DNA of 64,000 bases from Nocardiopsis terrae (GTDB lineage Bacteria > Actinomycetota > Actinomycetes > Streptosporangiales > Streptosporangiaceae), in the NCBI RefSeq assembly GCF_014651695.1, contig NZ_BMXJ01000003.1:461046-525045 (forward strand). Direction: 5' to 3'. Position 1 is the first letter of the stretch, and each line of letters starts with the position of its first letter. Position numbers and translations under genes: made by a program. The notes beneath the pieces were generated by a model, which saw nothing but the letters and a program-made list of their open reading frames with translations, did no database searches and was not told the DNA's origin. Shown one piece after another: positions 1-64,000 of this stretch.

Positions 1-135
1 ATCCTCGTGATCGAGGCCGGACGGGTCGTGGAGCGCGGCACCCACACCGAACTGCTGGCCCGGGGCGGACGCTACGCCGAACTCCACCGGACCCAGTTCG
101 CCGAGGGGAACCCCGAACCGGCCACGGTCAGCTAG
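1..135 (+). CDS. ABC exporter, C-terminal end (partial)
   Basis: Only the last 44 residues are in the window, in frame 1 up to TAG at 133-135. They read as the region after the H-loop of an ABC ATPase, with a beta-strand ending in [14 protein letters not shown] and then [12 protein letters not shown]. This order is typical of fused permease-ATPase exporters (MsbA/MdlB type), which pump lipids, peptides or drugs. Substrate and start lie outside the window. A hairpin terminator follows. Confidence 0.85.
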
Positions 136-198
136 GCGCCCCCCAGCAGCACGGGAGGGCCGGGGCCCTCCGGAGCCGGAACCCTGCCAGGAACCCCG

Positions 199-240
199 TC
201 CCCCGGTGGCGCCACACCGGGGGACGGCCGTTTTCGGCCA
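199..240. terminator. Hairpin pair between convergent genes
   Basis: Perfect 11-bp stem GTCCCCCGGTG/CACCGGGGGAC (199-209/216-226, 6-nt loop), followed at once by a second stem GGCCG-TTTT-CGGCC (227-240). It lies between the ABC exporter on the plus strand and the VOC gene on the minus strand, so it can stop transcription from both sides. Confidence 0.7.
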
Positions 241-263
241 CGGGGATGGCGGAGCGGGTTCGC

Positions 264-650
264 TCAGCCGAGCAGGTCCCAACGGTTTCCGGCGATGTCG
301 AGAAAGACCGCGACACGACCGTAGGGCTCCGTGCGCGGCTCGGTGACGAACCGGACCCCGGCGGCCGCCATACGCGTGTGGGCCGCCTGGAAATCGTCCA
401 CACGCAGGAAGAAACCGACGCGTCCGGCGACCTGGTCTCCGACCACCCCGGCCTGTCTGTCACCGTCGGCCCGGGCGAGGAGCACGCCCGTCCCCGATCC
501 GCGCGGACGTACCACGACCCAGCGTTTGGGGCGCCCGTCGTTGGTCAGCGAGGGCGAATCCTCCACGAGCTCGAAGCCCAGGGCGCTGACGAAGAATTCA
601 ATCGCGGGATCGTAGTCGTCGACGACGATGGTGACCAGGTCCAGGTTCAT
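264..650 (-). CDS. VOC (glyoxalase/bleomycin-resistance fold) protein
   Basis: 128 residues, one vicinal-oxygen-chelate domain. It starts with the usual beta-strand (VTIVVDDYDPAIEFF) and ends with VFLDIAGNRWDLLG, the second half of the betaalphabetabetabeta repeat. The first metal-ligand position, commonly His, is occupied by Val/Thr here, so it may not be a typical metal enzyme. VOC members include glyoxalases, dioxygenases and drug-binding resistance proteins; nothing here selects one. It stands alone, convergent with the ABC exporter and divergent from the SDR gene at 799. Confidence 0.85.
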   Translation of the reverse strand: MNLDLVTIVVDDYDPAIEFFVSALGFELVEDSPSLTNDGRPKRWVVVRPRGSGTGVLLARADGDRQAGVVGDQVAGRVGFFLRVDDFQAAHTRMAAAGVRFVTEPRTEPYGRVAVFLDIAGNRWDLLG

Positions 651-798
651 GGCTTCAGCCTAGGGAGTTCCGGCAGGGTGAACGGGGGCGAAGCCGAGCG
701 GGACCGCGCCCCGGCCGGCGGACGAGCGCGGCCCGAGGGCGGGGCGGCACCCGTAAATCCGTGGCCCCTGGCACGGCGCCCGTGCCAGTCTCTCCGCC

Positions 799-1533
799 AT
801 GACAGCGAACGAGGCACACGAAGCGTCCCTGCCCGACGGTACGGATCCGGTCAGCGGCAGGGTCCTGGTCAGCGGGGCGACCGGCGGGATCGGCTCGGCC
901 CTGGTGGACGCTCTGGTGGCGCGAGAATGGTCGGTGACGGCCCTGGGCCGTGACCGCGAACGCCTCGCCGCACTCTCCCGCGGACGTCCGCGGGTACGTA
1001 CGGTGCGAGCCGACCTGCGCCGTCCCGAAGCCCTCGCCGAGGCGGTGGCCGACCTCGGGGAACTGGACGCGTTCGTGCACTGCGCCGGGGTGTCCCCGGT
1101 CGCCCCGGTCACGGACTCCCCGGTGAGCCTGTGGCAGGAGGTGCTGGCGGTCAACCTGGTCTCGGCCGCCGAACTCACCCGCGTCCTGCTGCCCGCCCTG
1201 CGCGCCAGCCGCGGGCACGTGGTGCTGGTCAACGCCGCACCCGGTCTGCGCGAGGTACCGGGGTGGGCGGCCTTCGCCGCGAGCAAGGCGGGGCTGAGCG
1301 AGCTGGCGGGCTCCCTGCGCCAGGAGGAGGCCGCGCACGGGGTGCGGGTGACCGGTGTCCACCCGGGCGGGACCGCCACGGAACTGCTGCGCGAGGTGCG
1401 GACTGCGTTCGGGCGTGACTACGACCCGGCGGAGTGCATCCAGCCCGCCACCCTGGCCCGCGCCGTCGTCGGTGTACTGGAGCTGCCGAGCGACGCCCAG
1501 GTCACCGAGATCCACCTGCGCCCGGGCGCATGA
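799..1533 (+). CDS. SDR family protein lacking catalytic Ser and Tyr
   Basis: 244 residues with a Rossmann fold. The dinucleotide-binding motif GATGGIG is at about 26-32, CAG at 95-97 and the helix-4 NL at 119-120. The usual catalytic region reads VLVNAAPGL and then WAAFAASKAGL. The position normally held by the catalytic Tyr of YxxxK is Phe159 (Lys163 is kept), and the usual Ser is replaced by Ala146. The protein should bind NAD(P) but probably cannot do ordinary SDR hydride transfer, or works differently. The ATG follows a short region shared with the divergent VOC gene. Confidence 0.85.
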   Translation: MTANEAHEASLPDGTDPVSGRVLVSGATGGIGSALVDALVAREWSVTALGRDRERLAALSRGRPRVRTVRADLRRPEALAEAVADLGELDAFVHCAGVSPVAPVTDSPVSLWQEVLAVNLVSAAELTRVLLPALRASRGHVVLVNAAPGLREVPGWAAFAASKAGLSELAGSLRQEEAAHGVRVTGVHPGGTATELLREVRTAFGRDYDPAECIQPATLARAVVGVLELPSDAQVTEIHLRPGA

Positions 1534-2036
1534 GACGGCTCGCCCGCCGCCCCGGGCCGCCCCCGCGTTGAACGGGGACGGCCGGGCACAGCGGCCGGGC
1601 TCGGACCGGTGGTCCGGAACGGCCGACACGCCGGTCCGGTCAGAGGATGCGCCTGACCGTTCCTTAACAGTGTGCGGGAGTGCCCTGTGGTGTTCTCCCG
1701 GTACTGCGCGCGTCCCGAACGGTGTTGGACGCGCTGGTCCCCCGTGTTCTTCGTTCCCCGGTTCGGGCACGCGCATCGTGTGCGCGCTCCGGGGCCGGGC
1801 GGCGGGTTCCCTCGCGCCCGGGGACACCACGATCGGCCTGGGCGGTCCGAGGCCCGCGCCCATCGCCCCGGTGGGTGCGGGGCGGTGCCGTCCGACGCCG
1901 GACCGCGTGCCCCTGGGCGCGCCGCCGACCGCGATGCTGGCCGCATCGTGACGGGAGGTCTTGCGTTTCTTGTTGGTCAGTCAGAAGGCCATGGGGGATG
2001 CCCCTGAACACTCCCTGAGCCGGACCCTCGGACGCC
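1534..2036. other. About 500 bp with no convincing gene
   Basis: Between the SDR stop and the end of the minus-strand VOC gene. Open frames here are GC-driven shadows without recognisable domains. A ribosome-site-like GGGAGG near 1951 precedes a TTG frame, but that frame runs into the antisense of the VOC gene and has no familiar features. No clear RNA structure was recognised. Confidence 0.5.
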
Positions 2037-2504
2037 TCAGCCGTCGATCAGGCAGAACTCGTTGCCCTCGGGGTCGGCCAACACCACCAGGCCGGGGTGG
2101 CGGTCCGCCACCCGGGCTCCCAGGGCCAGCAGTCGATCCAGTTCCGCACCGTCCCCGACCAGGTCGACGTGCATCCGGTTCTTGACCGCCTTGGATTCGG
2201 GGACCCGCTGGAAGAAGAAGGACGGGCTCCCCTGAGGGCCCTCCACCATCACCTGGGGGTCGTCCTCGGGGTCGTGGACCCTCAACGAGCGGAGCCGCGC
2301 CAGCTCCTCCTCGCCGTAGGGCGCCACGGCGTACCCGTCCATGGCCGCGGCCCAGAAGCGGGCCAGTGAGGCGGGATGGCGGCAGTCCAGGACGATGTCG
2401 CGCAGTCGGGCCAGGGCTTTTCCCGCACGGCAGGGGTGCCTTCGGGCGCGGGGCCGTGTACGGGGAGGGAGTCTCCCAGGTGCAGAATGAACCCATGTCC
2501 TCAC
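2037..2504 (-). CDS. VOC family protein (start uncertain)
   Basis: The conserved part reads RLRDIVLDCRHPASLARFW at its start and VLADPEGNEFCLIDG at its end: a one-domain VOC protein of the type often annotated as glyoxalase-like. Homologues usually begin at about RLRDIVLDC, but no ATG, GTG or TTG lies just before it. The nearest in-frame GTG codons are at 2510 and 2504, which would add about 30 unusual Arg/Pro-rich residues and overlap the divergent crcB start. A small indel at the 5' end or a non-canonical start are both possible. Function unknown. Confidence 0.7.
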   Translation of the reverse strand: MRTWVHSAPGRLPPRTRPRARRHPCRAGKALARLRDIVLDCRHPASLARFWAAAMDGYAVAPYGEEELARLRSLRVHDPEDDPQVMVEGPQGSPSFFFQRVPESKAVKNRMHVDLVGDGAELDRLLALGARVADRHPGLVVLADPEGNEFCLIDG

Positions 2505-2920
2505 CCGCACGGGGCGCTCCGTGGCCCCTGGTCGCCGCCGTGTCCGCGGGCGGGGCTCTGGGCGCACTGGTCCGCCACGGCCTGGACGTGCTCGGACCGC
2601 AGTCGGCCTCCGGGGTCTCCTGGACGGTCCTGGCGGTCAACGTCAGCGGCAGCCTGCTGATCGGCCTGCTCATGGAGCTGATCGCCCACCGCCGACCCGG
2701 GAACCGCTTCGTCCGGCCCTTCTGGGGCACAGGGTTTCTCGGCGGCTACACCACCTTCTCCGCCTACGCCATGGACGTGGTGAGCGCCCTGGAACGGGGA
2801 GCACCACAGGTCGCACTCGCCTACCTCGCCCTCACCCTGGCCGGGGCGCTCACCGCCGCCTGGGCCGCCTCGTCCCTGGCCCACCGCTTCCTGAGCCACG
2901 GAGGGGGACGCGACCGGTGA
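2480..2920 (+). CDS. crcB: Fluoride exporter CrcB (Fluc), first subunit
   Basis: Small integral membrane protein with four hydrophobic helices and the Fluc motif GTGFLGGYTTFSAYA, followed by a helix rich in Ala and Leu. Fluc channels export fluoride as dual-topology dimers. Actinobacteria often have two adjacent crcB genes, as here, whose products probably form a heterodimer. The start is either GTG 2480, which has GGAGGGAG 8 nt upstream, or ATG 2495; the ribosome site favours 2480. The stop overlaps the GTG of the second crcB (GTGA), so the two are translationally coupled. No fluoride riboswitch was recognised. Confidence 0.9.
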   Translation: MQNEPMSSPARGAPWPLVAAVSAGGALGALVRHGLDVLGPQSASGVSWTVLAVNVSGSLLIGLLMELIAHRRPGNRFVRPFWGTGFLGGYTTFSAYAMDVVSALERGAPQVALAYLALTLAGALTAAWAASSLAHRFLSHGGGRDR

Positions 2921-3285
2921 GCGCGCTGATGGTGGCCCTGGGAGCCGCCCTGGGAGCCCCCGCCCGATTCCTCGTGGACCTGGCGCTCAAACGCCGGTTC
3001 GGGGAGGACTTCCCCTGGGGAACTCTGCTGGTGAACGCGGTGGGCAGCCTGTTCCTGGGCGCGTTGACGGCGCTGCCGCTGTCCTCCGAGGCTGCGGCGT
3101 TCCTGGGCACGGGGCTGTGCGGGGCTCTGACCACCTACTCCACGTTCGCCCACGAGAGCGTCCAGCTCACCAGGGCCAAAGCTCGGGGCCGGGCCCTGTC
3201 TTACGTGCTGGCGAGCCTGTGTCTGGGGCTGGGCTCGGCGTGGTTGGGCCTGACCGTGACGGCCCTCCTGCTCGGCGTGGACTGA
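2917..3285 (+). CDS. crcB: Fluoride exporter CrcB (Fluc), second subunit
   Basis: 122 residues with four predicted helices and the motif GTGLCGALTTYSTFA, the counterpart of the motif in the upstream subunit, plus the early VNAVGSLFLGAL segment whose Asn is conserved in Fluc channels. The GTG start at 2917 overlaps the stop of the first crcB by 4 bp (GTGA), with GAGGGGGAC upstream inside the first gene. The pair is expected to form a membrane fluoride channel that protects against fluoride. Confidence 0.93.
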   Translation: MSALMVALGAALGAPARFLVDLALKRRFGEDFPWGTLLVNAVGSLFLGALTALPLSSEAAAFLGTGLCGALTTYSTFAHESVQLTRAKARGRALSYVLASLCLGLGSAWLGLTVTALLLGVD

Positions 3286-3321
3286 TCGCCGCCCCCATCC
3301 CGATCTCACTACTGTGGTCGC

Positions 3322-3981
3322 ATGCCCCTGCTGACACCTCTGCTCTCCCGTCTGGACCGGTTCAACCGGCGTCACCCCTGGAGCCACAACGACCGCCTCT
3401 CCCCCTGGGTGGTGCGCAGGGTTGCGGCCAGCGGGGCACGCGAGGTCCTGGACGTGGGGTGAGGCACCGGAAACCTGGTCGCCCGCCTGGGCCGCCGAGC
3501 GGACTCGGTCACAGGTCTGGAACCAGACCCGGAAACCGCGCGGATCGCCGCGGCCCGCTTCGTGGACACCCCCGGCGTCACCATCACCGGGGCCCGGTTC
3601 GACCAGCGCGACTCCACCCGCCGCTGGGACGCCATCACCCTGGTCGCGGTCCTGCACCACCTGCCCCTGGAACCGGCCCTGCGCGAACTCCGCGGCGCTC
3701 TGTCCTCCGGCGGGCGCCTGGTGGTCGTCGGCTGCCACCGAGACGAAGGTCCGGCCGGCCAGTTCGCAGGATTGGTCTCACTCCTGCTCAACCCGCTCGT
3801 GGGTCTGTGCCGACACCCGGCCCCGGCTGCTGGTCCGCCTCCGCACATGCGCGCGCCCACCACGGAACCGCGGGAGACCCTCTCCCGCATTCGTGCCGTG
3901 GCCGCCAGGGAGCTGCCCGGGGCGCGCGTGCGCAGACGCCTGTTCTGGCGGCACACCCTGGTCTACGATCACCCGGCCTGA
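3322..3981 (+). pseudogene. SAM methyltransferase interrupted by TGA in motif I
   Basis: From ATG 3322 the frame encodes 219 codons of a class I methyltransferase, but codon 47 (3460-3462) is TGA exactly where the SAM-binding motif DVGCGTG needs Cys (TGC). Reading is intact on both sides: REVLDVG before, GTGNLVARLG after, then a motif-IV-like VAVLHHLPL and a C-terminal helix pair. A single C-to-A change explains it. An internal restart after the TGA would lack motif I. It starts 36 bp after the crcB stop. Either a recent nonsense mutation or a base-call error. Confidence 0.8.
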
Positions 3982-4101
3982 CCCACACCCAATTATTGCC
4001 GTTCCGGCAACAAGCTTTGCCGCAGAGCCGGTGGTCGGGGCACCGTGGTGGCGGAGGAGGTCAGCAGGCTCCTCCGAACCCCGTCACCGAGGAGACCGAC
4101 C

Positions 4102-4734
4102 ATGGACGCACAGTTCTGGGACGACAGGTACGGCAGCCGCGCCCAGCTCTTCAGCGGTGACCCCAACGGCGTCCTCGTCACGGAGCTGGCCGACCTGCCG
4201 CCCGGGCAGGCCCTCGACGCGGGCTGCGGCGAGGGCGGCGACGCGCTGTGGCTGGCCCGCCGGGGCTGGCTGGTCACAGCCGTCGACCTCTCCCAGGTCG
4301 CCCTGGAACGCGCGGCCACCGCCGGAGCCGACGTCCAGGGACGGGTGTCGTGGAAACACGGCGACCTGACCATCACGCCTCCTCCGGCTGAGGCCTTCGA
4401 CCTGGTCTCGGTCCACTACTTCCCACTCCCGCGCCGGGCCGACCACTCCGCGCTGCGCGGCCTGCTCTCCGCAGTCGCTCCGGGCGGCACACTCCTTTTC
4501 GTCGGCCACGACATCACCGGCCTGCCCGAGCGTTTGGACGACGGCCACGTTCCCGCGGACTACTACCAGCCAGCCGAGGTCGCCGATCTCCTGGGCCCCG
4601 ACTGGGACATCTCCGTCAACGAGACCCGCCCGCGGGTCGTCCCCGCGCCGCCGGGTTCGCACCACACCCATGACACCGTCCTGCGGGCCCATCGCACACG
4701 GCGCCCCAGCCCCCTCCCCGACCAGGGCTGGTGA
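4102..4734 (+). CDS. Class I SAM-dependent methyltransferase
   Basis: 210 residues from ATG 4102, which has GAGGAGAC upstream. N-terminal FWDDRYG and motif I LDAGCGEGGDALWLA (about 39-53), then VDLSQVAL (motif II) and FDLVSVHYFPLP (motif IV), resemble the small TehB/thiopurine-type methyltransferases of actinomycetes. It should methylate a small molecule with SAM; the substrate is unknown. A longer frame opens at 4045 but has no ribosome site. Confidence 0.9.
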   Translation: MDAQFWDDRYGSRAQLFSGDPNGVLVTELADLPPGQALDAGCGEGGDALWLARRGWLVTAVDLSQVALERAATAGADVQGRVSWKHGDLTITPPPAEAFDLVSVHYFPLPRRADHSALRGLLSAVAPGGTLLFVGHDITGLPERLDDGHVPADYYQPAEVADLLGPDWDISVNETRPRVVPAPPGSHHTHDTVLRAHRTRRPSPLPDQGW

Positions 4735-4923
4735 CCCAGCGACGATCGGAGTAGCGTGGGAGGCGGCGCGGTCCCGCGCCCAACCTCCGGCTCCGGCGCC
4801 CACGCCGTCGGCCTCGCGGAGGCAAAGGGGACCCTGGAGTTCTCGGGACGCCGGTCTGACGTGTGGCCCTTCCGGCGGGGCGGCGGGAGCGTGGGGCTCG
4901 TCGCGGACCGCCGAGGAGCCGTC

Positions 4924-5622
4924 ATGACCAGCCAGAAGTCCTTCAAGCAGCTCGTGCGTTCCCGGATGGACAGGACCGGCGAGAGCTATACCGCCGCCCG
5001 CGCCCACCTGATCACGGACCCCGAACCCGTGCCGAGCTCCGCTCCCGCCGACGAACCCGCCCCGCGTGCGGGCACCGGTGCCGCCACCATCCGCGAGCGC
5101 GTCTCCGGCACCAAGCTCGCCGAGGCCACCGGCCGCGACTACGAGGTCTGGTTCGCGCTGCTGGACGCCTGGGAGGCCACCGCGCACACCCACACCGAGA
5201 TCGCTGCCTGGTTGGTCGAGGAGCACGGTATGAACGGCTGGTGGGCCCAGACCGTCACCGTCGCCTACGAGCAGGAACGCGGTCTGCGCGTCCCGGGCCA
5301 GAAGAAGGACGGTTTCGCCGCCAGCGCCAGCAAGACCGTCAACGTTCCGGTGGAGCGGCTGTTCGCGGCCTTCGCCGACCCCGGACTGCGTGCCCGCTGG
5401 CTGCCCGTCGAGGCGGCCGCGCGTACGGCCAAGCCGGGCAGGCGCTTCACCGCGGACCTGCCCGAGGCCACCCGTATCGCCGTGACCTTCCAGGCCAAGG
5501 GCGAGGCCAAGGCCCTGGTCGGCATCGAGCACACCCGCATCACCACCGCCGAGCGCGCCGCGGGGTGGAAGGGCGACTGGCGCACCTGGCTGACCGACCT
5601 CAAGAAGCTCCTGGAAAGCTAG
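4924..5622 (+). CDS. DUF4287 domain protein with SRPBCC-like C-terminus
   Basis: 232 residues from ATG 4924 (GAGGAGCC just upstream). Residues about 1-30 (KSFKQLVRSRMDRTGESYTAA) match DUF4287. A central helical segment follows (YEVWFALLDAWEATAHTH), then a C-terminal half like an AHSA1/SRPBCC ligand-binding fold (VPVERLFAAFADPGLRARWLP). Such proteins bind small hydrophobic ligands or act as stress-related proteins; the exact role is unknown. It stands alone and is followed by a long hairpin. Confidence 0.85.
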   Translation: MTSQKSFKQLVRSRMDRTGESYTAARAHLITDPEPVPSSAPADEPAPRAGTGAATIRERVSGTKLAEATGRDYEVWFALLDAWEATAHTHTEIAAWLVEEHGMNGWWAQTVTVAYEQERGLRVPGQKKDGFAASASKTVNVPVERLFAAFADPGLRARWLPVEAAARTAKPGRRFTADLPEATRIAVTFQAKGEAKALVGIEHTRITTAERAAGWKGDWRTWLTDLKKLLES

Positions 5623-5686
5623 AACGACGAGTGCGCGCTACTGGGATACGCGGGCCTGTCAGTCTTGACACCCGGACACTGGAGGA

Positions 5687-5734
5687 GGGCCTTCGGGACG
5701 GAAAGGACGGTCGTCCCCACCGCCCCGAAGGCCC
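5687..5734. terminator. Long hairpin, bidirectional terminator candidate
   Basis: Perfect 11-bp arms GGGCCTTCGGG (5687-5697) and CCCGAAGGCCC (5724-5734) enclose 26 nt that can pair further. It sits between the DUF4287 gene (plus) and the I36-type gene (minus), which converge here. Confidence 0.6.
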
Positions 5735-5788
5735 CGCCTTCCCGAGCCGGTCACGGGCCGTGCGGACCCGCCGCGGTCGGCGCATCGG

Positions 5789-6211
5789 TCACAGGTTGAT
5801 CCACATGTGGGAGGAGATGTTGTTGTTCAGCGTCTGGCCGGAACCGGCGCCGGTGTCGGCGTCGAAGTACCAGTGGCTCAGGTTGGCGAAGGCCATGCCG
5901 TTGCGCACTCCCCGGTGGGCACCGGAGTGGTTGAGCCCCCAGTAGACCCGCACGTCGTCGAGGTTGCCCGGGTAGCCGTTGTTCCACAGTGAGGACGTGG
6001 TGTTGCGGCACGACCCCCAGTGGGAGGAGTTGCCCTCCCAGGACCCGCAGTAGTTCTTGTAGTCGAAGCCGTGATAGGCGTGCAGCCTGCCGTCGGCGGC
6101 CGAGGCCGCGGTGGGGGAACCGACCTCCTCGGCCTGCGCGACGGGGGCGTTGAACAGGGTCGCGGCGGTGATCGCCGCGGCGACCAGGGCCGTCATGCGC
6201 TTGGTCCTCAT
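5789..6211 (-). CDS. Secreted peptidase inhibitor I36 / crystallin-like protein
   Basis: 140 residues. Residues 1-27 form a Sec signal peptide (RTKR, a hydrophobic Ala-rich stretch, and a cleavage site after AQA). The mature part has two cysteines (NYCGSW and GSCRN, probably a disulfide) and the motif WNNGYPGNLDDVRVYWG, typical of actinomycete proteins annotated as peptidase inhibitor family I36 or beta/gamma-crystallin-like. It is expected outside the cell. Some relatives of this fold inhibit metalloproteases; activity here is inferred only. The start lies just downstream of the lipoprotein gene's terminator. Confidence 0.8.
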   Translation of the reverse strand: MRTKRMTALVAAAITAATLFNAPVAQAEEVGSPTAASAADGRLHAYHGFDYKNYCGSWEGNSSHWGSCRNTTSSLWNNGYPGNLDDVRVYWGLNHSGAHRGVRNGMAFANLSHWYFDADTGAGSGQTLNNNISSHMWINL

Positions 6212-6246
6212 GGTTTCTTGCCTTTCTCGCCGTGTCTCTTACTCCC

Positions 6247-6269
6247 CCGGGGGTGGGGATCACCCCCGG
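6247..6269 (-). terminator. Terminator overlapping lipoprotein stop codon
   Basis: Perfect 9-bp stem CCGGGGGTG/CACCCCCGG with a 5-nt loop. The TGA of the minus-strand lipoprotein gene (6260-6262) lies inside the hairpin, separating that gene from the downstream secreted-protein gene. Confidence 0.6.
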
Positions 6270-7213
6270 TGTTCGGGGCCCTCGGTTCGCTCCGCCTCAC
6301 CGACGACGGTGCGGGCCCGGGGCAGGGCGTCAAGTTGCAGACGCCGCTGCGTCTCCAGCGCGGAGCGGTGGCGCTCGCGCAGTTCCTGGTCGTGCTGTTC
6401 GTCCAGTTCCGCCACGGTCCCGGCCAGTCCGGAGTCCGTGGCGCAGCGGGCTTCCGCCAGTGCGAGCCCGATCTCTTCCTGCCGGGGCAGGGGGTCCTGC
6501 AGTGGAGGCAGGGAGGCGCGGACGTCGGCCGGTGTGGCGTAGTCGTGTCCGGCGGCGCGCATGCAGTCCGCCCAGGGCCGGACGGCCTCCAGGTAGCGCG
6601 GATCGTTGACCACGCCCTGGTGGCGGAGCGCGGGAAGGGCGTCGACGGTGGTTCGGGCCTGGAACCAGGAGGCCAGGTCGCCGTAGAGTTCTCTGTCGGC
6701 CTGCGACTGGCATCCCTGGTCGCTGCGGCCGAGTTCCATCCCGTCGGGTGTGGTCGCCGTCAGTCCGACGGGACTGGGCCCGTTGGCGGCCACCAGCGCC
6801 TGGGCCCGGCGTTCGGGAGACAGGCTTTCGAAGTAGCGCTCGTTGGGGTCGTTCTCGCGCAGTTCCACGGCCTCGCGCTGAAGCTCGGTTCCGTAGCCGT
6901 GCTCAGAGGCCCATTCCGGATCATCGATGACGTAACGGAATTCCTCAAAATCGGCGACAGTGTCGCCCGAAACGACCTGGTATTCAAATCCGCGGCTTTC
7001 CATGCATTCTCTGAGCAGGAGTTGCCCGGCCGCCTCCAGCAGGCTTTCCTCCTCCGGTGTGACGTCCCGCGCGTGCGCGTCCCGGTCCTCGTGGCCAGGG
7101 GCGCAGGAGGTGGCGAGAAGGCTGGTCAGGGCCAAGACGACGAGAGGAGTGCGAGCACCTCCCGCGCGGGCCCCCCGGCGCCTGCCACGCCCGGCTGCCG
7201 CTTCCTCTTTCAT
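6260..7213 (-). CDS. Putative lipoprotein
   Basis: 317 residues from ATG 7213 (GGAGGG 6 nt upstream). An Arg-rich n-region, a hydrophobic stretch and the lipobox LLATSC give a predicted lipidated Cys37. The mature part is mostly helical and charged, with paired cysteines in short motifs (LLLRECMESRGF, DQGCQSQADREL, WADCMRAAGHDY, EARCATDSG). Such spaced WxxCM-like motifs recur in actinomycete surface lipoproteins of unknown role. The C-terminal third is rich in Glu, Arg and Gln (coiled-coil-like). It is divergent from the regulator at 7326 with an AT-richer gap between them. Confidence 0.8.
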   Translation of the reverse strand: MKEEAAAGRGRRRGARAGGARTPLVVLALTSLLATSCAPGHEDRDAHARDVTPEEESLLEAAGQLLLRECMESRGFEYQVVSGDTVADFEEFRYVIDDPEWASEHGYGTELQREAVELRENDPNERYFESLSPERRAQALVAANGPSPVGLTATTPDGMELGRSDQGCQSQADRELYGDLASWFQARTTVDALPALRHQGVVNDPRYLEAVRPWADCMRAAGHDYATPADVRASLPPLQDPLPRQEEIGLALAEARCATDSGLAGTVAELDEQHDQELRERHRSALETQRRLQLDALPRARTVVGEAERTEGPEHRG

Positions 7214-7325
7214 GGAATTCCCTCCCTGCCCGTAACGCTCACCCTTCGCTGCTTTCCTGGTTATTATTAACACTCGCTTTCGGGTTCGTGCGTACGTTTT
7301 CCTCCTGGCGACAACATGGCCGGAA

Positions 7326-8342
7326 ATGGGAAAGTCCGAAATGTCAAAAAACAGCACAAAGCTGAGCATTTATTTCAGCAGTGACGACCTCATGCGCCTG
7401 CGCCTGGCCGACTCCGCCAACCCCCTGTGGGAGACCGTCAACAGCCTCCACATGCTGCAGCACAGGCAGGGCGCCCTGTTCTTCGACGAATGGCGGGAAG
7501 CCGTGCACCGGACGCTGCTGGACGGCGGCCCCCGGGAACGCACGTTGCGGTTGCTGTTGGCGCTGGTCCCCTACGGGAACTACTGTCCCGACTTCCTCAC
7601 CCCGACCGATGCAGACCCCGACCCCGACCTCGGTATCGAGTCCGTGCTGACCACACCGGTCCCCCGAATCCGTCAGGAGCTGGGCACCCTGGCCGACCAC
7701 GCCCGTTCGCCCTCGTCACTCGGCTGGCTGGCCTTGGGCGAGGCCGGGTCCATGCGCCTGCTCGGTGGTGCCCTTCGCACCTACCACCGCGCCGCGCTCG
7801 CGCCGTTCTGGACTCGGATCCGCGCCCAGGTGCACACGGACCTGGTGCACCGTGCACGTGCCCTGCGGGGCGGGGGCTCCGAAGCGCTCCTGGCCTCTCT
7901 GGGCCCCACCGCGCTCTGGAGGTCACCCGTTCTGGAGATCGACTACCCCTTCGACCGCGAACTCCACCTGCAAGGCCGCGGCCTGCTCCTGGTGCCCTCC
8001 TTCTTCTGCTGGGGCAGGCCCGTGGCTCTCGCCGACCCCGGTCTCCCCCCGGTACTGGTCCACCCGATCGAGCACAGTCTCGGCTGGGCACGACCGGCCC
8101 CGCACCCAGTCGGCCTCGCCCCGCTCCTGGGACCCACGCGCTCCCGACTCCTGGAGCTGGTGGCCGAGGGCGGGGTGTGCACCACGACGGGCCTGGCCCG
8201 CAGACTCACCGTTTCCCCCGCCACGGCGAGCAAGCATCTGAACGTGCTCCGCGAGGCCCACCTCGTGCAGAGCCGTCAGGAGGGCCGATACGTGCTGCAC
8301 AGCGTCACCGGCCTGGGCCTGGGCCTGCTGCGAAGGTCGTGA
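7326..8342 (+). CDS. ArsR-type winged-helix regulator (DUF5937-like)
   Basis: 338 residues. The first about 240 form the effector-like region of actinomycete regulators annotated DUF5937 (LADSANPLWETVNSLHML near the start). The last about 80 hold an ArsR winged helix (SRLLELVAEGGVCTTTGLA, SPATASKHLNVLREAHLVQ, GRYVLHSVT). It probably senses a ligand and represses itself or a neighbour; the divergent lipoprotein gene is the obvious candidate. ATG 7326 or 7341 could be the start. Confidence 0.85.
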   Translation: MGKSEMSKNSTKLSIYFSSDDLMRLRLADSANPLWETVNSLHMLQHRQGALFFDEWREAVHRTLLDGGPRERTLRLLLALVPYGNYCPDFLTPTDADPDPDLGIESVLTTPVPRIRQELGTLADHARSPSSLGWLALGEAGSMRLLGGALRTYHRAALAPFWTRIRAQVHTDLVHRARALRGGGSEALLASLGPTALWRSPVLEIDYPFDRELHLQGRGLLLVPSFFCWGRPVALADPGLPPVLVHPIEHSLGWARPAPHPVGLAPLLGPTRSRLLELVAEGGVCTTTGLARRLTVSPATASKHLNVLREAHLVQSRQEGRYVLHSVTGLGLGLLRRS

Positions 8343-8662
8343 GCGCTCGCGCCTCCGCGCGGCCGGACGAATCGCCCGCAGTCCGGTGCCCCGCGTTTCA
8401 CGGGAGGGGGCGCACCCGGGCCCGGACCGTGGTGAGAGCCCGCCCAGCCCGAGGGCTTCGGCTCGACGAAGGTCCGGCGGGCTCGAAGGCGAGCGCGTCC
8501 TCGTGCGGGTCCCGTCCCGCCCGGGTCGCGCTGAAGCCGTCGGCCCAGGAACCGCCTCCCAGGAAGGCGCGCATGTCCCGACCGGGCGGATGGAGTAGTC
8601 ATGCGGGCCAGTATCGCGGGGCGGCCTCCGGTCTGAACGAACTCGGAGGCCGTCGACGCCGG
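8343..8662. other. 320 bp with no supported gene
   Basis: Between the convergent regulator and RidA genes. Minus-strand frames are open but show no recognisable domain, ribosome site or conserved start. They may hold worn-out coding sequence; nothing further is supported. Confidence 0.4.
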
Positions 8663-9082
8663 TCAGTCCAGGACGGCGTACGCCTCGACCTCGACGAGCA
8701 CGTCGGGCTCGAACAGGTAGTCGACGCCGATGGCCGACACCGGAGGCAGCGGCTGCGGGAGCCCGAGTTCGTCGGTGACGTTCTCGATACCCGCCATGAA
8801 CGCGCCCACCTTCTCTCCCCGGTCAGGGCCCCAGCCGGTGAGGAAGAAGCGCAGGCGTACGACGTCGGAGAAGGTCGCTCCCGCGCCGGCCAGGCCGCGC
8901 CCGGCGTTGCGCAGGACCTGCTCGACCTGGCCGGTGAGGTCACCGGTCGCGATGAGGGCGGCGTCGGCGTCGCGCGCGATCTGGCCGGCCACGTGTACCT
9001 GGCGGGTACCCGTGCCGATCGCGACGTGGTGGTAGGGGACGGGCTGGAACATGCCCTCGGGGGTCAGCAGCTGCACACTCAT
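8663..9082 (-). CDS. RidA family (YjgF/YER057c/UK114) protein
   Basis: 139 residues from ATG 9082 (GGAAGG upstream). It shows the RidA fold signatures VHVAGQIARDADAALI, VEQVLRNAGRGLAGAGA, VVRLRFFLT and a C-terminal VEVEAYAVLD. Classical RidA hydrolyses reactive enamine/imine intermediates and carries a catalytic Arg near the C-terminus. Here the usual R-A-A/V-V-E segment reads LFEPDVLVEVEA without that Arg, so this is a paralogue of uncertain chemistry. It is divergent from an HxlR regulator and shares a palindromic operator with it. Confidence 0.88.
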   Translation of the reverse strand: MSVQLLTPEGMFQPVPYHHVAIGTGTRQVHVAGQIARDADAALIATGDLTGQVEQVLRNAGRGLAGAGATFSDVVRLRFFLTGWGPDRGEKVGAFMAGIENVTDELGLPQPLPPVSAIGVDYLFEPDVLVEVEAYAVLD

Positions 9083-9118
9083 GGAAGGTTCCTCCGTTTG
9101 GCGTTTTCCGGTATCCAA

Positions 9119-9135
9119 TGTCTACTAGGTAGACA
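9119..9135. promoter_or_regulatory. Palindromic operator between ridA-like and HxlR genes
   Basis: TGTCTAC-TAG-GTAGACA: perfect 7-bp arms around a 3-nt centre, 27 bp before the HxlR start and 36 bp before the RidA start. Its position and symmetry fit an HxlR dimer site controlling both genes. Confidence 0.7.
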
Positions 9136-9162
9136 AAGGGAACCTCAACGAGACCAGGTGTC

Positions 9163-9537
9163 ATGCAGGAAACCGCCCACTCCCCGGCCACCCCGCCCCA
9201 GATCAGCGCGGAGCACCGAGAACTGCTCGACCAGATGCTCGACAAGTGGTCGCTCCACGTGCTCGACCGGCTGTGCGAGCAGCCCTCGCGCTTCAACGAA
9301 CTGCGCCGGGCGATCCCCGCCGTCACCCAGAAGTCCCTCACTGCGACCCTGCGGCGCCTGGAGCGCAACGGGATGGTCGAGCGGGTCGTGGTGAGCACGC
9401 GCCCGCTCGCCGTCGAGTACCGCATCTCATCGCTCGGAAAGACGCTCCAGGACCTCATCGACGCGTTGCTGCGCTGGACCACGGTCAACATGCCCGAGGT
9501 CGAGCGCGCACGCGAGCGGTTCGACGAGCAGACCTGA
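9163..9537 (+). CDS. HxlR family transcriptional regulator
   Basis: 124 residues: a MarR-like winged helix of the HxlR type, with QMLDKWSLHVLDRLCEQP, RFNELRRAIPAVTQKSLT (recognition helix) and LERNGMVERVV. These small repressors usually control the divergent gene and respond to electrophiles or other stress. The divergent partner is the RidA-type gene, with a perfect palindrome between them. The Cys used for thiol sensing in some HxlR proteins may be Cys41 (RLCEQP). Confidence 0.92.
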   Translation: MQETAHSPATPPQISAEHRELLDQMLDKWSLHVLDRLCEQPSRFNELRRAIPAVTQKSLTATLRRLERNGMVERVVVSTRPLAVEYRISSLGKTLQDLIDALLRWTTVNMPEVERARERFDEQT

Positions 9538-9585
9538 CCGTGCACCGAGCCCCGGAGGGCCGCAGTAGGCGTGCTCAGAGCAATC

Positions 9586-10431
9586 GGTACATGACGTGCA
9601 GCCCGACGTGGCCGTGCACGGGGTGGCGGAAGCCCTCCGGCAGCGTGGGGGGTCGAATCAACGGGCCGTTGTGGTGCCGGGTCGGCGGCGAGGGCGGTCA
9701 GGAACGCCAGCGCGAGCATGGCGAGCGTGATGTGCCGGTGCCAGGAGGTCCAGTGCCTCACCTGGTAGTGGTCGAGTCCGACCTGGTCCTTGGCGGCCTG
9801 GAAGCACTCCTCGACGCTCCAGCGGACACCGGCGACGCGGACCAGTTCGGACAGGGCCACCTTTGTGGGTGACCAGCACAGGTAGAAGGCGAGTTCACCG
9901 GTGGTCCGGTTGCGACGGATGAGCAGGTGGCGGTGGCAGTCGGTGCCGATAGAGCCGACGGTCGATCAGGGCCCGTCCCCGGCTGGTGGCGTAGGCGAGG
10001 AAGATGCCGACCCGAGAGTTTTCGATGCGTCCCGCGGTGCCGGTGTACTGCCGTTGTACACCGGCCGAGGCCCGGCCCTTCTTCAGGAAGCCGGTCTCGT
10101 CGACGACGAGAACGGCGCCGTCGGCACCGAGGTGTTCGGCGGTGTACGAGCGCAGGTCGTCGCGGACCGCATCGGCGTCCCAGCGGGCGTAGCGCAGCAG
10201 GCGCTGCATCGGCCCGGGTCGGCTGTGGCCGGCCTGTTCGGCCAGCTGCCAGCAGTTCTTGCGCTCGACGTTCGACAGTAGCCCGAGCAGGTAGCCGCGG
10301 GCCGCGGCCCGCGGCTCAACTCGCCCGAAGCGGCCCGCGATCCGGTCCATGGCCTGGTCGAACATCGTCCGCCAGCGAGCAGGGTCTACGCTATGGCCCG
10401 CAACCACCGCACGATCGTCATGAGTCCACAC
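9586..10431 (-). mobile_element. IS701-type transposase relic with internal deletion
   Basis: The N-terminal half (from 10431) is intact IS701 transposase: [34 protein letters not shown] and [13 protein letters not shown], including the first catalytic Asp. After ALIDRRLY (about 9949) the sequence jumps, in another frame, to the C-terminal part [16 protein letters not shown], then VRWSVEECFQAAKDQVGLD. The middle of the DDE domain is deleted, so the element cannot be active. The C-terminal end is worn. No clear terminal inverted repeats or target duplication were identified. Confidence 0.85.
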
Positions 10432-10660
10432 AACCCTTGATGATCACGCGGTGGCCGTACCCGTTCCCAGCCGGGTCCGCGACAAGATCGCGAAACCAGA
10501 CTGGAGTACTAACCCGGGACGCACCTGTGGCACAACTTCTGGGACGGTCCTGACCTGGGCAGTGTCGATCGACGTCGACACCGTCGGACGGCGTCCCAGT
10601 TCCAAGGAAGTGGGACGGCCTGGCCGGCCGCCTACATAGCCGCCTGTTTTTCGGCGGAAG

Positions 10661-11251
10661 CTACGGCGACTCCCGGTGGGCGAAGCTACCGCCGTCCGAA
10701 CGAGACCGTTGTCCGCTGAGGGTCCGCGCCCAGGGCTCGTCGACGTCGGCCAGGCCGAGGGTCAGCGTGACATTTTCGAGCATACCGGCGCCGAACCAGT
10801 GCCGGACCGCAGCGTCGTCGTGGTTCAGGAGCTCACTGACGAGTTCGACCTGCCTGGCATAGCACGTGCGCAACGCCTCAGCCACGAGCGGCTCATCGGC
10901 TGCGCAACTGGCCTGCATGAGGAACTGCATGACGTCCCGGTCCTCGATCAGGGTGCTGTAGGCGGACCGGATCGCACGCATCACCGCCTCCGGCTGCCGG
11001 TGCGGCCCGGCCTCATCGGCGCCGGTCAGAGCATCCGAGATCAGCTCGGACACGTGGAGGATGGCACCGGCGAACAACGCCTCCTTGCTGGCGAACAGGC
11101 GGTAGACGTAGGGCTGAGAGATTCCGGCCCGTTCGGCGATCTCACCAGTGGTCGTGCCGTAGTAACCCTTGCGCGCAAAGCAGGCCACGGCAGCGTCCAG
11201 CACGACTCGACGGCGTTGATCGCTCTTCACTCTGGAGCCAGGGGCGGGCAT
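10661..11251 (-). CDS. TetR family transcriptional regulator
   Basis: 196 residues. N-terminal helix-turn-helix: RRRVVLDAAVACFARKGYYG, TTTGEIAERAGISQPYVYRL, FASKEALF. The C-terminal ligand domain is helical. It lies downstream of, and in the same direction as, the SnoaL-like gene at 11337 (85 bp gap) and may regulate it through the repeat at 11815-11847. The 230 bp between this gene's end and the IS701 relic hold only a weak hairpin (10636-10654). Confidence 0.9.
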   Translation of the reverse strand: MPAPGSRVKSDQRRRVVLDAAVACFARKGYYGTTTGEIAERAGISQPYVYRLFASKEALFAGAILHVSELISDALTGADEAGPHRQPEAVMRAIRSAYSTLIEDRDVMQFLMQASCAADEPLVAEALRTCYARQVELVSELLNHDDAAVRHWFGAGMLENVTLTLGLADVDEPWARTLSGQRSRSDGGSFAHRESP

Positions 11252-11336
11252 GTCTCCCAGTCTCTCACTGCGGAGTGGGACAGGGTGCGATGGGGCAAGA
11301 CGGGTGGGTGACCTGTCTCACCCCGTCGAACCGGGA

Positions 11337-11804
11337 TCAACGCTCCGAGGGCCACGACACGTCTTGGCCGCTGGCCGTCTCGTCGGGGGTCATGGCCTCG
11401 ATGACCACGAGAGGATTCCAGTAGTCGACGAACTGCTCGACCAGGCCCGCCTCGTCGAGGCGGATCACCGTGATGACTGTCTGCTCGTACGGCTTGCCGG
11501 TGCTGAGGGCGATCCCCTCCGAGCGGTATTCGGCGACCGCGGTCCGGGGGTTGGCCGTCTCGATGAACTTCACGTCGACGAACTTCACGTCGAAGGTCTG
11601 CGGGAAGCCGCGCATGTGGGCGATCAGCGCCTCGCGTCCCTGCACCAGGGTAGGCACACCGGCGGGGGCGAAGGGGAACTCGACCGTGCCGTCCGCGGCG
11701 TACAGCTCGATCCACTCGTCGATCTGGCCGGACGACACCAGCCGAAGGTGCTCTGCCAGGGCGTGCTGTGCGGGGGTGAGCTCGTGGGTCGGGTTGACGC
11801 TCAT
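11337..11804 (-). CDS. SnoaL-like / NTF2-fold protein
   Basis: 155 residues from ATG 11804 (AGAGGAG upstream). Cone-shaped NTF2 fold: LAEHLRLVSSGQIDEWIELYAADGTVEFP, then GREALIAHMRG and VIRLDEAGLVEQFVDYWNP. SnoaL-like proteins are small isomerases or cyclases (ketosteroid-isomerase type) or ligand-binding proteins. The TetR gene just downstream suggests a small-molecule-inducible operon. Confidence 0.88.
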   Translation of the reverse strand: MSVNPTHELTPAQHALAEHLRLVSSGQIDEWIELYAADGTVEFPFAPAGVPTLVQGREALIAHMRGFPQTFDVKFVDVKFIETANPRTAVAEYRSEGIALSTGKPYEQTVITVIRLDEAGLVEQFVDYWNPLVVIEAMTPDETASGQDVSWPSER

Positions 11805-11814
11805 GAATACTCCT

Positions 11815-11847
11815 CTGTTAGTGGTTGAACAATAACAAACGTAACAG
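11815..11847. promoter_or_regulatory. Inverted repeat upstream of SnoaL-like gene
   Basis: CTGTTA (11815-11820) and TAACAG (11842-11847), perfect arms around 21 AT-rich bases directly before the ATG at 11804. Candidate operator for the TetR regulator encoded next. Confidence 0.5.
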
Positions 11848-11926
11848 GGAGACGTCCGAGGAGTAAGGGTGAGGGCCGTCACGGCCCAGCCAGGACAGAC
11901 GTCGGTAGTCCGACTCTGGTTGTAGT

Positions 11927-12022
11927 AATCCTCCTCGACCCCCGCGTGTCCGCCCCCTCGAAGCCGAGCGACTCGTACAGTCGCACCGTATTGGCGTTGG
12001 TCGCCACGACGGCGTTGACATG
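11927..12022 (-). pseudogene. GNAT acetyltransferase C-terminal fragment
   Basis: On the minus strand the sequence reads NAVVATNANTVRLYESLGFE, the classical last part of a GNAT N-acetyltransferase (Asn/Tyr motif B). Nothing recognisable precedes it, because the uvrA-like terminator starts at 12024. It is a stub of a lost acetyltransferase gene. Confidence 0.65.
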
Positions 12023-12023
12023 C

Positions 12024-12049
12024 GGGGCCCGTCCCGGGAGACGGGCCCC
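12024..12049 (-). terminator. Terminator of uvrA-like gene
   Basis: Perfect 10-bp stem GGGGCCCGTC/GACGGGCCCC with 6-nt loop, 25 bp after the uvrA-like stop. Confidence 0.75.
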
Positions 12050-12073
12050 GTGCCGGGTGGCATCGTCCTCGTC

Positions 12074-14362
<2,289 letters not shown>

Positions 14363-14396
14363 GCTGCTCCTCAGGGTCCTGGGAATCCTTATGCGG

Positions 14397-14425
14397 TAAA
14401 CTAACAGCCAGCGAACATTAGTTTA
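14397..14425. promoter_or_regulatory. TetR-type operator between uvrA-like and TetR genes
   Basis: TAAACTAA (14397-14404) and TTAGTTTA (14418-14425), perfect 8-bp arms with a 13-bp spacer, in the only AT-rich stretch between the divergent genes. Expected site for the TetR protein encoded at 14438. Confidence 0.75.
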
Positions 14426-14437
14426 TTCCGTAAGGAG

Positions 14438-15286
14438 ATGCAAGTGGTGGTCTACGCCGGACAGGGCGACCCGCGCCGCTCCATGGCACTGCTGTGGCGC
14501 GGCCAGGAACCGACCGAACGCACCGGCCCCGGCCCCAAGGCACAGCTGAGCGTGGACCTGGTGGTGGAGACCGCCATCGAGGTCGCCGACACCGAGGGCA
14601 TGCAGGCCCTGTCCATGCGCGCCGTGGGTGAGCGGCTCGGCCGCACCGCAATGTCCCTGTACACCTACGTGGCCAGCAAGAACGAACTCATCGACCTCAT
14701 GTACGACCACGCCTTCGGTGAACTGGTACGCGAGTGGGAGGAGAACCTCCCCGAGGCACCCACCCTGCAGGACACCGACGACGGAACGGGCTGGCGCGAG
14801 GCCGTCCTGGACTGGGCCGGGAACCTGTGGCGCTTCTACCTGCGCCACCCCTGGAGCCTGGAGGTCTCCCAGGCACGGCCGGTCCTGGGACCCAACGACT
14901 ACCGGCTCTTCGAGGCGTTGGCCGCGGTCCTCCACCGCGCGGGGCTCGGCCCCAAGGCCATCAGCAGCGCCTACGGCAGCCTGTTCAACCTGGTCCGAGG
15001 CATGGTCCGTACCGCCGCAGAGGCCCGCCAGGCCCAGACCGTGACGGGGATCGCCGAGGACGAGTGGTGGTACGCACGCTCCGCCCAACTGGAGGAGGTG
15101 GCGGTGGACTTCTCCGAACGCTTCCCCACCCTGACCCTGATGAGCCAGGGCGGCGCCTTCGACAACGCGGATCCCGAGGAGCCCTACCTGGAGCAGGAAG
15201 CCTGGGAGACCTTCCGTTTCGGCCTCAACGCGCTGCTGGACGGCATCCAGAGCCAGATCGACGGCCCCTCATCCGCCGCCCCCTGA
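14438..15286 (+). CDS. TetR family regulator (TetR_C_1 type)
   Basis: About 282 residues. The helix-turn-helix is at roughly 45-95: VVETAIEVADTEGMQALSM, RAVGERLGRTAMSLYTYVAS. It is followed by a TetR_C_1-like ligand domain (WRFYLRHPWSLEVSQARPVLGPN, SLFNLVRGMVR). AAGGAG directly abuts ATG 14438, so GTG 14444 (6-nt spacing) is the likelier start. Probably represses itself and the divergent UvrA-like ATPase and is released by the drug. Confidence 0.9.
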   Translation: MQVVVYAGQGDPRRSMALLWRGQEPTERTGPGPKAQLSVDLVVETAIEVADTEGMQALSMRAVGERLGRTAMSLYTYVASKNELIDLMYDHAFGELVREWEENLPEAPTLQDTDDGTGWREAVLDWAGNLWRFYLRHPWSLEVSQARPVLGPNDYRLFEALAAVLHRAGLGPKAISSAYGSLFNLVRGMVRTAAEARQAQTVTGIAEDEWWYARSAQLEEVAVDFSERFPTLTLMSQGGAFDNADPEEPYLEQEAWETFRFGLNALLDGIQSQIDGPSSAAP

Positions 15287-15288
15287 GC

Positions 15289-15308
15289 CGCACGGCCCCG
15301 GCCGTGCG
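15289..15308 (+). terminator. Terminator after TetR gene
   Basis: Near-perfect palindrome with arms CGCACGGCC/GGCCGTGCG and centre CC, beginning 3 bp after the TetR stop. Confidence 0.55.
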
Positions 15309-15352
15309 ACCTCCCCGCGGCCGGGGAACACCCGCGTGCCACACTTTCGGCC

Positions 15353-15913
15353 ATGGGAAGGATCCACGAGACCATCGGGCCACGGCTGGAACGGTTCCTC
15401 CTCGACCAACCGGTCTTCTTCGTCGGCACGGCACCGCTGGACTCCCAGGGCCACGTCAACGTCTCCCCCAAGGGCATGGGCGGCACCTTCGCCGTGCTCG
15501 GCGAGCGCCGGGTGGCCTACCTCGACTACACCGGGTCGGGTACCGAGACCATCGCCCACCTGCGGGAGAACGGTCGCATCGTGCTGATGTTCTGCGCCTT
15601 CGAGGGGCCGCCGAACATCGTCCGCCTGCACGGGCAGGGCCGCGCCGTCCCGCCCGGCACCCCCGAGTTCGACGACCTGCGCCCCCATTTCCCCAAGGAG
15701 CGCACCATCGGACAGCGCTCGATCATCGTGGTCGAGGTCCAACGCATCGCGGACTCCTGCGGGTTCTCCGTGCCCCTGATGGACCTTCGCGAGGACCGCG
15801 ACCTGTTGGACCGGGCCCACGAACGCAGCGGTCCGGAGTACTTCGACAGCTACTGGCGCAGACACAACGCCGCCAGTATCGACGGCCTGCCCGGAGTGCC
15901 CCCGCCCCGGTGA
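15353..15913 (+). CDS. Pyridoxamine 5'-phosphate oxidase family flavoprotein
   Basis: 186 residues with the split-barrel flavin fold: FLLDQPVFFVGTAPLDSQGH, VNVSPKG, VAYLDYTGSGTETIAHLREN and GRIVLMFCAF. The order matches the PNPOx-like group with VSPKG and DxxGSGxET motifs, which bind FMN or F420. Substrate unknown. The C-terminal extension (PEYFDSYWRRHNAASIDGL) is typical of the actinobacterial subgroup. Confidence 0.88.
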   Translation: MGRIHETIGPRLERFLLDQPVFFVGTAPLDSQGHVNVSPKGMGGTFAVLGERRVAYLDYTGSGTETIAHLRENGRIVLMFCAFEGPPNIVRLHGQGRAVPPGTPEFDDLRPHFPKERTIGQRSIIVVEVQRIADSCGFSVPLMDLREDRDLLDRAHERSGPEYFDSYWRRHNAASIDGLPGVPPPR

Positions 15914-15942
15914 ATCCGGGCGCCCCTCAGACACACCGCGGA

Positions 15943-16047
15943 TCAGCAGGAGCTCAGCAGGAACAACAGCAGCGCGGTCAACGCGATCGAGACCAGCAGG
16001 GACGTCATACAGCCCCACCGGCTGTTGTAGAAGACGAACACGGGCAC
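15943..16047 (-). CDS. Small single-span membrane protein (34 aa)
   Basis: GTG start at 16047 with GGAGCTGAGGGAG just upstream; TGA at 15943-15945. The 34-residue product begins with FVFYNSRWGC and continues as one hydrophobic helix of about 20 residues (TSLLVSIALTALLLFLL) ending in SSC. Short FYN/FYxxRxGC-helix proteins are, from memory, common hypothetical proteins in actinomycetes. Expected in the membrane; function unknown. It lies between the PNPOx gene and the methyltransferase, on the same strand as the latter. Confidence 0.6.
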   Translation of the reverse strand: MPVFVFYNSRWGCMTSLLVSIALTALLLFLLSSC

Positions 16048-16106
16048 CTCCCTCAGCTCCGTGAGCTTTCCGGTGCCTCTTATCTACCCCGACCCGACGA
16101 CGCTTC

Positions 16107-16877
16107 TCAGGCCGGGCGGGCGAAGGTGATGATCTCCGGGCTCGTACCGGTGAGCGGACTGCGGTCCCAGTACCCGTACTGCGCGCTCACCGCCAGCCCG
16201 GCCCCGGCCAGGAGAACGTTGAGGGTCTCCGCGTCCAGGAACCGCAGGGTGCTGCGGCTGACCTGGGACTGCGCCCAGCCCTCGACGCTGAAGCCGGAGG
16301 TGAAGGTGACCAGGTCGCCCTCCACCCCGCGCAGGCGGTGCACGCAGGTGGCCCTGTGTCCGTCCGGGCCCGCCACGGTGCGCGCCCGTTCGGGGTTCCA
16401 GGCCTCCCAGCCCCGCACGGCGGGGTTGCGGGTCTCGAAGACGAACCGGCCATCGTCGGTCAGCACCCTGCGCACCGCGGCCAGATTGGCGTGCACCTCC
16501 TCGTCGGTGAGGAACACCTGAAAGGCGTGCCCGGACATGATGACCAGGTCGAACCCGCCCTCCTCCAGCGGTTCGGCCTCCCCCTCGTAGGGACCCGCCA
16601 CCAGATCGCCCAGGATCCACTCGATGTCGTCCCGCTCGCGGCGGCCCACCTCCAGCATCGCCTCGGCCGGATCCAGCCCCACCAGGCGACCGGTGTGCCC
16701 GCGCTCGCGCGCTACCCGCTGGATCTTGCCGGTTCCGCAGCCCACGTCCAGGACCGAGCGGGCTCCCATCACCAGGTCGAGGTAGAAGTCGTCCTGTGGG
16801 GAGACCTGCCAGTGGTCGAAGTAGTCGTAGAGCTCGGCCAGGTCCGGGTGGGAGAAGCATCGATCGACCATCCGCAC
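16107..16877 (-). CDS. Class I SAM-dependent methyltransferase
   Basis: 256 residues. HPDLAELYDYFDHW at the N-terminus, motif I VLDVGCGTGKIQRVARERG (about 43-61), motif II VGLDPAEAML, motif IV FDLVIMSGHAFQVFL, and a C-terminal beta-barrel-like part (CVHRLRGVEGDLVTFTSGF). This is the usual actinomycete small-molecule methyltransferase of unknown substrate. It is divergent from the F420/FMN protein at 16970; the TetR, PNPOx and small-membrane genes precede it. Confidence 0.9.
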   Translation of the reverse strand: MRMVDRCFSHPDLAELYDYFDHWQVSPQDDFYLDLVMGARSVLDVGCGTGKIQRVARERGHTGRLVGLDPAEAMLEVGRRERDDIEWILGDLVAGPYEGEAEPLEEGGFDLVIMSGHAFQVFLTDEEVHANLAAVRRVLTDDGRFVFETRNPAVRGWEAWNPERARTVAGPDGHRATCVHRLRGVEGDLVTFTSGFSVEGWAQSQVSRSTLRFLDAETLNVLLAGAGLAVSAQYGYWDRSPLTGTSPEIITFARPA

Positions 16878-16969
16878 ATTGTGGCGTTCCGCTCCCCTGC
16901 GGCCAACGGGTTTTCCACAGCCTTCGGGCGCCTCTTCTCCCGCGCTTGATCGCGACCTAGCCTGAAGGG

Positions 16970-17437
16970 GTGACCGACATTCCCGGCAGCCCTCGGCAGG
17001 ACCATCCCTTCGACGTCGACGCCTTCCTTGCCCGACCCCTGGTCGCCCGGGTGGCCACCACCAACACCTCCGGCGAACCCACGGTCAGACCGGTCTGGTT
17101 CCTGTGGGAGCAGGGATGCTTGTGGTGGATCACCGGGGAGTACGCGGTCATGGCCAAGCACCTGGAACGCGACCCGCGTACCGCCGTGGTGGTGGACACC
17201 TGCGACCTGGAGCGGATGGAGTTCCTCCAGGTGGTCATGCGCGGCAGAGCCGAGGTGGTGCCCTTCGACCCGGTGCTCGCCCGACGGAAGTTGAGCCGTT
17301 ACCTGGGAGCGGACGAGGCGGCCTGGCATCCGGACTTCCGGCACTACGCCGACGACGCACGCCTGGTCCGTTTCCGACCCGAGCGCACCGTCGTCAAGGA
17401 CCTGTCCAAGACCATGCCGTCCATGAATCGTCCGTGA
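16970..17437 (+). CDS. Split-barrel flavoprotein (PNPOx/F420-type)
   Basis: 155 residues from GTG 16970 (AAGGGG directly upstream). FLARPLVARVATTNTSGEP, VRPVWFLWEQG and VMAKHLERDPRTAVVVDT show a single split-barrel domain like TIGR03618/PPOX-class F420-dependent enzymes. These use reduced F420 or FMN to reduce or oxidise small molecules such as biliverdin; the substrate is not evident. Confidence 0.88.
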   Translation: MTDIPGSPRQDHPFDVDAFLARPLVARVATTNTSGEPTVRPVWFLWEQGCLWWITGEYAVMAKHLERDPRTAVVVDTCDLERMEFLQVVMRGRAEVVPFDPVLARRKLSRYLGADEAAWHPDFRHYADDARLVRFRPERTVVKDLSKTMPSMNRP

Positions 17438-17530
17438 GCGCATGAAGCATCCTGTTCGGCGGATGCACGACTTCGAACTCGCTTCCGGGAAGAGCGGCGT
17501 CCCGCCACGGTATGAACCCGCTCGGAGCAC

Positions 17531-18391
17531 TCAGGCTTCGGGCGCACCTCGTGACGCCGAGACGAGGGTTGCCAGGGCATGGGCGTCAGGGCTTCCGGCC
17601 TCGGCCGACCACAGGATGAGCTGCTGTCGTGCCGCGCCTGCGTAGCTGAAGGAGTCCCAGTTCAGGCGCATCCGTCCTGCGGTGGGATGGAGCATGACCT
17701 TGGCTCCGAAATCCTGCTCCGCGACGCGGTGCTCGGCCCACCACCGGCGAAAGTCGTTGCTGGCGATGGAGAGCCGCCCAACGAGGCCGACCAGTTCCGG
17801 GTCGTCGGGGTTCTCCGCGGCCTCACGTCGGAGAATCCCCACGCACGTGCGTGCGACAGAGCTCCAGTCCTCGTACAGGTCCCTCATCCCGGGTGTGGTG
17901 AAGGTGATCGAGACATAGTTGCGTTCGGTGGCTGGAAGCCGTGCGAAGTCGGTGATCAACGTTGCGGCGGGGCCGTTCCAGGCAAGGACGTCCATCCGGG
18001 GCCCGAGGACGAGAGCTGGAAGTTCGGTGAGCTGGTCCAGCAACAGCTGGAGCCGGTTGTGGGCGGCCTCTCGCCCAGGCACTGTCATCACGTAGCCGCG
18101 GGCGTGGTTGAGGAGGTCCTCGGCGTAGGCCCTCTGTTCCGAGGACAGCGCGAAGGTTCGGCACAGTAGCGCGAAGACCTGGTCGGAGGGGGCGAGTCGC
18201 CCCTGCTCGACCCGCGTGTAGTAGTCGACGCTGACCGCGGCCAGTTGCGCCACCTCCTCCCGCCTCAGACCAGTGACGCGTCGTCGTCCGGCGGCGCTCA
18301 CGACGTGTGCGGGGACCGTGTCCGGGGAGATCTCGCCGCGTCGGGCGCGGAAGAACTCACCTAGGGCCTTGAGCTGGGGTGACGAGGACAT
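17531..18391 (-). CDS. XRE-type regulator with MmyB ligand domain
   Basis: 286 residues. HTH at about 8-75: LGEFFRARRGEISPD, RVTGLRREEVAQLAAVS, YYTRVEQGRLAPSDQV. The remaining about 190 residues are the MmyB-like ligand-binding domain (PALVLGPRMDVLAWNGPAA, NYVSITFTTPGMRDLYEDW), which in a known relative binds a fatty acid. This class usually regulates a divergent oxidoreductase or hydrolase; here the alpha/beta hydrolase at 18535 is 143 bp away. Confidence 0.92.
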   Translation of the reverse strand: MSSSPQLKALGEFFRARRGEISPDTVPAHVVSAAGRRRVTGLRREEVAQLAAVSVDYYTRVEQGRLAPSDQVFALLCRTFALSSEQRAYAEDLLNHARGYVMTVPGREAAHNRLQLLLDQLTELPALVLGPRMDVLAWNGPAATLITDFARLPATERNYVSITFTTPGMRDLYEDWSSVARTCVGILRREAAENPDDPELVGLVGRLSIASNDFRRWWAEHRVAEQDFGAKVMLHPTAGRMRLNWDSFSYAGAARQQLILWSAEAGSPDAHALATLVSASRGAPEA

Positions 18392-18534
18392 AGCGTCACC
18401 CTAGAGCGGGACCGCACCCGTTGTCCTGGGACAGATCGTTCCTGGGCGGGAACGCGGACTGGTTCGGCTCCCGGTCAGGACGGAGGGTGGATGTCACGAC
18501 GGGGAACAACCCCAGCCACGACAGAGGGGGCACC

Positions 18535-19473
18535 ATGACCACCGGGGCCATCGAGCACATCACGTTCCGCAACTCCGACATGTACTGGGACATCGCAGCG
18601 GATCTCCACTTCCCGCCGGACTTCGACGCGTCGAAGTCCTACCCGGCGATCGTTGCGGCGCATCCGATCGGAAGCTGCAAGGAGCAGACCGCCGGCAGCG
18701 TCTACGCCCCTGCACTCGCAGAGGCCGGACACGTGGTGATCGCGTTCGACGCCAGCTTCCAGGGGGCCAGTGGCGGCGTGCCACGGTTCCTGGAAGACCC
18801 GTCCCAGCGGATCCAGGACTTCAGCCGCGTCGTCGACCACCTCGTCACGCTGCCGTATGTCGACGAGGACCGCATCGGTGTGCTCGGCGTCTGCGGCGGC
18901 GGTGGGTACACGCTGGCCGCGGCGAAGACCGAGAAGCGTTTCAACGCCGTCGTGTCGATCACCGGGGTGAACTTCGGCCGCATGCAGCGCGACCTGGCCC
19001 GACAGAACGGCGGGGTCCGACAGGCGCTCGAGGGCATCGCCCAGCAGCGCACGGCTGAGGCCCGCGGGACGGAGAGCGCGGTCAACGGCTTCCTGCCCGA
19101 GACGGCCGAGGCGGCGAAGCAGACCGGGGACATCGACATCATCGAAGCCTTCGACTACTACCGGACCCATCGGGGCCGGGCCGAGAACGGCTGTGTGCTC
19201 TTCGAGGCTGCGCACGGCACGACCGCACTGGGGTGGGACGCGTTCCATCTGGCTGATGAGCTTCTGGACCAGCCCCTGCTGATCGTGGTCGGCGACAGGC
19301 AGGGCGCGTTCGGCGCCTACCGCGACGGCCACGAGATCTACGAGAGGGCCGCTTCTGCGGACAAGCAGCTTCTCGAGCTCGGGAACGTCTCCCACTACGA
19401 CCTCTACGACCGCCCCAACGGGGCAGGAGAGGCCCTGAAGAGGGTCGTTCCGTTCTTCGCCGAAAAGCTCTGA
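18535..19473 (+). CDS. Alpha/beta hydrolase with Cys nucleophile elbow
   Basis: 312 residues from ATG 18535 (GAGGGGG upstream). Alpha/beta-hydrolase core: YPAIVAAHPIGSCKEQ, AFDASFQGASGG, RIGVLGVCGGGGYTLAAA. The elbow reads G-V-C-G-G, with Cys in place of Ser, as in dienelactone-hydrolase-like and YcjY-like proteins. A catalytic His fits SHYDLYD near the C-terminus. The substrate is unknown; its MmyB neighbour points to a lipid-like or toxic small molecule. Confidence 0.88.
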   Translation: MTTGAIEHITFRNSDMYWDIAADLHFPPDFDASKSYPAIVAAHPIGSCKEQTAGSVYAPALAEAGHVVIAFDASFQGASGGVPRFLEDPSQRIQDFSRVVDHLVTLPYVDEDRIGVLGVCGGGGYTLAAAKTEKRFNAVVSITGVNFGRMQRDLARQNGGVRQALEGIAQQRTAEARGTESAVNGFLPETAEAAKQTGDIDIIEAFDYYRTHRGRAENGCVLFEAAHGTTALGWDAFHLADELLDQPLLIVVGDRQGAFGAYRDGHEIYERAASADKQLLELGNVSHYDLYDRPNGAGEALKRVVPFFAEKL

Positions 19474-19643
19474 CCTTCACAGGCCGGAACCAGGCCAGGA
19501 CAGAGGCCGACCATCAGGCACTCACCCGGGTCGGTCCTTGTCCTGCCCCCCGTGCCGGAGATCCACAGTTCTGCGCGACATCCGGGCTTGCTCGGACCGG
19601 TAGGGAGCGAGCAGGACAGGCAGCCCCGGGTCAGGGGCGCTGG

Positions 19644-20618
19644 TCAGAGCTGGCGGGCCGCCTCGCGCAGGGAGGGCCTGCGACGGGCTCCGTCCAGCAG
19701 GCGGGCGGCATGGTCGAGTATGCGTCGGGTGCGCACCGAGGCCACCTCTCCCCGGTGGGGCAGGACGTCGCGCACCAGTACGGTCTCGGCCTCGTCCCAG
19801 GAACGGGCCTTGGCCAGCGCACACAGCAGGCTCGCCCGGTAGACGGCGATCGATCGTCCGCGGTTCGGGGTCCCCTGGCAGGCGGCGTGGAAGAGTTCGG
19901 CGGCCTGCCCCCAGTCCCCGGCGTCGACCCGGATCATGGCGTGGTGCCAGCTGATCTCCGCCTCGGTCAGCCACCACGCCCATGCCGGATCCTCCGGTCG
20001 GGTTCCGTCCAGGTGGCGAGCGCGTGTGTGGCGTATCAGGAGTCGGGCGCGGGCGTGTTCGCCTGACTGGGCGGCGGCTCGCGCGGCCCGGAGGGTGAAC
20101 AGGGCGGCCACACTCCCCCGGGCACCGCCGGAGAGGGCGGTGTCGCAGATCCGTGCGGCCTCGGCCGGTCGTCGGAGGTGGACGTCCTGCATGGCCAGTT
20201 GGCTGAGTACGAAGTACTCCATGGACCGGTCCCCGGCCGCCCGGGCGAGCTGCAGGGCCGTCACGCTCATCCGTCTGGACAGGTCCTGGTGTTCGGAGTC
20301 GAAGGCGATCCACCCGGCGACCTGGTGTGCCTCCGAGGCGGCTGCCAGGACGTCCCTGTGGTCGGCGAACCCTGCCGCGAGGGCGCGGCGCGCCAGTGCG
20401 GCTGCCCCGGCCGCCGTGTCCACCACGTCGCGGGCACCGAAACGGGTGTCCAGGGCGATGATGCGCGCACTCGTGGCCCGCACCGCGACGGTCGTGTTCT
20501 CGGCTCCGCCTTTGCCGAGAAGGCCAGGGGTGCTGGCCCGGGCGGGGCCGGTGTCCGGCCTTCCGGTCAACTGGGGCTGTCCGTGTTCACCGGGACTGAC
20601 GGGGGTTTCGAAGGACAT
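19644..20618 (-). CDS. TPR-type helical protein, HTH-less regulator relative
   Basis: 324 residues from ATG 20618. Helical repeats: EAHQVAGWIAFDSEHQDLS, MEYFVLSQLAMQDVHL, RAARAAAQSGEHARARLLI, WGQAAELFHAACQGTPNRG, RASLLCALAKARSWDEA. This resembles the C-terminal TPR half of actinomycete XRE/TPR regulators, but no DNA-binding domain precedes it; about 50 low-complexity Gly/Pro/Thr-rich residues stand there instead. It may be a stand-alone partner protein or a truncated regulator. The 5' end faces the structured-RNA region at 20.7-21.3 kb, so the two are transcribed divergently. Confidence 0.75.
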   Translation of the reverse strand: MSFETPVSPGEHGQPQLTGRPDTGPARASTPGLLGKGGAENTTVAVRATSARIIALDTRFGARDVVDTAAGAAALARRALAAGFADHRDVLAAASEAHQVAGWIAFDSEHQDLSRRMSVTALQLARAAGDRSMEYFVLSQLAMQDVHLRRPAEAARICDTALSGGARGSVAALFTLRAARAAAQSGEHARARLLIRHTRARHLDGTRPEDPAWAWWLTEAEISWHHAMIRVDAGDWGQAAELFHAACQGTPNRGRSIAVYRASLLCALAKARSWDEAETVLVRDVLPHRGEVASVRTRRILDHAARLLDGARRRPSLREAARQL

Positions 20619-20718
20619 GATCGGTCTCTCTCCACAGTGAAATGTCCCCAACCGCCCCCTCTGGCGGCCAGCTCGGATACCTCATCGCGGGACACGAAAA
20701 AATCTATAGCGGCCACTG

Positions 20719-20747
20719 TAGACATCCCCATGGGGTGCTGTTAGATT
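20719..20747 (+). promoter_or_regulatory. Candidate sigma70-type promoter for structured RNA
   Basis: TAGACA (20719-20724), 17-bp spacer containing the palindrome CCCCATGGGG, then TAGATT (20742-20747). Transcription would start near 20754 and run into the tandem modules. It is in the most AT-rich part of the gap. Predicted by eye only. Confidence 0.45.
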
Positions 20748-20818
20748 TCCTGTCGTAGGAACAGAGATCCACCAGCATGACCACCGGATACGCCGGTGGG
20801 AGCAGGACAGAAGTACCG

Positions 20819-21046
20819 CAGGACCGGTCCTCCGCCCGCACGGGGAGGACCGTGCAACAAGGAAGAGAGCAGGACGGCTCGACCAGCGTGCACGTGCTTC
20901 AAGACGCTGGGGGCCGGTAGGACCGCAGTACGCATCACCGCAGGACGGAGTCCCGCCCGCACGGGGGACGCCGAGCAGGACGAAAGGCGCAGTAAGGCTT
21001 GACCGGCGCATGGTTGTAGGCGCCGGGGGCCGGTAGCACCGTAGTA
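20819..21046 (+). repeat. Two tandem RNA modules of about 116-121 bp
   Basis: Copy 1 is 20819-20930 and copy 2 is 20940-21046. Both start with GCAGGAC, carry the identical apical loop GCCCGCACGG on different stems, then AGCAGGACG, a C(T/C)(T/C)GACC box, a 7-bp stem, and finish with GGGCCGGTAG(G/C)ACCG(C/T)AGTA. The 7-bp stem differs at two base pairs, both compensated (A-U to G-C, U-A to C-G). Conserved loops on changed stems point to an RNA, not to a DNA or protein repeat. Confidence 0.75.
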
Positions 21047-21249
21047 GTGAGAAGTGCACGAACTGAGATCGAGAGGAGTAGTTGCCATCAGGATCGCCTG
21101 GGCGCGCGAGAACACAGCCCGGGTACCGCAGGCCCCGGTTCGGAAGAAGGTGGTCCACGGTCACACAACCGCGATCCCCGCTATCCCGTCCCAGCTTGAC
21201 CCCGGGAAGCGGAAGACCGGCAGCGGCCGGTAGGTGGTAATGAACTCTC

Positions 21250-21279
21250 GGGCCCCAGCGCCAAGCGGCGCTGGGGCCC
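21250..21279 (+). terminator. Strong hairpin ending the structured RNA
   Basis: Perfect 12-bp stem GGGCCCCAGCGC/GCGCTGGGGCCC with 6-nt loop CAAGCG, 33 bp before the TTG start of the MerR-like gene. It is either the terminator of the upstream RNA or an attenuator controlling read-through into the regulator gene. Confidence 0.7.
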
Positions 21280-21311
21280 TCGACGTGCGATCAGGAGAGA
21301 AAGAGAAACGC

Positions 21312-21632
21312 TTGTCCCGTCCCGCAACCGGTGACCAGTTCGACGATGACGACTACCCCGCCTACACGGTGGGCAACGCCGCGGAGATGCTCGGCACCAC
21401 GCCGGCGTTCCTGCGCGCACTGGGTGAGGCCCGGCTGATCGAGCCGCTGCGCTCGGAGGGCGGACACCGCCGTTACTCCCGCTACCAGCTCAGGATCGCC
21501 GCCCGGGCGCGTGAACTCGTGGACGAGGGCACCCAGATCGAGGCCGCGTGCAGGATCATCATCCTGGAGGACCAGCTGGAGGAGGCCAAGCGCATCAACG
21601 AGGAACTGCGCACCGCCGACCCGCCCGACTGA
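21312..21632 (+). CDS. MerR-like small HTH regulator
   Basis: 106 residues from TTG 21312 (AGGAGAGAAAGAG upstream). After an acidic start (QFDDDDY) comes a MerR winged helix: YTVGNAAEMLGTTPAFLRAL, GEARLIEPLRSEGGHRRYS, then a coiled-coil helix (AACRIIILEDQLEEAKRIN). There is no C-terminal sensor domain and no metal-binding Cys. ATG 21234 would put the strong hairpin inside the coding region and is unlikely. The gene directly follows the structured RNA, which may regulate it or be regulated by it. Confidence 0.88.
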   Translation: MSRPATGDQFDDDDYPAYTVGNAAEMLGTTPAFLRALGEARLIEPLRSEGGHRRYSRYQLRIAARARELVDEGTQIEAACRIIILEDQLEEAKRINEELRTADPPD

Positions 21633-21722
21633 GGGCGCACCGCCCGGACCCGGAGACCAGCCCAAGCCGTCTTCCGGGAGGCCTCTTCCTGGCGTGGAGT
21701 GCGGCAGGGCCGACACCGGAAC

Positions 21723-21748
21723 CGCTCGGGCCCGTGCAGGCCCGAGCG
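21723..21748. terminator. Bidirectional terminator
   Basis: Perfect 10-bp stem CGCTCGGGCC/GGCCCGAGCG with loop CGTGCA, between the convergent MerR-like gene (plus) and DinB-like gene (minus). Confidence 0.7.
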
Positions 21749-21752
21749 CTGG

Positions 21753-22259
21753 CTACTCCCCCGTGGCTCCGTCGATCCGCTCCCGAATGAGGTCGGCGTG
21801 GCCGTTGTGGCGGGCGTACTCCTCGATCATGTGCACCAGGATCCAGCGGTACGAGCAGTCCTCGCCGTGCCGTTGGGCCTTGCCCACCGCGTCCAGCGGC
21901 AACCCCTCAGACACCTCGCGGGCGTGCCCGATCTCGGCCCGCCACAGCGCGAAGGCCTCCTCGGGCGAGGCGGCATCCACGTCCAGGAAGTCACCGTCGG
22001 GGTTGTCGGGGGTCTTGACCGGGGAGCGGCACTCCTCCCCGTTGAGGACGACGCGGAACCACATGTGCTCCACGTGGGCCATGTGCCGGACCAGGCCCAG
22101 CAGGGACATCGGCGAGGGCGGTGCGGAGCGTTCGCGTAGCTGCGGAGCGGACAGGCCCTGGCACTTGACCGCCAGGGTCTGGCGGTGCCAGTCCAGCCAG
22201 TTGTTCAGCATCGTGCGCTCGTCGGCGATGAAGGGCGGATCGGTTCGGGCGTCGTTCAT
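21753..22259 (-). CDS. DinB superfamily (DUF664) protein
   Basis: 168 residues from ATG 22259. The four-helix DinB/YfiT fold is seen: ADERTMLNNWLDWHRQTLAV, SLLGLVRHMAHVEHMWFRVV, and WILVHMIEEYARHNGHADLI. The His residues in RHMAHVEH and RHNGHAD fit the three-His metal site. Relatives include thiol-S-transferases for mycothiol or bacillithiol. A mycothiol-linked role is plausible in an actinomycete but is inference. Confidence 0.9.
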   Translation of the reverse strand: MNDARTDPPFIADERTMLNNWLDWHRQTLAVKCQGLSAPQLRERSAPPSPMSLLGLVRHMAHVEHMWFRVVLNGEECRSPVKTPDNPDGDFLDVDAASPEEAFALWRAEIGHAREVSEGLPLDAVGKAQRHGEDCSYRWILVHMIEEYARHNGHADLIRERIDGATGE

Positions 22260-22566
22260 GAGCCGTGACCCTAGGGCCCCGCTCCGCTCCGGGCAACGGG
22301 TTTCTCGGCAACGGGTCTCCCGCTCCCCCCCGCCCGCGGCGACACCGGTCGTCGTCGGTGGGCGCACCGAACCGGCTCCGAGGTGTACCTTCGCCCCAGA
22401 CGGCGGCATGGTCCCGGGCGGCGGGGCCGACCACGAGCTCCCCCCCCGGGTACGGCGGTGGCCGCGGCAACGGTCTTCGGCGCGCCTGGCCTGACAGCGG
22501 GTGGGGAGACCGGCCCCTGACCGGGGAGTGGGACACGGCCCACGGTTTCGAGGAAGGAGCGCACAC
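22260..22566. other. 307-bp intergenic region, nothing recognised
   Basis: It lies between divergent genes (DinB-like minus, hypothetical plus) and must hold both promoters. No clear operator, RNA or small gene was found. A 17-bp Pro/Gly-rich GC stretch with C7 runs lies near 22325-22450. Confidence 0.4.
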
Positions 22567-22911
22567 ATGAGCGACCGGATCCGCACCTTCGAGGTCATCG
22601 TGTCCGGTTACGCCGACTTCGAGGAGGTGATGGCGGCCAACAGCCGTGTGGCACTGCTGCTGTGCCCCGAGCCCGACCACTCCGGCCCCTGCGAGGTCCC
22701 CTGGAGTCTGGCCGCGCGCACCGAGCCCGAGGAGGAGTACCCCACGGGCACGGGGGAGAGCGTGGTCGCGGCCATCTGCGCCACCCCGGAAAGGGCCGAA
22801 CGGACGGCCGAGAGTATCGGCGCGCTGCTGGGGCGTCCCGCCCGCCTCGTGGAGGCCGACCACGGGGAGCTGCTCGATCAGTACCGGGCCGAGCGCGGTC
22901 TGACGGACTGA
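22567..22911 (+). CDS. Conserved hypothetical protein (114 aa)
   Basis: 114 residues from ATG 22567 (AAGGAG upstream). Acidic, soluble, no signal peptide or membrane span. Segments FEVIVSGYADFEEVMAANSRV, LCPEPDHSGPCEVPW and TPERAERTAESIGALLGRP suggest a small alpha/beta fold. The CP-x5-HSGPCEVPW cluster has two Cys and one His and could be redox-active or metal-binding. I do not recognise the family. Upstream of the aldo/keto reductase in the same direction (118 bp gap). Confidence 0.75.
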   Translation: MSDRIRTFEVIVSGYADFEEVMAANSRVALLLCPEPDHSGPCEVPWSLAARTEPEEEYPTGTGESVVAAICATPERAERTAESIGALLGRPARLVEADHGELLDQYRAERGLTD

Positions 22912-23029
22912 CCTCGCGTGCAGCTGACCAGCCGCACGGGCCGGTCGGCGGCACCTGGACCGCCACCGAATGCGGTCCGGGGCCAAAGGCCCGACTGGGA
23001 GCGATTCCAGAGGGCCTAGGATCACGTGC

Positions 23030-24004
23030 ATGGACACACGTGTACTCGGTACCATCGCCGACGTCGGCGCCGTGGGCTTCGGTGCCTGGCAGATCGGCTC
23101 CGCCTGGGGCGAGGTCAGCGAACCAGACGCCATGAGCGCCCTGCACACGGCGGTGGAGGAGGGCGTCACCTTCATCGACACCGCTGACGTCTACGGCGAC
23201 GGGCGCAGCGAACGGCTCGTCGGACAGCTCCTCAAGGAGCACCCCCATCTGACCGTGGCCACCAAGATGGGCCGTCGCATGGCCCAGGAGCCCGCCCACT
23301 ACAACTCGGGCAACTTCCGGGCCTGGAACGACGACTCACGCCGCAACCTGGGTGTGGACACCGTCGATCTCGTCCAGTTGCACTGTCCGCCCTCGACCGT
23401 CATCGACAGCGACGCCGTCTTCGACGACCTGGACGCCATGGTCGACGAGGGCCGCATACGCGCCTACGGGGTGTCGGTCGAGACCTGCGACCAGGCCCTG
23501 GCCGCCATCGCCCGACCGAACCTGGCAAGCGTCCAGATCATCCTCAACGCCTTCCGCCACAAGCCCCTGGAGCGCGTTCTGCCCGCAGCCAGGGAGGCCG
23601 GGGTCGGTGTCATCGCGCGCGTCCCCCTGGCCAGCGGTCTGCTGTCGGGCAAGTTCACCGCCGAGAGCCGGTTCGGCCAGGACGACCACCGCAACTTCAA
23701 CCGCCACGGTGAGGCCTTCGACCGCGGCGAGACCTTCTCGGGCATCGACTACGGAACCGGGCTGGAGGCCGTGGAGCGCCTGCGCCCGCTGGTCCCCGAG
23801 GGCGCCACCATGGCCCAGTTCGCGCTGCGCTGGATCCTGGACCAGGACGGGGTGAGCGTGGTCATCCCGGGCGCCCGCAACGCCGAGCAGGCCCGCGGCA
23901 ACGCCGCCGCCGCGCAGTTGCCTCCGCTGGACGCCAAGACCCACGCGCAGGTGCGCGAGGTCTACGACGAGCTCATCCGCCCCCAGGTCCACCACCTGTG
24001 GTGA
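23030..24004 (+). CDS. Aldo/keto reductase
   Basis: 324 residues. TIM-barrel AKR with the tetrad visible: Asp and Tyr in FIDTADVYGDG, Lys in VATKMGRR, His in VQLHCPP. The C-terminal NADPH-binding segment is VVIPGARNAEQARGN. It reduces aldehydes or ketones with NADPH; the substrate is unknown. It ends 65 bp before the bidirectional terminator shared with gdhA. Confidence 0.93.
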   Translation: MDTRVLGTIADVGAVGFGAWQIGSAWGEVSEPDAMSALHTAVEEGVTFIDTADVYGDGRSERLVGQLLKEHPHLTVATKMGRRMAQEPAHYNSGNFRAWNDDSRRNLGVDTVDLVQLHCPPSTVIDSDAVFDDLDAMVDEGRIRAYGVSVETCDQALAAIARPNLASVQIILNAFRHKPLERVLPAAREAGVGVIARVPLASGLLSGKFTAESRFGQDDHRNFNRHGEAFDRGETFSGIDYGTGLEAVERLRPLVPEGATMAQFALRWILDQDGVSVVIPGARNAEQARGNAAAAQLPPLDAKTHAQVREVYDELIRPQVHHLW

Positions 24005-24068
24005 GATGACCCCTGCTTCACCCGGCGGGCCGGGGCCGACAGAGCGCGCCGGCCCCAGCCCGGGCCAA

Positions 24069-24098
24069 GTTCTCGGGGCCCCGCGGGGCCCCGAGAAC
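24069..24098. terminator. Bidirectional terminator between AKR and gdhA
   Basis: 30-bp perfect palindrome: arms GTTCTCGGGGCCCC/GGGGCCCCGAGAAC with centre GC, between convergent stops at 24004 and 24104. Confidence 0.85.
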
Positions 24099-24103
24099 AC
24101 CGG

Positions 24104-28122
<4,019 letters not shown>

Positions 28123-28124
28123 GC

Positions 28125-28609
28125 CGCACGCCCTACAGGACGCGGTACTCGCGGGGATCCACGAGACGGTGTTCCCGGGCGACCCCGTCCATGACACGGA
28201 GCTGCCCGCCCGGGACCGACTGGTCGCCTGCCTGCGGCAGCTCCTCGCGCCCGCCGGGACCGGGGAGGAGGCGAGGAAGACCTGGGCCACGATGCACGAG
28301 ACGTACTTCGCCCGGGAGCCGACCGAGGAAGCACGGCAGGCCTACCTGGTCATCGAACGCCGGATGCGGCACCGTGTGGAGCACTGGCTGTCGGTCCTGG
28401 GCGACGAGGGGGCGCTGCCCCGCGGTGACAACGCCCAACGCGCGGAGTTCCTGCTCACCCTCGTCAACGGCCTCATGTTGGAGCGGTCCCTCCCGGGCGC
28501 GGAGGCCCTTCTCACGTCCGAGACCGCGCCCCTCTTCGCCGCCGCCGACAGCGTTCTGCGCGGTTGGGACCCGTGCGCCGTGCGTCACGTGAGCCGCCCG
28601 CAGGTGTGA
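28125..28609 (+). pseudogene. TetR regulator lacking its DNA-binding half
   Basis: The frame reads LQDAVLAGIHETVFPGDPVH, DRLVACLRQLLAPAG, AEFLLTLVNGLMLERSLPG and ends at TGA 28609. This is the C-terminal ligand-binding domain of a TetR protein of about 200 residues; the HTH is absent. The open frame extends upstream through antisense DUF418 sequence but without any TetR similarity. It is a remnant joined head-to-head with the DUF418 remnant. Confidence 0.7.
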
Positions 28610-28670
28610 GTGCGGGCCTTTCTCGCCGTGCCCGCCCCGACGTCGGGGACCGTCGCCAGCCTGAACCGGC

Positions 28671-28706
28671 GTGAGCGCAGCCGGGCCGACCCCCGGCTGC
28701 GCTCAC
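28671..28706 (+). terminator. Strong hairpin terminator
   Basis: Perfect 15-bp stem GTGAGCGCAGCCGGG/CCCGGCTGCGCTCAC with 6-nt loop, 62 bp after the truncated TetR stop and before the phosphotransferase gene. Confidence 0.8.
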
Positions 28707-28853
28707 GACCGGATGGTTGAGCGGCAGACTGGACGGGTGCGAGAGCACCTTCGTAAGGCAGGAGCGGGGCTCCTTCGGCGCCGATGGGACGGTGCACGGT
28801 ACCGGCGGGTTCTCGCGCAACTTCAGGGATTTTCGAGGGAGTCGACACCGGAT

Positions 28854-29678
28854 ATGACCGCCAACCCCCAGAACGGGGACCAGGACCGGCCGTTGAGCGG
28901 CGGCATGATGAACACCGTCATCCGCCGTGGTGACCGGGTCCTGCGCACTGCCCCGCCCCAGGCCCCCGCCTTGCAGGCCTTCCTGGCGGCCCTGGCCGGA
29001 AGCGGGTTCGAGGGCGCTCCCCGCCCGTTGGCCCTGCACGGCGACGGCACCGAGGAACTCACCTTCGTCGAGGGCGACGTGGCCGTGCCGCCCTTCCCGG
29101 ACTGGTCCGCCCGGGACCGGGTGGTGACCGCCTCGGCCCGCCTGCTGCGCCGCTACCACGACGCCGCCGCCCGTACCCCCTTCGACCCCGACGCGAACTG
29201 GCCCACGCACCTGAGTGACCCCGAAGGCGGCACCCTGCTGTGCCACAACGACCCCTGCCTGGAGAACCTGGTCTTCCGCGGCGGTGAGGCCGTCGCCCTG
29301 ATCGACTTCGACCTGGCCGCCCCGGGCCGCCCCGTGTGGGACCTGGCCGCCCTGGCCTTCTACCTGGGGCCGACCCTGCCCCCGGAGGCGCTCGCCGACA
29401 CGGAGTTCGCCGGGGCCGACGTGCTGCGCCGTCTGCGCCTGCTCGCCGACGGCTACGGCATGACCCCCGAGGACCGACTGCTCCTACCCGAGGCCATCGA
29501 CCAGTACGACGAGGCCTCCCAGGCCTTCGTCAAGGGCATGGTCGAGCGGGGCGAACCCCTGTTCGTCCAGGAGGTGGAACGGGTGGGCGGACGGGCCGAA
29601 TGGGAGCGCCGCAGGGAACGCCGCAGCGCCTGGATGCGGCAACAGCGCCCCGCCTTCCTGACGGTCCTGACCGGGTAG
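28854..29678 (+). CDS. Aminoglycoside phosphotransferase-family kinase
   Basis: 274 residues from ATG 28854. The kinase core shows the catalytic loop LCHNDPCLENLVF (Brenner motif HxDxxxxN) and ALIDFDLAAPGRPVWDLA (DFD metal-binding motif). The N-lobe is compact (MNTVIRRGDRVLRTAPP). Members phosphorylate aminoglycosides, homoserine, choline or other hydroxyls; the substrate cannot be told from sequence. It stands alone, convergent with the XRE-cupin regulator. Confidence 0.88.
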   Translation: MTANPQNGDQDRPLSGGMMNTVIRRGDRVLRTAPPQAPALQAFLAALAGSGFEGAPRPLALHGDGTEELTFVEGDVAVPPFPDWSARDRVVTASARLLRRYHDAAARTPFDPDANWPTHLSDPEGGTLLCHNDPCLENLVFRGGEAVALIDFDLAAPGRPVWDLAALAFYLGPTLPPEALADTEFAGADVLRRLRLLADGYGMTPEDRLLLPEAIDQYDEASQAFVKGMVERGEPLFVQEVERVGGRAEWERRRERRSAWMRQQRPAFLTVLTG

Positions 29679-29689
29679 CCGGACCCGTC

Positions 29690-30250
29690 CTAACCCCGTC
29701 GGGTGACGGCCACCAGATAGCGACAGGGCTTCCCGGTCGGATTGCGGTACTCACAGGGCACCGGTGCACCGAGCCGGAGGCAGTCCCCCCGTTCGAGAAC
29801 GTGCTCCTCCGAACCCTCACCGAAGGCGAGCGTGCCCTCCAGTACCCAGATCTGGTGGTGGGTGAAGCTGTAGGACTCGGCCGGGTAGGCCACCCGTGCC
29901 CCGGGGGGTAGTTCGACCTCCACCAGTTCGAGCGGTCCGCCGGAAGTGGGTGAGACCGCGCGGCGGCGATAGCCGGTCTCGGGGTCGGTCCAGGTGGGTT
30001 GTTCGTCCAGCCGGGCCAGCCGGCGGTCGCCCTGTTCGGCCCGGGCGATCAGTTCGGACAGGGTGATGCCCAGGGCCCCGGACAGGCGGCCCAACAGGGA
30101 GGCGGTGGGCTGGGCGTCCCCGTTCTCGATCCGGCTGATCATGGCGCGGGAGACCCCGGAGAGTTCGGCCAGGGCGGCGCCGCTCAAGCCGCGGTCCCGG
30201 CGCAGGGCCTGCAGGGTCACGGCGAGGGCGGGGCCCAGTTCGTCGCTCAT
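29690..30250 (-). CDS. XRE regulator with cupin domain
   Basis: 186 residues from ATG 30250. HTH at about 8-62 (LQALRRDRGLSGAALAELSG, VSRAMISRIENGDAQPTASL) and a cupin at about 105-180 (VELPPGARVAYPAESYSFTHH, GDCLRLGAPVPCEYRNPTG). HTH-cupin proteins commonly repress the adjacent gene and bind small ligands. The divergent GNAT gene begins 41 bp away, with an imperfect palindrome between. Confidence 0.92.
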   Translation of the reverse strand: MSDELGPALAVTLQALRRDRGLSGAALAELSGVSRAMISRIENGDAQPTASLLGRLSGALGITLSELIARAEQGDRRLARLDEQPTWTDPETGYRRRAVSPTSGGPLELVEVELPPGARVAYPAESYSFTHHQIWVLEGTLAFGEGSEEHVLERGDCLRLGAPVPCEYRNPTGKPCRYLVAVTRRG

Positions 30251-30262
30251 GCGTTCACCATA

Positions 30263-30290
30263 GTCGACACGATCGCTTATCATGTTCAAC
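30263..30290. promoter_or_regulatory. Imperfect palindrome between XRE-cupin and GNAT genes
   Basis: GTCGACACGAT (30263-30273), 5-nt centre, ATCATGTTCAAC (30279-30290): arms match at 10 of 11 positions allowing one bulged base and C/T changes. It abuts the GNAT start at 30292, so protein binding would block that gene. Candidate site for the XRE-cupin protein. Confidence 0.45.
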
Positions 30291-30291
30291 T

Positions 30292-30810
30292 ATGGATTCC
30301 CTGCTGACACGCCCCGGTATCCGCGACGCCACCGTCGCCGACGCGGCGGCGTGCGCGGCCCTCTACGCGCCCTACGTCACCGACACCGCCATCACCTTCG
30401 AACTCACCCCGCCCCCGCCCGAGCAGATGGCCGAGCGCATCACCGCGGCCCAGCGCGAGCACGCGTGGATCGTCCTGGAGGACGAGGAGGGGGTGGCCGG
30501 TTACGCCTACGGCGGCACCTTCCGCACCCGCTCCGCCTACCGGTGGACCTGCGAGGTCAGCGTCTACCTGCAACGGGGGCGGCACCGCCGCGGCGCGGGC
30601 CGGGCGCTGTACGCAGAACTCCTGCCCCGCCTGGCCGAACGCGGCATGCGCACCGCCATCGCCTGCATGACCCTGCCCAACGACGCCAGCCAGGGCCTGC
30701 ACCGGGCCATGGGGTTCGAGGACGTGGGCGTCATGCGGCGGGTGGGACACAAACACGGCACCTGGCACGACGTCGCCTGGGCACAGCTGGAGCTCGGCCC
30801 CGCCGGCTGA
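30292..30810 (+). CDS. GNAT acetyltransferase, phosphinothricin/methionine-sulfone type
   Basis: 172 residues. GNAT fold with the N-terminal IRDATVADAAACAALYAPYV, TAITFELTPP, the acetyl-CoA motif RRGAGRALYAEL and the C-terminal MGFEDVGVMRRVGHKHGTWHD. This layout is that of Bar/Pat/YwnH-type N-acetyltransferases acting on phosphinothricin, methionine sulfone or sulfoximine. Probably detoxifies such glutamine-synthetase inhibitors. It starts 2 bp from a palindrome shared with the divergent regulator. Confidence 0.9.
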   Translation: MDSLLTRPGIRDATVADAAACAALYAPYVTDTAITFELTPPPPEQMAERITAAQREHAWIVLEDEEGVAGYAYGGTFRTRSAYRWTCEVSVYLQRGRHRRGAGRALYAELLPRLAERGMRTAIACMTLPNDASQGLHRAMGFEDVGVMRRVGHKHGTWHDVAWAQLELGPAG

Positions 30811-30928
30811 ACCACGACCCGGACCCCGGCGGGCGGGCCCGCTCCTCACGCCCCCTCCGCGCAGATCGGCCACACCCCAGGCCCGACGCGATCCCCTCCT
30901 TCGCCCACTACCCTCCCTGGAGCGCCCC

Positions 30929-31954
30929 GTGTCCGCGCACACCGCCCGCCACCGCCCCTCGGGGCTGGCCTTCGCGCTCGCCTCCGCACTGGCCTTCGGC
31001 GGCGCCGGGGTCTTCGCCCGCCCCCTGCTGGACGCGGGCATGGACTCCCTGCACGTGACCTGGCTGCGGTTGGCCGTCGCCGCGCTGATCCTGCTCCCGA
31101 TCGCGATCCGGCACCGCCGCATCGTCCGGCGCAGACCCCTGCTGCTCCTGGCCTACGGCATCTTCCCCATGGCCGGTGTCCAGGCCCTGTACTTCGCCGC
31201 CGTCGCCCGCATCCCGGTGGGTATCGCACTGCTCCTGGAGTTCCTCGGCCCGGTGCTGGTCCTGCTGTGGGTACGGGTGGTGCGCCGCCACCGGGTCTCC
31301 CCCGCCGCGGTGGCGGGCGTGGTCCTGGCCGTGGCCGGGCTCGGACTCCTGCTGGAGGTCTGGGCGGGGATGCGCCTGGACGCGATCGGCGTCGGCCTGG
31401 CCCTGGGGGCCGCCGCCGCCCAGGCCACGTTCTTCCTGCTCGGCGACGCCATGGGAGAGGACACCGACCCCCTTGCGGTCATCGCCTTCGGCGCCCTGGT
31501 CGCCACGGTCCTGCTGGGCGTGCTCGCCCGCCCCTGGACCCTGCCGTGGGGCCTGCTCGCCGAACCGCTTCCGCTGGGCGGCGTCCCCCTTCCGGGTTGG
31601 GGTGTCGCGCTGTGGCTGGGGCTGGTGTGCACCGCCCTGGCCTACTTCGTCGGGGTCTCGGCGATCAGGCGACTGTCTCCACAGGTCGCCGGGGGTGTGG
31701 CCTACCTGGAGGTGGTCACCGCGATCGTGCTGGCCTGGGTGCTGCTCGGCGAGGCGCTCACCCCGGTGCAGCTCCTCGGCGCGGCGGTCATCGTGACCGG
31801 GGCCTTCATCGCCCAGACCGCCGTACCCGCCTCGCCGGCCGCCGCTTCCGCGGCCGACGAGGCGGCGGCCGGGAACACAGGCCGCACCCCCAACCGGCCT
31901 GAGCCGCGCGGGCCCGGTCCTGATCAGGACCACGCGGCCCCGGAACGTTCCTGA
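30929..31954 (+). CDS. EamA/DMT family transporter
   Basis: 341 residues from GTG 30929. About ten hydrophobic helices in two EamA halves (FALASALAFGGAGVFARPLL... and AIGVGLALGAAAAQATFFLL...), each about 130 residues, and a charged, Pro-rich C-terminal tail of about 40 residues. Drug/metabolite-type exporters of this class (RhtA/YdcZ-like) export amino acids or other metabolites through the inner membrane. Located 118 bp after the GNAT gene, possibly the same transcript. Confidence 0.9.
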   Translation: MSAHTARHRPSGLAFALASALAFGGAGVFARPLLDAGMDSLHVTWLRLAVAALILLPIAIRHRRIVRRRPLLLLAYGIFPMAGVQALYFAAVARIPVGIALLLEFLGPVLVLLWVRVVRRHRVSPAAVAGVVLAVAGLGLLLEVWAGMRLDAIGVGLALGAAAAQATFFLLGDAMGEDTDPLAVIAFGALVATVLLGVLARPWTLPWGLLAEPLPLGGVPLPGWGVALWLGLVCTALAYFVGVSAIRRLSPQVAGGVAYLEVVTAIVLAWVLLGEALTPVQLLGAAVIVTGAFIAQTAVPASPAAASAADEAAAGNTGRTPNRPEPRGPGPDQDHAAPERS

Positions 31955-31989
31955 GGGCCCGCCCGATCCGTGTCGAGCAGTACACCAGG

Positions 31990-32919
31990 TCAGCGCCGTG
32001 CGGGCAGCGGAATCCGGTCCAGGTCGGCGGCCAACACCACCGACCCGTCGAACTCCTCACCCGCCTGGGCCACGAAACGCTCCTCCTCGTCCTCCTCGTA
32101 GCGCTCCGACAGATGGGTCAGTACCAGCAGGCGCACACCCGCCTGCGCGGCGATCCTGCCGGCCTGCCGTGCGGTCAGGTGCCCGTACCGCTCGGCCAGT
32201 TCCTCCTCGGAGTCCAGGTAGGTGGACTCGATGACCAGCATGTCCGCTCCCCGGGCCAGCTCCACCGCCTGGGCGCACACCCCGGTGTCCATGACGAACG
32301 CGAACACCTGCCCGGGCCTGGGCTCCGCGCAGTCGGCCAGGTCCACCACCCGCCCGTCCCCCAGCACCAGCGACCCCTCGCGCAGCAGACGGGAGACGTC
32401 GGGCCCGCGCACCCCGAAGTGCCCAAGCCGTTCGGGTAGCATCCGCCACCCGTCCGGTTCGGCCAGCCGGTACCCGTAGGCGGGCAGCGAATGGCGTAGT
32501 GGCAGCGCCGTCACTGTGAAGGGCTCCCCCTCCCCCACCGGACAACTCCCCGACCCGCCCACCGGCTGGGGGAGGACCACGTCGGTGTCGTGGAAGGACG
32601 TGGCGTGGCGCAACCGGCGCCAGTACTCCTCTCCGGCGCCGGGGTAGGCCACCCGCACGGTGTGCGGCACCCGGTCGCGGGAGATGCGCTGGATCGTCCC
32701 CGGCAGGCCGAGGCTGTGGTCACCGTGGAAGTGCGTCACACAGATCCTGGTGATGTCGCTGGCGGCCAGCCCGGCGAAGCGCATCTGCCGCTGCGTGCCC
32801 TCCCCGGGATCGAACAGCACGCCCTGGTCGCCCCAGCGCAGGAAGTATCCGTTGTGGTTGCGGCGACGGGTGGGCACCGCGCTGGAGGTCCCCAGGATGA
32901 CGAGTTCGCGTACGGACAT
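31990..32919 (-). CDS. rnz: Ribonuclease Z
   Basis: 309 residues from ATG 32919. Metallo-beta-lactamase fold with ELVILGTSSAVPTRRRNHNG, FDPGEGTQRQMRFA, zinc motif THFHGDHSLGLPGTIQ, and VIESTYL and VLTHLSERY further on, which are diagnostic of tRNase Z. It cleaves the 3' trailer of tRNA precursors in the cytoplasm. The tail is acidic (YEEDEEERFV). It is convergent with EamA and followed upstream by another MBL gene. Confidence 0.95.
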   Translation of the reverse strand: MSVRELVILGTSSAVPTRRRNHNGYFLRWGDQGVLFDPGEGTQRQMRFAGLAASDITRICVTHFHGDHSLGLPGTIQRISRDRVPHTVRVAYPGAGEEYWRRLRHATSFHDTDVVLPQPVGGSGSCPVGEGEPFTVTALPLRHSLPAYGYRLAEPDGWRMLPERLGHFGVRGPDVSRLLREGSLVLGDGRVVDLADCAEPRPGQVFAFVMDTGVCAQAVELARGADMLVIESTYLDSEEELAERYGHLTARQAGRIAAQAGVRLLVLTHLSERYEEDEEERFVAQAGEEFDGSVVLAADLDRIPLPARR

Positions 32920-33025
32920 GGGGTGCATTGTCCCACCACCGTGCACCCCCTGGGCCTACGACAGGGGCGCCCCCGACCTGGCCTCTGAGCGGTCAACGCA
33001 GAACAGCACGGCCCCGGCGGTCCGT

Positions 33026-33787
33026 TCAGCGCACCCCCGTGGAGCGGGCCCGCACGGCCGCCAGGCGCGGTCCGTCAGTGAAAGGGTCACCGTGTCCGGG
33101 CAGCACCAGCGTGTTCTCGGGCAGCGCGGCCAGCCTGTCCAGCGAGTCCAGGGCCAGCACGGAGTCGTGCGTGGACATCCGGCTCACCACCCGGGGCCCC
33201 ACACAACCGGTGGTGGGGTCGTCGGTGACCAGGGCGTCACCGCTGAACACCACACCGCGGTCCTCGAAGAGCACCAGGGAACTGCCCGGGGTGTGCCCCG
33301 GAACCGACAGCACCCGGGGCGCCCCCGGCACCTCTTCCAGCACCTGGTCGTGGCCGAAGGTGGTGTACTCACGCACCCGTGCCGAACTGAACGCCCCGGC
33401 GTATCCCAACCGCATCAGCGTCTGAACGGCACTGGGGCGGCGCAACAGGTAGGAGAACAGCGGGCGTTCGGGGCGGGCGTGGATCACCGAACTGGTGGGA
33501 CCGTCATCCAGGATCGGCGCGTCGGCCTCGTGCACCCACACCCGGGCCCCGGCCTTGTCCCGGGCACGCTCGGCCAACCCGGTGTGGTCGGGGTGGGCGT
33601 GGGTGAGCACCACGGCACGCAGCCTGCCGCCCACCCAGGCGACCGTGTCCAGGAACCGGCCGCTGTGGGCGGGCAGCCCCGCATCGACCATGACCAGCCC
33701 TTCGGCGGTCTCCACCAGGTAGAAGTTCACGAGTTGGTCGCCGAGCCGGTGTACACCCGGGGCGACCTCGGAGGGGACATGGCTCAT
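33026..33787 (-). CDS. MBL-fold metallo-hydrolase (glyoxalase II-like)
   Basis: 253 residues from ATG 33787. Zinc-binding motif THAHPDHTGLAER, then VLSVPGHTPGSSLVLFEDRG and FSGDALVTDDP, and a C-terminal LVLPGHGDPF. This is the class B fold of glyoxalase II, lactonase or related hydrolases; substrate unknown. It stands alone, transcribed towards rnz. Confidence 0.92.
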   Translation of the reverse strand: MSHVPSEVAPGVHRLGDQLVNFYLVETAEGLVMVDAGLPAHSGRFLDTVAWVGGRLRAVVLTHAHPDHTGLAERARDKAGARVWVHEADAPILDDGPTSSVIHARPERPLFSYLLRRPSAVQTLMRLGYAGAFSSARVREYTTFGHDQVLEEVPGAPRVLSVPGHTPGSSLVLFEDRGVVFSGDALVTDDPTTGCVGPRVVSRMSTHDSVLALDSLDRLAALPENTLVLPGHGDPFTDGPRLAAVRARSTGVR

Positions 33788-34062
33788 GGCTGCCTCCCGG
33801 TGAACCGTGTGTGAGCACCCGGCATGGATCCTCAACCCATTTCTACCCACGAATGTCCCCTCGGCCCCTCCCGACCCGCAGGAAACACCGGTCCCGTCCT
33901 CGAAGCGAGGGCGCCCTCCGCGCCGAGTGCGGGCACCCCCCCTGCTGGTCCGGGGACTGCCCGGTCTCACCGGACAAGGGCACATGCGCCGGTGGTCGGA
34001 GACCGCCCGGCGGGGCACGCCGGTCCGGGTCCGCCGCGGCCGACTGGGTTAGCGTCAACCAC

Positions 34063-35067
34063 GTGAGCAACGTAGAACCCCATCCCACCGAACAGCGGGT
34101 CTGCGGAGGCGAGGTCGACCGGACCGGCCCCGAACCCGACACCGAACTCCTCGAAGCCCGCGAGGTACCCCTGGGCGGACCGCGCGCGATGCTGGTCCAC
34201 CGCGTCCTGCCCGGCAAGAACCGCCGCATGGTCGGCGCCTGGTGCTTCGCCGACGTCTACGGGCCCACCGACGTCACCGTCGGGGCGGGCATGCAGGTGC
34301 CGCCCCATCCCCACATCGGGCTGCAGACCGTGAGTTGGCTGGTCCAGGGCGCCGTCCACCACCTGGACGGCCTGGGTTCGGACCAGATGGTCCGCCCCGG
34401 CCAGCTCAACCTGATGACCGCCGGGCACGGCATCGCCCACTCCGAACGCACACCTTCCGGTGCTCCCGGCCTGCTCCACGGCGCACAGCTGTGGGTGGCC
34501 CTGCCCGCGGACACGCGTGAGGGCGCCGCCCACTTCGAGCACCACGCCGACCTGCCGGAGTTCACGGTGCCGGGAGCGCGGGTCACGGTGATCATAGGAG
34601 AACTGGACGGGCACCGCTCACCCGCGAGCACCCACACGCCCCTGGTGGGGGCGGAGATCATCGTGGAGGCGGGCCAGAGAGTGCACCTTCCGGTCGATCC
34701 CGCCTTCGAACACGGCCTGCTGCCCCTGGACGGCCCCGTCCGAGCGCACGGACACCGGGTCGTGCCCGGCTCCCTGCTCTACCTGGGCACCGGGCGGGAG
34801 GGCGTACGGGTGCACGCCGACGAACGCACCCACCTGCTTCTTCTGGGCGGGGAACCCTTCCGTGAGGACCTGGTGATGTGGTGGAACTTCGTGGGCCGCG
34901 ACCACGAGGAGATCGTGCGCGCCCGTACCCAGTGGGAGGAACAGCGCGACGGCCGGACCGGGGGGACGCGCTTCGCTCCCGTGACGGCGGACGGGGGTGA
35001 AGCACTGCCCGCCCCGGAACTGCCCAACGCCCGGCTGCGCCCCAGACCTCGGCACCGCGAATCCTGA
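34063..35067 (+). CDS. Pirin family protein
   Basis: 334 residues from GTG 34063. Bicupin pirin: HPHIGLQTVSWLVQGAVHH (metal-binding His/Glu cluster, N-terminal cupin), GHGIAHSERTPSG, and a C-terminal cupin with GTGREGVRVHADERTHLLLLGG and MWWNFVGRDHEEI. Bacterial pirins can have quercetinase activity or modulate metabolic enzymes. A branched hairpin follows the stop. Confidence 0.93.
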   Translation: MSNVEPHPTEQRVCGGEVDRTGPEPDTELLEAREVPLGGPRAMLVHRVLPGKNRRMVGAWCFADVYGPTDVTVGAGMQVPPHPHIGLQTVSWLVQGAVHHLDGLGSDQMVRPGQLNLMTAGHGIAHSERTPSGAPGLLHGAQLWVALPADTREGAAHFEHHADLPEFTVPGARVTVIIGELDGHRSPASTHTPLVGAEIIVEAGQRVHLPVDPAFEHGLLPLDGPVRAHGHRVVPGSLLYLGTGREGVRVHADERTHLLLLGGEPFREDLVMWWNFVGRDHEEIVRARTQWEEQRDGRTGGTRFAPVTADGGEALPAPELPNARLRPRPRHRES

Positions 35068-35069
35068 CA

Positions 35070-35124
35070 CCCGCCGAGAGGGGCGCGCCCCGTCGGGCCC
35101 GGCGCGCGTGACGACCTCGGCGGG
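35070..35124 (+). terminator. Branched hairpin after pirin gene
   Basis: Outer arms CCCGCCGAG (35070-35078) and CTCGGCGGG (35116-35124) enclose an inner palindrome GGGGCGCGCCCC (35080-35091). It starts 3 bp after the stop; probable terminator. Confidence 0.5.
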
Positions 35125-35351
35125 GCCGGGTCCGCCACGCGCGCCGCCACAGCCGTACTGAAAGCGTCCGGTAAGCCCGCCTTGACAGCTTTCGTCCCTG
35201 CCTCCCGCTCTCCTGGGGTCTAGACAAAACAGAACCAAAGACACTCATCACAAAGACATCCAGCCCACGGGCCAGGCTCCACCGTGCTCAGAGGGCCAAA
35301 TCCTGCTACCGTGCGGATCGCGAACTACGGGATGATTTAGGAGACCTGAAC

Positions 35352-36968
35352 ATGGGGCAACAGCCTCGCGAGCAGTGGGGGACGCGCGCGGGATTCCTCA
35401 TGGCCGCGATCGGATCGGCCATCGGACTGGGCAACATCTGGCGATTCCCCTACATCGCCTACGAAAACGGGGGCGGGGCCTTTCTCCTGCCCTACCTCAT
35501 CGCCCTGCTGACCGCGGGTATCCCGCTACTCATCCTCGAGTACAGCATCGGCCACCGGTACCGTTCCTCGGCGCCGCTCTCCTACCGGCGCATCTCCCGA
35601 CCGGCGGAGGCCATCGGCTGGTGGCAGGTGGCGATCTGCTTCGTCATCGCGAGCTACTACGCCGTCATCGTCGCCTGGGCCGTGCGCTACGCCTGGTTCT
35701 CCGTCGGCCAGCAGTGGGGCGATGACCCGGACGCGTTCTTCTTCAACGACTTCCTCCAGGTCGGCGAGGAACCCGGGATGATCTCCGGGTTCGTCGCCGG
35801 CGTGGCCTGGCCCCTGGTGGCCGTGTGGGCGATCGTCCTGGTCGTGCTGGCCCTGGGCGTGCGCAAGGGCATCGAGAAGAGCACCAGGATCTTCATCCCC
35901 CTGCTGGTCGTGCTCTTCGTACTGCTGGTCATCCAGGCGCTCACCCTGGACGGTGCCGCCGCGGGACTGAACACCCTGTTCACCCCGGACTGGAGCAAGA
36001 TGCTCGACGGCGGGGTGTGGATCGCCGCCTACGGACAGATCTTCTTCTCGCTGTCCATCGGGTTCGCCATCATGGTCACCTACGCCTCCTACCTGCGCCG
36101 CAAGGCCAACCTGACCGGATCGGCCATGGTCGCGGGCCTGGCCAACAGCTCCTTCGAGCTCCTGGCCGGTATCGGTGTCTTCGCCGCGCTGGGCTTCATG
36201 GCCACCGCAGCGGGAACGAGTGTCGACGAGGTCGCCACCTCCGGGATCGGGCTGGCCTTCGTCGCCTTCCCGCAGATCATCTCCACACTGCCGCTGGGCG
36301 GGACGCTCTTCGGGGTGGTGTTCTTCCTCTGCCTGGTCATCGCCGGCCTCACCTCACTGATCAGCATCGTCCAGGTGATCATCTCGGCGGTGCAGGACCG
36401 CACCGGGCTGGGCCGCGTCCAGACCGTGCTGGTGGTGGGCGGCGCCACCGCGCTCGCCTCCATCCTGCTCTTCCCCACACCCGAGGGCCTGTACATCCTC
36501 GACGCCGCGGACCGCTTCATCAACCAGTACGGCATCGCCCTTGCCGGTCTGGTGATGGTCCTGGTGTTCGGCTGGATCCTGCGCAGGCTGCCGCTGTTCG
36601 AGAAGCACGCCAACGCCGTCTCCTCGATCCGCCTGGGCTGGTGGTGGAAGATCGCCCTGGGCGGGATCACCCCGGTCCTGCTGGGCTTCATGATGTGGGA
36701 CAGCCTGCGCACCGAGCTGACGACCAACTACGAGGGCTACCCGGAGAGCTTCCTGCTGGTCGCGGGCTGGGGCGTGGCCATCGGAGCGATCGTCTTCGGC
36801 ATCGTCATCTCCTGCATCCCCTGGCGGCGCGCCGACACCATCGCCCGACTGGACGCCGAACGCGGCGCCCAGGGGGACGGGCAGACCCCGGTCGAACTGG
36901 ACGAGCCCGACAGGATCGCGCCCCTGGGCCGGCCCGCCGAAGACACAGACAAGGAAGGGGACCGCTGA
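35352..36968 (+). CDS. Sodium-dependent NSS transporter, MetP-type
   Basis: 538 residues from ATG 35352 (TAGGAGACC upstream). Neurotransmitter:sodium-symporter fold of 11-12 helices. Helix 1 carries the Na+/substrate motif AIGSAIGLGNIWRFPY followed by ENGGGAF, and helix 6 ISLSIGF-type ('FFSLSIGFAIM'). The stop overlaps the ATG of a 37-aa small membrane protein, the arrangement of MetP-MetS, the methionine/alanine importer of Corynebacterium. Likely a Na+-driven amino-acid importer. The 284 bp upstream hold the pirin terminator and an AT-richer promoter region. Confidence 0.92.
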   Translation: MGQQPREQWGTRAGFLMAAIGSAIGLGNIWRFPYIAYENGGGAFLLPYLIALLTAGIPLLILEYSIGHRYRSSAPLSYRRISRPAEAIGWWQVAICFVIASYYAVIVAWAVRYAWFSVGQQWGDDPDAFFFNDFLQVGEEPGMISGFVAGVAWPLVAVWAIVLVVLALGVRKGIEKSTRIFIPLLVVLFVLLVIQALTLDGAAAGLNTLFTPDWSKMLDGGVWIAAYGQIFFSLSIGFAIMVTYASYLRRKANLTGSAMVAGLANSSFELLAGIGVFAALGFMATAAGTSVDEVATSGIGLAFVAFPQIISTLPLGGTLFGVVFFLCLVIAGLTSLISIVQVIISAVQDRTGLGRVQTVLVVGGATALASILLFPTPEGLYILDAADRFINQYGIALAGLVMVLVFGWILRRLPLFEKHANAVSSIRLGWWWKIALGGITPVLLGFMMWDSLRTELTTNYEGYPESFLLVAGWGVAIGAIVFGIVISCIPWRRADTIARLDAERGAQGDGQTPVELDEPDRIAPLGRPAEDTDKEGDR

Positions 36969-37081
36969 TGTCCGCCAGCGCCATCACCATGATGGTCATC
37001 TCCATGGTCGTGCTGTGGGGCGGCCTGGTGGCCGCCATCCTCCACCTGCGCAACCACCCCGACGAACCCGAGTCTCAGTAG
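36968..37081 (+). CDS. metS: Small subunit of methionine/alanine importer (MetS-like)
   Basis: 37 residues: a single membrane helix (AITMMVISMVVLWGGLVAAI) followed by LHLRNHPDEPE. The ATG shares its A with the TGA of the transporter (TGATG), so translation is coupled. This matches MetS-type small subunits required by NSS amino-acid importers in actinobacteria. A strong terminator follows, closing the two-gene operon. Confidence 0.85.
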   Translation: MSASAITMMVISMVVLWGGLVAAILHLRNHPDEPESQ

Positions 37082-37108
37082 CCCGCCGGGGAGAACCGAC
37101 CACACCGA

Positions 37109-37138
37109 GGGGGTCGCGGACACGTGTCCGCGACCCCC
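37109..37138. terminator. Bidirectional terminator
   Basis: 30-bp perfect palindrome with 15-bp arms GGGGGTCGCGGACAC/GTGTCCGCGACCCCC followed by CTTTC, between metS and the convergent PfpI gene. Confidence 0.85.
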
Positions 37139-37184
37139 TTTCACGGCCTCCGGACAGGCCCGGGCCGATCCGTCCGCGGGAGGC

Positions 37185-37727
37185 TCAGCCGGCGAACTCC
37201 CGCACGATCCGTTCACAGAAAGCCGGGAGATCGTCCGGGTTGCGGCTGGTGGTGAGCCCGTGGTCGGTGACGACCTCCTCCTCCACCACCACGCCCCCGG
37301 CATTGCGGATGTCGGTACGGATGCTGGGGTAGGAGGTCAGGGTGCGTCCGCGCACCACGTCGGCCTCGACCAGGATCCACGGGCCGTGGCAGATCGCCGC
37401 GACCGGCTTTCCCCGGGCCACGAAGTCGCGCACGAACCGCACCGCGTCGCCGTCGGAACGCAGGTTGTCCGGGTTGACGGTGCCGCCCGGGACCACGAGG
37501 GCGTCGTAGTCGTCCACACCGACCTTGGACACCTCCCGGTCCACCGTGAACTGGTCAGCCGGTTCGATGTCCCCGTTCATCGCCTGGATCCGGCCGTCGT
37601 GCAACGAGACCAGTTCCACGTCGGCGCCCTGATCGACCAGTGCCTGCCTCGGTTGGACCAGCTCCACCTGTTCGACCCCGTCGGCGGCCAGAACCGCCAC
37701 GCGGCGTCCGGTGAGTGCGTCAGCCAT
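37185..37727 (-). CDS. DJ-1/PfpI family glutamine amidotransferase-like protein
   Basis: 180 residues from ATG 37727. GRRVAVLAADGVEQVELVQP at the start, DALVVPGGTVNPDNLRSD in the middle and the nucleophile elbow AAICHGPWILVEA with catalytic Cys. The layout is of PfpI/YhbO-type proteins (deglycase or general stress proteins). It stands alone, convergent with the metPS-type operon. Confidence 0.92.
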   Translation of the reverse strand: MADALTGRRVAVLAADGVEQVELVQPRQALVDQGADVELVSLHDGRIQAMNGDIEPADQFTVDREVSKVGVDDYDALVVPGGTVNPDNLRSDGDAVRFVRDFVARGKPVAAICHGPWILVEADVVRGRTLTSYPSIRTDIRNAGGVVVEEEVVTDHGLTTSRNPDDLPAFCERIVREFAG

Positions 37728-37889
37728 GACGTTCCCCCTCACGTACTGCGGCGTCGTTCTCTGGTACCGGGCCCCTCCGACAAGCCCCGTACCGCGTTGG
37801 CCGCCCTACCCGCCCAGGCGTGGCCACTCACCTGCCCGGTGCCCCGAATGTTGGCGAATGTACCGATCAGAGGCTCTTCGGATGGAAAC

Positions 37890-39035
37890 TCAACCGCGCA
37901 ACCGCACGTTGAGCCGTGCGGCCTGCCGCGTGAGGTGGTCGCGTTCGGGAAGGTTGGGCGCCGCCCGGGCGGCCCGGGCGTAGAGCCGCGCCGCGGTGAC
38001 CGGGTCGCCGTCACGTTCGTGCAGGTACGCCGCCGCCGCGGTGTGCCGGGGCACGCCGGGGTCCAGTTCGGCCAGGGCGGCCAGCCCGGCCCTCGGCCCG
38101 TCGGCCTCCCCGACCGCGACAGCCCGGTTCAGACGCACCACCGGGCTGTCGGTGAGCCGCACCAGTTCGTCGTACCACTCGACGATCTGCACCCAGTCGG
38201 TCTCCTCCGCCGTACGGGCGTCGGCGTGCAGAGCGGCGACGGCGGCCTGGGCCTGGAACTCCCCCAGACGGTCACGGGCCAGGGCCGCCTGGAGCACGTC
38301 GACTCCCTCGGCGATCAGGCGGGTGTCCCACAGGCCGCGGTCCTGCTCGGCCAGGGGCACCAGCCTGCCGTCGGCTCCGGTGCGGGCCGAGCGTCGCGCG
38401 TGGTGCAGCAGCATGAGCGCGAGCAGACCCGCGACCTCCTCGTGGTCGATCCCTGCCGCCAGCCGGCGAGTGAGCCGGATCGCCTCGCCGGCAAGGTCGA
38501 CGTCACCCGAATAGCCCTCGTTGAAGACCAGGTAGAGCACCCGCAACACGGTGGCGATGTCACCGGGCCGGTCGAACCGGACACCGGAGACGGTCCGTTT
38601 GGCCCGGCTGATGCGCTGGGCCATGGTCGCCTCCGGCACGAGGTAGGCCCGCGCGATCTGACGTGTGTTCAGACCGCCGACCGCGCGCAGCGTGAGCGCG
38701 ACGGCCGAGGCCGGTGTCAGGGACGGGTGCGCGCACAGGAAGTACAACTGGAGGGTGTCGTCCACCGCCCGGCCCGGACCGGGAACGGGTTCCGCCTCGA
38801 CCCGGACCTCGCGCCGACGTCGGGAGATCTCGGCACGGGTGGTGTCGAGGAACCGGCGCCAGGCCACGGTGACCAGCCAGCCCTCGGGGTTGCGCGGCGG
38901 CTCCCGAGGCCACACGCGCACGGCCTCGACCAAGGCGTCCTGCACGGCGTCCTCGGCCGCCGCGAAGTCGGCTCCGCGACGGACGAGAACGCCGATCACG
39001 CTGGGGACCAGGGCCCGCAGCAGAGCTTCGTCCAC
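37890..39035 (-). CDS. ECF RNA polymerase sigma factor (ECF42 type)
   Basis: 381 residues. Sigma region 2 (LVPSVIGVLVRRGADFAAAE, DAVQDALVEAVRVWP, EGWLVTVAWRRFLDTTR), region 4 (LRAVGGLNTRQIARAYLVPE, MAQRISRAKRTV), then a long C-terminal extension of about 200 residues (DUF6596/TPR-like: LYLVFNEGYSGDVDLAGEAI, WYDELVRLTDSPVVRLNRAV, YLHERDGDPVTAARLYARAA). This architecture and the upstream YciI/DGPF gene define ECF42, in which the C-terminal extension replaces an anti-sigma factor. Confidence 0.93.
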   Translation of the reverse strand: MDEALLRALVPSVIGVLVRRGADFAAAEDAVQDALVEAVRVWPREPPRNPEGWLVTVAWRRFLDTTRAEISRRRREVRVEAEPVPGPGRAVDDTLQLYFLCAHPSLTPASAVALTLRAVGGLNTRQIARAYLVPEATMAQRISRAKRTVSGVRFDRPGDIATVLRVLYLVFNEGYSGDVDLAGEAIRLTRRLAAGIDHEEVAGLLALMLLHHARRSARTGADGRLVPLAEQDRGLWDTRLIAEGVDVLQAALARDRLGEFQAQAAVAALHADARTAEETDWVQIVEWYDELVRLTDSPVVRLNRAVAVGEADGPRAGLAALAELDPGVPRHTAAAAYLHERDGDPVTAARLYARAARAAPNLPERDHLTRQAARLNVRLRG

Positions 39036-39041
39036 CGTGTC

Positions 39042-39449
39042 TCACTCCGTGATGGTCGGCGGTGCGGCCAGGAACGGGCGCACCTCGAGCCACTCGTGGA
39101 TCGGCCCGCCACCCGCCCCCGGGGCCGCGGACAGCTCCCCGGCCAGCTCCAGCGCCCGCTCATGGGTCTCCACGTCGATCACCATCCAGCCGGCGATCAG
39201 GTCCTTGGTCTCCGCGAACGGGCCGTCGGTGACCGGCGGCCGCCCCTCGCCGTCGTAGCGCACGAACGTGCCCTCCGGGGAGAGCGCCTGGCTGTCGACG
39301 AACTCGCCGGTGCCCTCGAGCCGGTCGGCGAAGTCCTGCATGTACTGCACGTGGGCCGAGACCTCCTCCGGTGTCCACCGGTCCATCGGTACGTCGTTGA
39401 CCGCCTTCGGCGCGCCCCGGTAGTGCTTGAGCAGCAGGTACTTGGCCAT
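39042..39449 (-). CDS. YciI/DGPF-domain protein, ECF42 partner
   Basis: 135 residues. MAKYLLLKHYRGAP, then VRYDGEGRPPVTDGPFAETKD with the signature DGPF and a C-terminal VEVRPF-type strand. DGPF proteins are genetically linked to ECF42 sigma factors; the sigma gene begins 6 bp after this stop, so they form an operon. AGGAGG spacing favours ATG 39449 over ATG 39452. The open frame upstream continues into the broken membrane gene but is not a fusion. Confidence 0.92.
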   Translation of the reverse strand: MAKYLLLKHYRGAPKAVNDVPMDRWTPEEVSAHVQYMQDFADRLEGTGEFVDSQALSPEGTFVRYDGEGRPPVTDGPFAETKDLIAGWMVIDVETHERALELAGELSAAPGAGGGPIHEWLEVRPFLAAPPTITE

Positions 39450-39624
39450 CATGTCCTCCTCGGTGCGGCACGACCCATTGTGGCCGTGTTCACCGGGGAG
39501 ACGGAGCCGCACACCGATTCTCGACATCCCACCGGAACGTTTTCCAGCGAACTTCGAAACTCGGAACGCTGTCGGGCGGGGACTGAGCCGTCCTTGGCCC
39601 GCCACCCCACTGCTCCGGGCCCGC

Positions 39625-40241
39625 TCAGGAGTCGAACGTGATCTCGTCGCCATTGGTGTCCACGACCGTCCGGTCCCCCAGCGGTGCGTCCAGCTCCACG
39701 AGCGCTCTGTACGTTTCGGGCTCTTCCCAGACCTCCTCGTCGTCGTTCCCACAGAAGATCGAGCCACGGGTGATCTCCACAGCGAAACGGACGCTCTTCT
39801 CCCCTCGACGGCCCGCACGTCCAAAGGCGCCAGAGGGTCACGCACACACCCCTTGACCGAGGCAGAGATCATGACCTCCTCTTCCTCCTCCAGCACCCTG
39901 TAGTAGCTGATCCAGCCCGTTTCGGTCACGGTGTCCGTCAGGGAGACGGTCTCCTGTGCGGGTATCCCGTCCTCAGGTACTGCTGCGGACTCCTGCGCGG
40001 TGACGGACTCCGACGCCGCCTCGTCCGGGTCGCTCTCCCACGTCAAGGACCACGCGAACAGGCACAGCACGATCGCCACGGCTGCGCCGACCCGGTGCAG
40101 TGTGAACCATGTGTCGCTGGGGTAGTTGGCCTCCGGGTCGCGGTACTGCCACGCCCGCACATACCACGCCACCTGGGGTTTGGCCACGATCAGGGCCATC
40201 CACCCGATCACGGCGGCCAGCAGCAGATGTAGGAGGACCAC
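39625..40241 (-). pseudogene. Membrane protein gene with frameshift
   Basis: The first part, from GTG 40241 (GTGGTCC), has two membrane helices (LLLAAVIGWMALIVAKP and VGAAVAIVLCLFAWSLTW) separated by YVRAWQYRDPEANYPSD, resembling DUF6199-type small membrane proteins. It then has an acidic linker and VTETGWISYYRVLEEEE. After about CVRDPLAPLDV the sense continues in another frame as SVRFAVEITRGSIFCGNDD to TGA 39625. The switch is at a G4 run (39801-39804). Either a real one-base indel or a sequencing error; if corrected it is one protein of about 205 residues, function unknown. Confidence 0.75.
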
Positions 40242-40321
40242 AAGCAGCCTTTCCGATCCAGCGGTGGGGCGGGCACGGGTATATGCAGGAGGCGAGCGGG
40301 CGCCGTGGTTCCCCGGCCCGG

Positions 40322-41716
40322 CTAGGCGAACACCTTGCCCGGGTTGAAGATGCCCCGGGGGTCCAGCGCCCCCTTGACCGCCCGGTGCATCGCCAGCACG
40401 GACGGGCCCAGCTCGTCAGCGGCACCGCGCATCTTCAACAGACCCACCCCGTGCTCACCGGTAACCGTCCCGCCCAGGGCCAGTGCCTCGTCCACGATCA
40501 CCTCGAAGGCCTGCTTGGCCCGCTCCCGAGCAGCATCGTCACCGGCAGGAACGATGAACAGCGGATGCAGGTTCCCGTCGCCGGCGTGCGCGATGTTTCC
40601 GATCCGGGTCCGGAACCGCTCCCCGACCGCCTCGATCGCCTCCAACATGTACGGCACCTTCGCCTTGGGCACACACACGTCCTCGGTCAGCAACGGCCCC
40701 AACCGCTCCAGCGCCGGATAGGCCAGACGACGCGCCTGGAAGAGCGCCTCAGCCTCCTCCTCGTCGGTGGAACGCACCGCGTAGACCGCCTTCTCCCGCT
40801 CGAAGCACTCCAGGATCCGGTCAGCCTCCGCCTGACCCGACTCCCCGGGCAGGTCACTGCGGGCCAGCAACAGCACCTCACCCTCCGCGGACAGCCCCAT
40901 GTTCTTCCACTCGTCCACGGCCCGCAGGCAGAACCGGTCGATGAGCTCCATGGCCGAGGGCACGATGCCCGCCGCCGCCACCGCGGCCACCGCACGACCG
41001 GCATCGGTCAGGGAGTCGAAGTAACCCACCACGGTGTGCTCCACCCCGGTGCGCAACGGCACCAGCCGCAACGTCACCTCGGTGACCAGACCCAGCGTGC
41101 CCTCGGAACCGACCATGAGCCCGGCCAGGTCGTACCCGGTCACCCCCTTGGCGGTGGTCCGACCCAACCGCACCACCTCACCGGAGCCCACCACCGCCTC
41201 CATGCCCAACACGTAGTCCCGGGTCACCCCGTACTTGACGCAGCACAGCCCGCCCGCGTTGGTGGCCACGTTGCCGCCGATGGTCGACCACGGCGCCGAC
41301 GCCGGGTCCGGCGGATACCACAGCCCGTCCCGGGCCACCCGCTCACGCAGGTCGCCGTTGACCACACCCGGCTGCACGGTGACGGTCTGCTGGACGGCGT
41401 CGACCTCCAGCACCCTGTTCATCCGCTCGAAGGAGACCACCACCCAGCCCCGGCCCGCGTTGGCCGCACCCGACAGGCCGGTCCCGGCACCGCGCCCCAC
41501 CAGAGCGACACCGAGGTCGGCACAGACCCGCACCACCCGGGCCACGTCGGCGGTGTCACGGGGACGCACCACCGCGGCCGGTCCGCCGTAGGGAGCCCAC
41601 TCGGCCTCGTCATGGGAGTAACCCTCCATCACCGCGGGATCGGTGATCACCTGTTCCGCTCCGATCGCGGACAGCAGCTCCTCAACGACCCCCGGCATGG
41701 GCACACCCCTCATCAC
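40322..41716 (-). CDS. FAD-linked oxidase, glycolate/D-lactate oxidase (GlcD) type
   Basis: 464 residues. FAD-binding (PCMH) half: AAVVRPRDTADVARVVRVC, VGRGAGTGLSGAANA, PPDPASAPWSTIGGNVATNA, GGLCCVKYGVTRDYVLG. C-terminal FAD_oxidase_C half: GDGNLHPLFIVP, GGTVTGEHGVGLLK. It oxidises a 2-hydroxy acid (glycolate or D-lactate) to the oxo acid; the electron acceptor is not evident. Starts ATG 41716 or 41698. The 256 bp upstream separate it from the divergent NmrA-type gene and hold both promoters. Confidence 0.93.
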   Translation of the reverse strand: MMRGVPMPGVVEELLSAIGAEQVITDPAVMEGYSHDEAEWAPYGGPAAVVRPRDTADVARVVRVCADLGVALVGRGAGTGLSGAANAGRGWVVVSFERMNRVLEVDAVQQTVTVQPGVVNGDLRERVARDGLWYPPDPASAPWSTIGGNVATNAGGLCCVKYGVTRDYVLGMEAVVGSGEVVRLGRTTAKGVTGYDLAGLMVGSEGTLGLVTEVTLRLVPLRTGVEHTVVGYFDSLTDAGRAVAAVAAAGIVPSAMELIDRFCLRAVDEWKNMGLSAEGEVLLLARSDLPGESGQAEADRILECFEREKAVYAVRSTDEEEAEALFQARRLAYPALERLGPLLTEDVCVPKAKVPYMLEAIEAVGERFRTRIGNIAHAGDGNLHPLFIVPAGDDAARERAKQAFEVIVDEALALGGTVTGEHGVGLLKMRGAADELGPSVLAMHRAVKGALDPRGIFNPGKVFA

Positions 41717-41972
41717 TGTGACTCAGCGCTCACTGCGCCAACGCTGCCCAGCACTCTAACCGGGACGGCCCACCCCACAAGGGGCACAGCAAGGAGCAGG
41801 GCGGGACAGCTACGGGATCCGCTCCCGGGGCCAGGCGGGAAACCAGAGGCAGGAGACCCGGGCCCGAACGCACCCCCACGACGACCAGCACCGAAAGCAC
41901 ACCGAATACCCGGAAACCTCCCCCCTTCGGTGTTAGCGTGATCCCCTGAGCAACGGACTCGGAGGTGGGGAC

Positions 41973-42716
41973 TTGAGCACGATCCTGGTCACCGGCGCCA
42001 CCGGCACCCTGGGCACGCCCGTGGTGGAACAACTACGCCAGACCGACCACGAGATCCACACCCTGAGCCGCCACCCCGGTTCCCTGGAAACCACCGCCCA
42101 CGCCGTGGACCTGCGCACCGGACACGGACTCGACCAGGCCCTGAACGGCGTCGACACCGTCGTGCACTGCGCCACCAGCCCCACCGGCGGCGACCTCCGA
42201 GCCGCCACCCACCTCATCCGCTCCGCCCGCGCAGCCGGAGTCACCCACCTCGTCCACGTCTCCATCGTCGGATGCGACCAGATCCCCCTGGGCTACTACC
42301 GCACCAAACACACCGTCGAGGAGGCCCTCCTGGCCTCCGGCCTGGGCGTCACCGTCCTACGCGCCACCCAGTTCCACCAACTGGTCCGGAGCATCTGCGC
42401 CCGCGCGGCCCGCCTGCCCGCCATGCCCTACCCCGACATCGACGTCCAACCCGTCGACGCCGCCGAGGTCGCCCTGCGCCTGGCCCGCCTGGCCCAGGAG
42501 GAACCCGCCGGACGCGTCCCCGACCTGGGCGGACCCCACGTGGAGTCCTTCCGCGACCTGGCCCGCGCCTACCTGGACGCTACCCACGCCCAACGCCGCC
42601 TGTGGCCGCTACGCCTGCCCGGCCGGGTCTTCGCCGGCTACCGCTCCGGCGCCCACCTGACCCCCGACCGGGCCGTGGGCCGCACCACCTTCGCCCAGTT
42701 CCTCGCCCGAGGCTGA
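41973..42716 (+). CDS. NAD(P)-binding NmrA/atypical SDR protein
   Basis: 247 residues from TTG 41973 (GGAGGTGGGG upstream). Rossmann motif ILVTGATGTLGTPVVEQL, then DTVVHCATSPTGGD, VSIVGCDQIPLGYYRTKH (Y and K of YxxxK) and VTVLRATQFHQLV. It matches atypical SDRs of the NmrA/NAD(P)H-quinone group. Substrate unknown. It is convergent with the ABC permease (14 bp gap). Confidence 0.92.
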   Translation: MSTILVTGATGTLGTPVVEQLRQTDHEIHTLSRHPGSLETTAHAVDLRTGHGLDQALNGVDTVVHCATSPTGGDLRAATHLIRSARAAGVTHLVHVSIVGCDQIPLGYYRTKHTVEEALLASGLGVTVLRATQFHQLVRSICARAARLPAMPYPDIDVQPVDAAEVALRLARLAQEEPAGRVPDLGGPHVESFRDLARAYLDATHAQRRLWPLRLPGRVFAGYRSGAHLTPDRAVGRTTFAQFLARG

Positions 42717-42729
42717 ACCCGCACCGCAC

Positions 42730-43611
42730 TCAACGACTCAACCGCCGGTAACGCCGCACCGCCAACGGCACGAACACCACCATCAGCACCAGCGGCCACA
42801 CCACCGCCATCAACAGCGCGTTCTGCGCCACCCACGACTCACCCACCACCGTGGTGTTGCCGAACAGCTCCCGGCAGGCCAGCACCGTGGCCGACAACGG
42901 GTTCCACTCGGCCACCGGCGCCAACCAACCCGGAATCACCTCGGTGGGCACGAACGTCTCCGCCACCATCGCCAACGGGAACACCAGCGAGAAGAACTTC
43001 ATCGCCGCCTCGGGACTGCGCACCAGCAACCCCAGGTAGATCCCGATCCAGGTGAAGGCCAACCGCAACAGCAACAGCAAACCCAGCCCCGCCAACGCCG
43101 CCCAGGGACCGTGGTGCCACTGCCACCCGATCAGCAGCCCCATCCCCACCAGGACCAGCAGATCCACCACCGCCGAAACCACATCGGCCATACTGCGGCC
43201 CACCAACAGCGCTGACGGCGCCATGGGCAAGGTACGGAAACGATCCACCACACCACGGCCCACATCCGTGACCACCGCGATCGTCGTGTTGCCGATCCCG
43301 AACGCCATCGTCAACGCGAACAGCCCCGGCATCAGGAAGTCACGGTAGTCCTCACCGCCCACCCCCATGGCCGCGCCCATCGCCTCACCGAAGACGAACC
43401 CGAACAACAGCACCGCCAGCACCGGGATCATCAGGGTGCCGACCACCTCGTCAGGCTTGTACACCAGGTGCGCCAGGTACCGGCGTGCCACCACCGCGGA
43501 GTCGGCCACCGCCCACCCCGCCCGGGCCGCCCACACGCGAGGGCCCCGGGGCTCACCCCCGAGGGCGTCCGCGCTCTGCTCCCCGTCCGGGGCGCCCAGC
43601 ACCCGCGTCAT
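42730..43611 (-). CDS. ABC-2 type permease (DrrB-like)
   Basis: 293 residues with six hydrophobic helices, including PVLAVLLFGFVFGEAMGAA, LFALTMAFGIGNTTIAVVTDV and VFPLAMVAETFVPTEVIPGW, and a C-terminal LVLMVVFVPLAVRRYRRL. This is the ABC-2/DrrB layout. The start ATG overlaps the stop of the ATPase gene by 4 bp (ATGA). With the ATPase it forms an exporter for a hydrophobic drug or lipid. Last gene of the three-gene operon. Confidence 0.92.
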   Translation of the reverse strand: MTRVLGAPDGEQSADALGGEPRGPRVWAARAGWAVADSAVVARRYLAHLVYKPDEVVGTLMIPVLAVLLFGFVFGEAMGAAMGVGGEDYRDFLMPGLFALTMAFGIGNTTIAVVTDVGRGVVDRFRTLPMAPSALLVGRSMADVVSAVVDLLVLVGMGLLIGWQWHHGPWAALAGLGLLLLLRLAFTWIGIYLGLLVRSPEAAMKFFSLVFPLAMVAETFVPTEVIPGWLAPVAEWNPLSATVLACRELFGNTTVVGESWVAQNALLMAVVWPLVLMVVFVPLAVRRYRRLSR

Positions 43612-44603
43612 GACCGATCCCCTTCCGCGCTCTGCTCCCCGGCCACCGGTTCCCGCGTACTCTGGTGCCCGGTCAGACTCAGGAAGACGTCATCCAGTGT
43701 CGGTCGGCGCAACGCGATGTCCTCCACGTCCAGACCCGCCTCGTCCAGGGCCCGCACCACCTTGACCAGCGCCCCGCCCCGGCCCCCGACGGAGGCGCAC
43801 ACGCTCAACGCGTCCCGGTCGACCACGGGCGGCGACCCCGCCATCCGGCCCATCACCTCCGCGGCCACCGGCAACTCGTCCGCCTGCGAGACCACGACCT
43901 CGACCCGGCCGCCACCCACCCGCGACTTCAACTCCTGCGGGCTCCCCTCAGCGATCACCCGCCCCGCGTCGACCACCGAAACCCGGTCGGCCAACCGGTC
44001 GGCCTCCTCCAGGTACTGGGTGGTCAACAGCACCGTCGTGCCCGCCTCCACCAACTCACGCACAGCCCGCCACACCTCGGCGCGACTACGCGGATCCAAC
44101 CCCGTCGTGGGCTCGTCCAGGAACAGCACCCGGGGATCCAGCACCAACCCCGCGGCCAGGTCCAACCTGCGCCGCATCCCACCCGAATAGGTGCGCACCG
44201 AACGGTCGGCGGCCTCCACCAGGCCGAAACGCTCCAACAACTCCACGGCCCGCTCCCTGGCCCGCCGCCTGCCCAGGTGGTAGAGCCGACCGAACATCTC
44301 CAGGTTGCGCCGCCCGCTGAGGATCTCGTCCACCGCCGCGTACTGGCCCACGAACCCGATCCGGGAACGCACCAACCCGGCCTGAGCGGACACGTCGGCG
44401 CCGGCCACCCGGGCCCGGCCCCCGTCGAACCCCAACAGGGTCGCCAACACCCGGACCGAGGTGGTCTTGCCCGCACCGTTGGGCCCCAACAAACCGTGCA
44501 CCGTCCCGGGGGCCACGGCCAGATCCACACCGTCCAGCGCGACCCTGCCGCCCGGATAGAGCTTGCGCACCCCCTCGGCCAGGATCACCGGTTCGCCGTT
44601 CAC
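43608..44603 (-). CDS. ABC transporter ATPase, DrrA-like
   Basis: 331 residues from GTG 44603, whose start overlaps the hydrolase stop by 4 bp (GTGA). Walker A LLGPNGAGKTTSV, Q-loop FVGQYAAVDEILSG, signature YSGGMRRRLDLA, Walker B VLFLDEPTTGLDPRSR, H-loop LLTTQYLEEAD. The C-terminal domain (about 220-331, VDRDALSVCASVGGRGGALV) is the DrrA-family DUF4162-like extension. Energises the DrrB-like permease. The family includes daunorubicin/doxorubicin exporters. Confidence 0.95.
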   Translation of the reverse strand: MNGEPVILAEGVRKLYPGGRVALDGVDLAVAPGTVHGLLGPNGAGKTTSVRVLATLLGFDGGRARVAGADVSAQAGLVRSRIGFVGQYAAVDEILSGRRNLEMFGRLYHLGRRRARERAVELLERFGLVEAADRSVRTYSGGMRRRLDLAAGLVLDPRVLFLDEPTTGLDPRSRAEVWRAVRELVEAGTTVLLTTQYLEEADRLADRVSVVDAGRVIAEGSPQELKSRVGGGRVEVVVSQADELPVAAEVMGRMAGSPPVVDRDALSVCASVGGRGGALVKVVRALDEAGLDVEDIALRRPTLDDVFLSLTGHQSTREPVAGEQSAEGDRS

Positions 44604-45424
44604 CGAACCACCGTCTCCCCCGCCCGCACGTCCCACGACCGCCGCGGAGCGGGCACGCGCACCGGGGTCACCTCGGCGTGGCGCCCCACCGCGATCCGCG
44701 CGATGTTGCGCACCGACTCACTGCCCTGCTGGTAGTACGAACAGTGCCCCGGGATGTCACCGGTCTCGAAGAGCCGCGCCCCGTACCCCCGCCGCACCGG
44801 CGAGGGGCCGTGCCCGATCTCGCCCACATGCCCCCGGGGAAAGAACCGGATCCAGTCGTTGGGCCCCAGCGCCGCCCACAGGTTCCCCCCGAACCCCAAC
44901 TCGGCACGCTCGCGCACCCCCATCCCGGGGCTGCCCAGCGCCACGCAGTCACTGACCCGCCCCTGTTCCAGGGCCAGACCGCACACCACCGTCCCGTAGC
45001 TGTGCCCCACCAACGTCACCCGCGCCGTACTGGGCAGGAACTCGGTCAACCGCACCAGGTCCCGGTACCCCTCCAGGGCCGGGCGGCGTGAGAACGCCTC
45101 CCGGAAGCCGCGCGGGGTCCGGTAACCCACCCACACCACCACCGCCACGCGCTCCCCCGGAGCCACCAGGCGCATCGTGTCCAACAGCGTCTGCGCGTTG
45201 ACCCGCGGCCGTGTGAGCCTCTTCTGGTTGAAGTAGTTGCCCAGGTAGTTGTCGTTGCCCGGAACCAGCACCGCGATGTGGTCCGCGGTGGCCGCGTCCC
45301 CCAACTCCTCCACGATCCGACCGTCCTCGGTCTCGTCACAGGCCAGCAGATGAACGCCGTGCCCCACCCTGCGCTCGTAACGCAAGGGACCGGTAACCGG
45401 AACAGCGGTTGGGGCCGCGATCAT
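44600..45424 (-). CDS. Alpha/beta hydrolase (lipase-like, DUF1023-type)
   Basis: 274 residues from ATG 45424 (GGGGAGAG upstream). The core has VAVVVWVGYRTPRGF, the nucleophile elbow LVGHSYGTVVCGLAL (GHSYG, catalytic Ser) and CVALGSPGMGV. This resembles actinomycete DUF1023-type hydrolases acting on lipids or esters. It is the first gene of an operon with the DrrAB-like exporter (4-bp overlap), so its product may process the exported compound. The C-terminal His is likely in IPGHCSYY. Confidence 0.88.
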   Translation of the reverse strand: MIAAPTAVPVTGPLRYERRVGHGVHLLACDETEDGRIVEELGDAATADHIAVLVPGNDNYLGNYFNQKRLTRPRVNAQTLLDTMRLVAPGERVAVVVWVGYRTPRGFREAFSRRPALEGYRDLVRLTEFLPSTARVTLVGHSYGTVVCGLALEQGRVSDCVALGSPGMGVRERAELGFGGNLWAALGPNDWIRFFPRGHVGEIGHGPSPVRRGYGARLFETGDIPGHCSYYQQGSESVRNIARIAVGRHAEVTPVRVPAPRRSWDVRAGETVVR

Positions 45425-45629
45425 GACTCTCCCCGAGGATCCGTACAACAGGCTCTCTGACCTGTTCCACGCTAGATCTACGGAGATGACCGGCACGATG
45501 ACGCAGACACCCTCTTCCAGGTCCAGCCCTACCCACCAAAAACAGTGGTGCCAGCACTACCGGACCCCTCGGCCAGCTCCCTGAACGGCCCAAACCCGAT
45601 TGCCGGCCAAAGCCGCCACTGGGACTCGC

Positions 45630-46166
45630 TCAGTCCGCACGCACAGCGGCCAGCCGGTCCTCCAGCGCGGCCAGGCGGCGGGCTTTGGCGTGCCACTCCC
45701 GCCGGGACCGGTACCCGCCCGGTGCCTTCTTGGTGCCCCTGGCATCGACCGGCAACGACAACCGACGCCGGAGGGTGGCGATCCCCGCCTGGAGGGAGCG
45801 CAGGTGCGCCGCCTGGCTGCGGCGGGCCAGCGCCCACTGCTCATGGGTGGACCTGGTGATCGACCCCGCCCACCGCGCCGACGACACAGGGGTCAGCACC
45901 CGCTTACGCGCCGCCCACGTGCGAGAGTCGTGGTCCACACCATCAGCGCACCGGGCCTTGAGATCCCTGGCCGCCAGCGAGCCCAGATGGGCGCCGACCC
46001 GCCGCAACACCTCCTCGTCCTCGACGGTGAGGTGCTTGAGGCGGGTGCGCACCGCCACACCGGTCGGGCCCGGGGCCAGACAGGGCGCAGCGATCGACCG
46101 CACACCCTGCTCCTTGGCATGCACCGTCCGCCCCTCACCCCCGCCCCCTGACCCTGACCCGTTCAT
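45630..46166 (-). mobile_element. TnpB-related transposase, N-terminal fragment
   Basis: 178 residues from ATG 46166 (TGAACACATGAACGG context). RTVHAKEQGVRSIAAPCLAP, VRTRLKHLTVEDEEVLRRV, SSARWAGSITRSTHEQWALA and the basic ending ARRLAALEDRLAAVRAD match the first part of IS200/IS605-type TnpB-related proteins of actinomycetes, normally about 400-500 aa. The RuvC nuclease part is absent, so this is a truncated relic. No matching ends were seen in the 205 bp downstream, which otherwise hold no gene. Confidence 0.75.
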
Positions 46167-46322
46167 GTGTTCGAGAACGACGCTAGCCGCACCCGCAGGC
46201 GCGTGTCCCAGAAACCGGAAAACTCCCGTGACCGGGTTGGGTGCGGACCGGTCGGGTCCGGCACCAACGCCCTTCACCAGCGGAGCGGTTCGAGGTGTGC
46301 ACCCGCGTACATTAGTGTGCGC

Positions 46323-46342
46323 TCATGTGACCTCACACATGA
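46323..46342. promoter_or_regulatory. Inverted repeat overlapping nucleotidyltransferase start
   Basis: TCATGTG (46323-46329) and CACATGA (46336-46342), perfect 7-bp arms with 6-nt spacer. The right arm includes the ATG at 46339. Protein binding or mRNA pairing here would control initiation. Confidence 0.5.
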
Positions 46343-47163
46343 ACAGACGAGAACCCCCGCCCCCGCCCCGGGGACTGCGTCCCGACGGCACCATCGCCCG
46401 CGAGGGCTCAGTGGACCAGGTCCCCGCTGCCTTCGCGCCAGCGGTCACCGCACTGCTCGCCCGTATCCCCGAGGTCTTCGGCCCCCGTCTGCACAGCGCC
46501 TACCTCTACGGGAGCATCCCCCGCGGTACCGCCCTCCCCGGCAGTTCGGACCTGGACGCCCTGGTGGCGCTGCACACCGGCCCCGACGAGACCGAACACG
46601 CACGGACCCGAGCCCTGGAGAACGAACTCGACTCGACGTTCGCCCAGGTCAACGGGGTCGGCATCCTCCTCGAGGGGATCGACTTCCTCACCAGCGCACC
46701 CGAACGCCACGACTCCGGGTTCTTCCTCGCCTGCCTGTGCACTCCGGTGCTCGGCCCCGACCTGGCCGAACAACTACCCCGGTACCGGCCCACTCCGCTG
46801 CTGGCCCGCCAGACCAACGGCGACCTGCACCAGGTCCTGCCGCGCTGGCGCGCCGGCATCGCCCGGGCCACCACCCGGGCCGAACACCTCAGCCTGAGCC
46901 GGAGGATCTCCCGCCGGCTGGTCCGCACCGGTCTCACCCTGGTCATGCCCGCCTGGGGCGGCTGGACCAGCGACCTGGACCTGGCCGCGGACGTCTTCGG
47001 CCACTACCATCCCGCCCGCCACGACCAGATGCGCACCGCCGCCCACACCGCGCAGTACCCGACCACCGACCCCGACCACCTGCGTGAACTCGTCGAGGAC
47101 CTAGCCCCCTGGCTGGCCGCCGAGTACACCGCCACCCACGGCCGCAAGACCCCCGGCCCCTGA
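46339..47163 (+). CDS. Nucleotidyltransferase (aminoglycoside-type)
   Basis: 274 residues from ATG 46339. Pol-beta NTase motif GSIPRGTALPGSSDLDALV (GSxxRG...SDxD, about 57-76), then helical C-terminal half (LVRTGLTLVMPAWGGWTSDL, LRELVEDLAPWLAAEY). It resembles aminoglycoside/streptomycin adenylyltransferase-like NTases, which transfer AMP to a drug, though minimal NTases have other targets. The start lies in an inverted repeat. No ribosome site is evident, so a leaderless mRNA is possible. Convergent with MOSC gene. Confidence 0.85.
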   Translation: MNRREPPPPPRGLRPDGTIAREGSVDQVPAAFAPAVTALLARIPEVFGPRLHSAYLYGSIPRGTALPGSSDLDALVALHTGPDETEHARTRALENELDSTFAQVNGVGILLEGIDFLTSAPERHDSGFFLACLCTPVLGPDLAEQLPRYRPTPLLARQTNGDLHQVLPRWRAGIARATTRAEHLSLSRRISRRLVRTGLTLVMPAWGGWTSDLDLAADVFGHYHPARHDQMRTAAHTAQYPTTDPDHLRELVEDLAPWLAAEYTATHGRKTPGP

Positions 47164-47193
47164 ACAGCGAGCGCTCCCTGGAACAGGTACGGG

Positions 47194-47733
47194 TCAGACC
47201 CGTTCCAGCGGCACGTGCGCACCGGCGGGCTCACGCACACCGATCGCCATCCCGGGTTCGACTACACCACCCTCCAACACCACTCCCATCACCCCGGCCC
47301 GACGCACCAGACCACCCTGTTCGTCCCGGTACACCATCTGCCTGAGCAGCCCCGGGGAGAATCCGTCGATCTGCGCGCACGGGTTACGCAACCCGGTCAC
47401 CTCCACCCGCGCAGACCCGAAGCCGAGCACGGTGCCCCGGGACAGTCCCAGCAGGTCCAACCCCCGGGTGGTGATGTTCTCGCCCATCTGCCCCGGCCGG
47501 ACCCCGAACCCGGCCAGGGCCACCTCCTCGAGGAGTTCGGCGTGGATCAGGTGCACCTGGCGCAGGTTGGGCCGGGTGGGATCGACCGCCACCCTGGACC
47601 GGTGCTTGACCGTGCGTCCCAGGTGAGCGTCACCCTCCACCCCCAACCCGGCCAGAAGCCGGATGCGGGGCCGGGCCGGTTTGCTGAACGTGTGCTCGGG
47701 ACTGCTACTGACGGATTCCACCACGGGGGCCAC
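47194..47733 (-). CDS. MOSC domain protein
   Basis: 179 residues from GTG 47733. A MOSC beta-barrel: HSRVAVDPTRPNLRQVHLIH, VRPGQMGENITTRGLDLLGL, and VTGLRNPCAQIDGFSPGL with the conserved Cys (NPC) that binds sulfur or the molybdenum cofactor. MOSC proteins (YiiM type) move sulfur for metal-sulfur cluster or detoxify N-hydroxylated bases. Substrate not evident. Confidence 0.9.
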   Translation of the reverse strand: MAPVVESVSSSPEHTFSKPARPRIRLLAGLGVEGDAHLGRTVKHRSRVAVDPTRPNLRQVHLIHAELLEEVALAGFGVRPGQMGENITTRGLDLLGLSRGTVLGFGSARVEVTGLRNPCAQIDGFSPGLLRQMVYRDEQGGLVRRAGVMGVVLEGGVVEPGMAIGVREPAGAHVPLERV

Positions 47734-47840
47734 CGCGGCCCTCCCCTCTGCTCACACCAACGGGCACCCCGAGCCTAGGGACCCCGAACCGAACAACCCC
47801 CGGCCGGGGCGGGGCCCACGAGAACGCACCCGAAGAAGCC

Positions 47841-48162
47841 CTAACCGCCCACCATGCGCAACGCGGACCGGTTGAGCCGCTCCAGGGCCTCGGCGGCAAC
47901 CTGGTCAGCGGGCAGGTAGACCACCAGGTACTGGCCCTCCGCGTCCAACAACCCCAACGGCCTCATAGCCCGCGGTGTACGCCAACGTCTCACCGAGCCG
48001 GTTGAACAGGGCCGCCGGAGTCGGCTCCAGCCGGTCGAGCAGCGCCCGCATCGTCGCACGCACCCACCCTCTCCGGCGGCAACCCGCCCGGACCCAGCGC
48101 GCCCGCCCCCGAAGCCACTCACGACACTCACGCAGGAACGCACCCATACCGCTCTCGTCCAT
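47841..48162 (-). pseudogene. Small hypothetical gene with frameshift
   Basis: From ATG 48162 the frame reads MGAFLRECREWLRGRARWV, ATMRALLDRLEPTPAALFNR, LGETLAYTAGYEA. After a G4 run (47952-47955) the sense continues in another frame as LLDAEGQYLVVYLPADQVAA and ends at RMVGG-TAG. If corrected it is about 105 residues: helical N-terminus and a short beta segment. Family unknown; indel or sequencing error. Confidence 0.6.
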
Positions 48163-48300
48163 GCGCTGAGTCTACGAGCGCACCGCCCGGCCGAACCTGG
48201 CCCTGTCAGGGCCAGTCCCGCCACGGCCTCCCCCCGGGCGCCCGGTGGTCCCACCACAGGCCGGGCCCATGAACGCCACCCACGCCCTGGAGACCCCCTG

Positions 48301-49305
48301 ATGCACTACCGAATCCTGGGGACCTCAGGACTGCGTGTCTCCCAGCTCTTCCTCGGCGCCATGACCTTCCGCAGCCCCGAAGAGGCCCGCCGCATGCTCG
48401 ACCTCTACCGGGAGGCGGGCGGCAACACCATCGACACCGCTTCCGCCTACGGCGACAGCGAACAGGTCCTCGGAGAGCTCCTGCGCAAACATCGCGACCG
48501 CTTCGTCCTGGCCACCAAGTTCACACTGCCCCGTGACCCCGCCGACCCCAACACAGGCGGCAGCCACCGCAAGAACCTCACCCGCACCCTGGAGCGGAGC
48601 CTGCGCCGCCTGCGCACCGACCACGTCGACCTGCTGTGGGTGCACTCCTGGGACGAGTACACACCGATCGGGGAGACCATGCGGGCCCTGGACGACGCCG
48701 TGCGCGCGGGCAAAATCCTGCACGCGGGCGCCTCCAACACGCCCGCGTGGGTCGTCGCTCAGGCCAACACCCTGGCCCGACACCACGGGTGGACCCCTTT
48801 CTCCGCACTCCAGGTGCCCTACAACCCGCTGCGCCGCGACATCGAACGCGAACTCCTGCCCATGGCCCGCTCACACGGACTGAGCGTGGCCACCTACAAC
48901 GGGCTGGCCGCCGGGGTGCTCTCGGGCAGGTTCACCGGCCCCGGCGCCGCCACCAGCGGGCGGGTCGACCCCGCTTCACTCACCGACCACGAACACCGGG
49001 CCGCCCGCACGCTTCAGGAGGCCGCCCGGGAGCTGGACGCCACCGCGGCGCAGGTCGCCATCGCCTGGGCCCTGGCCCGCTCCCCGCGGATCCACCCCGT
49101 CATCGGGGCCAGTAGCGCCCGCCAGCTCAGGGACAACCTGGACGCCACCGCCCTGGCCCTGCCGCTCCGGACCATGGAGCGCCTGAACGCGCTGGCCGAC
49201 TTCGCCCCCGGCTATCCCGCCGACCAGCATCCGCAGACCCAGGCCTGGTTCGACGGCGGCCACCGGGTCCACCCGCCCGTCTTGGAGCGCCCCTTCGGCA
49301 ACTAG
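48301..49305 (+). CDS. Aldo/keto reductase
   Basis: 334 residues. AKR tetrad: Asp/Tyr in NTIDTASAYGDSEQ, Lys in VLATKFTLPRDP, His in LLWVHSWDEY. The C-terminal NADP-binding part is HPVIGASSARQLRDNLDATA. It belongs to the YajO/PhrA-like group of NADPH-dependent reductases; the substrate is unknown. Convergent with the FAD monooxygenase (23 bp gap). Confidence 0.94.
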   Translation: MHYRILGTSGLRVSQLFLGAMTFRSPEEARRMLDLYREAGGNTIDTASAYGDSEQVLGELLRKHRDRFVLATKFTLPRDPADPNTGGSHRKNLTRTLERSLRRLRTDHVDLLWVHSWDEYTPIGETMRALDDAVRAGKILHAGASNTPAWVVAQANTLARHHGWTPFSALQVPYNPLRRDIERELLPMARSHGLSVATYNGLAAGVLSGRFTGPGAATSGRVDPASLTDHEHRAARTLQEAARELDATAAQVAIAWALARSPRIHPVIGASSARQLRDNLDATALALPLRTMERLNALADFAPGYPADQHPQTQAWFDGGHRVHPPVLERPFGN

Positions 49306-49328
49306 CCCAGGAAGGGCGCCGGCCCCGC

Positions 49329-50549
49329 TCAGTCCTGCGCGGTGGAGGCCAGGTCCTTCACCACCCGGGTCGGTTTACCCGACAGGGACGTCGCCACCAG
49401 CCGGTCCACTCCTGGCAGGGCCGACAGCCGCAGGAACATCCGCCGCAACCGCAACCGCGTGGGGGTGTCCGGTAGGAACCAGGAGGTGCCGGTGCGGGCC
49501 GTGCGCTGACGCTCCTCCACCACCGGGCGCCACCGCTGCTCGTAGCGGGCCAGACCCTCGGCGAGACCGCCGGCACGGGCCAGCTCCTCCCCCAGGACGT
49601 AGGCCCCGCCCACCCCCAGCGAGGCGCCCTGTCCTGCCAGCAGCGACACCGCCTGGCAGGCGTCACCCAGCAACACCGTGCGCCCGCGGCTCCAGCACCC
49701 CATCTCGATCTGGGCGACGTGGTCGTAGTAGACCCGCTCCGGAGGCGGGCACAGCTCCAGGGCCCGGGGTACCACCCAGCCCAGCCCGGCACAGGCCTCG
49801 CGGACCGCGGCCCGGGGGTCCTCGGGAAGGCGGGTGTCGCGGGTGCGGTGCACGGTGAAGGCCGCCACCCGATCCCCGGCCAGCGCGTACAGTCCCATCT
49901 GGGCTCCCAGGCTGTCAGTGAGCTGGAAGCGGCCCCGGGTGGCAGCGTGTACGCGGGCGTCGTCGAAGGTGTAGGCGGCGGTGTGGAACCCCAGGTGGCG
50001 CAGGTACTGTTCCTCCGGGCCGAAGACCAAACGGCGCACGGTGGAGTGGATGCCGTCGGCCCCCGCCAGCAGGTCGGCCTCCAGTGCCGTGCCGTCGGCC
50101 AGACGCACGCCCACCCCCTCAGTGCCTTCTCTGACCTGCACGACCTCGCTGTCATAGCGCAGTTCCACCCGGGAGGGCAACGACTCGCGCAGCGCCAGTT
50201 CCAGGTCGGGGCGCATGATCGAGACCAGGGAGCCGCCCAGGGATTCGGCGAAGCGCTCGAAACCGACCGAGGCCCGTCGGCGGCCCCGTTCGTCGACCAG
50301 GACGGCCTCGGTGAAGTGGTGGCCCAGTTCGTGCAACCGGGGAAGGAGCCCCATCGCCTCCGCCGCGTCGTAACCGGGCCCGAAGAAGTCGATCATGTAC
50401 CCCTGCGGGCGCGGCCCCGGAGCGCGTTCCAGGACGCTCACCCGCCAGCCGTGGTGGTCCAGCCGGTGGGCCAGGGCCAGCCCGGCGATACCGGCGCCCA
50501 CGATGAGCGCCCGTCCCGTTTCCCGCCCCGTCGGGGGCGCGGCGTTCAC
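49329..50549 (-). CDS. FAD-dependent monooxygenase (PHBH/TetX-like)
   Basis: 406 residues from GTG 50549, overlapping the TetR stop by 4 bp (GTGA). GxGxxG in ALIVGAGIAGLALAHRLDHH, the RMDxE-like IMRPDLELALRESLPSR, the DG motif GADGIHSTVRRLVFG, and GD in TVLLGDACQAVSLLAGQGAS. A flavin hydroxylase that may modify an aromatic antibiotic. Co-transcribed behind its TetR regulator. Confidence 0.92.
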   Translation of the reverse strand: MNAAPPTGRETGRALIVGAGIAGLALAHRLDHHGWRVSVLERAPGPRPQGYMIDFFGPGYDAAEAMGLLPRLHELGHHFTEAVLVDERGRRRASVGFERFAESLGGSLVSIMRPDLELALRESLPSRVELRYDSEVVQVREGTEGVGVRLADGTALEADLLAGADGIHSTVRRLVFGPEEQYLRHLGFHTAAYTFDDARVHAATRGRFQLTDSLGAQMGLYALAGDRVAAFTVHRTRDTRLPEDPRAAVREACAGLGWVVPRALELCPPPERVYYDHVAQIEMGCWSRGRTVLLGDACQAVSLLAGQGASLGVGGAYVLGEELARAGGLAEGLARYEQRWRPVVEERQRTARTGTSWFLPDTPTRLRLRRMFLRLSALPGVDRLVATSLSGKPTRVVKDLASTAQD

Positions 50550-51124
50550 CTCTCCCCCTCGGTGGCGACGGGCACGGGTTGCAGGATCCGCCGTAGGACG
50601 GGGGCGACCGCGCCTGCGGTCAGGTCGGGGTCCAGGGCCCGGTGCAGCATGATGCCGTCCACGGCCGAGGCCAGGACCCGGGCGGTGGCCTCGGGGTCGG
50701 GGACCCCGCCCGCCCTGAGCCAGTCGGCCAGTGCGGCGCGGAAGCGTTCCAGGACGTCGGTGATGCCCCGACGCAGTTCCTCGTCGCGTCCGGCCGCCAG
50801 GTAGGCCTCGATGAACAGGGCCGAGGTGGGGTCGTCGCCGGGGTAGGCGTCCAGGGCGCCCAGGGCCAGGTCCAGCCCCTCCTGGGGTGCGGTGCCCCGC
50901 AGGTGGACCGCTGTCTGGTCGGCCACCTCGGCCAGCACCCCCAAGGCGGCCTCGTTGAGCAGGGCGTTCAACGAGGGGTAGTGGTAGTGGACCAGCCCGG
51001 GCCCCACCCCGGCCCTTTCGGCCAGTACCCGTGTGCTCACCGCGGACCATCCCCGCTCCCCGATGAGTTCGGCAGCCGCTCCGAGCAGGCGCTCGCGCAC
51101 CTGTCGGCTCCGTTCGGTCGTCAT
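50546..51124 (-). CDS. TetR family transcriptional regulator
   Basis: 192 residues from ATG 51124. HTH: RERLLGAAAELIGERGWSA, VSTRVLAERAGVGPGLVHYH, YPSLNALLNEA. The ligand domain has AYPGDDPTSALFIEAYLAAG. Translationally coupled (GTGA) to the downstream monooxygenase, so the operon is probably autoregulated through the palindrome at 51157. Confidence 0.93.
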   Translation of the reverse strand: MTTERSRQVRERLLGAAAELIGERGWSAVSTRVLAERAGVGPGLVHYHYPSLNALLNEAALGVLAEVADQTAVHLRGTAPQEGLDLALGALDAYPGDDPTSALFIEAYLAAGRDEELRRGITDVLERFRAALADWLRAGGVPDPEATARVLASAVDGIMLHRALDPDLTAGAVAPVLRRILQPVPVATEGER

Positions 51125-51156
51125 GTCCGTCCTCTCGACACCATTTTTGGGCACTC

Positions 51157-51171
51157 GCACTGAACAAGTGC
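51157..51171. promoter_or_regulatory. Candidate TetR operator
   Basis: GCACT-GAACA-AGTGC: 5-bp arms around 5 nt, about 33 bp before the TetR start. Short, but well placed for autorepression of the TetR-monooxygenase operon. Confidence 0.45.
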
Positions 51172-51543
51172 ACTGGGCGATCGTCCAATTATTAGCATGG
51201 CACGAACCCCGACCCGTGTACACCCCTCGAGTGCACCCACTGCGGGAACGAACGCCCCCAGACCCTGGTCCACGGCTGGTGCTCAGTCTGAGTGCTGGGC
51301 GCAGAGCACGAGGAGACCTTCACCGGGGACACCACGCTCAGCGATCCGAGCCTGGGACGCCTACGTGCACCGGTGGGCGACAAGGCGCCCGTGCAGGGCG
51401 CCGGCGCGCCCGCCGCGACGCGCACCGCACCGAGGGTGCTGTCCGAACCCGCGGGCGCCCCAGGAGGAGAGGGCGCGGGGCGGCGCGGAAACCCCACGCG
51501 AAAAGACCGCCCCCGAAGGGCCGCACAAGAAAAGGCGGGATTC

Positions 51544-51573
51544 TGGACACTCCCCGCCACTCTTAACTTATAG
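51544..51573 (+). promoter_or_regulatory. Promoter upstream of helR
   Basis: TGGACA (51544-51549), 18-bp spacer, TTATAG (51568-51573) within an unusually AT-rich TCTTAACTTATAG. Transcription would begin near 51580, at the edge of the RAE. The preceding 51172-51540 hold no supported gene. Confidence 0.6.
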
Positions 51574-51581
51574 CGCCCCCC

Positions 51582-51601
51582 GGGGCTTGCGGCAAGACCC
51601 G
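51582..51601 (+). promoter_or_regulatory. Rifamycin-associated element (RAE)
   Basis: GGGGCTTGCGGCAAGACCCG at 51582-51601: inverted repeat centred on CTTGC/GGCAAG. It matches the 19-bp RAE described upstream of rifamycin-inducible resistance genes (rifamycin phosphotransferase, helR) in actinomycetes. It sits just after the promoter -10 and 55-75 bp before the helR start, suggesting rifamycin-inducible expression. Confidence 0.85.
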
Positions 51602-51655
51602 GGGCATGCCGCACAATCGTCGTCCGTGACCAGAACACACCAGTCGCAAGACGAC

Positions 51656-53815
51656 ATGAAACCACTGATGAACAGCGCGTTCGCCCTTCCGGACCACCTC
51701 TCCGCCAAAGCCGATCCGGCCCTGATCGCCAACGACGATCAGCACTTCGCAACCATCGCGAACAGCCTCCAGGACTCGGTCACCGACCTGACCGAGCGCC
51801 TGGCCGCCGAACGACGCGCTCCCCGCGGCACCGGCCGGGAGGTCCTGGAACGGGACCTGCAGGTCCACCGGATGAGTGCCCGGCTGCGCACCCTGCGCCG
51901 CTTCGGCCTGGACCTGTGCCTGGGCCACATCATCAGCGAGGACCACCCCGAACCCGTCTACGTCGGACGGCTCGGCCTCACCGACGGTCAGGGGCGCCGA
52001 CTGTTGATCGACTGGCGCTCCCCCGCCGCCGAACCGTTCTTCGCAGCCACCCACGCCAACCCGATGGGGCTGAGGAGCCGCCGCAGGTACCGCTGGACAC
52101 ACGGACGCATCAGTGACTACTGGGACGAGGTGTTCACCGAGCAGGGACTCGAAGGGCACGCCGCACTCGACGACCAGTCAGCCTTCATCGCCAGCCTGGG
52201 CAGTAGCAGGTCGGACCGGATGCGCGACGTGCTGGGCACCATCCAGGCCGACCAGGACGCCATCATCCGTGCCGGCTCGGCCGGAGCCCTGGTCGTCGAC
52301 GGCGGCCCGGGAACGGGAAAGACCGTCGTCGCCCTGCACCGCACCGCCCACCTCCTCTACTCCGACCCCCGCCTGAGCCACCGCCGGGGCGGCGTGCTGT
52401 TCGTGGGACCACACCAGCCCTACCTGGCCTATGTCGCCGACGTCCTGCCCAGCCTGGGAGAGGAAGGGGTGCACACCTGCACCCTGCGGGACCTGGTTCC
52501 GCAGGGCGCCGAGGCGGTGGCCGAAACCGACCCGGGCGCCGCACGGTTGAAGTCCTCGGCAGACCTGGTCGGGGCGGTCGAGGAAGCCGTCAGGTTCTAC
52601 GAGCAACCGCCCACCCGGGGGATGACGGTCTCCACGGACTGGTTCGACCTGTGGTTGGGCGCCGAGGACTGGGCCGAGGCCTTCGACGCACTGGACACGG
52701 GGACCGCGCACAACGAAGCACGTGACCAACTCCTGGAGGAACTGGTCACGATCCTGGTGGACAAGTACGGCGGCCACGACGATGACGAGATACCGCCCGA
52801 CCTGGTCCGCAGGTCACTGCTACGCAACACGGAACTGATCGGGGCCCTGTACCGGGCATGGCCGCTGATCGAGGCGGAGGACCTGGTCGGGGACCTGTGG
52901 TCGGTACCCGCCTACCTACGCAGGTGCGCGCCCTGGCTCAGCCCGCAGGAGATCCACAGACTGCAACGCCAGGACGCCCAGGCCTGGACGGTGCAGGACC
53001 TGCCGCTACTGGACGCGGCACGCCAGCGGTTGGGCGACCCGAAGGCCGCAAGCCACAGGCACCACCGCGCGGCCTCCGCAGCCGTGGAACGCGAACGCAT
53101 GTCCCACGTCATCGACAACCTGCTCCAGGCCGACGACGACGGCGAGGGGCTGGTGACGATGCTGCACGGCCAGGACCTGCGCGAGAGCCTGGTCGACGAG
53201 TCAGCCCTGCCGGGCACCGAAACGGACGTGTTGGCCGGCCCGTTCGCGCACATCGTCGTGGACGAGGCCCAGGAGCTGACCGACGCTCAGTGGCAGATGT
53301 TGCTGCTGCGCTGCCCCTCCCGCAGTTTCACCATTGTCGGGGACCGAGCCCAGGCCCGGCACGGCTTCACCGAATCGTGGTCGCAGCGGCTGGAGCGGGT
53401 CGGGTTCGACCGGGTCGAACTGGCCCCTCTGAGCGTGAACTACCGGACGCCGCAGGAGGTGATGGCACAGGCCGAACCAGTGATCCGGGAGGTGCTCGCC
53501 GACGCCAACGTGCCGACCTCGATCCGCAGCAGCGGCATCCCCGTGACTCACGGGAGCGTCACGGACCTGGGCGCGGTCATCGCGGAATGGTTGGCCCAGA
53601 ACACCGAAGGAGTGGCCTGTGTGGTCGGTGACCCCTCCTTCGAGGCGGGGCCGCGCGTGCGGTCGTCGACCCCGAACCTGGTCAAGGGCCTGGAGTTCGA
53701 CCTGGTGGTCCTGGTGGATCCGCAGGAGTTCGGCAGGGGGACCGAGGGAGCGGTGGACCGCTACGTGGCGATGACCCGGGCCACCTGGCAACTGGTCGTC
53801 CTCACCAGCGGGTGA
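51656..53815 (+). CDS. helR: HelR, RNA-polymerase-protecting helicase-like protein
   Basis: 719 residues from ATG 51656; GTG 51626 and ATG 51668 are alternatives, none with a good ribosome site. UvrD/HelD-type layout: N-terminal helical region (DLTERLAAERRAP), Walker A VVDGGPGTGKTVVALHR (about 215-231), Walker B HIVVDEAQELTDAQW, later VGDRAQARHGF and VNYRTPQEV, and a C-terminal ATPase end AVDRYVAMTRATWQLVVL. HelR binds RNA polymerase and displaces rifamycins. Length, domain order and the RAE just upstream support helR rather than general HelD. The stop codon lies in a terminator hairpin. Confidence 0.93.
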   Translation: MKPLMNSAFALPDHLSAKADPALIANDDQHFATIANSLQDSVTDLTERLAAERRAPRGTGREVLERDLQVHRMSARLRTLRRFGLDLCLGHIISEDHPEPVYVGRLGLTDGQGRRLLIDWRSPAAEPFFAATHANPMGLRSRRRYRWTHGRISDYWDEVFTEQGLEGHAALDDQSAFIASLGSSRSDRMRDVLGTIQADQDAIIRAGSAGALVVDGGPGTGKTVVALHRTAHLLYSDPRLSHRRGGVLFVGPHQPYLAYVADVLPSLGEEGVHTCTLRDLVPQGAEAVAETDPGAARLKSSADLVGAVEEAVRFYEQPPTRGMTVSTDWFDLWLGAEDWAEAFDALDTGTAHNEARDQLLEELVTILVDKYGGHDDDEIPPDLVRRSLLRNTELIGALYRAWPLIEAEDLVGDLWSVPAYLRRCAPWLSPQEIHRLQRQDAQAWTVQDLPLLDAARQRLGDPKAASHRHHRAASAAVERERMSHVIDNLLQADDDGEGLVTMLHGQDLRESLVDESALPGTETDVLAGPFAHIVVDEAQELTDAQWQMLLLRCPSRSFTIVGDRAQARHGFTESWSQRLERVGFDRVELAPLSVNYRTPQEVMAQAEPVIREVLADANVPTSIRSSGIPVTHGSVTDLGAVIAEWLAQNTEGVACVVGDPSFEAGPRVRSSTPNLVKGLEFDLVVLVDPQEFGRGTEGAVDRYVAMTRATWQLVVLTSG

Positions 53816-53830
53816 GGACGACCAGTTGCC
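53787..53830 (+). terminator. Terminator overlapping helR stop codon
   Basis: Perfect 20-bp stem (53787-53806 with 53811-53830) and loop AGCG. The left arm encodes the last helR codons; TGA 53813-53815 is in the right arm. Confidence 0.85.
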
Positions 53831-54369
53831 CAAGGTTGTCGGACCCGGGGCGGCGGGAACGGTCCCGGCCGAAGCGGAACCCGTGGCGGTTCACGCCCCC
53901 GACACCAGGAAACCGGGTGAAGCCTCCAGGCAGCCGGACCGGAACAGGGCTCACCACGGTTCCGGTCCGGTGATCACGGCACGGGCGGTGGCGCGCCCTT
54001 CGGGGCGGGTGAGGATGTCGGTGCTGTCGACACACTGGTCCAGGGCACCGACGCTGGTCGAACGGTTCTCCCCTGCGCGGTGAGCGCAGAGAACAAGCCG
54101 CGTGACCCCGACTGCTCTTTGAACGTGACACCTGCTTTCACCCGCCTCCAGGCCGAACCCGGGATCGGCTCTGCCGGGCCGTCCGTGCGCGCCCGCTCAT
54201 ACGGCGTTCGAGGCCGCGCGCGACCAGCCCCGTGTCAGGTCTGGAGAGATCATGTCTTCACCTGTTTGTTGGGCGTGGCAGCACGGGCGTTCACGCCCGG
54301 CAGGAAACGCCCCGATCGTCGGCCAGGGCGTGTTTCGTGAGTGGATCAAGGTCATACGATGATCATGTC
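53831..54369. other. About 540 bp without a supported gene
   Basis: After the helR terminator. On the minus strand 54110 to 53951 reads as a coding-like stretch (LVLCAHRAGENRS, LDQCVDSTDILTRPEG, ATARAVITGPEPW, TGA at 53953-53951) but I see neither a start nor a known family; it may be the end of a lost gene. The last 60 bp before 54370 resemble an IS5-type 5' end (ATCAAGGTCATACGATGATC). Confidence 0.4.
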
Positions 54370-54427
54370 TCGTGGCTCGGAGAGATCTGACAGACGCTCA
54401 GTGGGCGGTGCTGGAGTCGTTGAGGAG
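54370..54427 (+). mobile_element. IS5-type transposase N-terminal stub
   Basis: From GTG 54370 the frame reads ARRDLTDAQWAVLESLRS, the first residues of IS5-family (IS1647-like group) transposases. It then breaks off and joins the start of the P-loop ATPase gene. Only the left end of the insertion sequence remains. Confidence 0.75.
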
Positions 54428-54436
54428 CTACCAAAG

Positions 54437-55141
54437 ATGTTCCAGGGTCTGGCGCGGTATGTGCCCACGATGAATGACGCGATGGTGCGCGGAGCGGTCT
54501 ACCCTCGGCGGTCCCTGATTCTGGTCGCCGGGGTACCCGGGGCTGGGAAGAGCACCCTGCTGCGGCGGCTGTTCGGTCTCCACGGGGACGAGGAACGCCC
54601 CGTGCTCACCGCGGACGGTGTGCGGGTGATCGACTCGCTGCAGTCGCGGTACCAGCTGGGACCGCTGCTCGCCCGGGTCCCCTACCCCTTGTGGCGCTGG
54701 GTGGTGCATGTGCTGCACCTGGCCCAGGTGGCCGCGGCGCTGCGCGGCGGCCCGGTGGTGGTGCACGAGTGCGGGACCCGGCGCCCGATCCGCGTGCTGC
54801 TCGCCCTGCTCTGCCTACTCCGCCGGTACGAGGTGCATGTGCTGATGATCGACGCCACCCCGCAGGAGGCCCGGAGCGGGCAGAACGCCCGGGGGCGGCG
54901 GGTGACCGAGCGCAGCCACCGGGCGCATTCGCGGCGCTGGCGACGGCTGCGCGCGGCCACCCGGAATGGTCCGGCGGCGTTCGCGCCGGGCGCGCGCAGT
55001 CTGCTCGCACTCGACCGGCGTCGGGCCCGGGAGCTGGCCTGGATCCGATTCGGCCCCTGTACGAATACCCGTGGTCCCCTGCCCACCGCGATGGAGTCGC
55101 CCCCTACCCAGTTTGAACTCGTGATGTCCGATACCCAGTGA
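54437..55141 (+). CDS. P-loop AAA-type ATPase/kinase
   Basis: About 234 residues from ATG 54437 (MFQGLARYVPTMNDAM); ATG 54470 is possible, and the open frame upstream is IS5 sequence. Walker A LVAGVPGAGKSTLLRR (about 26-41), VLTADGVRVIDSLQSRYQLG, VVVHECGTRR and VLMIDATPQEARSGQNARG with a basic lid segment RRVTERSHRAHSRRWRRL. This is the small zeta-toxin/chloramphenicol-phosphotransferase-like P-loop kinase layout found in actinomycetes. Role unknown. Its promoter region was replaced by the insertion-sequence stub, so expression may be altered. The 250 bp after it hold nothing recognised. Confidence 0.8.
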   Translation: MFQGLARYVPTMNDAMVRGAVYPRRSLILVAGVPGAGKSTLLRRLFGLHGDEERPVLTADGVRVIDSLQSRYQLGPLLARVPYPLWRWVVHVLHLAQVAAALRGGPVVVHECGTRRPIRVLLALLCLLRRYEVHVLMIDATPQEARSGQNARGRRVTERSHRAHSRRWRRLRAATRNGPAAFAPGARSLLALDRRRARELAWIRFGPCTNTRGPLPTAMESPPTQFELVMSDTQ

Positions 55142-55393
55142 CACTGGCTGGTCACGGCGGCACGACGTCCCATGAGATACGCGCCAGGGGAACGGGTCGG
55201 CGCCCCAGGAGCAACAGCGACGAAAAACGGGGGCGGCTACGGGCGGCCGGGCTCTTCACCCGTGGTGACAGGAGCGGGACCACCGCCAGGGATCTGCGGG
55301 TGACCGCGCGGTCGGTGTGAGGCTGGCGACGCGCCTGGGGCCAGGGACTGTTCTTCGGGGGTGGGAGCGGAGCAGGACCCGCCCTGGCGGGCT

Positions 55394-55821
55394 GTGAACG
55401 TGCCCGGCCGTCATGAACTCACCGATGCCGAGTGGGCCCTGCTCGCCCCGCTCCTGCCCGACGACGCGTCCGAAGGCAAGAAGCGGGCTGACCACCGATG
55501 CATCATCAACGCGATCCTGCTTCCGCACCCGGCACCGGCTATCCCCTGGCGTGAGGTACCCGAACGCTACGGCCCCTGGGAGACCGCAGCCGCCCGGACC
55601 GACTCCGGGAAGACAAGGCCTGCTCCAGCCGCGCCAACCAGGACCACATGCGCAAACGCAAGATCAGGGCGACGATCCCCCAACCCTGCGACCAGCGTGA
55701 GCACCACCGAGGCAAGGGGGGCGGCGGGCGGTGGGCCCCGGCCTTCGACCAGGTGGCCCACCGCGACCGCAACACCGTGGAGCGGGCCCTCGACCTGCTC
55801 AGGCAGACCAGAGAGGTCGCG
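55394..55821 (+). mobile_element. IS5-type transposase relic with internal deletion
   Basis: From GTG 55394: GRHELTDAEWALLAPLLP, KRADHRCIINAILL, REVPERYGPWETAAAR (N-terminal DUF4096-like part). The sequence then jumps, in another frame, to KACSSRANQDHMRKRKIRAT, QPCDQREHHRGKG, DRNTVERALDLLRQTREVA, the last part of the DDE domain. The middle and the C-terminal end are missing. It is a second, different IS5-type copy from the stub at 54370. Confidence 0.8.
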
Positions 55822-55858
55822 CCCCCTGCACACAGGCCCCTGGGGCGCGGCCCCGGGA

Positions 55859-56632
55859 TCAGGTGAGTTCGAGGCCGCCGTCAATGGTGAGGACCTGCCC
55901 GGTGAGCCAGGTCGTGCCCGGGTCGGCGAGCCGCAGCACCCACTGGGCGACCTCCTCGGGTTCACCGCGGCGGCCCAGCGGGATCTGCGCGGCCTCGCTC
56001 TCCTTGATGCGGGCCACACCGGCCTCGGTGAGCCCGGCTGCTGACAGCGCCTCGCTTTCGGTGGGGCCCGGCGCCAGGGCATTGACCCGTACCCCCTCCG
56101 GGGCCAGTTCCAGCGCCCAGCAGCGGGTCAACTGCTCGATGGCGGCCTTGGAGGCCGCGTAGTGGGCGGCGCCGGGCAGCGGCCGGTGCCCATAGGTGCT
56201 GGAGATGTTGACGATCGTTCCCTTCTGTTCGCGCAGGTGCGGCAGGGCCGCGGCGGCCAGGAGGCTGGGGGCGGTGACGTTGAGCGCGAACAGCGCGGCG
56301 ATGCGGTCCGCATCGGTTTCGGCCAGCGGCATCATCGCGGTGGCACCGGCGTTGTTGACGAGCACGTCGATGCGGCCCCACCGTTGCGTCGCGGCCTGGG
56401 CCACCCGGGCGGGGGCGTCGGGGGCGCGCAGGTCGGCGGGGTGGACGGCGATGCCGGGGTGGTGGGAGGCGGTGGCCTGAAGCGCTTCGTGGCGCCGGCC
56501 CACCCCCAGGACGCGGGCTCCGGCGCGGGCCATGGCGATCGCGGTGGCGCGGCCGATGCCCGATCCGGCGCCGGTGACGATGGCGACCCGGCCGTCGAGG
56601 TCAGTGTGTTGGTGGTGTTGCGGCTCGGTCAA
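55859..56632 (-). CDS. SDR family oxidoreductase
   Basis: 257 residues from TTG 56632 (AAGGGG 5 nt upstream). Classical SDR with all key residues: TGAGSGIG, NNAGA, NISSTYGH (catalytic Ser), AAHYAASKAAI (Tyr and Lys), and the C-terminal WLTGQVLTIDGGLELT. It oxidises or reduces an alcohol/ketone with NAD(P)H. Divergent from an ArsR-type repressor with a palindrome between. A TTG at 56671 lies inside the operator and is unlikely. Confidence 0.92.
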   Translation of the reverse strand: MTEPQHHQHTDLDGRVAIVTGAGSGIGRATAIAMARAGARVLGVGRRHEALQATASHHPGIAVHPADLRAPDAPARVAQAATQRWGRIDVLVNNAGATAMMPLAETDADRIAALFALNVTAPSLLAAAALPHLREQKGTIVNISSTYGHRPLPGAAHYAASKAAIEQLTRCWALELAPEGVRVNALAPGPTESEALSAAGLTEAGVARIKESEAAQIPLGRRGEPEEVAQWVLRLADPGTTWLTGQVLTIDGGLELT

Positions 56633-56650
56633 CCCGACCCCTTTGTTCGT

Positions 56651-56670
56651 TGTTCGTCGAATATCGAACA
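56651..56670. promoter_or_regulatory. ArsR-type operator
   Basis: TGTTCG-TCGAATAT-CGAACA: perfect 6-bp arms, 8-bp AT-rich centre, between the divergent SDR and ArsR-type genes and overlapping their likely promoters. Confidence 0.7.
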
Positions 56671-56685
56671 AGCTAGCATGGGCTC

Positions 56686-57051
56686 ATGAGACACGCACAC
56701 CACCCGGCGACCGAGGAACTGTCGTTGCCCGAGACGATGGCGGCGCTCAGCGACCCGTTGCGGATCGGGCTCGTGCGGGTGCTCGCCGACGGCGCCGAGC
56801 GCGGTTGGGGGGAGTTGCGGGCGCCGGTGGCCAAGTCGACGCTCAGCCACCACCTGCGGGTCCTGCGCGATGCGGGGGTGACCCGCACCCGCCAGGAGGG
56901 CACCCGTTGCTTCGTCACGCTGCGCCGCCAGGACCTGGACGAGCGCTTCCCCGGGCTGGTCGAGGCTCTGCTGGGGGCGGCCGACGCCGAGGACGTGGGC
57001 GGCGGCGTCCACCTCGCACCCGGCGCCGACTCCACGGGCGCTTGCCGCTGA
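56686..57051 (+). CDS. ArsR-type winged-helix regulator
   Basis: 121 residues from ATG 56686. LPETMAALSDPLRIGLVRVL, then ELRAPVAKSTLSHHLRVLRD (recognition helix) and GVTRTRQEGTRCFVTLRRQD. There are no obvious metal-binding Cys clusters, so this is the non-metal ArsR type that controls a neighbouring enzyme, here the SDR. TAGCAT 7 bp upstream of the ATG suggests a leaderless mRNA. Confidence 0.92.
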   Translation: MRHAHHPATEELSLPETMAALSDPLRIGLVRVLADGAERGWGELRAPVAKSTLSHHLRVLRDAGVTRTRQEGTRCFVTLRRQDLDERFPGLVEALLGAADAEDVGGGVHLAPGADSTGACR

Positions 57052-57238
57052 CACCTGGTGCGGGTGCACCGCTGGCATCGAGCTGCAGAGGAGACTCGAC
57101 ACCGGTCACACGGTGCCTCGGGGCTGAGGAACAAGCGGGCAGGATCCGGCGCTGAGCCCTTCCCTCCTACTCGTAGCTTCTGGGGGCATGCGGTTGGGTT
57201 CCTCACTGATGAGCGAGCGGCCCGCTGCGGCCGCTATG

Positions 57239-57535
57239 CCGATCCGCCCTCGCACGCACCTGGACCGCTTCTTCCACCTGGACGACCCCGCCTGCCTGAA
57301 CGACTACGCCGCCCGGGAGAGGACGCGGCTCGAACATGCCTGGGAGATCCGCGACGCATGCGGGTTCGAGGACTTCGCCGCCAGGCAGGACGAGCTACGG
57401 GCGTGGCTGCAAGCCCAGGTGCGGACCACCACCGCCGGCCCCAAGGCGCGCTCTTCGACTGCGCGGTGTCCTGGCTGCGCCGCCGCGCGGTGCTCCTCCG
57501 GGGCGTCTCGCCCCCGGCCCGGCTGGACGCCCCAC
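57239..57535 (+). mobile_element. Tn3-family transposase relic (DUF4158 part)
   Basis: HLDRFFHLDDPACLNDYAAR, RTRLEHAWEIRDACGFEDF, DELRAWLQAQVRTTTAGPKA, and after a frameshift near 57450 ALFDCAVSWLRRRAVLLRG. This is the DUF4158 N-terminal domain of Tn3-type TnpA. It lacks both the first about 50 residues and the whole DDE domain. The flanking 57536-57663 hold only a possible C-terminal stub on the minus strand (HALAKHRSRK then TGA). Confidence 0.8.
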
Positions 57536-57663
57536 CCGGTAGGTGGCCGGGAGGTTCTCACACCGGTGGTTCCGATGGATGAGTCACTTCCGGCTTCTGT
57601 GCTTGGCCAGAGCGTGCACCACGGCGTGGCGGCCGCATGGCGGTTCCAGGGGCCCACAGCAAC

Positions 57664-57766
57664 TGTCCGTTCTCATTTGAAGTGGCGAGTGAGATGCCCT
57701 CTGAACTCGGGCTCGCCAGTTCACCTGGGAAAGAACAGTGAGTGTTCTTCTCGTCTGAACTGGCGA
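57664..57766. repeat. Three terminal-type repeats, candidate Tn7-like left end
   Basis: Three 24-25 bp copies: L1 57664-57688 begins TGTCCGTTCTC and ends TGAAGTGGCGA; L3 57743-57766 begins TGTTCTTCTCG and ends TGAACTGGCGA; L2 57713-57737 is inverted (TCGCCAGTTCA at its left, AGAACA at its right). They flank and overlap the 3' end of tniQ. Multiple short TnsB-binding repeats with an outermost 5'-TGT are the hallmark of Tn7-like ends. The outer TGT at 57664 is the likely boundary, with GCAAC (57659-57663) as the candidate 5-bp target duplication. Confidence 0.65.
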
Positions 57767-58644
57767 TTTCCTGACCCATCGCGCTTGGCCTGCTCAGCGC
57801 GCTCTTGGATCAGGAGGTACCAGAGCGTGAACAGCTCGATCCCGGTGTGCTCACTCGCTGCCGTGAGGTACGAGCGGGGCACCGGGCCAAACGTTTTCGG
57901 AGGGCACCCCCACGTGGGGTCAGTGAGGAATCGGGTAAGGGCCACGGTTTCGGGAAACCGGATGAGTTCCAAACGTCGGAACGTCAAAGCGCTGCCGGGT
58001 CCGGGGACCTCCAGGCGCGCCGCACGTTCTCTCCACCGCAAAACGTTGGGGAAGCCCCGCTCTCGTACCTTGCCGCTCTTCATGATGTGGCGGGCTCTCC
58101 GGTACCAAAACAGGATGTGGGGGCGTGTCCCGATGAGCTTGCGGAACTGCCGGTGGGCCTTGACGACTTCGGGGGTCGTCGCGAGATCGTGGTGTTCCCA
58201 GTACGTCCACATGCCGTGGCGCTCGCAGACGCGGCGGGTCGCGGCGTTGTGCAGCAAGATGACGCCAGTCCATCCGATCTGGAGGGTGCAGCGCCGACAT
58301 GCCCGCTGCGGACTGAACTTGCGCGACCACAGTTGGGGCTGGTCTGTGACGGTGCTGGGGTCGTGGGCGAAGGGGATACGGAACAGAGGAAGGGCGCGGG
58401 CCAGACCTTGCGGGCTGTGTCCGCACAACACGGCGAGCCGTTGGACGGCTGCGGCGTTGAGGTAGGCCTCAGTGCGCGGAAGCCAGTGTTTGCCGGGAGT
58501 ACATGGTGCGATGTGTCGAAACAGCGTGGGGTAGCGGAGGTGGTTGGCCTCGGCGAGTCGGTAGACGTAGGAGAGGACGCTCTCGTTGCCCATCGGGCGC
58601 ACGGTGATGGGTAGAGCGCGCGGTGGTGTCTGCCATGCCTTCAT
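57721..58644 (-). CDS. tniQ: TniQ family target-selection protein
   Basis: 307 residues from ATG 58644, overlapping the tnsC stop by 4 bp. N-terminal TniQ motif PMGNESVLSYVYRLAEANHL (about 18-37), a zinc knuckle C116-x2-C119-x20-C140-x2-H143 (CRRC ... CERHG), then a basic helical region (RFLTDPTWGCPPKTF). The last 15 residues are encoded by one of the terminal repeats. TniQ/TnsD proteins choose the insertion site and recruit TnsC. It is shorter than TnsD of Tn7 (about 500 aa) and is closer to TniQ of Tn5053 type. Confidence 0.9.
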   Translation of the reverse strand: MKAWQTPPRALPITVRPMGNESVLSYVYRLAEANHLRYPTLFRHIAPCTPGKHWLPRTEAYLNAAAVQRLAVLCGHSPQGLARALPLFRIPFAHDPSTVTDQPQLWSRKFSPQRACRRCTLQIGWTGVILLHNAATRRVCERHGMWTYWEHHDLATTPEVVKAHRQFRKLIGTRPHILFWYRRARHIMKSGKVRERGFPNVLRWRERAARLEVPGPGSALTFRRLELIRFPETVALTRFLTDPTWGCPPKTFGPVPRSYLTAASEHTGIELFTLWYLLIQERAEQAKRDGSGNRQFRREEHSLFFPR

Positions 58645-59681
58645 CCGGCTGCCTTGCGGTTGCTCACCCGCTTGGGGCTGCGCCTCCTGGGCGGGGTCGC
58701 GGCTTGGGCCGCGGTGTCCACGGGGATGCCTTCCAGGAGAGATTTGGTGATGCGTTCGCTGCCATCATGGATCGCCTGACTGGCGGCGGCTCTGATCAGG
58801 TGTGTGAGGCTGCCGATCATGCCCGCGGAGCGATCATGAAGGTAGGCGGCCTGCCCGAGGAGTGTGCCGTCGCGGTGGTGGTGCAGGCACAGGGAGTGTT
58901 CGAGTCTGGCCACCAAGGCTTGCCAGTCGCGGCGATGTTGCGGGGTGGAGTGGCGGAAGGGTTCGGTGAGCTGGGTGACGAAGCGTCCGGCGATCTGTCG
59001 CCCGCGTGGACCGGCGAATAGACCAGCGTACTCGACGTCGATCCCGGCGTAGATGAACGTGGCCGGGATCCGCTCGGACAGGTACTTGAGTTGGTCGGAG
59101 GCTTCGGCTCCGGAACGGGTTGCCAGGTTGAGGTTGTGAATCTCGTCCACGATGACCAGGTCACAGCCCAGCTCGCACAGCACCGAGCAGACTGCGTTGG
59201 TGATCTCCACCTGGCTGTGGCGCGTGTTGACCGGCAGCCCAAGGAAGCGAGCAAATTCCACTGCCAGGATCTTGGGGGTGGCAGCTGGTGGGACCGTCAC
59301 GTACACGACCGGCATGCGGCCGGCCCCGTTGGGGAGGCGGCGGCGTACGCTGTAGTGGTGGGCCTTGCCGAACTGGGTGATCGCGGTCGTCTTCCCGGTT
59401 CCTGGGGCTCCGGTGACGATGAGGCCGCGTCGGGCGGAGATCTGGTGTCGGTTGATCACCAGCAACTGCTTGCCAGTCGTGACAATGGAGCGCATCGTGG
59501 GAGTGGTGACCGTGACCAGGCGCGTCTCGTTGTAAACGGCTCGCTCGGTGGAGTCCAGACGCTGGAAATCCTGCTCGGGCAGCAGTGTCGGCGTTGGTCG
59601 CAAGGCGGCGGTGGCGAAGGCGTCCCACCCTTCCCTGGTCGTCAGCGGGAAGTGGGTGCCGACCTCGTTTCCTACGCTCAC
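58641..59681 (-). CDS. tnsC: TnsC/TniB AAA+ ATPase of transposition
   Basis: 346 residues from ATG 59681 (ATGA overlap with tnsB stop). Walker A VTGAPGTGKTTAI (about 89-101), Walker B LVIVDEIHNLN (165-175), then YAGIDVEYAGLFAGPRGRQI and sensor-type RFVTQLTEPF. A basic C-terminus (PPRRRSPKRVSNRK) follows. It is the AAA+ regulator linking TniQ-bound target to the transposase. Confidence 0.93.
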   Translation of the reverse strand: MSVGNEVGTHFPLTTREGWDAFATAALRPTPTLLPEQDFQRLDSTERAVYNETRLVTVTTPTMRSIVTTGKQLLVINRHQISARRGLIVTGAPGTGKTTAITQFGKAHHYSVRRRLPNGAGRMPVVYVTVPPAATPKILAVEFARFLGLPVNTRHSQVEITNAVCSVLCELGCDLVIVDEIHNLNLATRSGAEASDQLKYLSERIPATFIYAGIDVEYAGLFAGPRGRQIAGRFVTQLTEPFRHSTPQHRRDWQALVARLEHSLCLHHHRDGTLLGQAAYLHDRSAGMIGSLTHLIRAAASQAIHDGSERITKSLLEGIPVDTAAQAATPPRRRSPKRVSNRKAAG

Positions 59682-61747
59682 CAGGCGTCTCCTTCCTCGA
59701 AGGGGTTGAACTCCTCGAACGGGATGACCTTGGCTACGGTCTCCACTTCCTGTTCGGCCCCGTCCCCGTCGTCTCGGGTTTCCTCATCCAGGTCCTGTGG
59801 CGTGGGCGGTGGAACGCGTGGGCGTTGGGGCATATCGGTGGAGGCCCTGGCCCGAGCGGTGGCGGCTTGGTCGGGGCCTGGGCCGTCCTCGCAGCGGCGG
59901 AGCAGTGCGGCCAGTACCACGGCCAAAGAGGTCTCGTTGGTGGTGTCGACTCCGCGCTGGGTGGCGAGCCTGCGCGCATAGCGCCATGTGAAGTCGGCGA
60001 AGGGCCGGTTGACCAGCCCCTGGTGGACCCAGGGTGCCTCGATCCAGCCCTGGTCCCGGTGATGGTCGCGTACCCAAACTCGGCTCAGGTCGTAGGGGTC
60101 ATAGTGGATCTCCCACTTGCCGGACTTGGCGCTCATCGGCGAGGGTTGGCGCCGGTAGGGGTTAAGTTCAGCGCTGTCGTAGGTGCGGTAGTCGATCTGC
60201 ACGCCGTAATCGTTGATGGATCGCCACACTGCGGGCAGCATTTCGATGTAGGCGTCGCGGTCCAACACGACCGGGACGTGCCCAGCGGCCGCGACCAGCG
60301 CCGCATAGGCATCGTTGGGTGACAGGATTCGCTCAGGCGCATATGGGTGGCGCAGGCCCTCGTGGGGGCGCACCTGCCATCCGGCCACCACCCACTCATC
60401 CAGCAGGTCCTGTAAATCGGCCACGTTCCACACTGTGTCCGCATCGACGCGGGCGCCGCGGCGGGTGACATCCCGGCCGGTGTATCCGGTCACGTGCTGG
60501 CAGAACAGCGTGTTGATCGAGGAGAAGGTGCGCTCCACCACGCTCTTGTCGGTCGGGGTCCCCGGGTGCGCGGGCTGGACCGAGATCCCCAGGCTCTGGC
60601 AGGCGCGCAGGAACGTCTCGGAGACGAAGACCTTGCCGTGGTCGATTACGATGGTCTCCGGGGCGATCACCGGTTTGGCCGCAGCATGTTCCATCCGCTG
60701 GTCGACACTCATCAGTCGGGTGTGCGGGATGCGCGAGGCCGACATCCTCAGCGCCTCGGACCAGCCGGGCCGCATCGGCTCGGGCACCAGCATCCGGGCC
60801 AGCAGAAGCGAGGCGTCCACCGCCTTGGGTCGCGCCGGGTGAAGGAGCGCGGCGCAGATGGTGCGTGTGGCGACGTCAACCGCGATGGTCAGCTCGGCTC
60901 TGCCGACCACGCCGTCGTCCATCACCGTCATCACGTCCAAGGGCGTGGTGTCGATCTGGACCTGCTCGCCCGGACGAGCGGCCGTGGTCGGGGTGAACGG
61001 TCGGGTGGGGCGGTTGGCCGAAGAACGGCGAGTGGCTGCCGACCCGAAAGTGTGGCGGCCCACGGACAACACGTCCAGCAACCGGTAGAACGTCGAGGTC
61101 GAGGGCATTGGCACCACACCGGCCCCATGCTCTTCCTCCACCCTGCGGCGCACCTGGCCCATCACCCGCGCTTTGGTCCCGGTGGAGGCCGGTGTCTGAG
61201 CCTCGATCACGTGCACCGTTGCGGTAACCACACGCTCATCGATGTTGCCCGTAGGGCGGTTGCGACCGACTAAGCGCTGATCGACCAGCCCCCACACGCC
61301 TTGTTCGCGGTAGCGCCGGCGCATCCGCTGGACCGTGCGCTGCTTGCAGTCGACCCCCAAGGCCGTGAGTTCCCGGGCCTTGGCTGCCTCGCGTTGGGCC
61401 AAGGTGGTGTGGGCAGTGTCGTACTCCGGTCGGGGCGCGGCATTGCTGTCGGAGTCGGGCATGTGTCCGCTCTCCACCTCGATGAGGTGGCGCTCCCACA
61501 ACCGGGCCCGCTCAGCCACCTCGGCTGGAACACCGTCCAACAACCCCAAAGGGGCGAAGCCCTCTGGTGACCGCACTCCGATCACCGCGAAGTCGACAGC
61601 CGACAGCAGATAGGGCAGGAGCACCACCGAGTGCCGTCCGGACGCTGCCACTAACCGGACCGATGTTCCGGCGAGCGCGACCACCGTGTGCTCATCGCCC
61701 CTGAAAACAACGCGGTCACCGACCCGCAACACCCCCAGAGTGTTCAC
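59678..61747 (-). CDS. tnsB: TnsB/TniA-type DDE transposase
   Basis: 689 residues from GTG 61747, whose start overlaps the tnsA stop (GTGA). N-terminal DNA-binding region with an HTH (CKQRTVQRMRRRYREQGVWG), then the RNase-H-like core: Asp266 in GEQVQIDTTPLD, Asp369 in ETIVIDHGKVF, Glu405 in DKSVVERTF, so D-D-35-E spacing. A Mu-transposase-like C-terminal beta-barrel follows (YDPYDLSRVWVRDHHRDQG). The acidic C-terminal tail (EEFNPFEEGD) is like TnsB tails that contact TnsC. It cleaves 3' ends and joins them to target DNA. Confidence 0.94.
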   Translation of the reverse strand: MNTLGVLRVGDRVVFRGDEHTVVALAGTSVRLVAASGRHSVVLLPYLLSAVDFAVIGVRSPEGFAPLGLLDGVPAEVAERARLWERHLIEVESGHMPDSDSNAAPRPEYDTAHTTLAQREAAKARELTALGVDCKQRTVQRMRRRYREQGVWGLVDQRLVGRNRPTGNIDERVVTATVHVIEAQTPASTGTKARVMGQVRRRVEEEHGAGVVPMPSTSTFYRLLDVLSVGRHTFGSAATRRSSANRPTRPFTPTTAARPGEQVQIDTTPLDVMTVMDDGVVGRAELTIAVDVATRTICAALLHPARPKAVDASLLLARMLVPEPMRPGWSEALRMSASRIPHTRLMSVDQRMEHAAAKPVIAPETIVIDHGKVFVSETFLRACQSLGISVQPAHPGTPTDKSVVERTFSSINTLFCQHVTGYTGRDVTRRGARVDADTVWNVADLQDLLDEWVVAGWQVRPHEGLRHPYAPERILSPNDAYAALVAAAGHVPVVLDRDAYIEMLPAVWRSINDYGVQIDYRTYDSAELNPYRRQPSPMSAKSGKWEIHYDPYDLSRVWVRDHHRDQGWIEAPWVHQGLVNRPFADFTWRYARRLATQRGVDTTNETSLAVVLAALLRRCEDGPGPDQAATARARASTDMPQRPRVPPPTPQDLDEETRDDGDGAEQEVETVAKVIPFEEFNPFEEGDAW

Positions 61748-62511
61748 CGAGTGGCTCCCCTCGCCACGCTCACGGGTGTGTGCTCTCCCAACAGCAGCGA
61801 CAGATCCGCCACCAGTTCGCGGCGCCACATCAGATGGAACAGCACCGGCAGGGTGCGCAGAGGCTCACCCGCCTGTACCGCGCCCTGTGTGAGAGGGACC
61901 TCCTGGTCAGTGAAAACGCTCCTGAGCCGGTCCGCGACCGTGGCGTTGTAGCAGCGCTCGTGGCGGTATCCCGCTAGCCAACGCATGTTCGCCATGAACA
62001 CCGGATCGACCTGACCCCACACCCGGTAGTCCCACCCCAGCTCCGAACACGCCTGGCGTGTAGCCTCGAACGCCCGTTGGTCTCGCGGCCTGATCCGTTC
62101 GGCGGGCCGCGAGTCCACGACCAGCGCCGAGCCGTCCGCCCGACGGGCGAGCAGGTCAGGGGCGTGTGAGCGTCTGAGTCCGTGTTCAGTGGCCCAGAAC
62201 AGCCAGAACGGCTGCGCGGCGATGGCGTGCACGTCGGGGTCGAAGTCCAGGCACATCAGGTGATCGCGCTCCAGCCAGGACTCGAAGGCGATGTGTCCCT
62301 GCGTGGTGGCTGCGTAATACCAGCCGGGGAAGTTGCGCTGCCCTTTGAAGGTCGGGAACGCCCGGACCGGCCGGACCTGCTCGAATGGCACATCCGCCGC
62401 CGCGGCCAGCGGCATTCGGTGCTCGCGGCCGTCAGCGTCGACAAAACCGATCTCCATTCCGCGAGGGTCGTTTGGTGCACCTCCGGTCAGCAGGTGCAGG
62501 CCATCGCCCAT
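61744..62511 (-). CDS. tnsA: TnsA-like endonuclease subunit, atypical active site
   Basis: 255 residues from ATG 62511 (GGAGG 6 nt upstream). Restriction-endonuclease-like fold: AFESWLERDHLMCLDFD (Glu77), IAAQPFWLFW, SHAPDLLARRADGS (Asp119), VVDSRPAERI. In TnsA the last motif is Q/D-x-K; here it is D133-S-R135, so Arg replaces the Lys. Other actinomycete TnsA-like proteins with DxR are, from memory, common. If active, it cuts the 5' strands so that the element moves by cut-and-paste. First gene of the tns operon, 220 bp from the divergent OLD-like gene. Confidence 0.85.
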   Translation of the reverse strand: MGDGLHLLTGGAPNDPRGMEIGFVDADGREHRMPLAAAADVPFEQVRPVRAFPTFKGQRNFPGWYYAATTQGHIAFESWLERDHLMCLDFDPDVHAIAAQPFWLFWATEHGLRRSHAPDLLARRADGSALVVDSRPAERIRPRDQRAFEATRQACSELGWDYRVWGQVDPVFMANMRWLAGYRHERCYNATVADRLRSVFTDQEVPLTQGAVQAGEPLRTLPVLFHLMWRRELVADLSLLLGEHTPVSVARGATR

Positions 62512-62520
62512 GGGCCCCTC

Positions 62521-62681
62521 CTCGCCAAATCATCTGACAACCTGCCACACCACTCGCCGGTCCACCCGAGAAACCGCCAAATCCAGGGGATGTTCTCCCA
62601 TGGGGCCAGCGACAAGACGCTTCGTCGCGCCAGGGCCGGACTGCAAGGGCTGGCGGCATCTGCCAGTGTGACCCTGGTCTC
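62521..62681. repeat. CGCC-type repeats upstream of tnsA, candidate right-end sites
   Basis: CGCCAAATC occurs twice in direct orientation (62523-62531, 62575-62583). TCGCCGGTCCACCCGAGAA (62554-62572) resembles the left-end repeats (TCGCCAGTTCA...GAGAA), and a weaker copy is at 62660-62681 (CTGCCAGTGTGACCCTGGTC). All face the same way. This region would normally hold the transposon right end, but no outer ACA-3' boundary or target duplication is clear. Confidence 0.4.
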
Positions 62682-62742
62682 ATGGAATAGCATGATGTGC
62701 CCTTGACCAGGTCTTAGGCAAAGCAGAGAGATGAGGACGTCG

Positions 62743-64000
62743 ATGCGTTTGCTGTCCGCTCATGTCACCAAGTACAAGAGCATCACCGACTCCACAGAGT
62801 TCGACCTCGCTGGTGACGTCACGGCTCTAGTCGGCAAGAACGAGTCGGGCAAGACCGCTGCCCTTGAAGCCCTCTACCGAATCCAGCCCCTCTCCAGCGG
62901 CCATACCACCGGGTTCAACGAACTGCACGACTACCCTCGCCGCTACCGCTCCCGGGACAGGGACTCTATTCCCGGAACAACCCCGATCAGGGCCAGGTTC
63001 GAGTTGGAGAAAGCCGACGTGGATGCCGTCGCTGACCGATTCGGGCCCCAGGCTCTCAAGGGAGCTACCGTCCAGGTGAGCAGACAGTACGGCTCTGACA
63101 GTGTGTTCTACAACTTCTCAACCGATGAGCTGGCCGCAGCAAGACACCTGGCCGACAGGGCCGGGCTGAGCGCAGACCGCTACCCCGCCACGACCAAGGA
63201 AGAGTTCGTCGCCGCCCTACGCGCCGACCAAGATGCTGAGGCGGCGGTCTCCCTGGCGCAAGATCTCGACGAACGGGACCTGGAGGCGGAGATCCGCAAG
63301 GTCCTCCACGCACGGTCGCCGCACTTCCAGTACTTCGATGAGTACAACGTCCTACCCGACGAGGTGTCGATCGAGCGGTTGCAAAAGGTCGACGAGGACA
63401 AACTAGAACCCGAGGAGCGCACCGCGCTGGCCCTGCTGCGTTTGGCCGGCGTGGACACCGCCGAGTTCACCGAGGACGAGTACGAGAGCCGCAAGGCAGC
63501 ACTTGAGGCTGCCGCCAACGAGCTGACCGACCAGCTCTTCGAGTACTGGCATCAGAACCAAGACCTGCTCGTGGAGTTGGACATCGACTACCGCACGGAG
63601 CCAACCCCGCAGAACGCCCACCGGACGGTGCCGTGGCTGAAAATCCGCATCAGGAACCAGCGTCACCGGGTCACGCTGGGCATGGGCGGCCGTTCCAAGG
63701 GGTTCATCTGGTTCTTCTCATTCCTGGTGGCGTTCTCCGAGTACACCAACACCGCGCAGCGGAGGATCATCCTGCTCGACGAACCCGGGCTGAACCTGCA
63801 CGCCAAGGCCCAGGCCGATCTCCTGCGCTATATCGAGGAACGACTCGCCCCGCACCACCAGGTCATCTACACCACGCACTCGTTGTTCATGATCCAACCG
63901 ACCAAGCTCGACCGCTGCCGGACGGTGGAGGACGTCAACAACGACGGAACGAAGATCAGCCAAGACATCTGGAAGGCACGGCCCGACACCGTGTATCCGC
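62743..64000 (+). CDS. OLD/RecF-like AAA ATPase (partial, runs off window)
   Basis: 419 codons are present, without a stop. Start ATG 62743 has GAGG 6 nt upstream (ATG 62731 is also in frame). N-terminal LLSAHVTKYKSI and Walker A LVGKNESGKTAALEAL (P-loop about 31-38), long helical middle, then RSKGFIWFFSFLVAF (signature-like), Walker B IILLDEPGLNLH (about 342-353) and the His switch IYTTHSLFM. This is the ABC-ATPase half of OLD-family nucleases; a TOPRIM nuclease domain may follow outside. OLD proteins act in phage defence (including Gabija-like systems). Divergent from tnsA. Confidence 0.85.
   Translation, partial: MRLLSAHVTKYKSITDSTEFDLAGDVTALVGKNESGKTAALEALYRIQPLSSGHTTGFNELHDYPRRYRSRDRDSIPGTTPIRARFELEKADVDAVADRFGPQALKGATVQVSRQYGSDSVFYNFSTDELAAARHLADRAGLSADRYPATTKEEFVAALRADQDAEAAVSLAQDLDERDLEAEIRKVLHARSPHFQYFDEYNVLPDEVSIERLQKVDEDKLEPEERTALALLRLAGVDTAEFTEDEYESRKAALEAAANELTDQLFEYWHQNQDLLVELDIDYRTEPTPQNAHRTVPWLKIRIRNQRHRVTLGMGGRSKGFIWFFSFLVAFSEYTNTAQRRIILLDEPGLNLHAKAQADLLRYIEERLAPHHQVIYTTHSLFMIQPTKLDRCRTVEDVNNDGTKISQDIWKARPDTVYP

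Follow-up and report, generated by a model that had tools for sequence, protein, structure and literature searches.

What is encoded in the 690-bp gap that, in Nocardiopsis terrae, separates a divergent NsdA-like gene from the gene of a 106-aa HspR-like regulator of the MerR family? The gap lies in the window, that is, the whole stretch of 64,000 nucleotides analyzed here, and an earlier note, made from sequence alone, had perceived in it a structured RNA under selection, perhaps an ornate non-coding RNA or a long leader of the MerR-like gene. Comparison with homologues gives the answer: a large folded RNA, in which repeated hairpins, variable in number, precede a constant domain at the end; data on the transcript are lacking.

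Organization of the unit

Positions 20697–21311 of the window form a single unit, in which a conserved promoter is followed by a 5′ hairpin array, a constant 3′ domain of ~180 nt, a 13-bp hairpin, and then the HspR/MerR-like gene (Table 1). Read 5′ to 3′, the order is promoter with upstream element, two small hairpins, hairpins A, B, A and B, the 3′ domain, the 13-bp hairpin, the ribosome site and the gene. Because the gene product reaches only 45.9 bits, below the cut-off of 105 of NCBIfam NF047375, it is regarded as HspR-like and not as HspR.

Most of what the earlier note had described withstood comparison. Two tandem modules (20819–20930 and 20940–21046), their common loop GCCCGCACGG, a stem with compensated changes and the GGGCCGGTAG boxes are all present at the positions it gave, and the region is indeed gene-free, as no conserved gene lies within it. 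The shared apical loop is more precisely a bulged G, a C-G pair, a Y-R combination and a pentaloop NGNAC on a stem of ~9 bp (hairpin A), and the 7-bp stem forms the upper portion of hairpin B, whose stem of 12 bp is interrupted by a GA bulge of 2 nt. The promoter-like sequence, TAGACA-N17-TAGATT (20719–20747), is conserved in homologues, and the terminal hairpin was confirmed, with its length amended from 12 to 13 bp. The claim of a diverged third module at 21124–21242 failed: this segment belongs to the separate, far more conserved 3′ domain, whose last hairpin ends in the same CCGGTAG box as the array modules, its only likeness to a module.

Table 1. Features of the RNA unit and the adjoining gene, in window coordinates
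Feature	Position	Strand	Evidence
Promoter region: upstream element AAATCTATAG, −35 TAGACA (20719–20724), 17-nt spacer, −10 TAGATT (20742–20747)	20697–20747	+	
Transcript start (inferred) and small 5′ hairpin CUGU/ACAG	20748–20764	+	Sequence; CTGTCGTAGCCACAG conserved in Nocardiopsis leaders
5′ hairpin CCACCGG/CCGGTGG	20781–20799	+	
Hairpin A, copy 1: ~9-bp stem, bulged G, C-G, C-G, pentaloop CGCAC	20824–20853	+	
Hairpin B, copy 1: GGCTC / GA bulge / CCAGCGT ... ACGCTGG GGGCC, then GGTAG	20876–20920	+	
Hairpin A, copy 2	20945–20974	+	
Hairpin B, copy 2	20996–21036	+	
Constant 3′ domain: closing helix GAGAG/CTCTC, long helix TTGCCATC/GGTGGTAA, multibranch core	about 21071–21249	+	Identity, consensus fold, covariation, matches in other families
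Terminal 13-bp GC hairpin, probable terminator; no U-run in this copy	21250–21279	+	
Shine-Dalgarno AGGAGAG of the MerR-like gene	21293–21299	+	Sequence
HspR-like MerR-family regulator gene, 106 aa, TTG start	21312–21632	+	Pfam MerR_1 E 6e-11; NCBIfam HspR 45.9 bits; downstream of nearly all RNA copies

A folded and constant 3′ domain

The fold is established by comparison. In 38 Nocardiopsis copies, the 3′ domain has a mean column identity of 86%. A covariance model of the domain was built, as the earlier note had proposed for a check, and its idea of a structured RNA under selection is supported by real covariation among homologues, above that of all shuffles. In an alignment of 73 homologues, pairing holds in 92.6% of cells and double-sided changes occur at 19 of 49 pairs; none of 500 shuffles attains any of five measures, and sliding the partners along the alignment abolishes the signal. 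A second alignment, of RNA-selected copies, gave 91.1% paired cells and 21 pairs with double changes, again exceeding the shuffled and slid controls. Both alignments were fitted to the model and thus favor the structure, and the shuffles leave relatedness in place. A free MAFFT alignment shows the stem of the terminal hairpin to be rewritten in Streptomyces, with its pairing kept.

G.U cells are three times as frequent as A.C cells (357 versus 116), as is expected for an RNA of the plus strand, whereas folding the whole leader as a single sequence left the strands indistinguishable (z −2.9 versus −3.2). Within Nocardiopsis, identity is 89.1% in the 3′ domain; in the MerR gene it is 77.3% at third codon positions and 92.9% at the other two.

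The hairpin array and its promoter

The variable array is likewise shown by comparison. Hairpin A occurs in 0 to 8 copies per Nocardiopsis leader, with 58 instances, 53 of them distinct, found by a search pattern that fixed the bulged G, the C-G pair and NGNAC but left the stems and the Y-R combination free. The latter is C-G in 34 instances, U-A in 22, U-G in 1 and C-A in 1. Among the 53 distinct copies, pairing of the arms reaches 90%, whereas dealing the arms out among copies gives 80% (at most 83%), and at stem positions 3–6 the values are 83% and 64%; moreover, the covariation score is 0.387 versus 0.201 in shuffles, with 0 of 500 shuffles as high. Since both the arm-dealing and the shuffle controls are exceeded, the pairing of hairpin A is not due to chance. 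Hairpin B, with 73 instances, keeps its GA bulge constant while its upper stem changes.

The array hairpins are joined by GCAGUA/GCAGGA linkers. GCAGUA is observed 142 times in Nocardiopsis (7.8 expected), 85 times in Streptomyces (4.6 expected) and 38 times elsewhere (3.3 expected), being abundant in all three groups although the array hairpins differ between them. In silico, these sites are barely more unpaired than the leader average (0.46 versus 0.39).

A motif of the form AAATCTGT-N9-GTAGACAT-N17-TAnnnT is common to 130 leaders from several families. Its strict form has only two matches in this genome, both at RNA copies, and wider use of the promoter motif in this genome was therefore rejected. 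The element AAATCTGT-N9-GTAGACAT (20697–20727 of the window) is kept across families.

Distribution of the RNA

The RNA occurs widely, in Nocardiopsis and Streptomyces as well as in their relatives. At least one copy is present in 33 of 40 Nocardiopsis genomes. With the covariance model of the 3′ domain, matches were obtained in 169 of the 300 genomes from the family and in 82 of the 395 from the class; they fall in at least five families, Streptomycetaceae among them. In the two families with the weakest scores, the matches are backed by an adjoining MerR gene (L201, L203). Several copies may occur per genome, and plasmids of Streptomyces and Embleya carry the RNA as well. The genome of the window has a second copy (L002 / G000:C1, about 474.9–475.0 kb), of which the module number is uncertain because a run of N falls within the repeat array.

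At locus L199, two units lie divergently about 2.7 kb apart (1679–1867 on the minus strand and 4582–4770 on the plus strand); a recent inverted duplication is suggested by these back-to-back RNA-MerR units having equal RNA scores (83.5 bits). On a contig titled Glycomyces fuscus (L111), the RNA and MerR group with Nocardiopsis (213.9 bits), and the record looks misnamed.

Linkage to the MerR gene and its exceptions

Comparison shows that the RNA and the MerR gene are neighbors with few exceptions, and yet separable in both directions. In nearly all copies, the RNA lies upstream of the gene on the same strand, the sense orientation and a nearly fixed distance to the ribosome site being found in 71 of 84 MerR-centered and 35 of 38 RNA-selected loci. 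As the terminal hairpin and the gene leave no room for a further promoter between them, the RNA is inferred from this layout to be also the leader of the MerR mRNA.

On the one side, 13 of the 84 MerR loci are without the full RNA. At L160, L165, L182 and L129 the RNA has been lost and its promoter now stands directly before the MerR gene, and at L120 and L156 remnants of the RNA remain there. At least six gains or losses are placed on the tree, which was built from few columns.

On the other side, RNA units exist without MerR, each with its own promoter and terminal hairpin: the first units of six tandems (L193–L198), the second unit of L193, and L200. A further such unit is a well-preserved 101-bit RNA at L142 (2358–2547), which precedes remnants of a MerR pseudogene. 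The terminal hairpin is 17–18 bp long in some MerR-less units. Decay is evident in some of these RNAs, namely the first unit of L195 (21 of 24 scorable pairs, 25 gaps), the first unit of L196 (34 of 44 pairs) and L226 (42 of 49), and because of this erosion the case for a role in trans is good but not closed.

The tandems L193–L198 are duplications of complete RNA units within one other family (f17). The first units of L194 and L198 end in a perfect 18-bp hairpin, and in L195 the hairpin is followed by a short T-run. In L226 (Nocardiopsis, G010), the decaying RNA is followed ~200 nt downstream by a gene resembling hexapeptide-repeat (Vat/CatB-like) acetyltransferases, as judged by eye from the translation.

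Possible modes of action

The earlier note had left the choice between an ornate non-coding RNA and a long MerR leader, and there is evidence for both: the layout is that of a leader, yet the RNA is also found without a MerR gene. We propose that the unit is an undescribed RNA gene, acting at least partly as RNA itself and read through into MerR as its leader, a proposal as likely to prove right as wrong, in which the transcript ends and the read-through are inferred and expression data are missing. In this view, the RNA would work mainly in its own right; the conserved promoter would drive it and transcription would probably end at the 13-bp hairpin. The 5′ array, with its invariant bulges and loops, would serve as a multivalent platform for an RNA-binding protein, whose identity is a guess and for which there are no binding data, and the constant 3′ domain would be the fixed functional core. 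A part of the transcripts would continue past the hairpin into the HspR/MerR-like gene, making the RNA its mRNA leader. Against this reading stand the position of most copies just before MerR, enough for a role purely in cis, the decay of some MerR-less copies, the small difference in unpairedness between GCAGUA sites and the leader average, and the guessed partner and missing expression data already mentioned.

A bolder form of the proposal, which we consider more apt to fail than to hold, is that actinomycetes possess a new class of large RNAs acting in trans, made of a constant folded domain and an evolvable array of protein-binding hairpins. Such an RNA would be a gene of its own, paired with a dedicated HspR-like regulator and present in several copies per genome, on plasmids too.

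The strongest rival is a leader acting only in cis, as an attenuator or in the manner of a riboswitch, whose 3′ domain would sense a ligand, a protein or a cellular state and thereby control whether transcription stops at the hairpin or how accessible the ribosome site is. It is supported by the orientation and near-fixed distance at most loci, by the lack of space for another promoter, by MerR genes that have lost the RNA and often keep its promoter or remnants, and by the repeated gains or losses. Moreover, the HspR homologues SCO5917 and SCO4688 of S. coelicolor are translationally controlled in heat shock (PMC6009599), the presence of the RNA there not being established. Units without MerR speak against it, and expression platforms do not usually contain an array that varies and can number 8 hairpins. 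Neither the consensus fold nor leader folding revealed a conserved helix that would act as anti-terminator or sequester the SD; the terminal hairpin itself is conserved. We rate the pure leader, which is more likely wrong than right, below the RNA gene with partial read-through, for which the balance is level.

An RNA thermometer, in which heat would free the ribosome site of the HspR-like gene, is unlikely. In its favor, the gene product is HspR-like, translation of homologues is heat-induced (PMC6009599), and about a third of loci have cold-shock and DEAD-box neighbors. However, the SD accessibility predicted for nine leaders is nearly flat from 20 to 50 °C, in silico only, the 3′ domain is rich in stable GC helices, and units without MerR are left unexplained. 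Pairing of the SD sequence in the cold with release in the heat, the mark of a thermometer, is not borne out in silico, and this reading was rejected.

A repeat acting as DNA, selfish or as an element of recombination or replication, without any RNA, might account for several copies per genome and those on Streptomyces plasmids, but is most improbable in view of the G.U bias to one strand, the conserved promoter and the fixed orientation, and no transposase or target-site signature was seen. A short protein gene or uORF beginning at the ATG behind GAGAGGAG, to which this RBS-like sequence followed by ATG, GTG or TTG in most copies could point, can hardly be maintained, since L009 and L037 have lost the start, frameshifts through indels make the products diverge after ~8 residues, no codon-position signal exists, and the same bases are covered by helices with double changes. 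No conserved reading frame was found among the RNA copies compared; the non-coding nature of the RNA is thus shown by comparison.

Relation to known RNAs

The earlier note could place the RNA in no known family, and this held. At gathering thresholds, Rfam 15 gave 0 matches in the window, the best weak ones being chance-like; ten homologous loci yielded only the unrelated Scr6925, about 5.6 kb away, and the Streptomyces homologues likewise had no match in Rfam 15. A match to a known Rfam family, which it had named among the results that would refute its idea, was thus not encountered. Nor was a description of the RNA found in the literature searched, which comprised open-access papers without supplements. 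It is new by family, and by kind resembles large structured RNAs and leaders.

The sponge RNAs CsrB/RsmY similarly carry many repeated hairpins and short linker motifs per transcript, in numbers that vary between strains, and the feature of many hairpins with a shared loop is met here by hairpin A with its 0–8 copies, its loop being fixed by the search pattern. Unlike them, this RNA lacks GGA hairpin loops, its array loops being NGNAC, and has a large constant 3′ domain and a link to an HspR-like gene; binding of CsrA has not been shown. OLE, GOLLD, ROOL and raiA are also long, conserved and folded, with unknown or unusual functions, and OLE is tied to a neighboring gene, whereas this RNA matches no Rfam family and has its own modular array. 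The asfR motif of Streptomyces (PMC11109978) resembles it in being the 5′ leader of a gene for a DNA-binding regulator with repeated sequence in its stems, but this RNA is far larger, wider spread and found also without the gene; it is absent among the motifs named in the sections of that paper examined. With riboswitch or attenuator leaders it shares a conserved domain directly 5′ of a gene on the same strand; a ligand is hypothetical. The HspR repressor and its operons are approached by the HspR-like MerR protein, which differs in scoring below the HspR cut-off and in having its own promoter motif instead of a dnaK operon.

Rfam thus lacks a conserved, covarying RNA that more than half of the genomes sampled in the family and a fifth of those in the class contain, many Streptomyces included. 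Biologists gain a new RNA gene whose function is still to be found. As the interchangeable hairpins share a fixed bulge and loop, a binding partner could be fished for directly, and its identification would give access to a new level of post-transcriptional control in the main producers of antibiotics.

The MerR-like protein and its neighborhood

MerR genes of this family are often located near cold-shock, DEAD-box helicase and SCO5918-family genes, both where the RNA is present (about a third of loci) and where it is absent; a tie of the RNA to stress or RNA metabolism is inferred. In S. coelicolor, the HspR homologues SCO5917 and SCO4688, for which presence of the RNA is not established, are heat-induced under translational control, SCO5917 showing the strongest translational heat induction of all genes (9.2-fold), and their roles are unknown (PMC6009599). 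Identifying what the RNA binds might explain such HspR-like regulators without a known role. Phages were without any relative of the MerR protein, and a phage origin was rejected. In the plasmids collection, relatives of this protein are encoded in 20 records of Rhodococcus plasmids.
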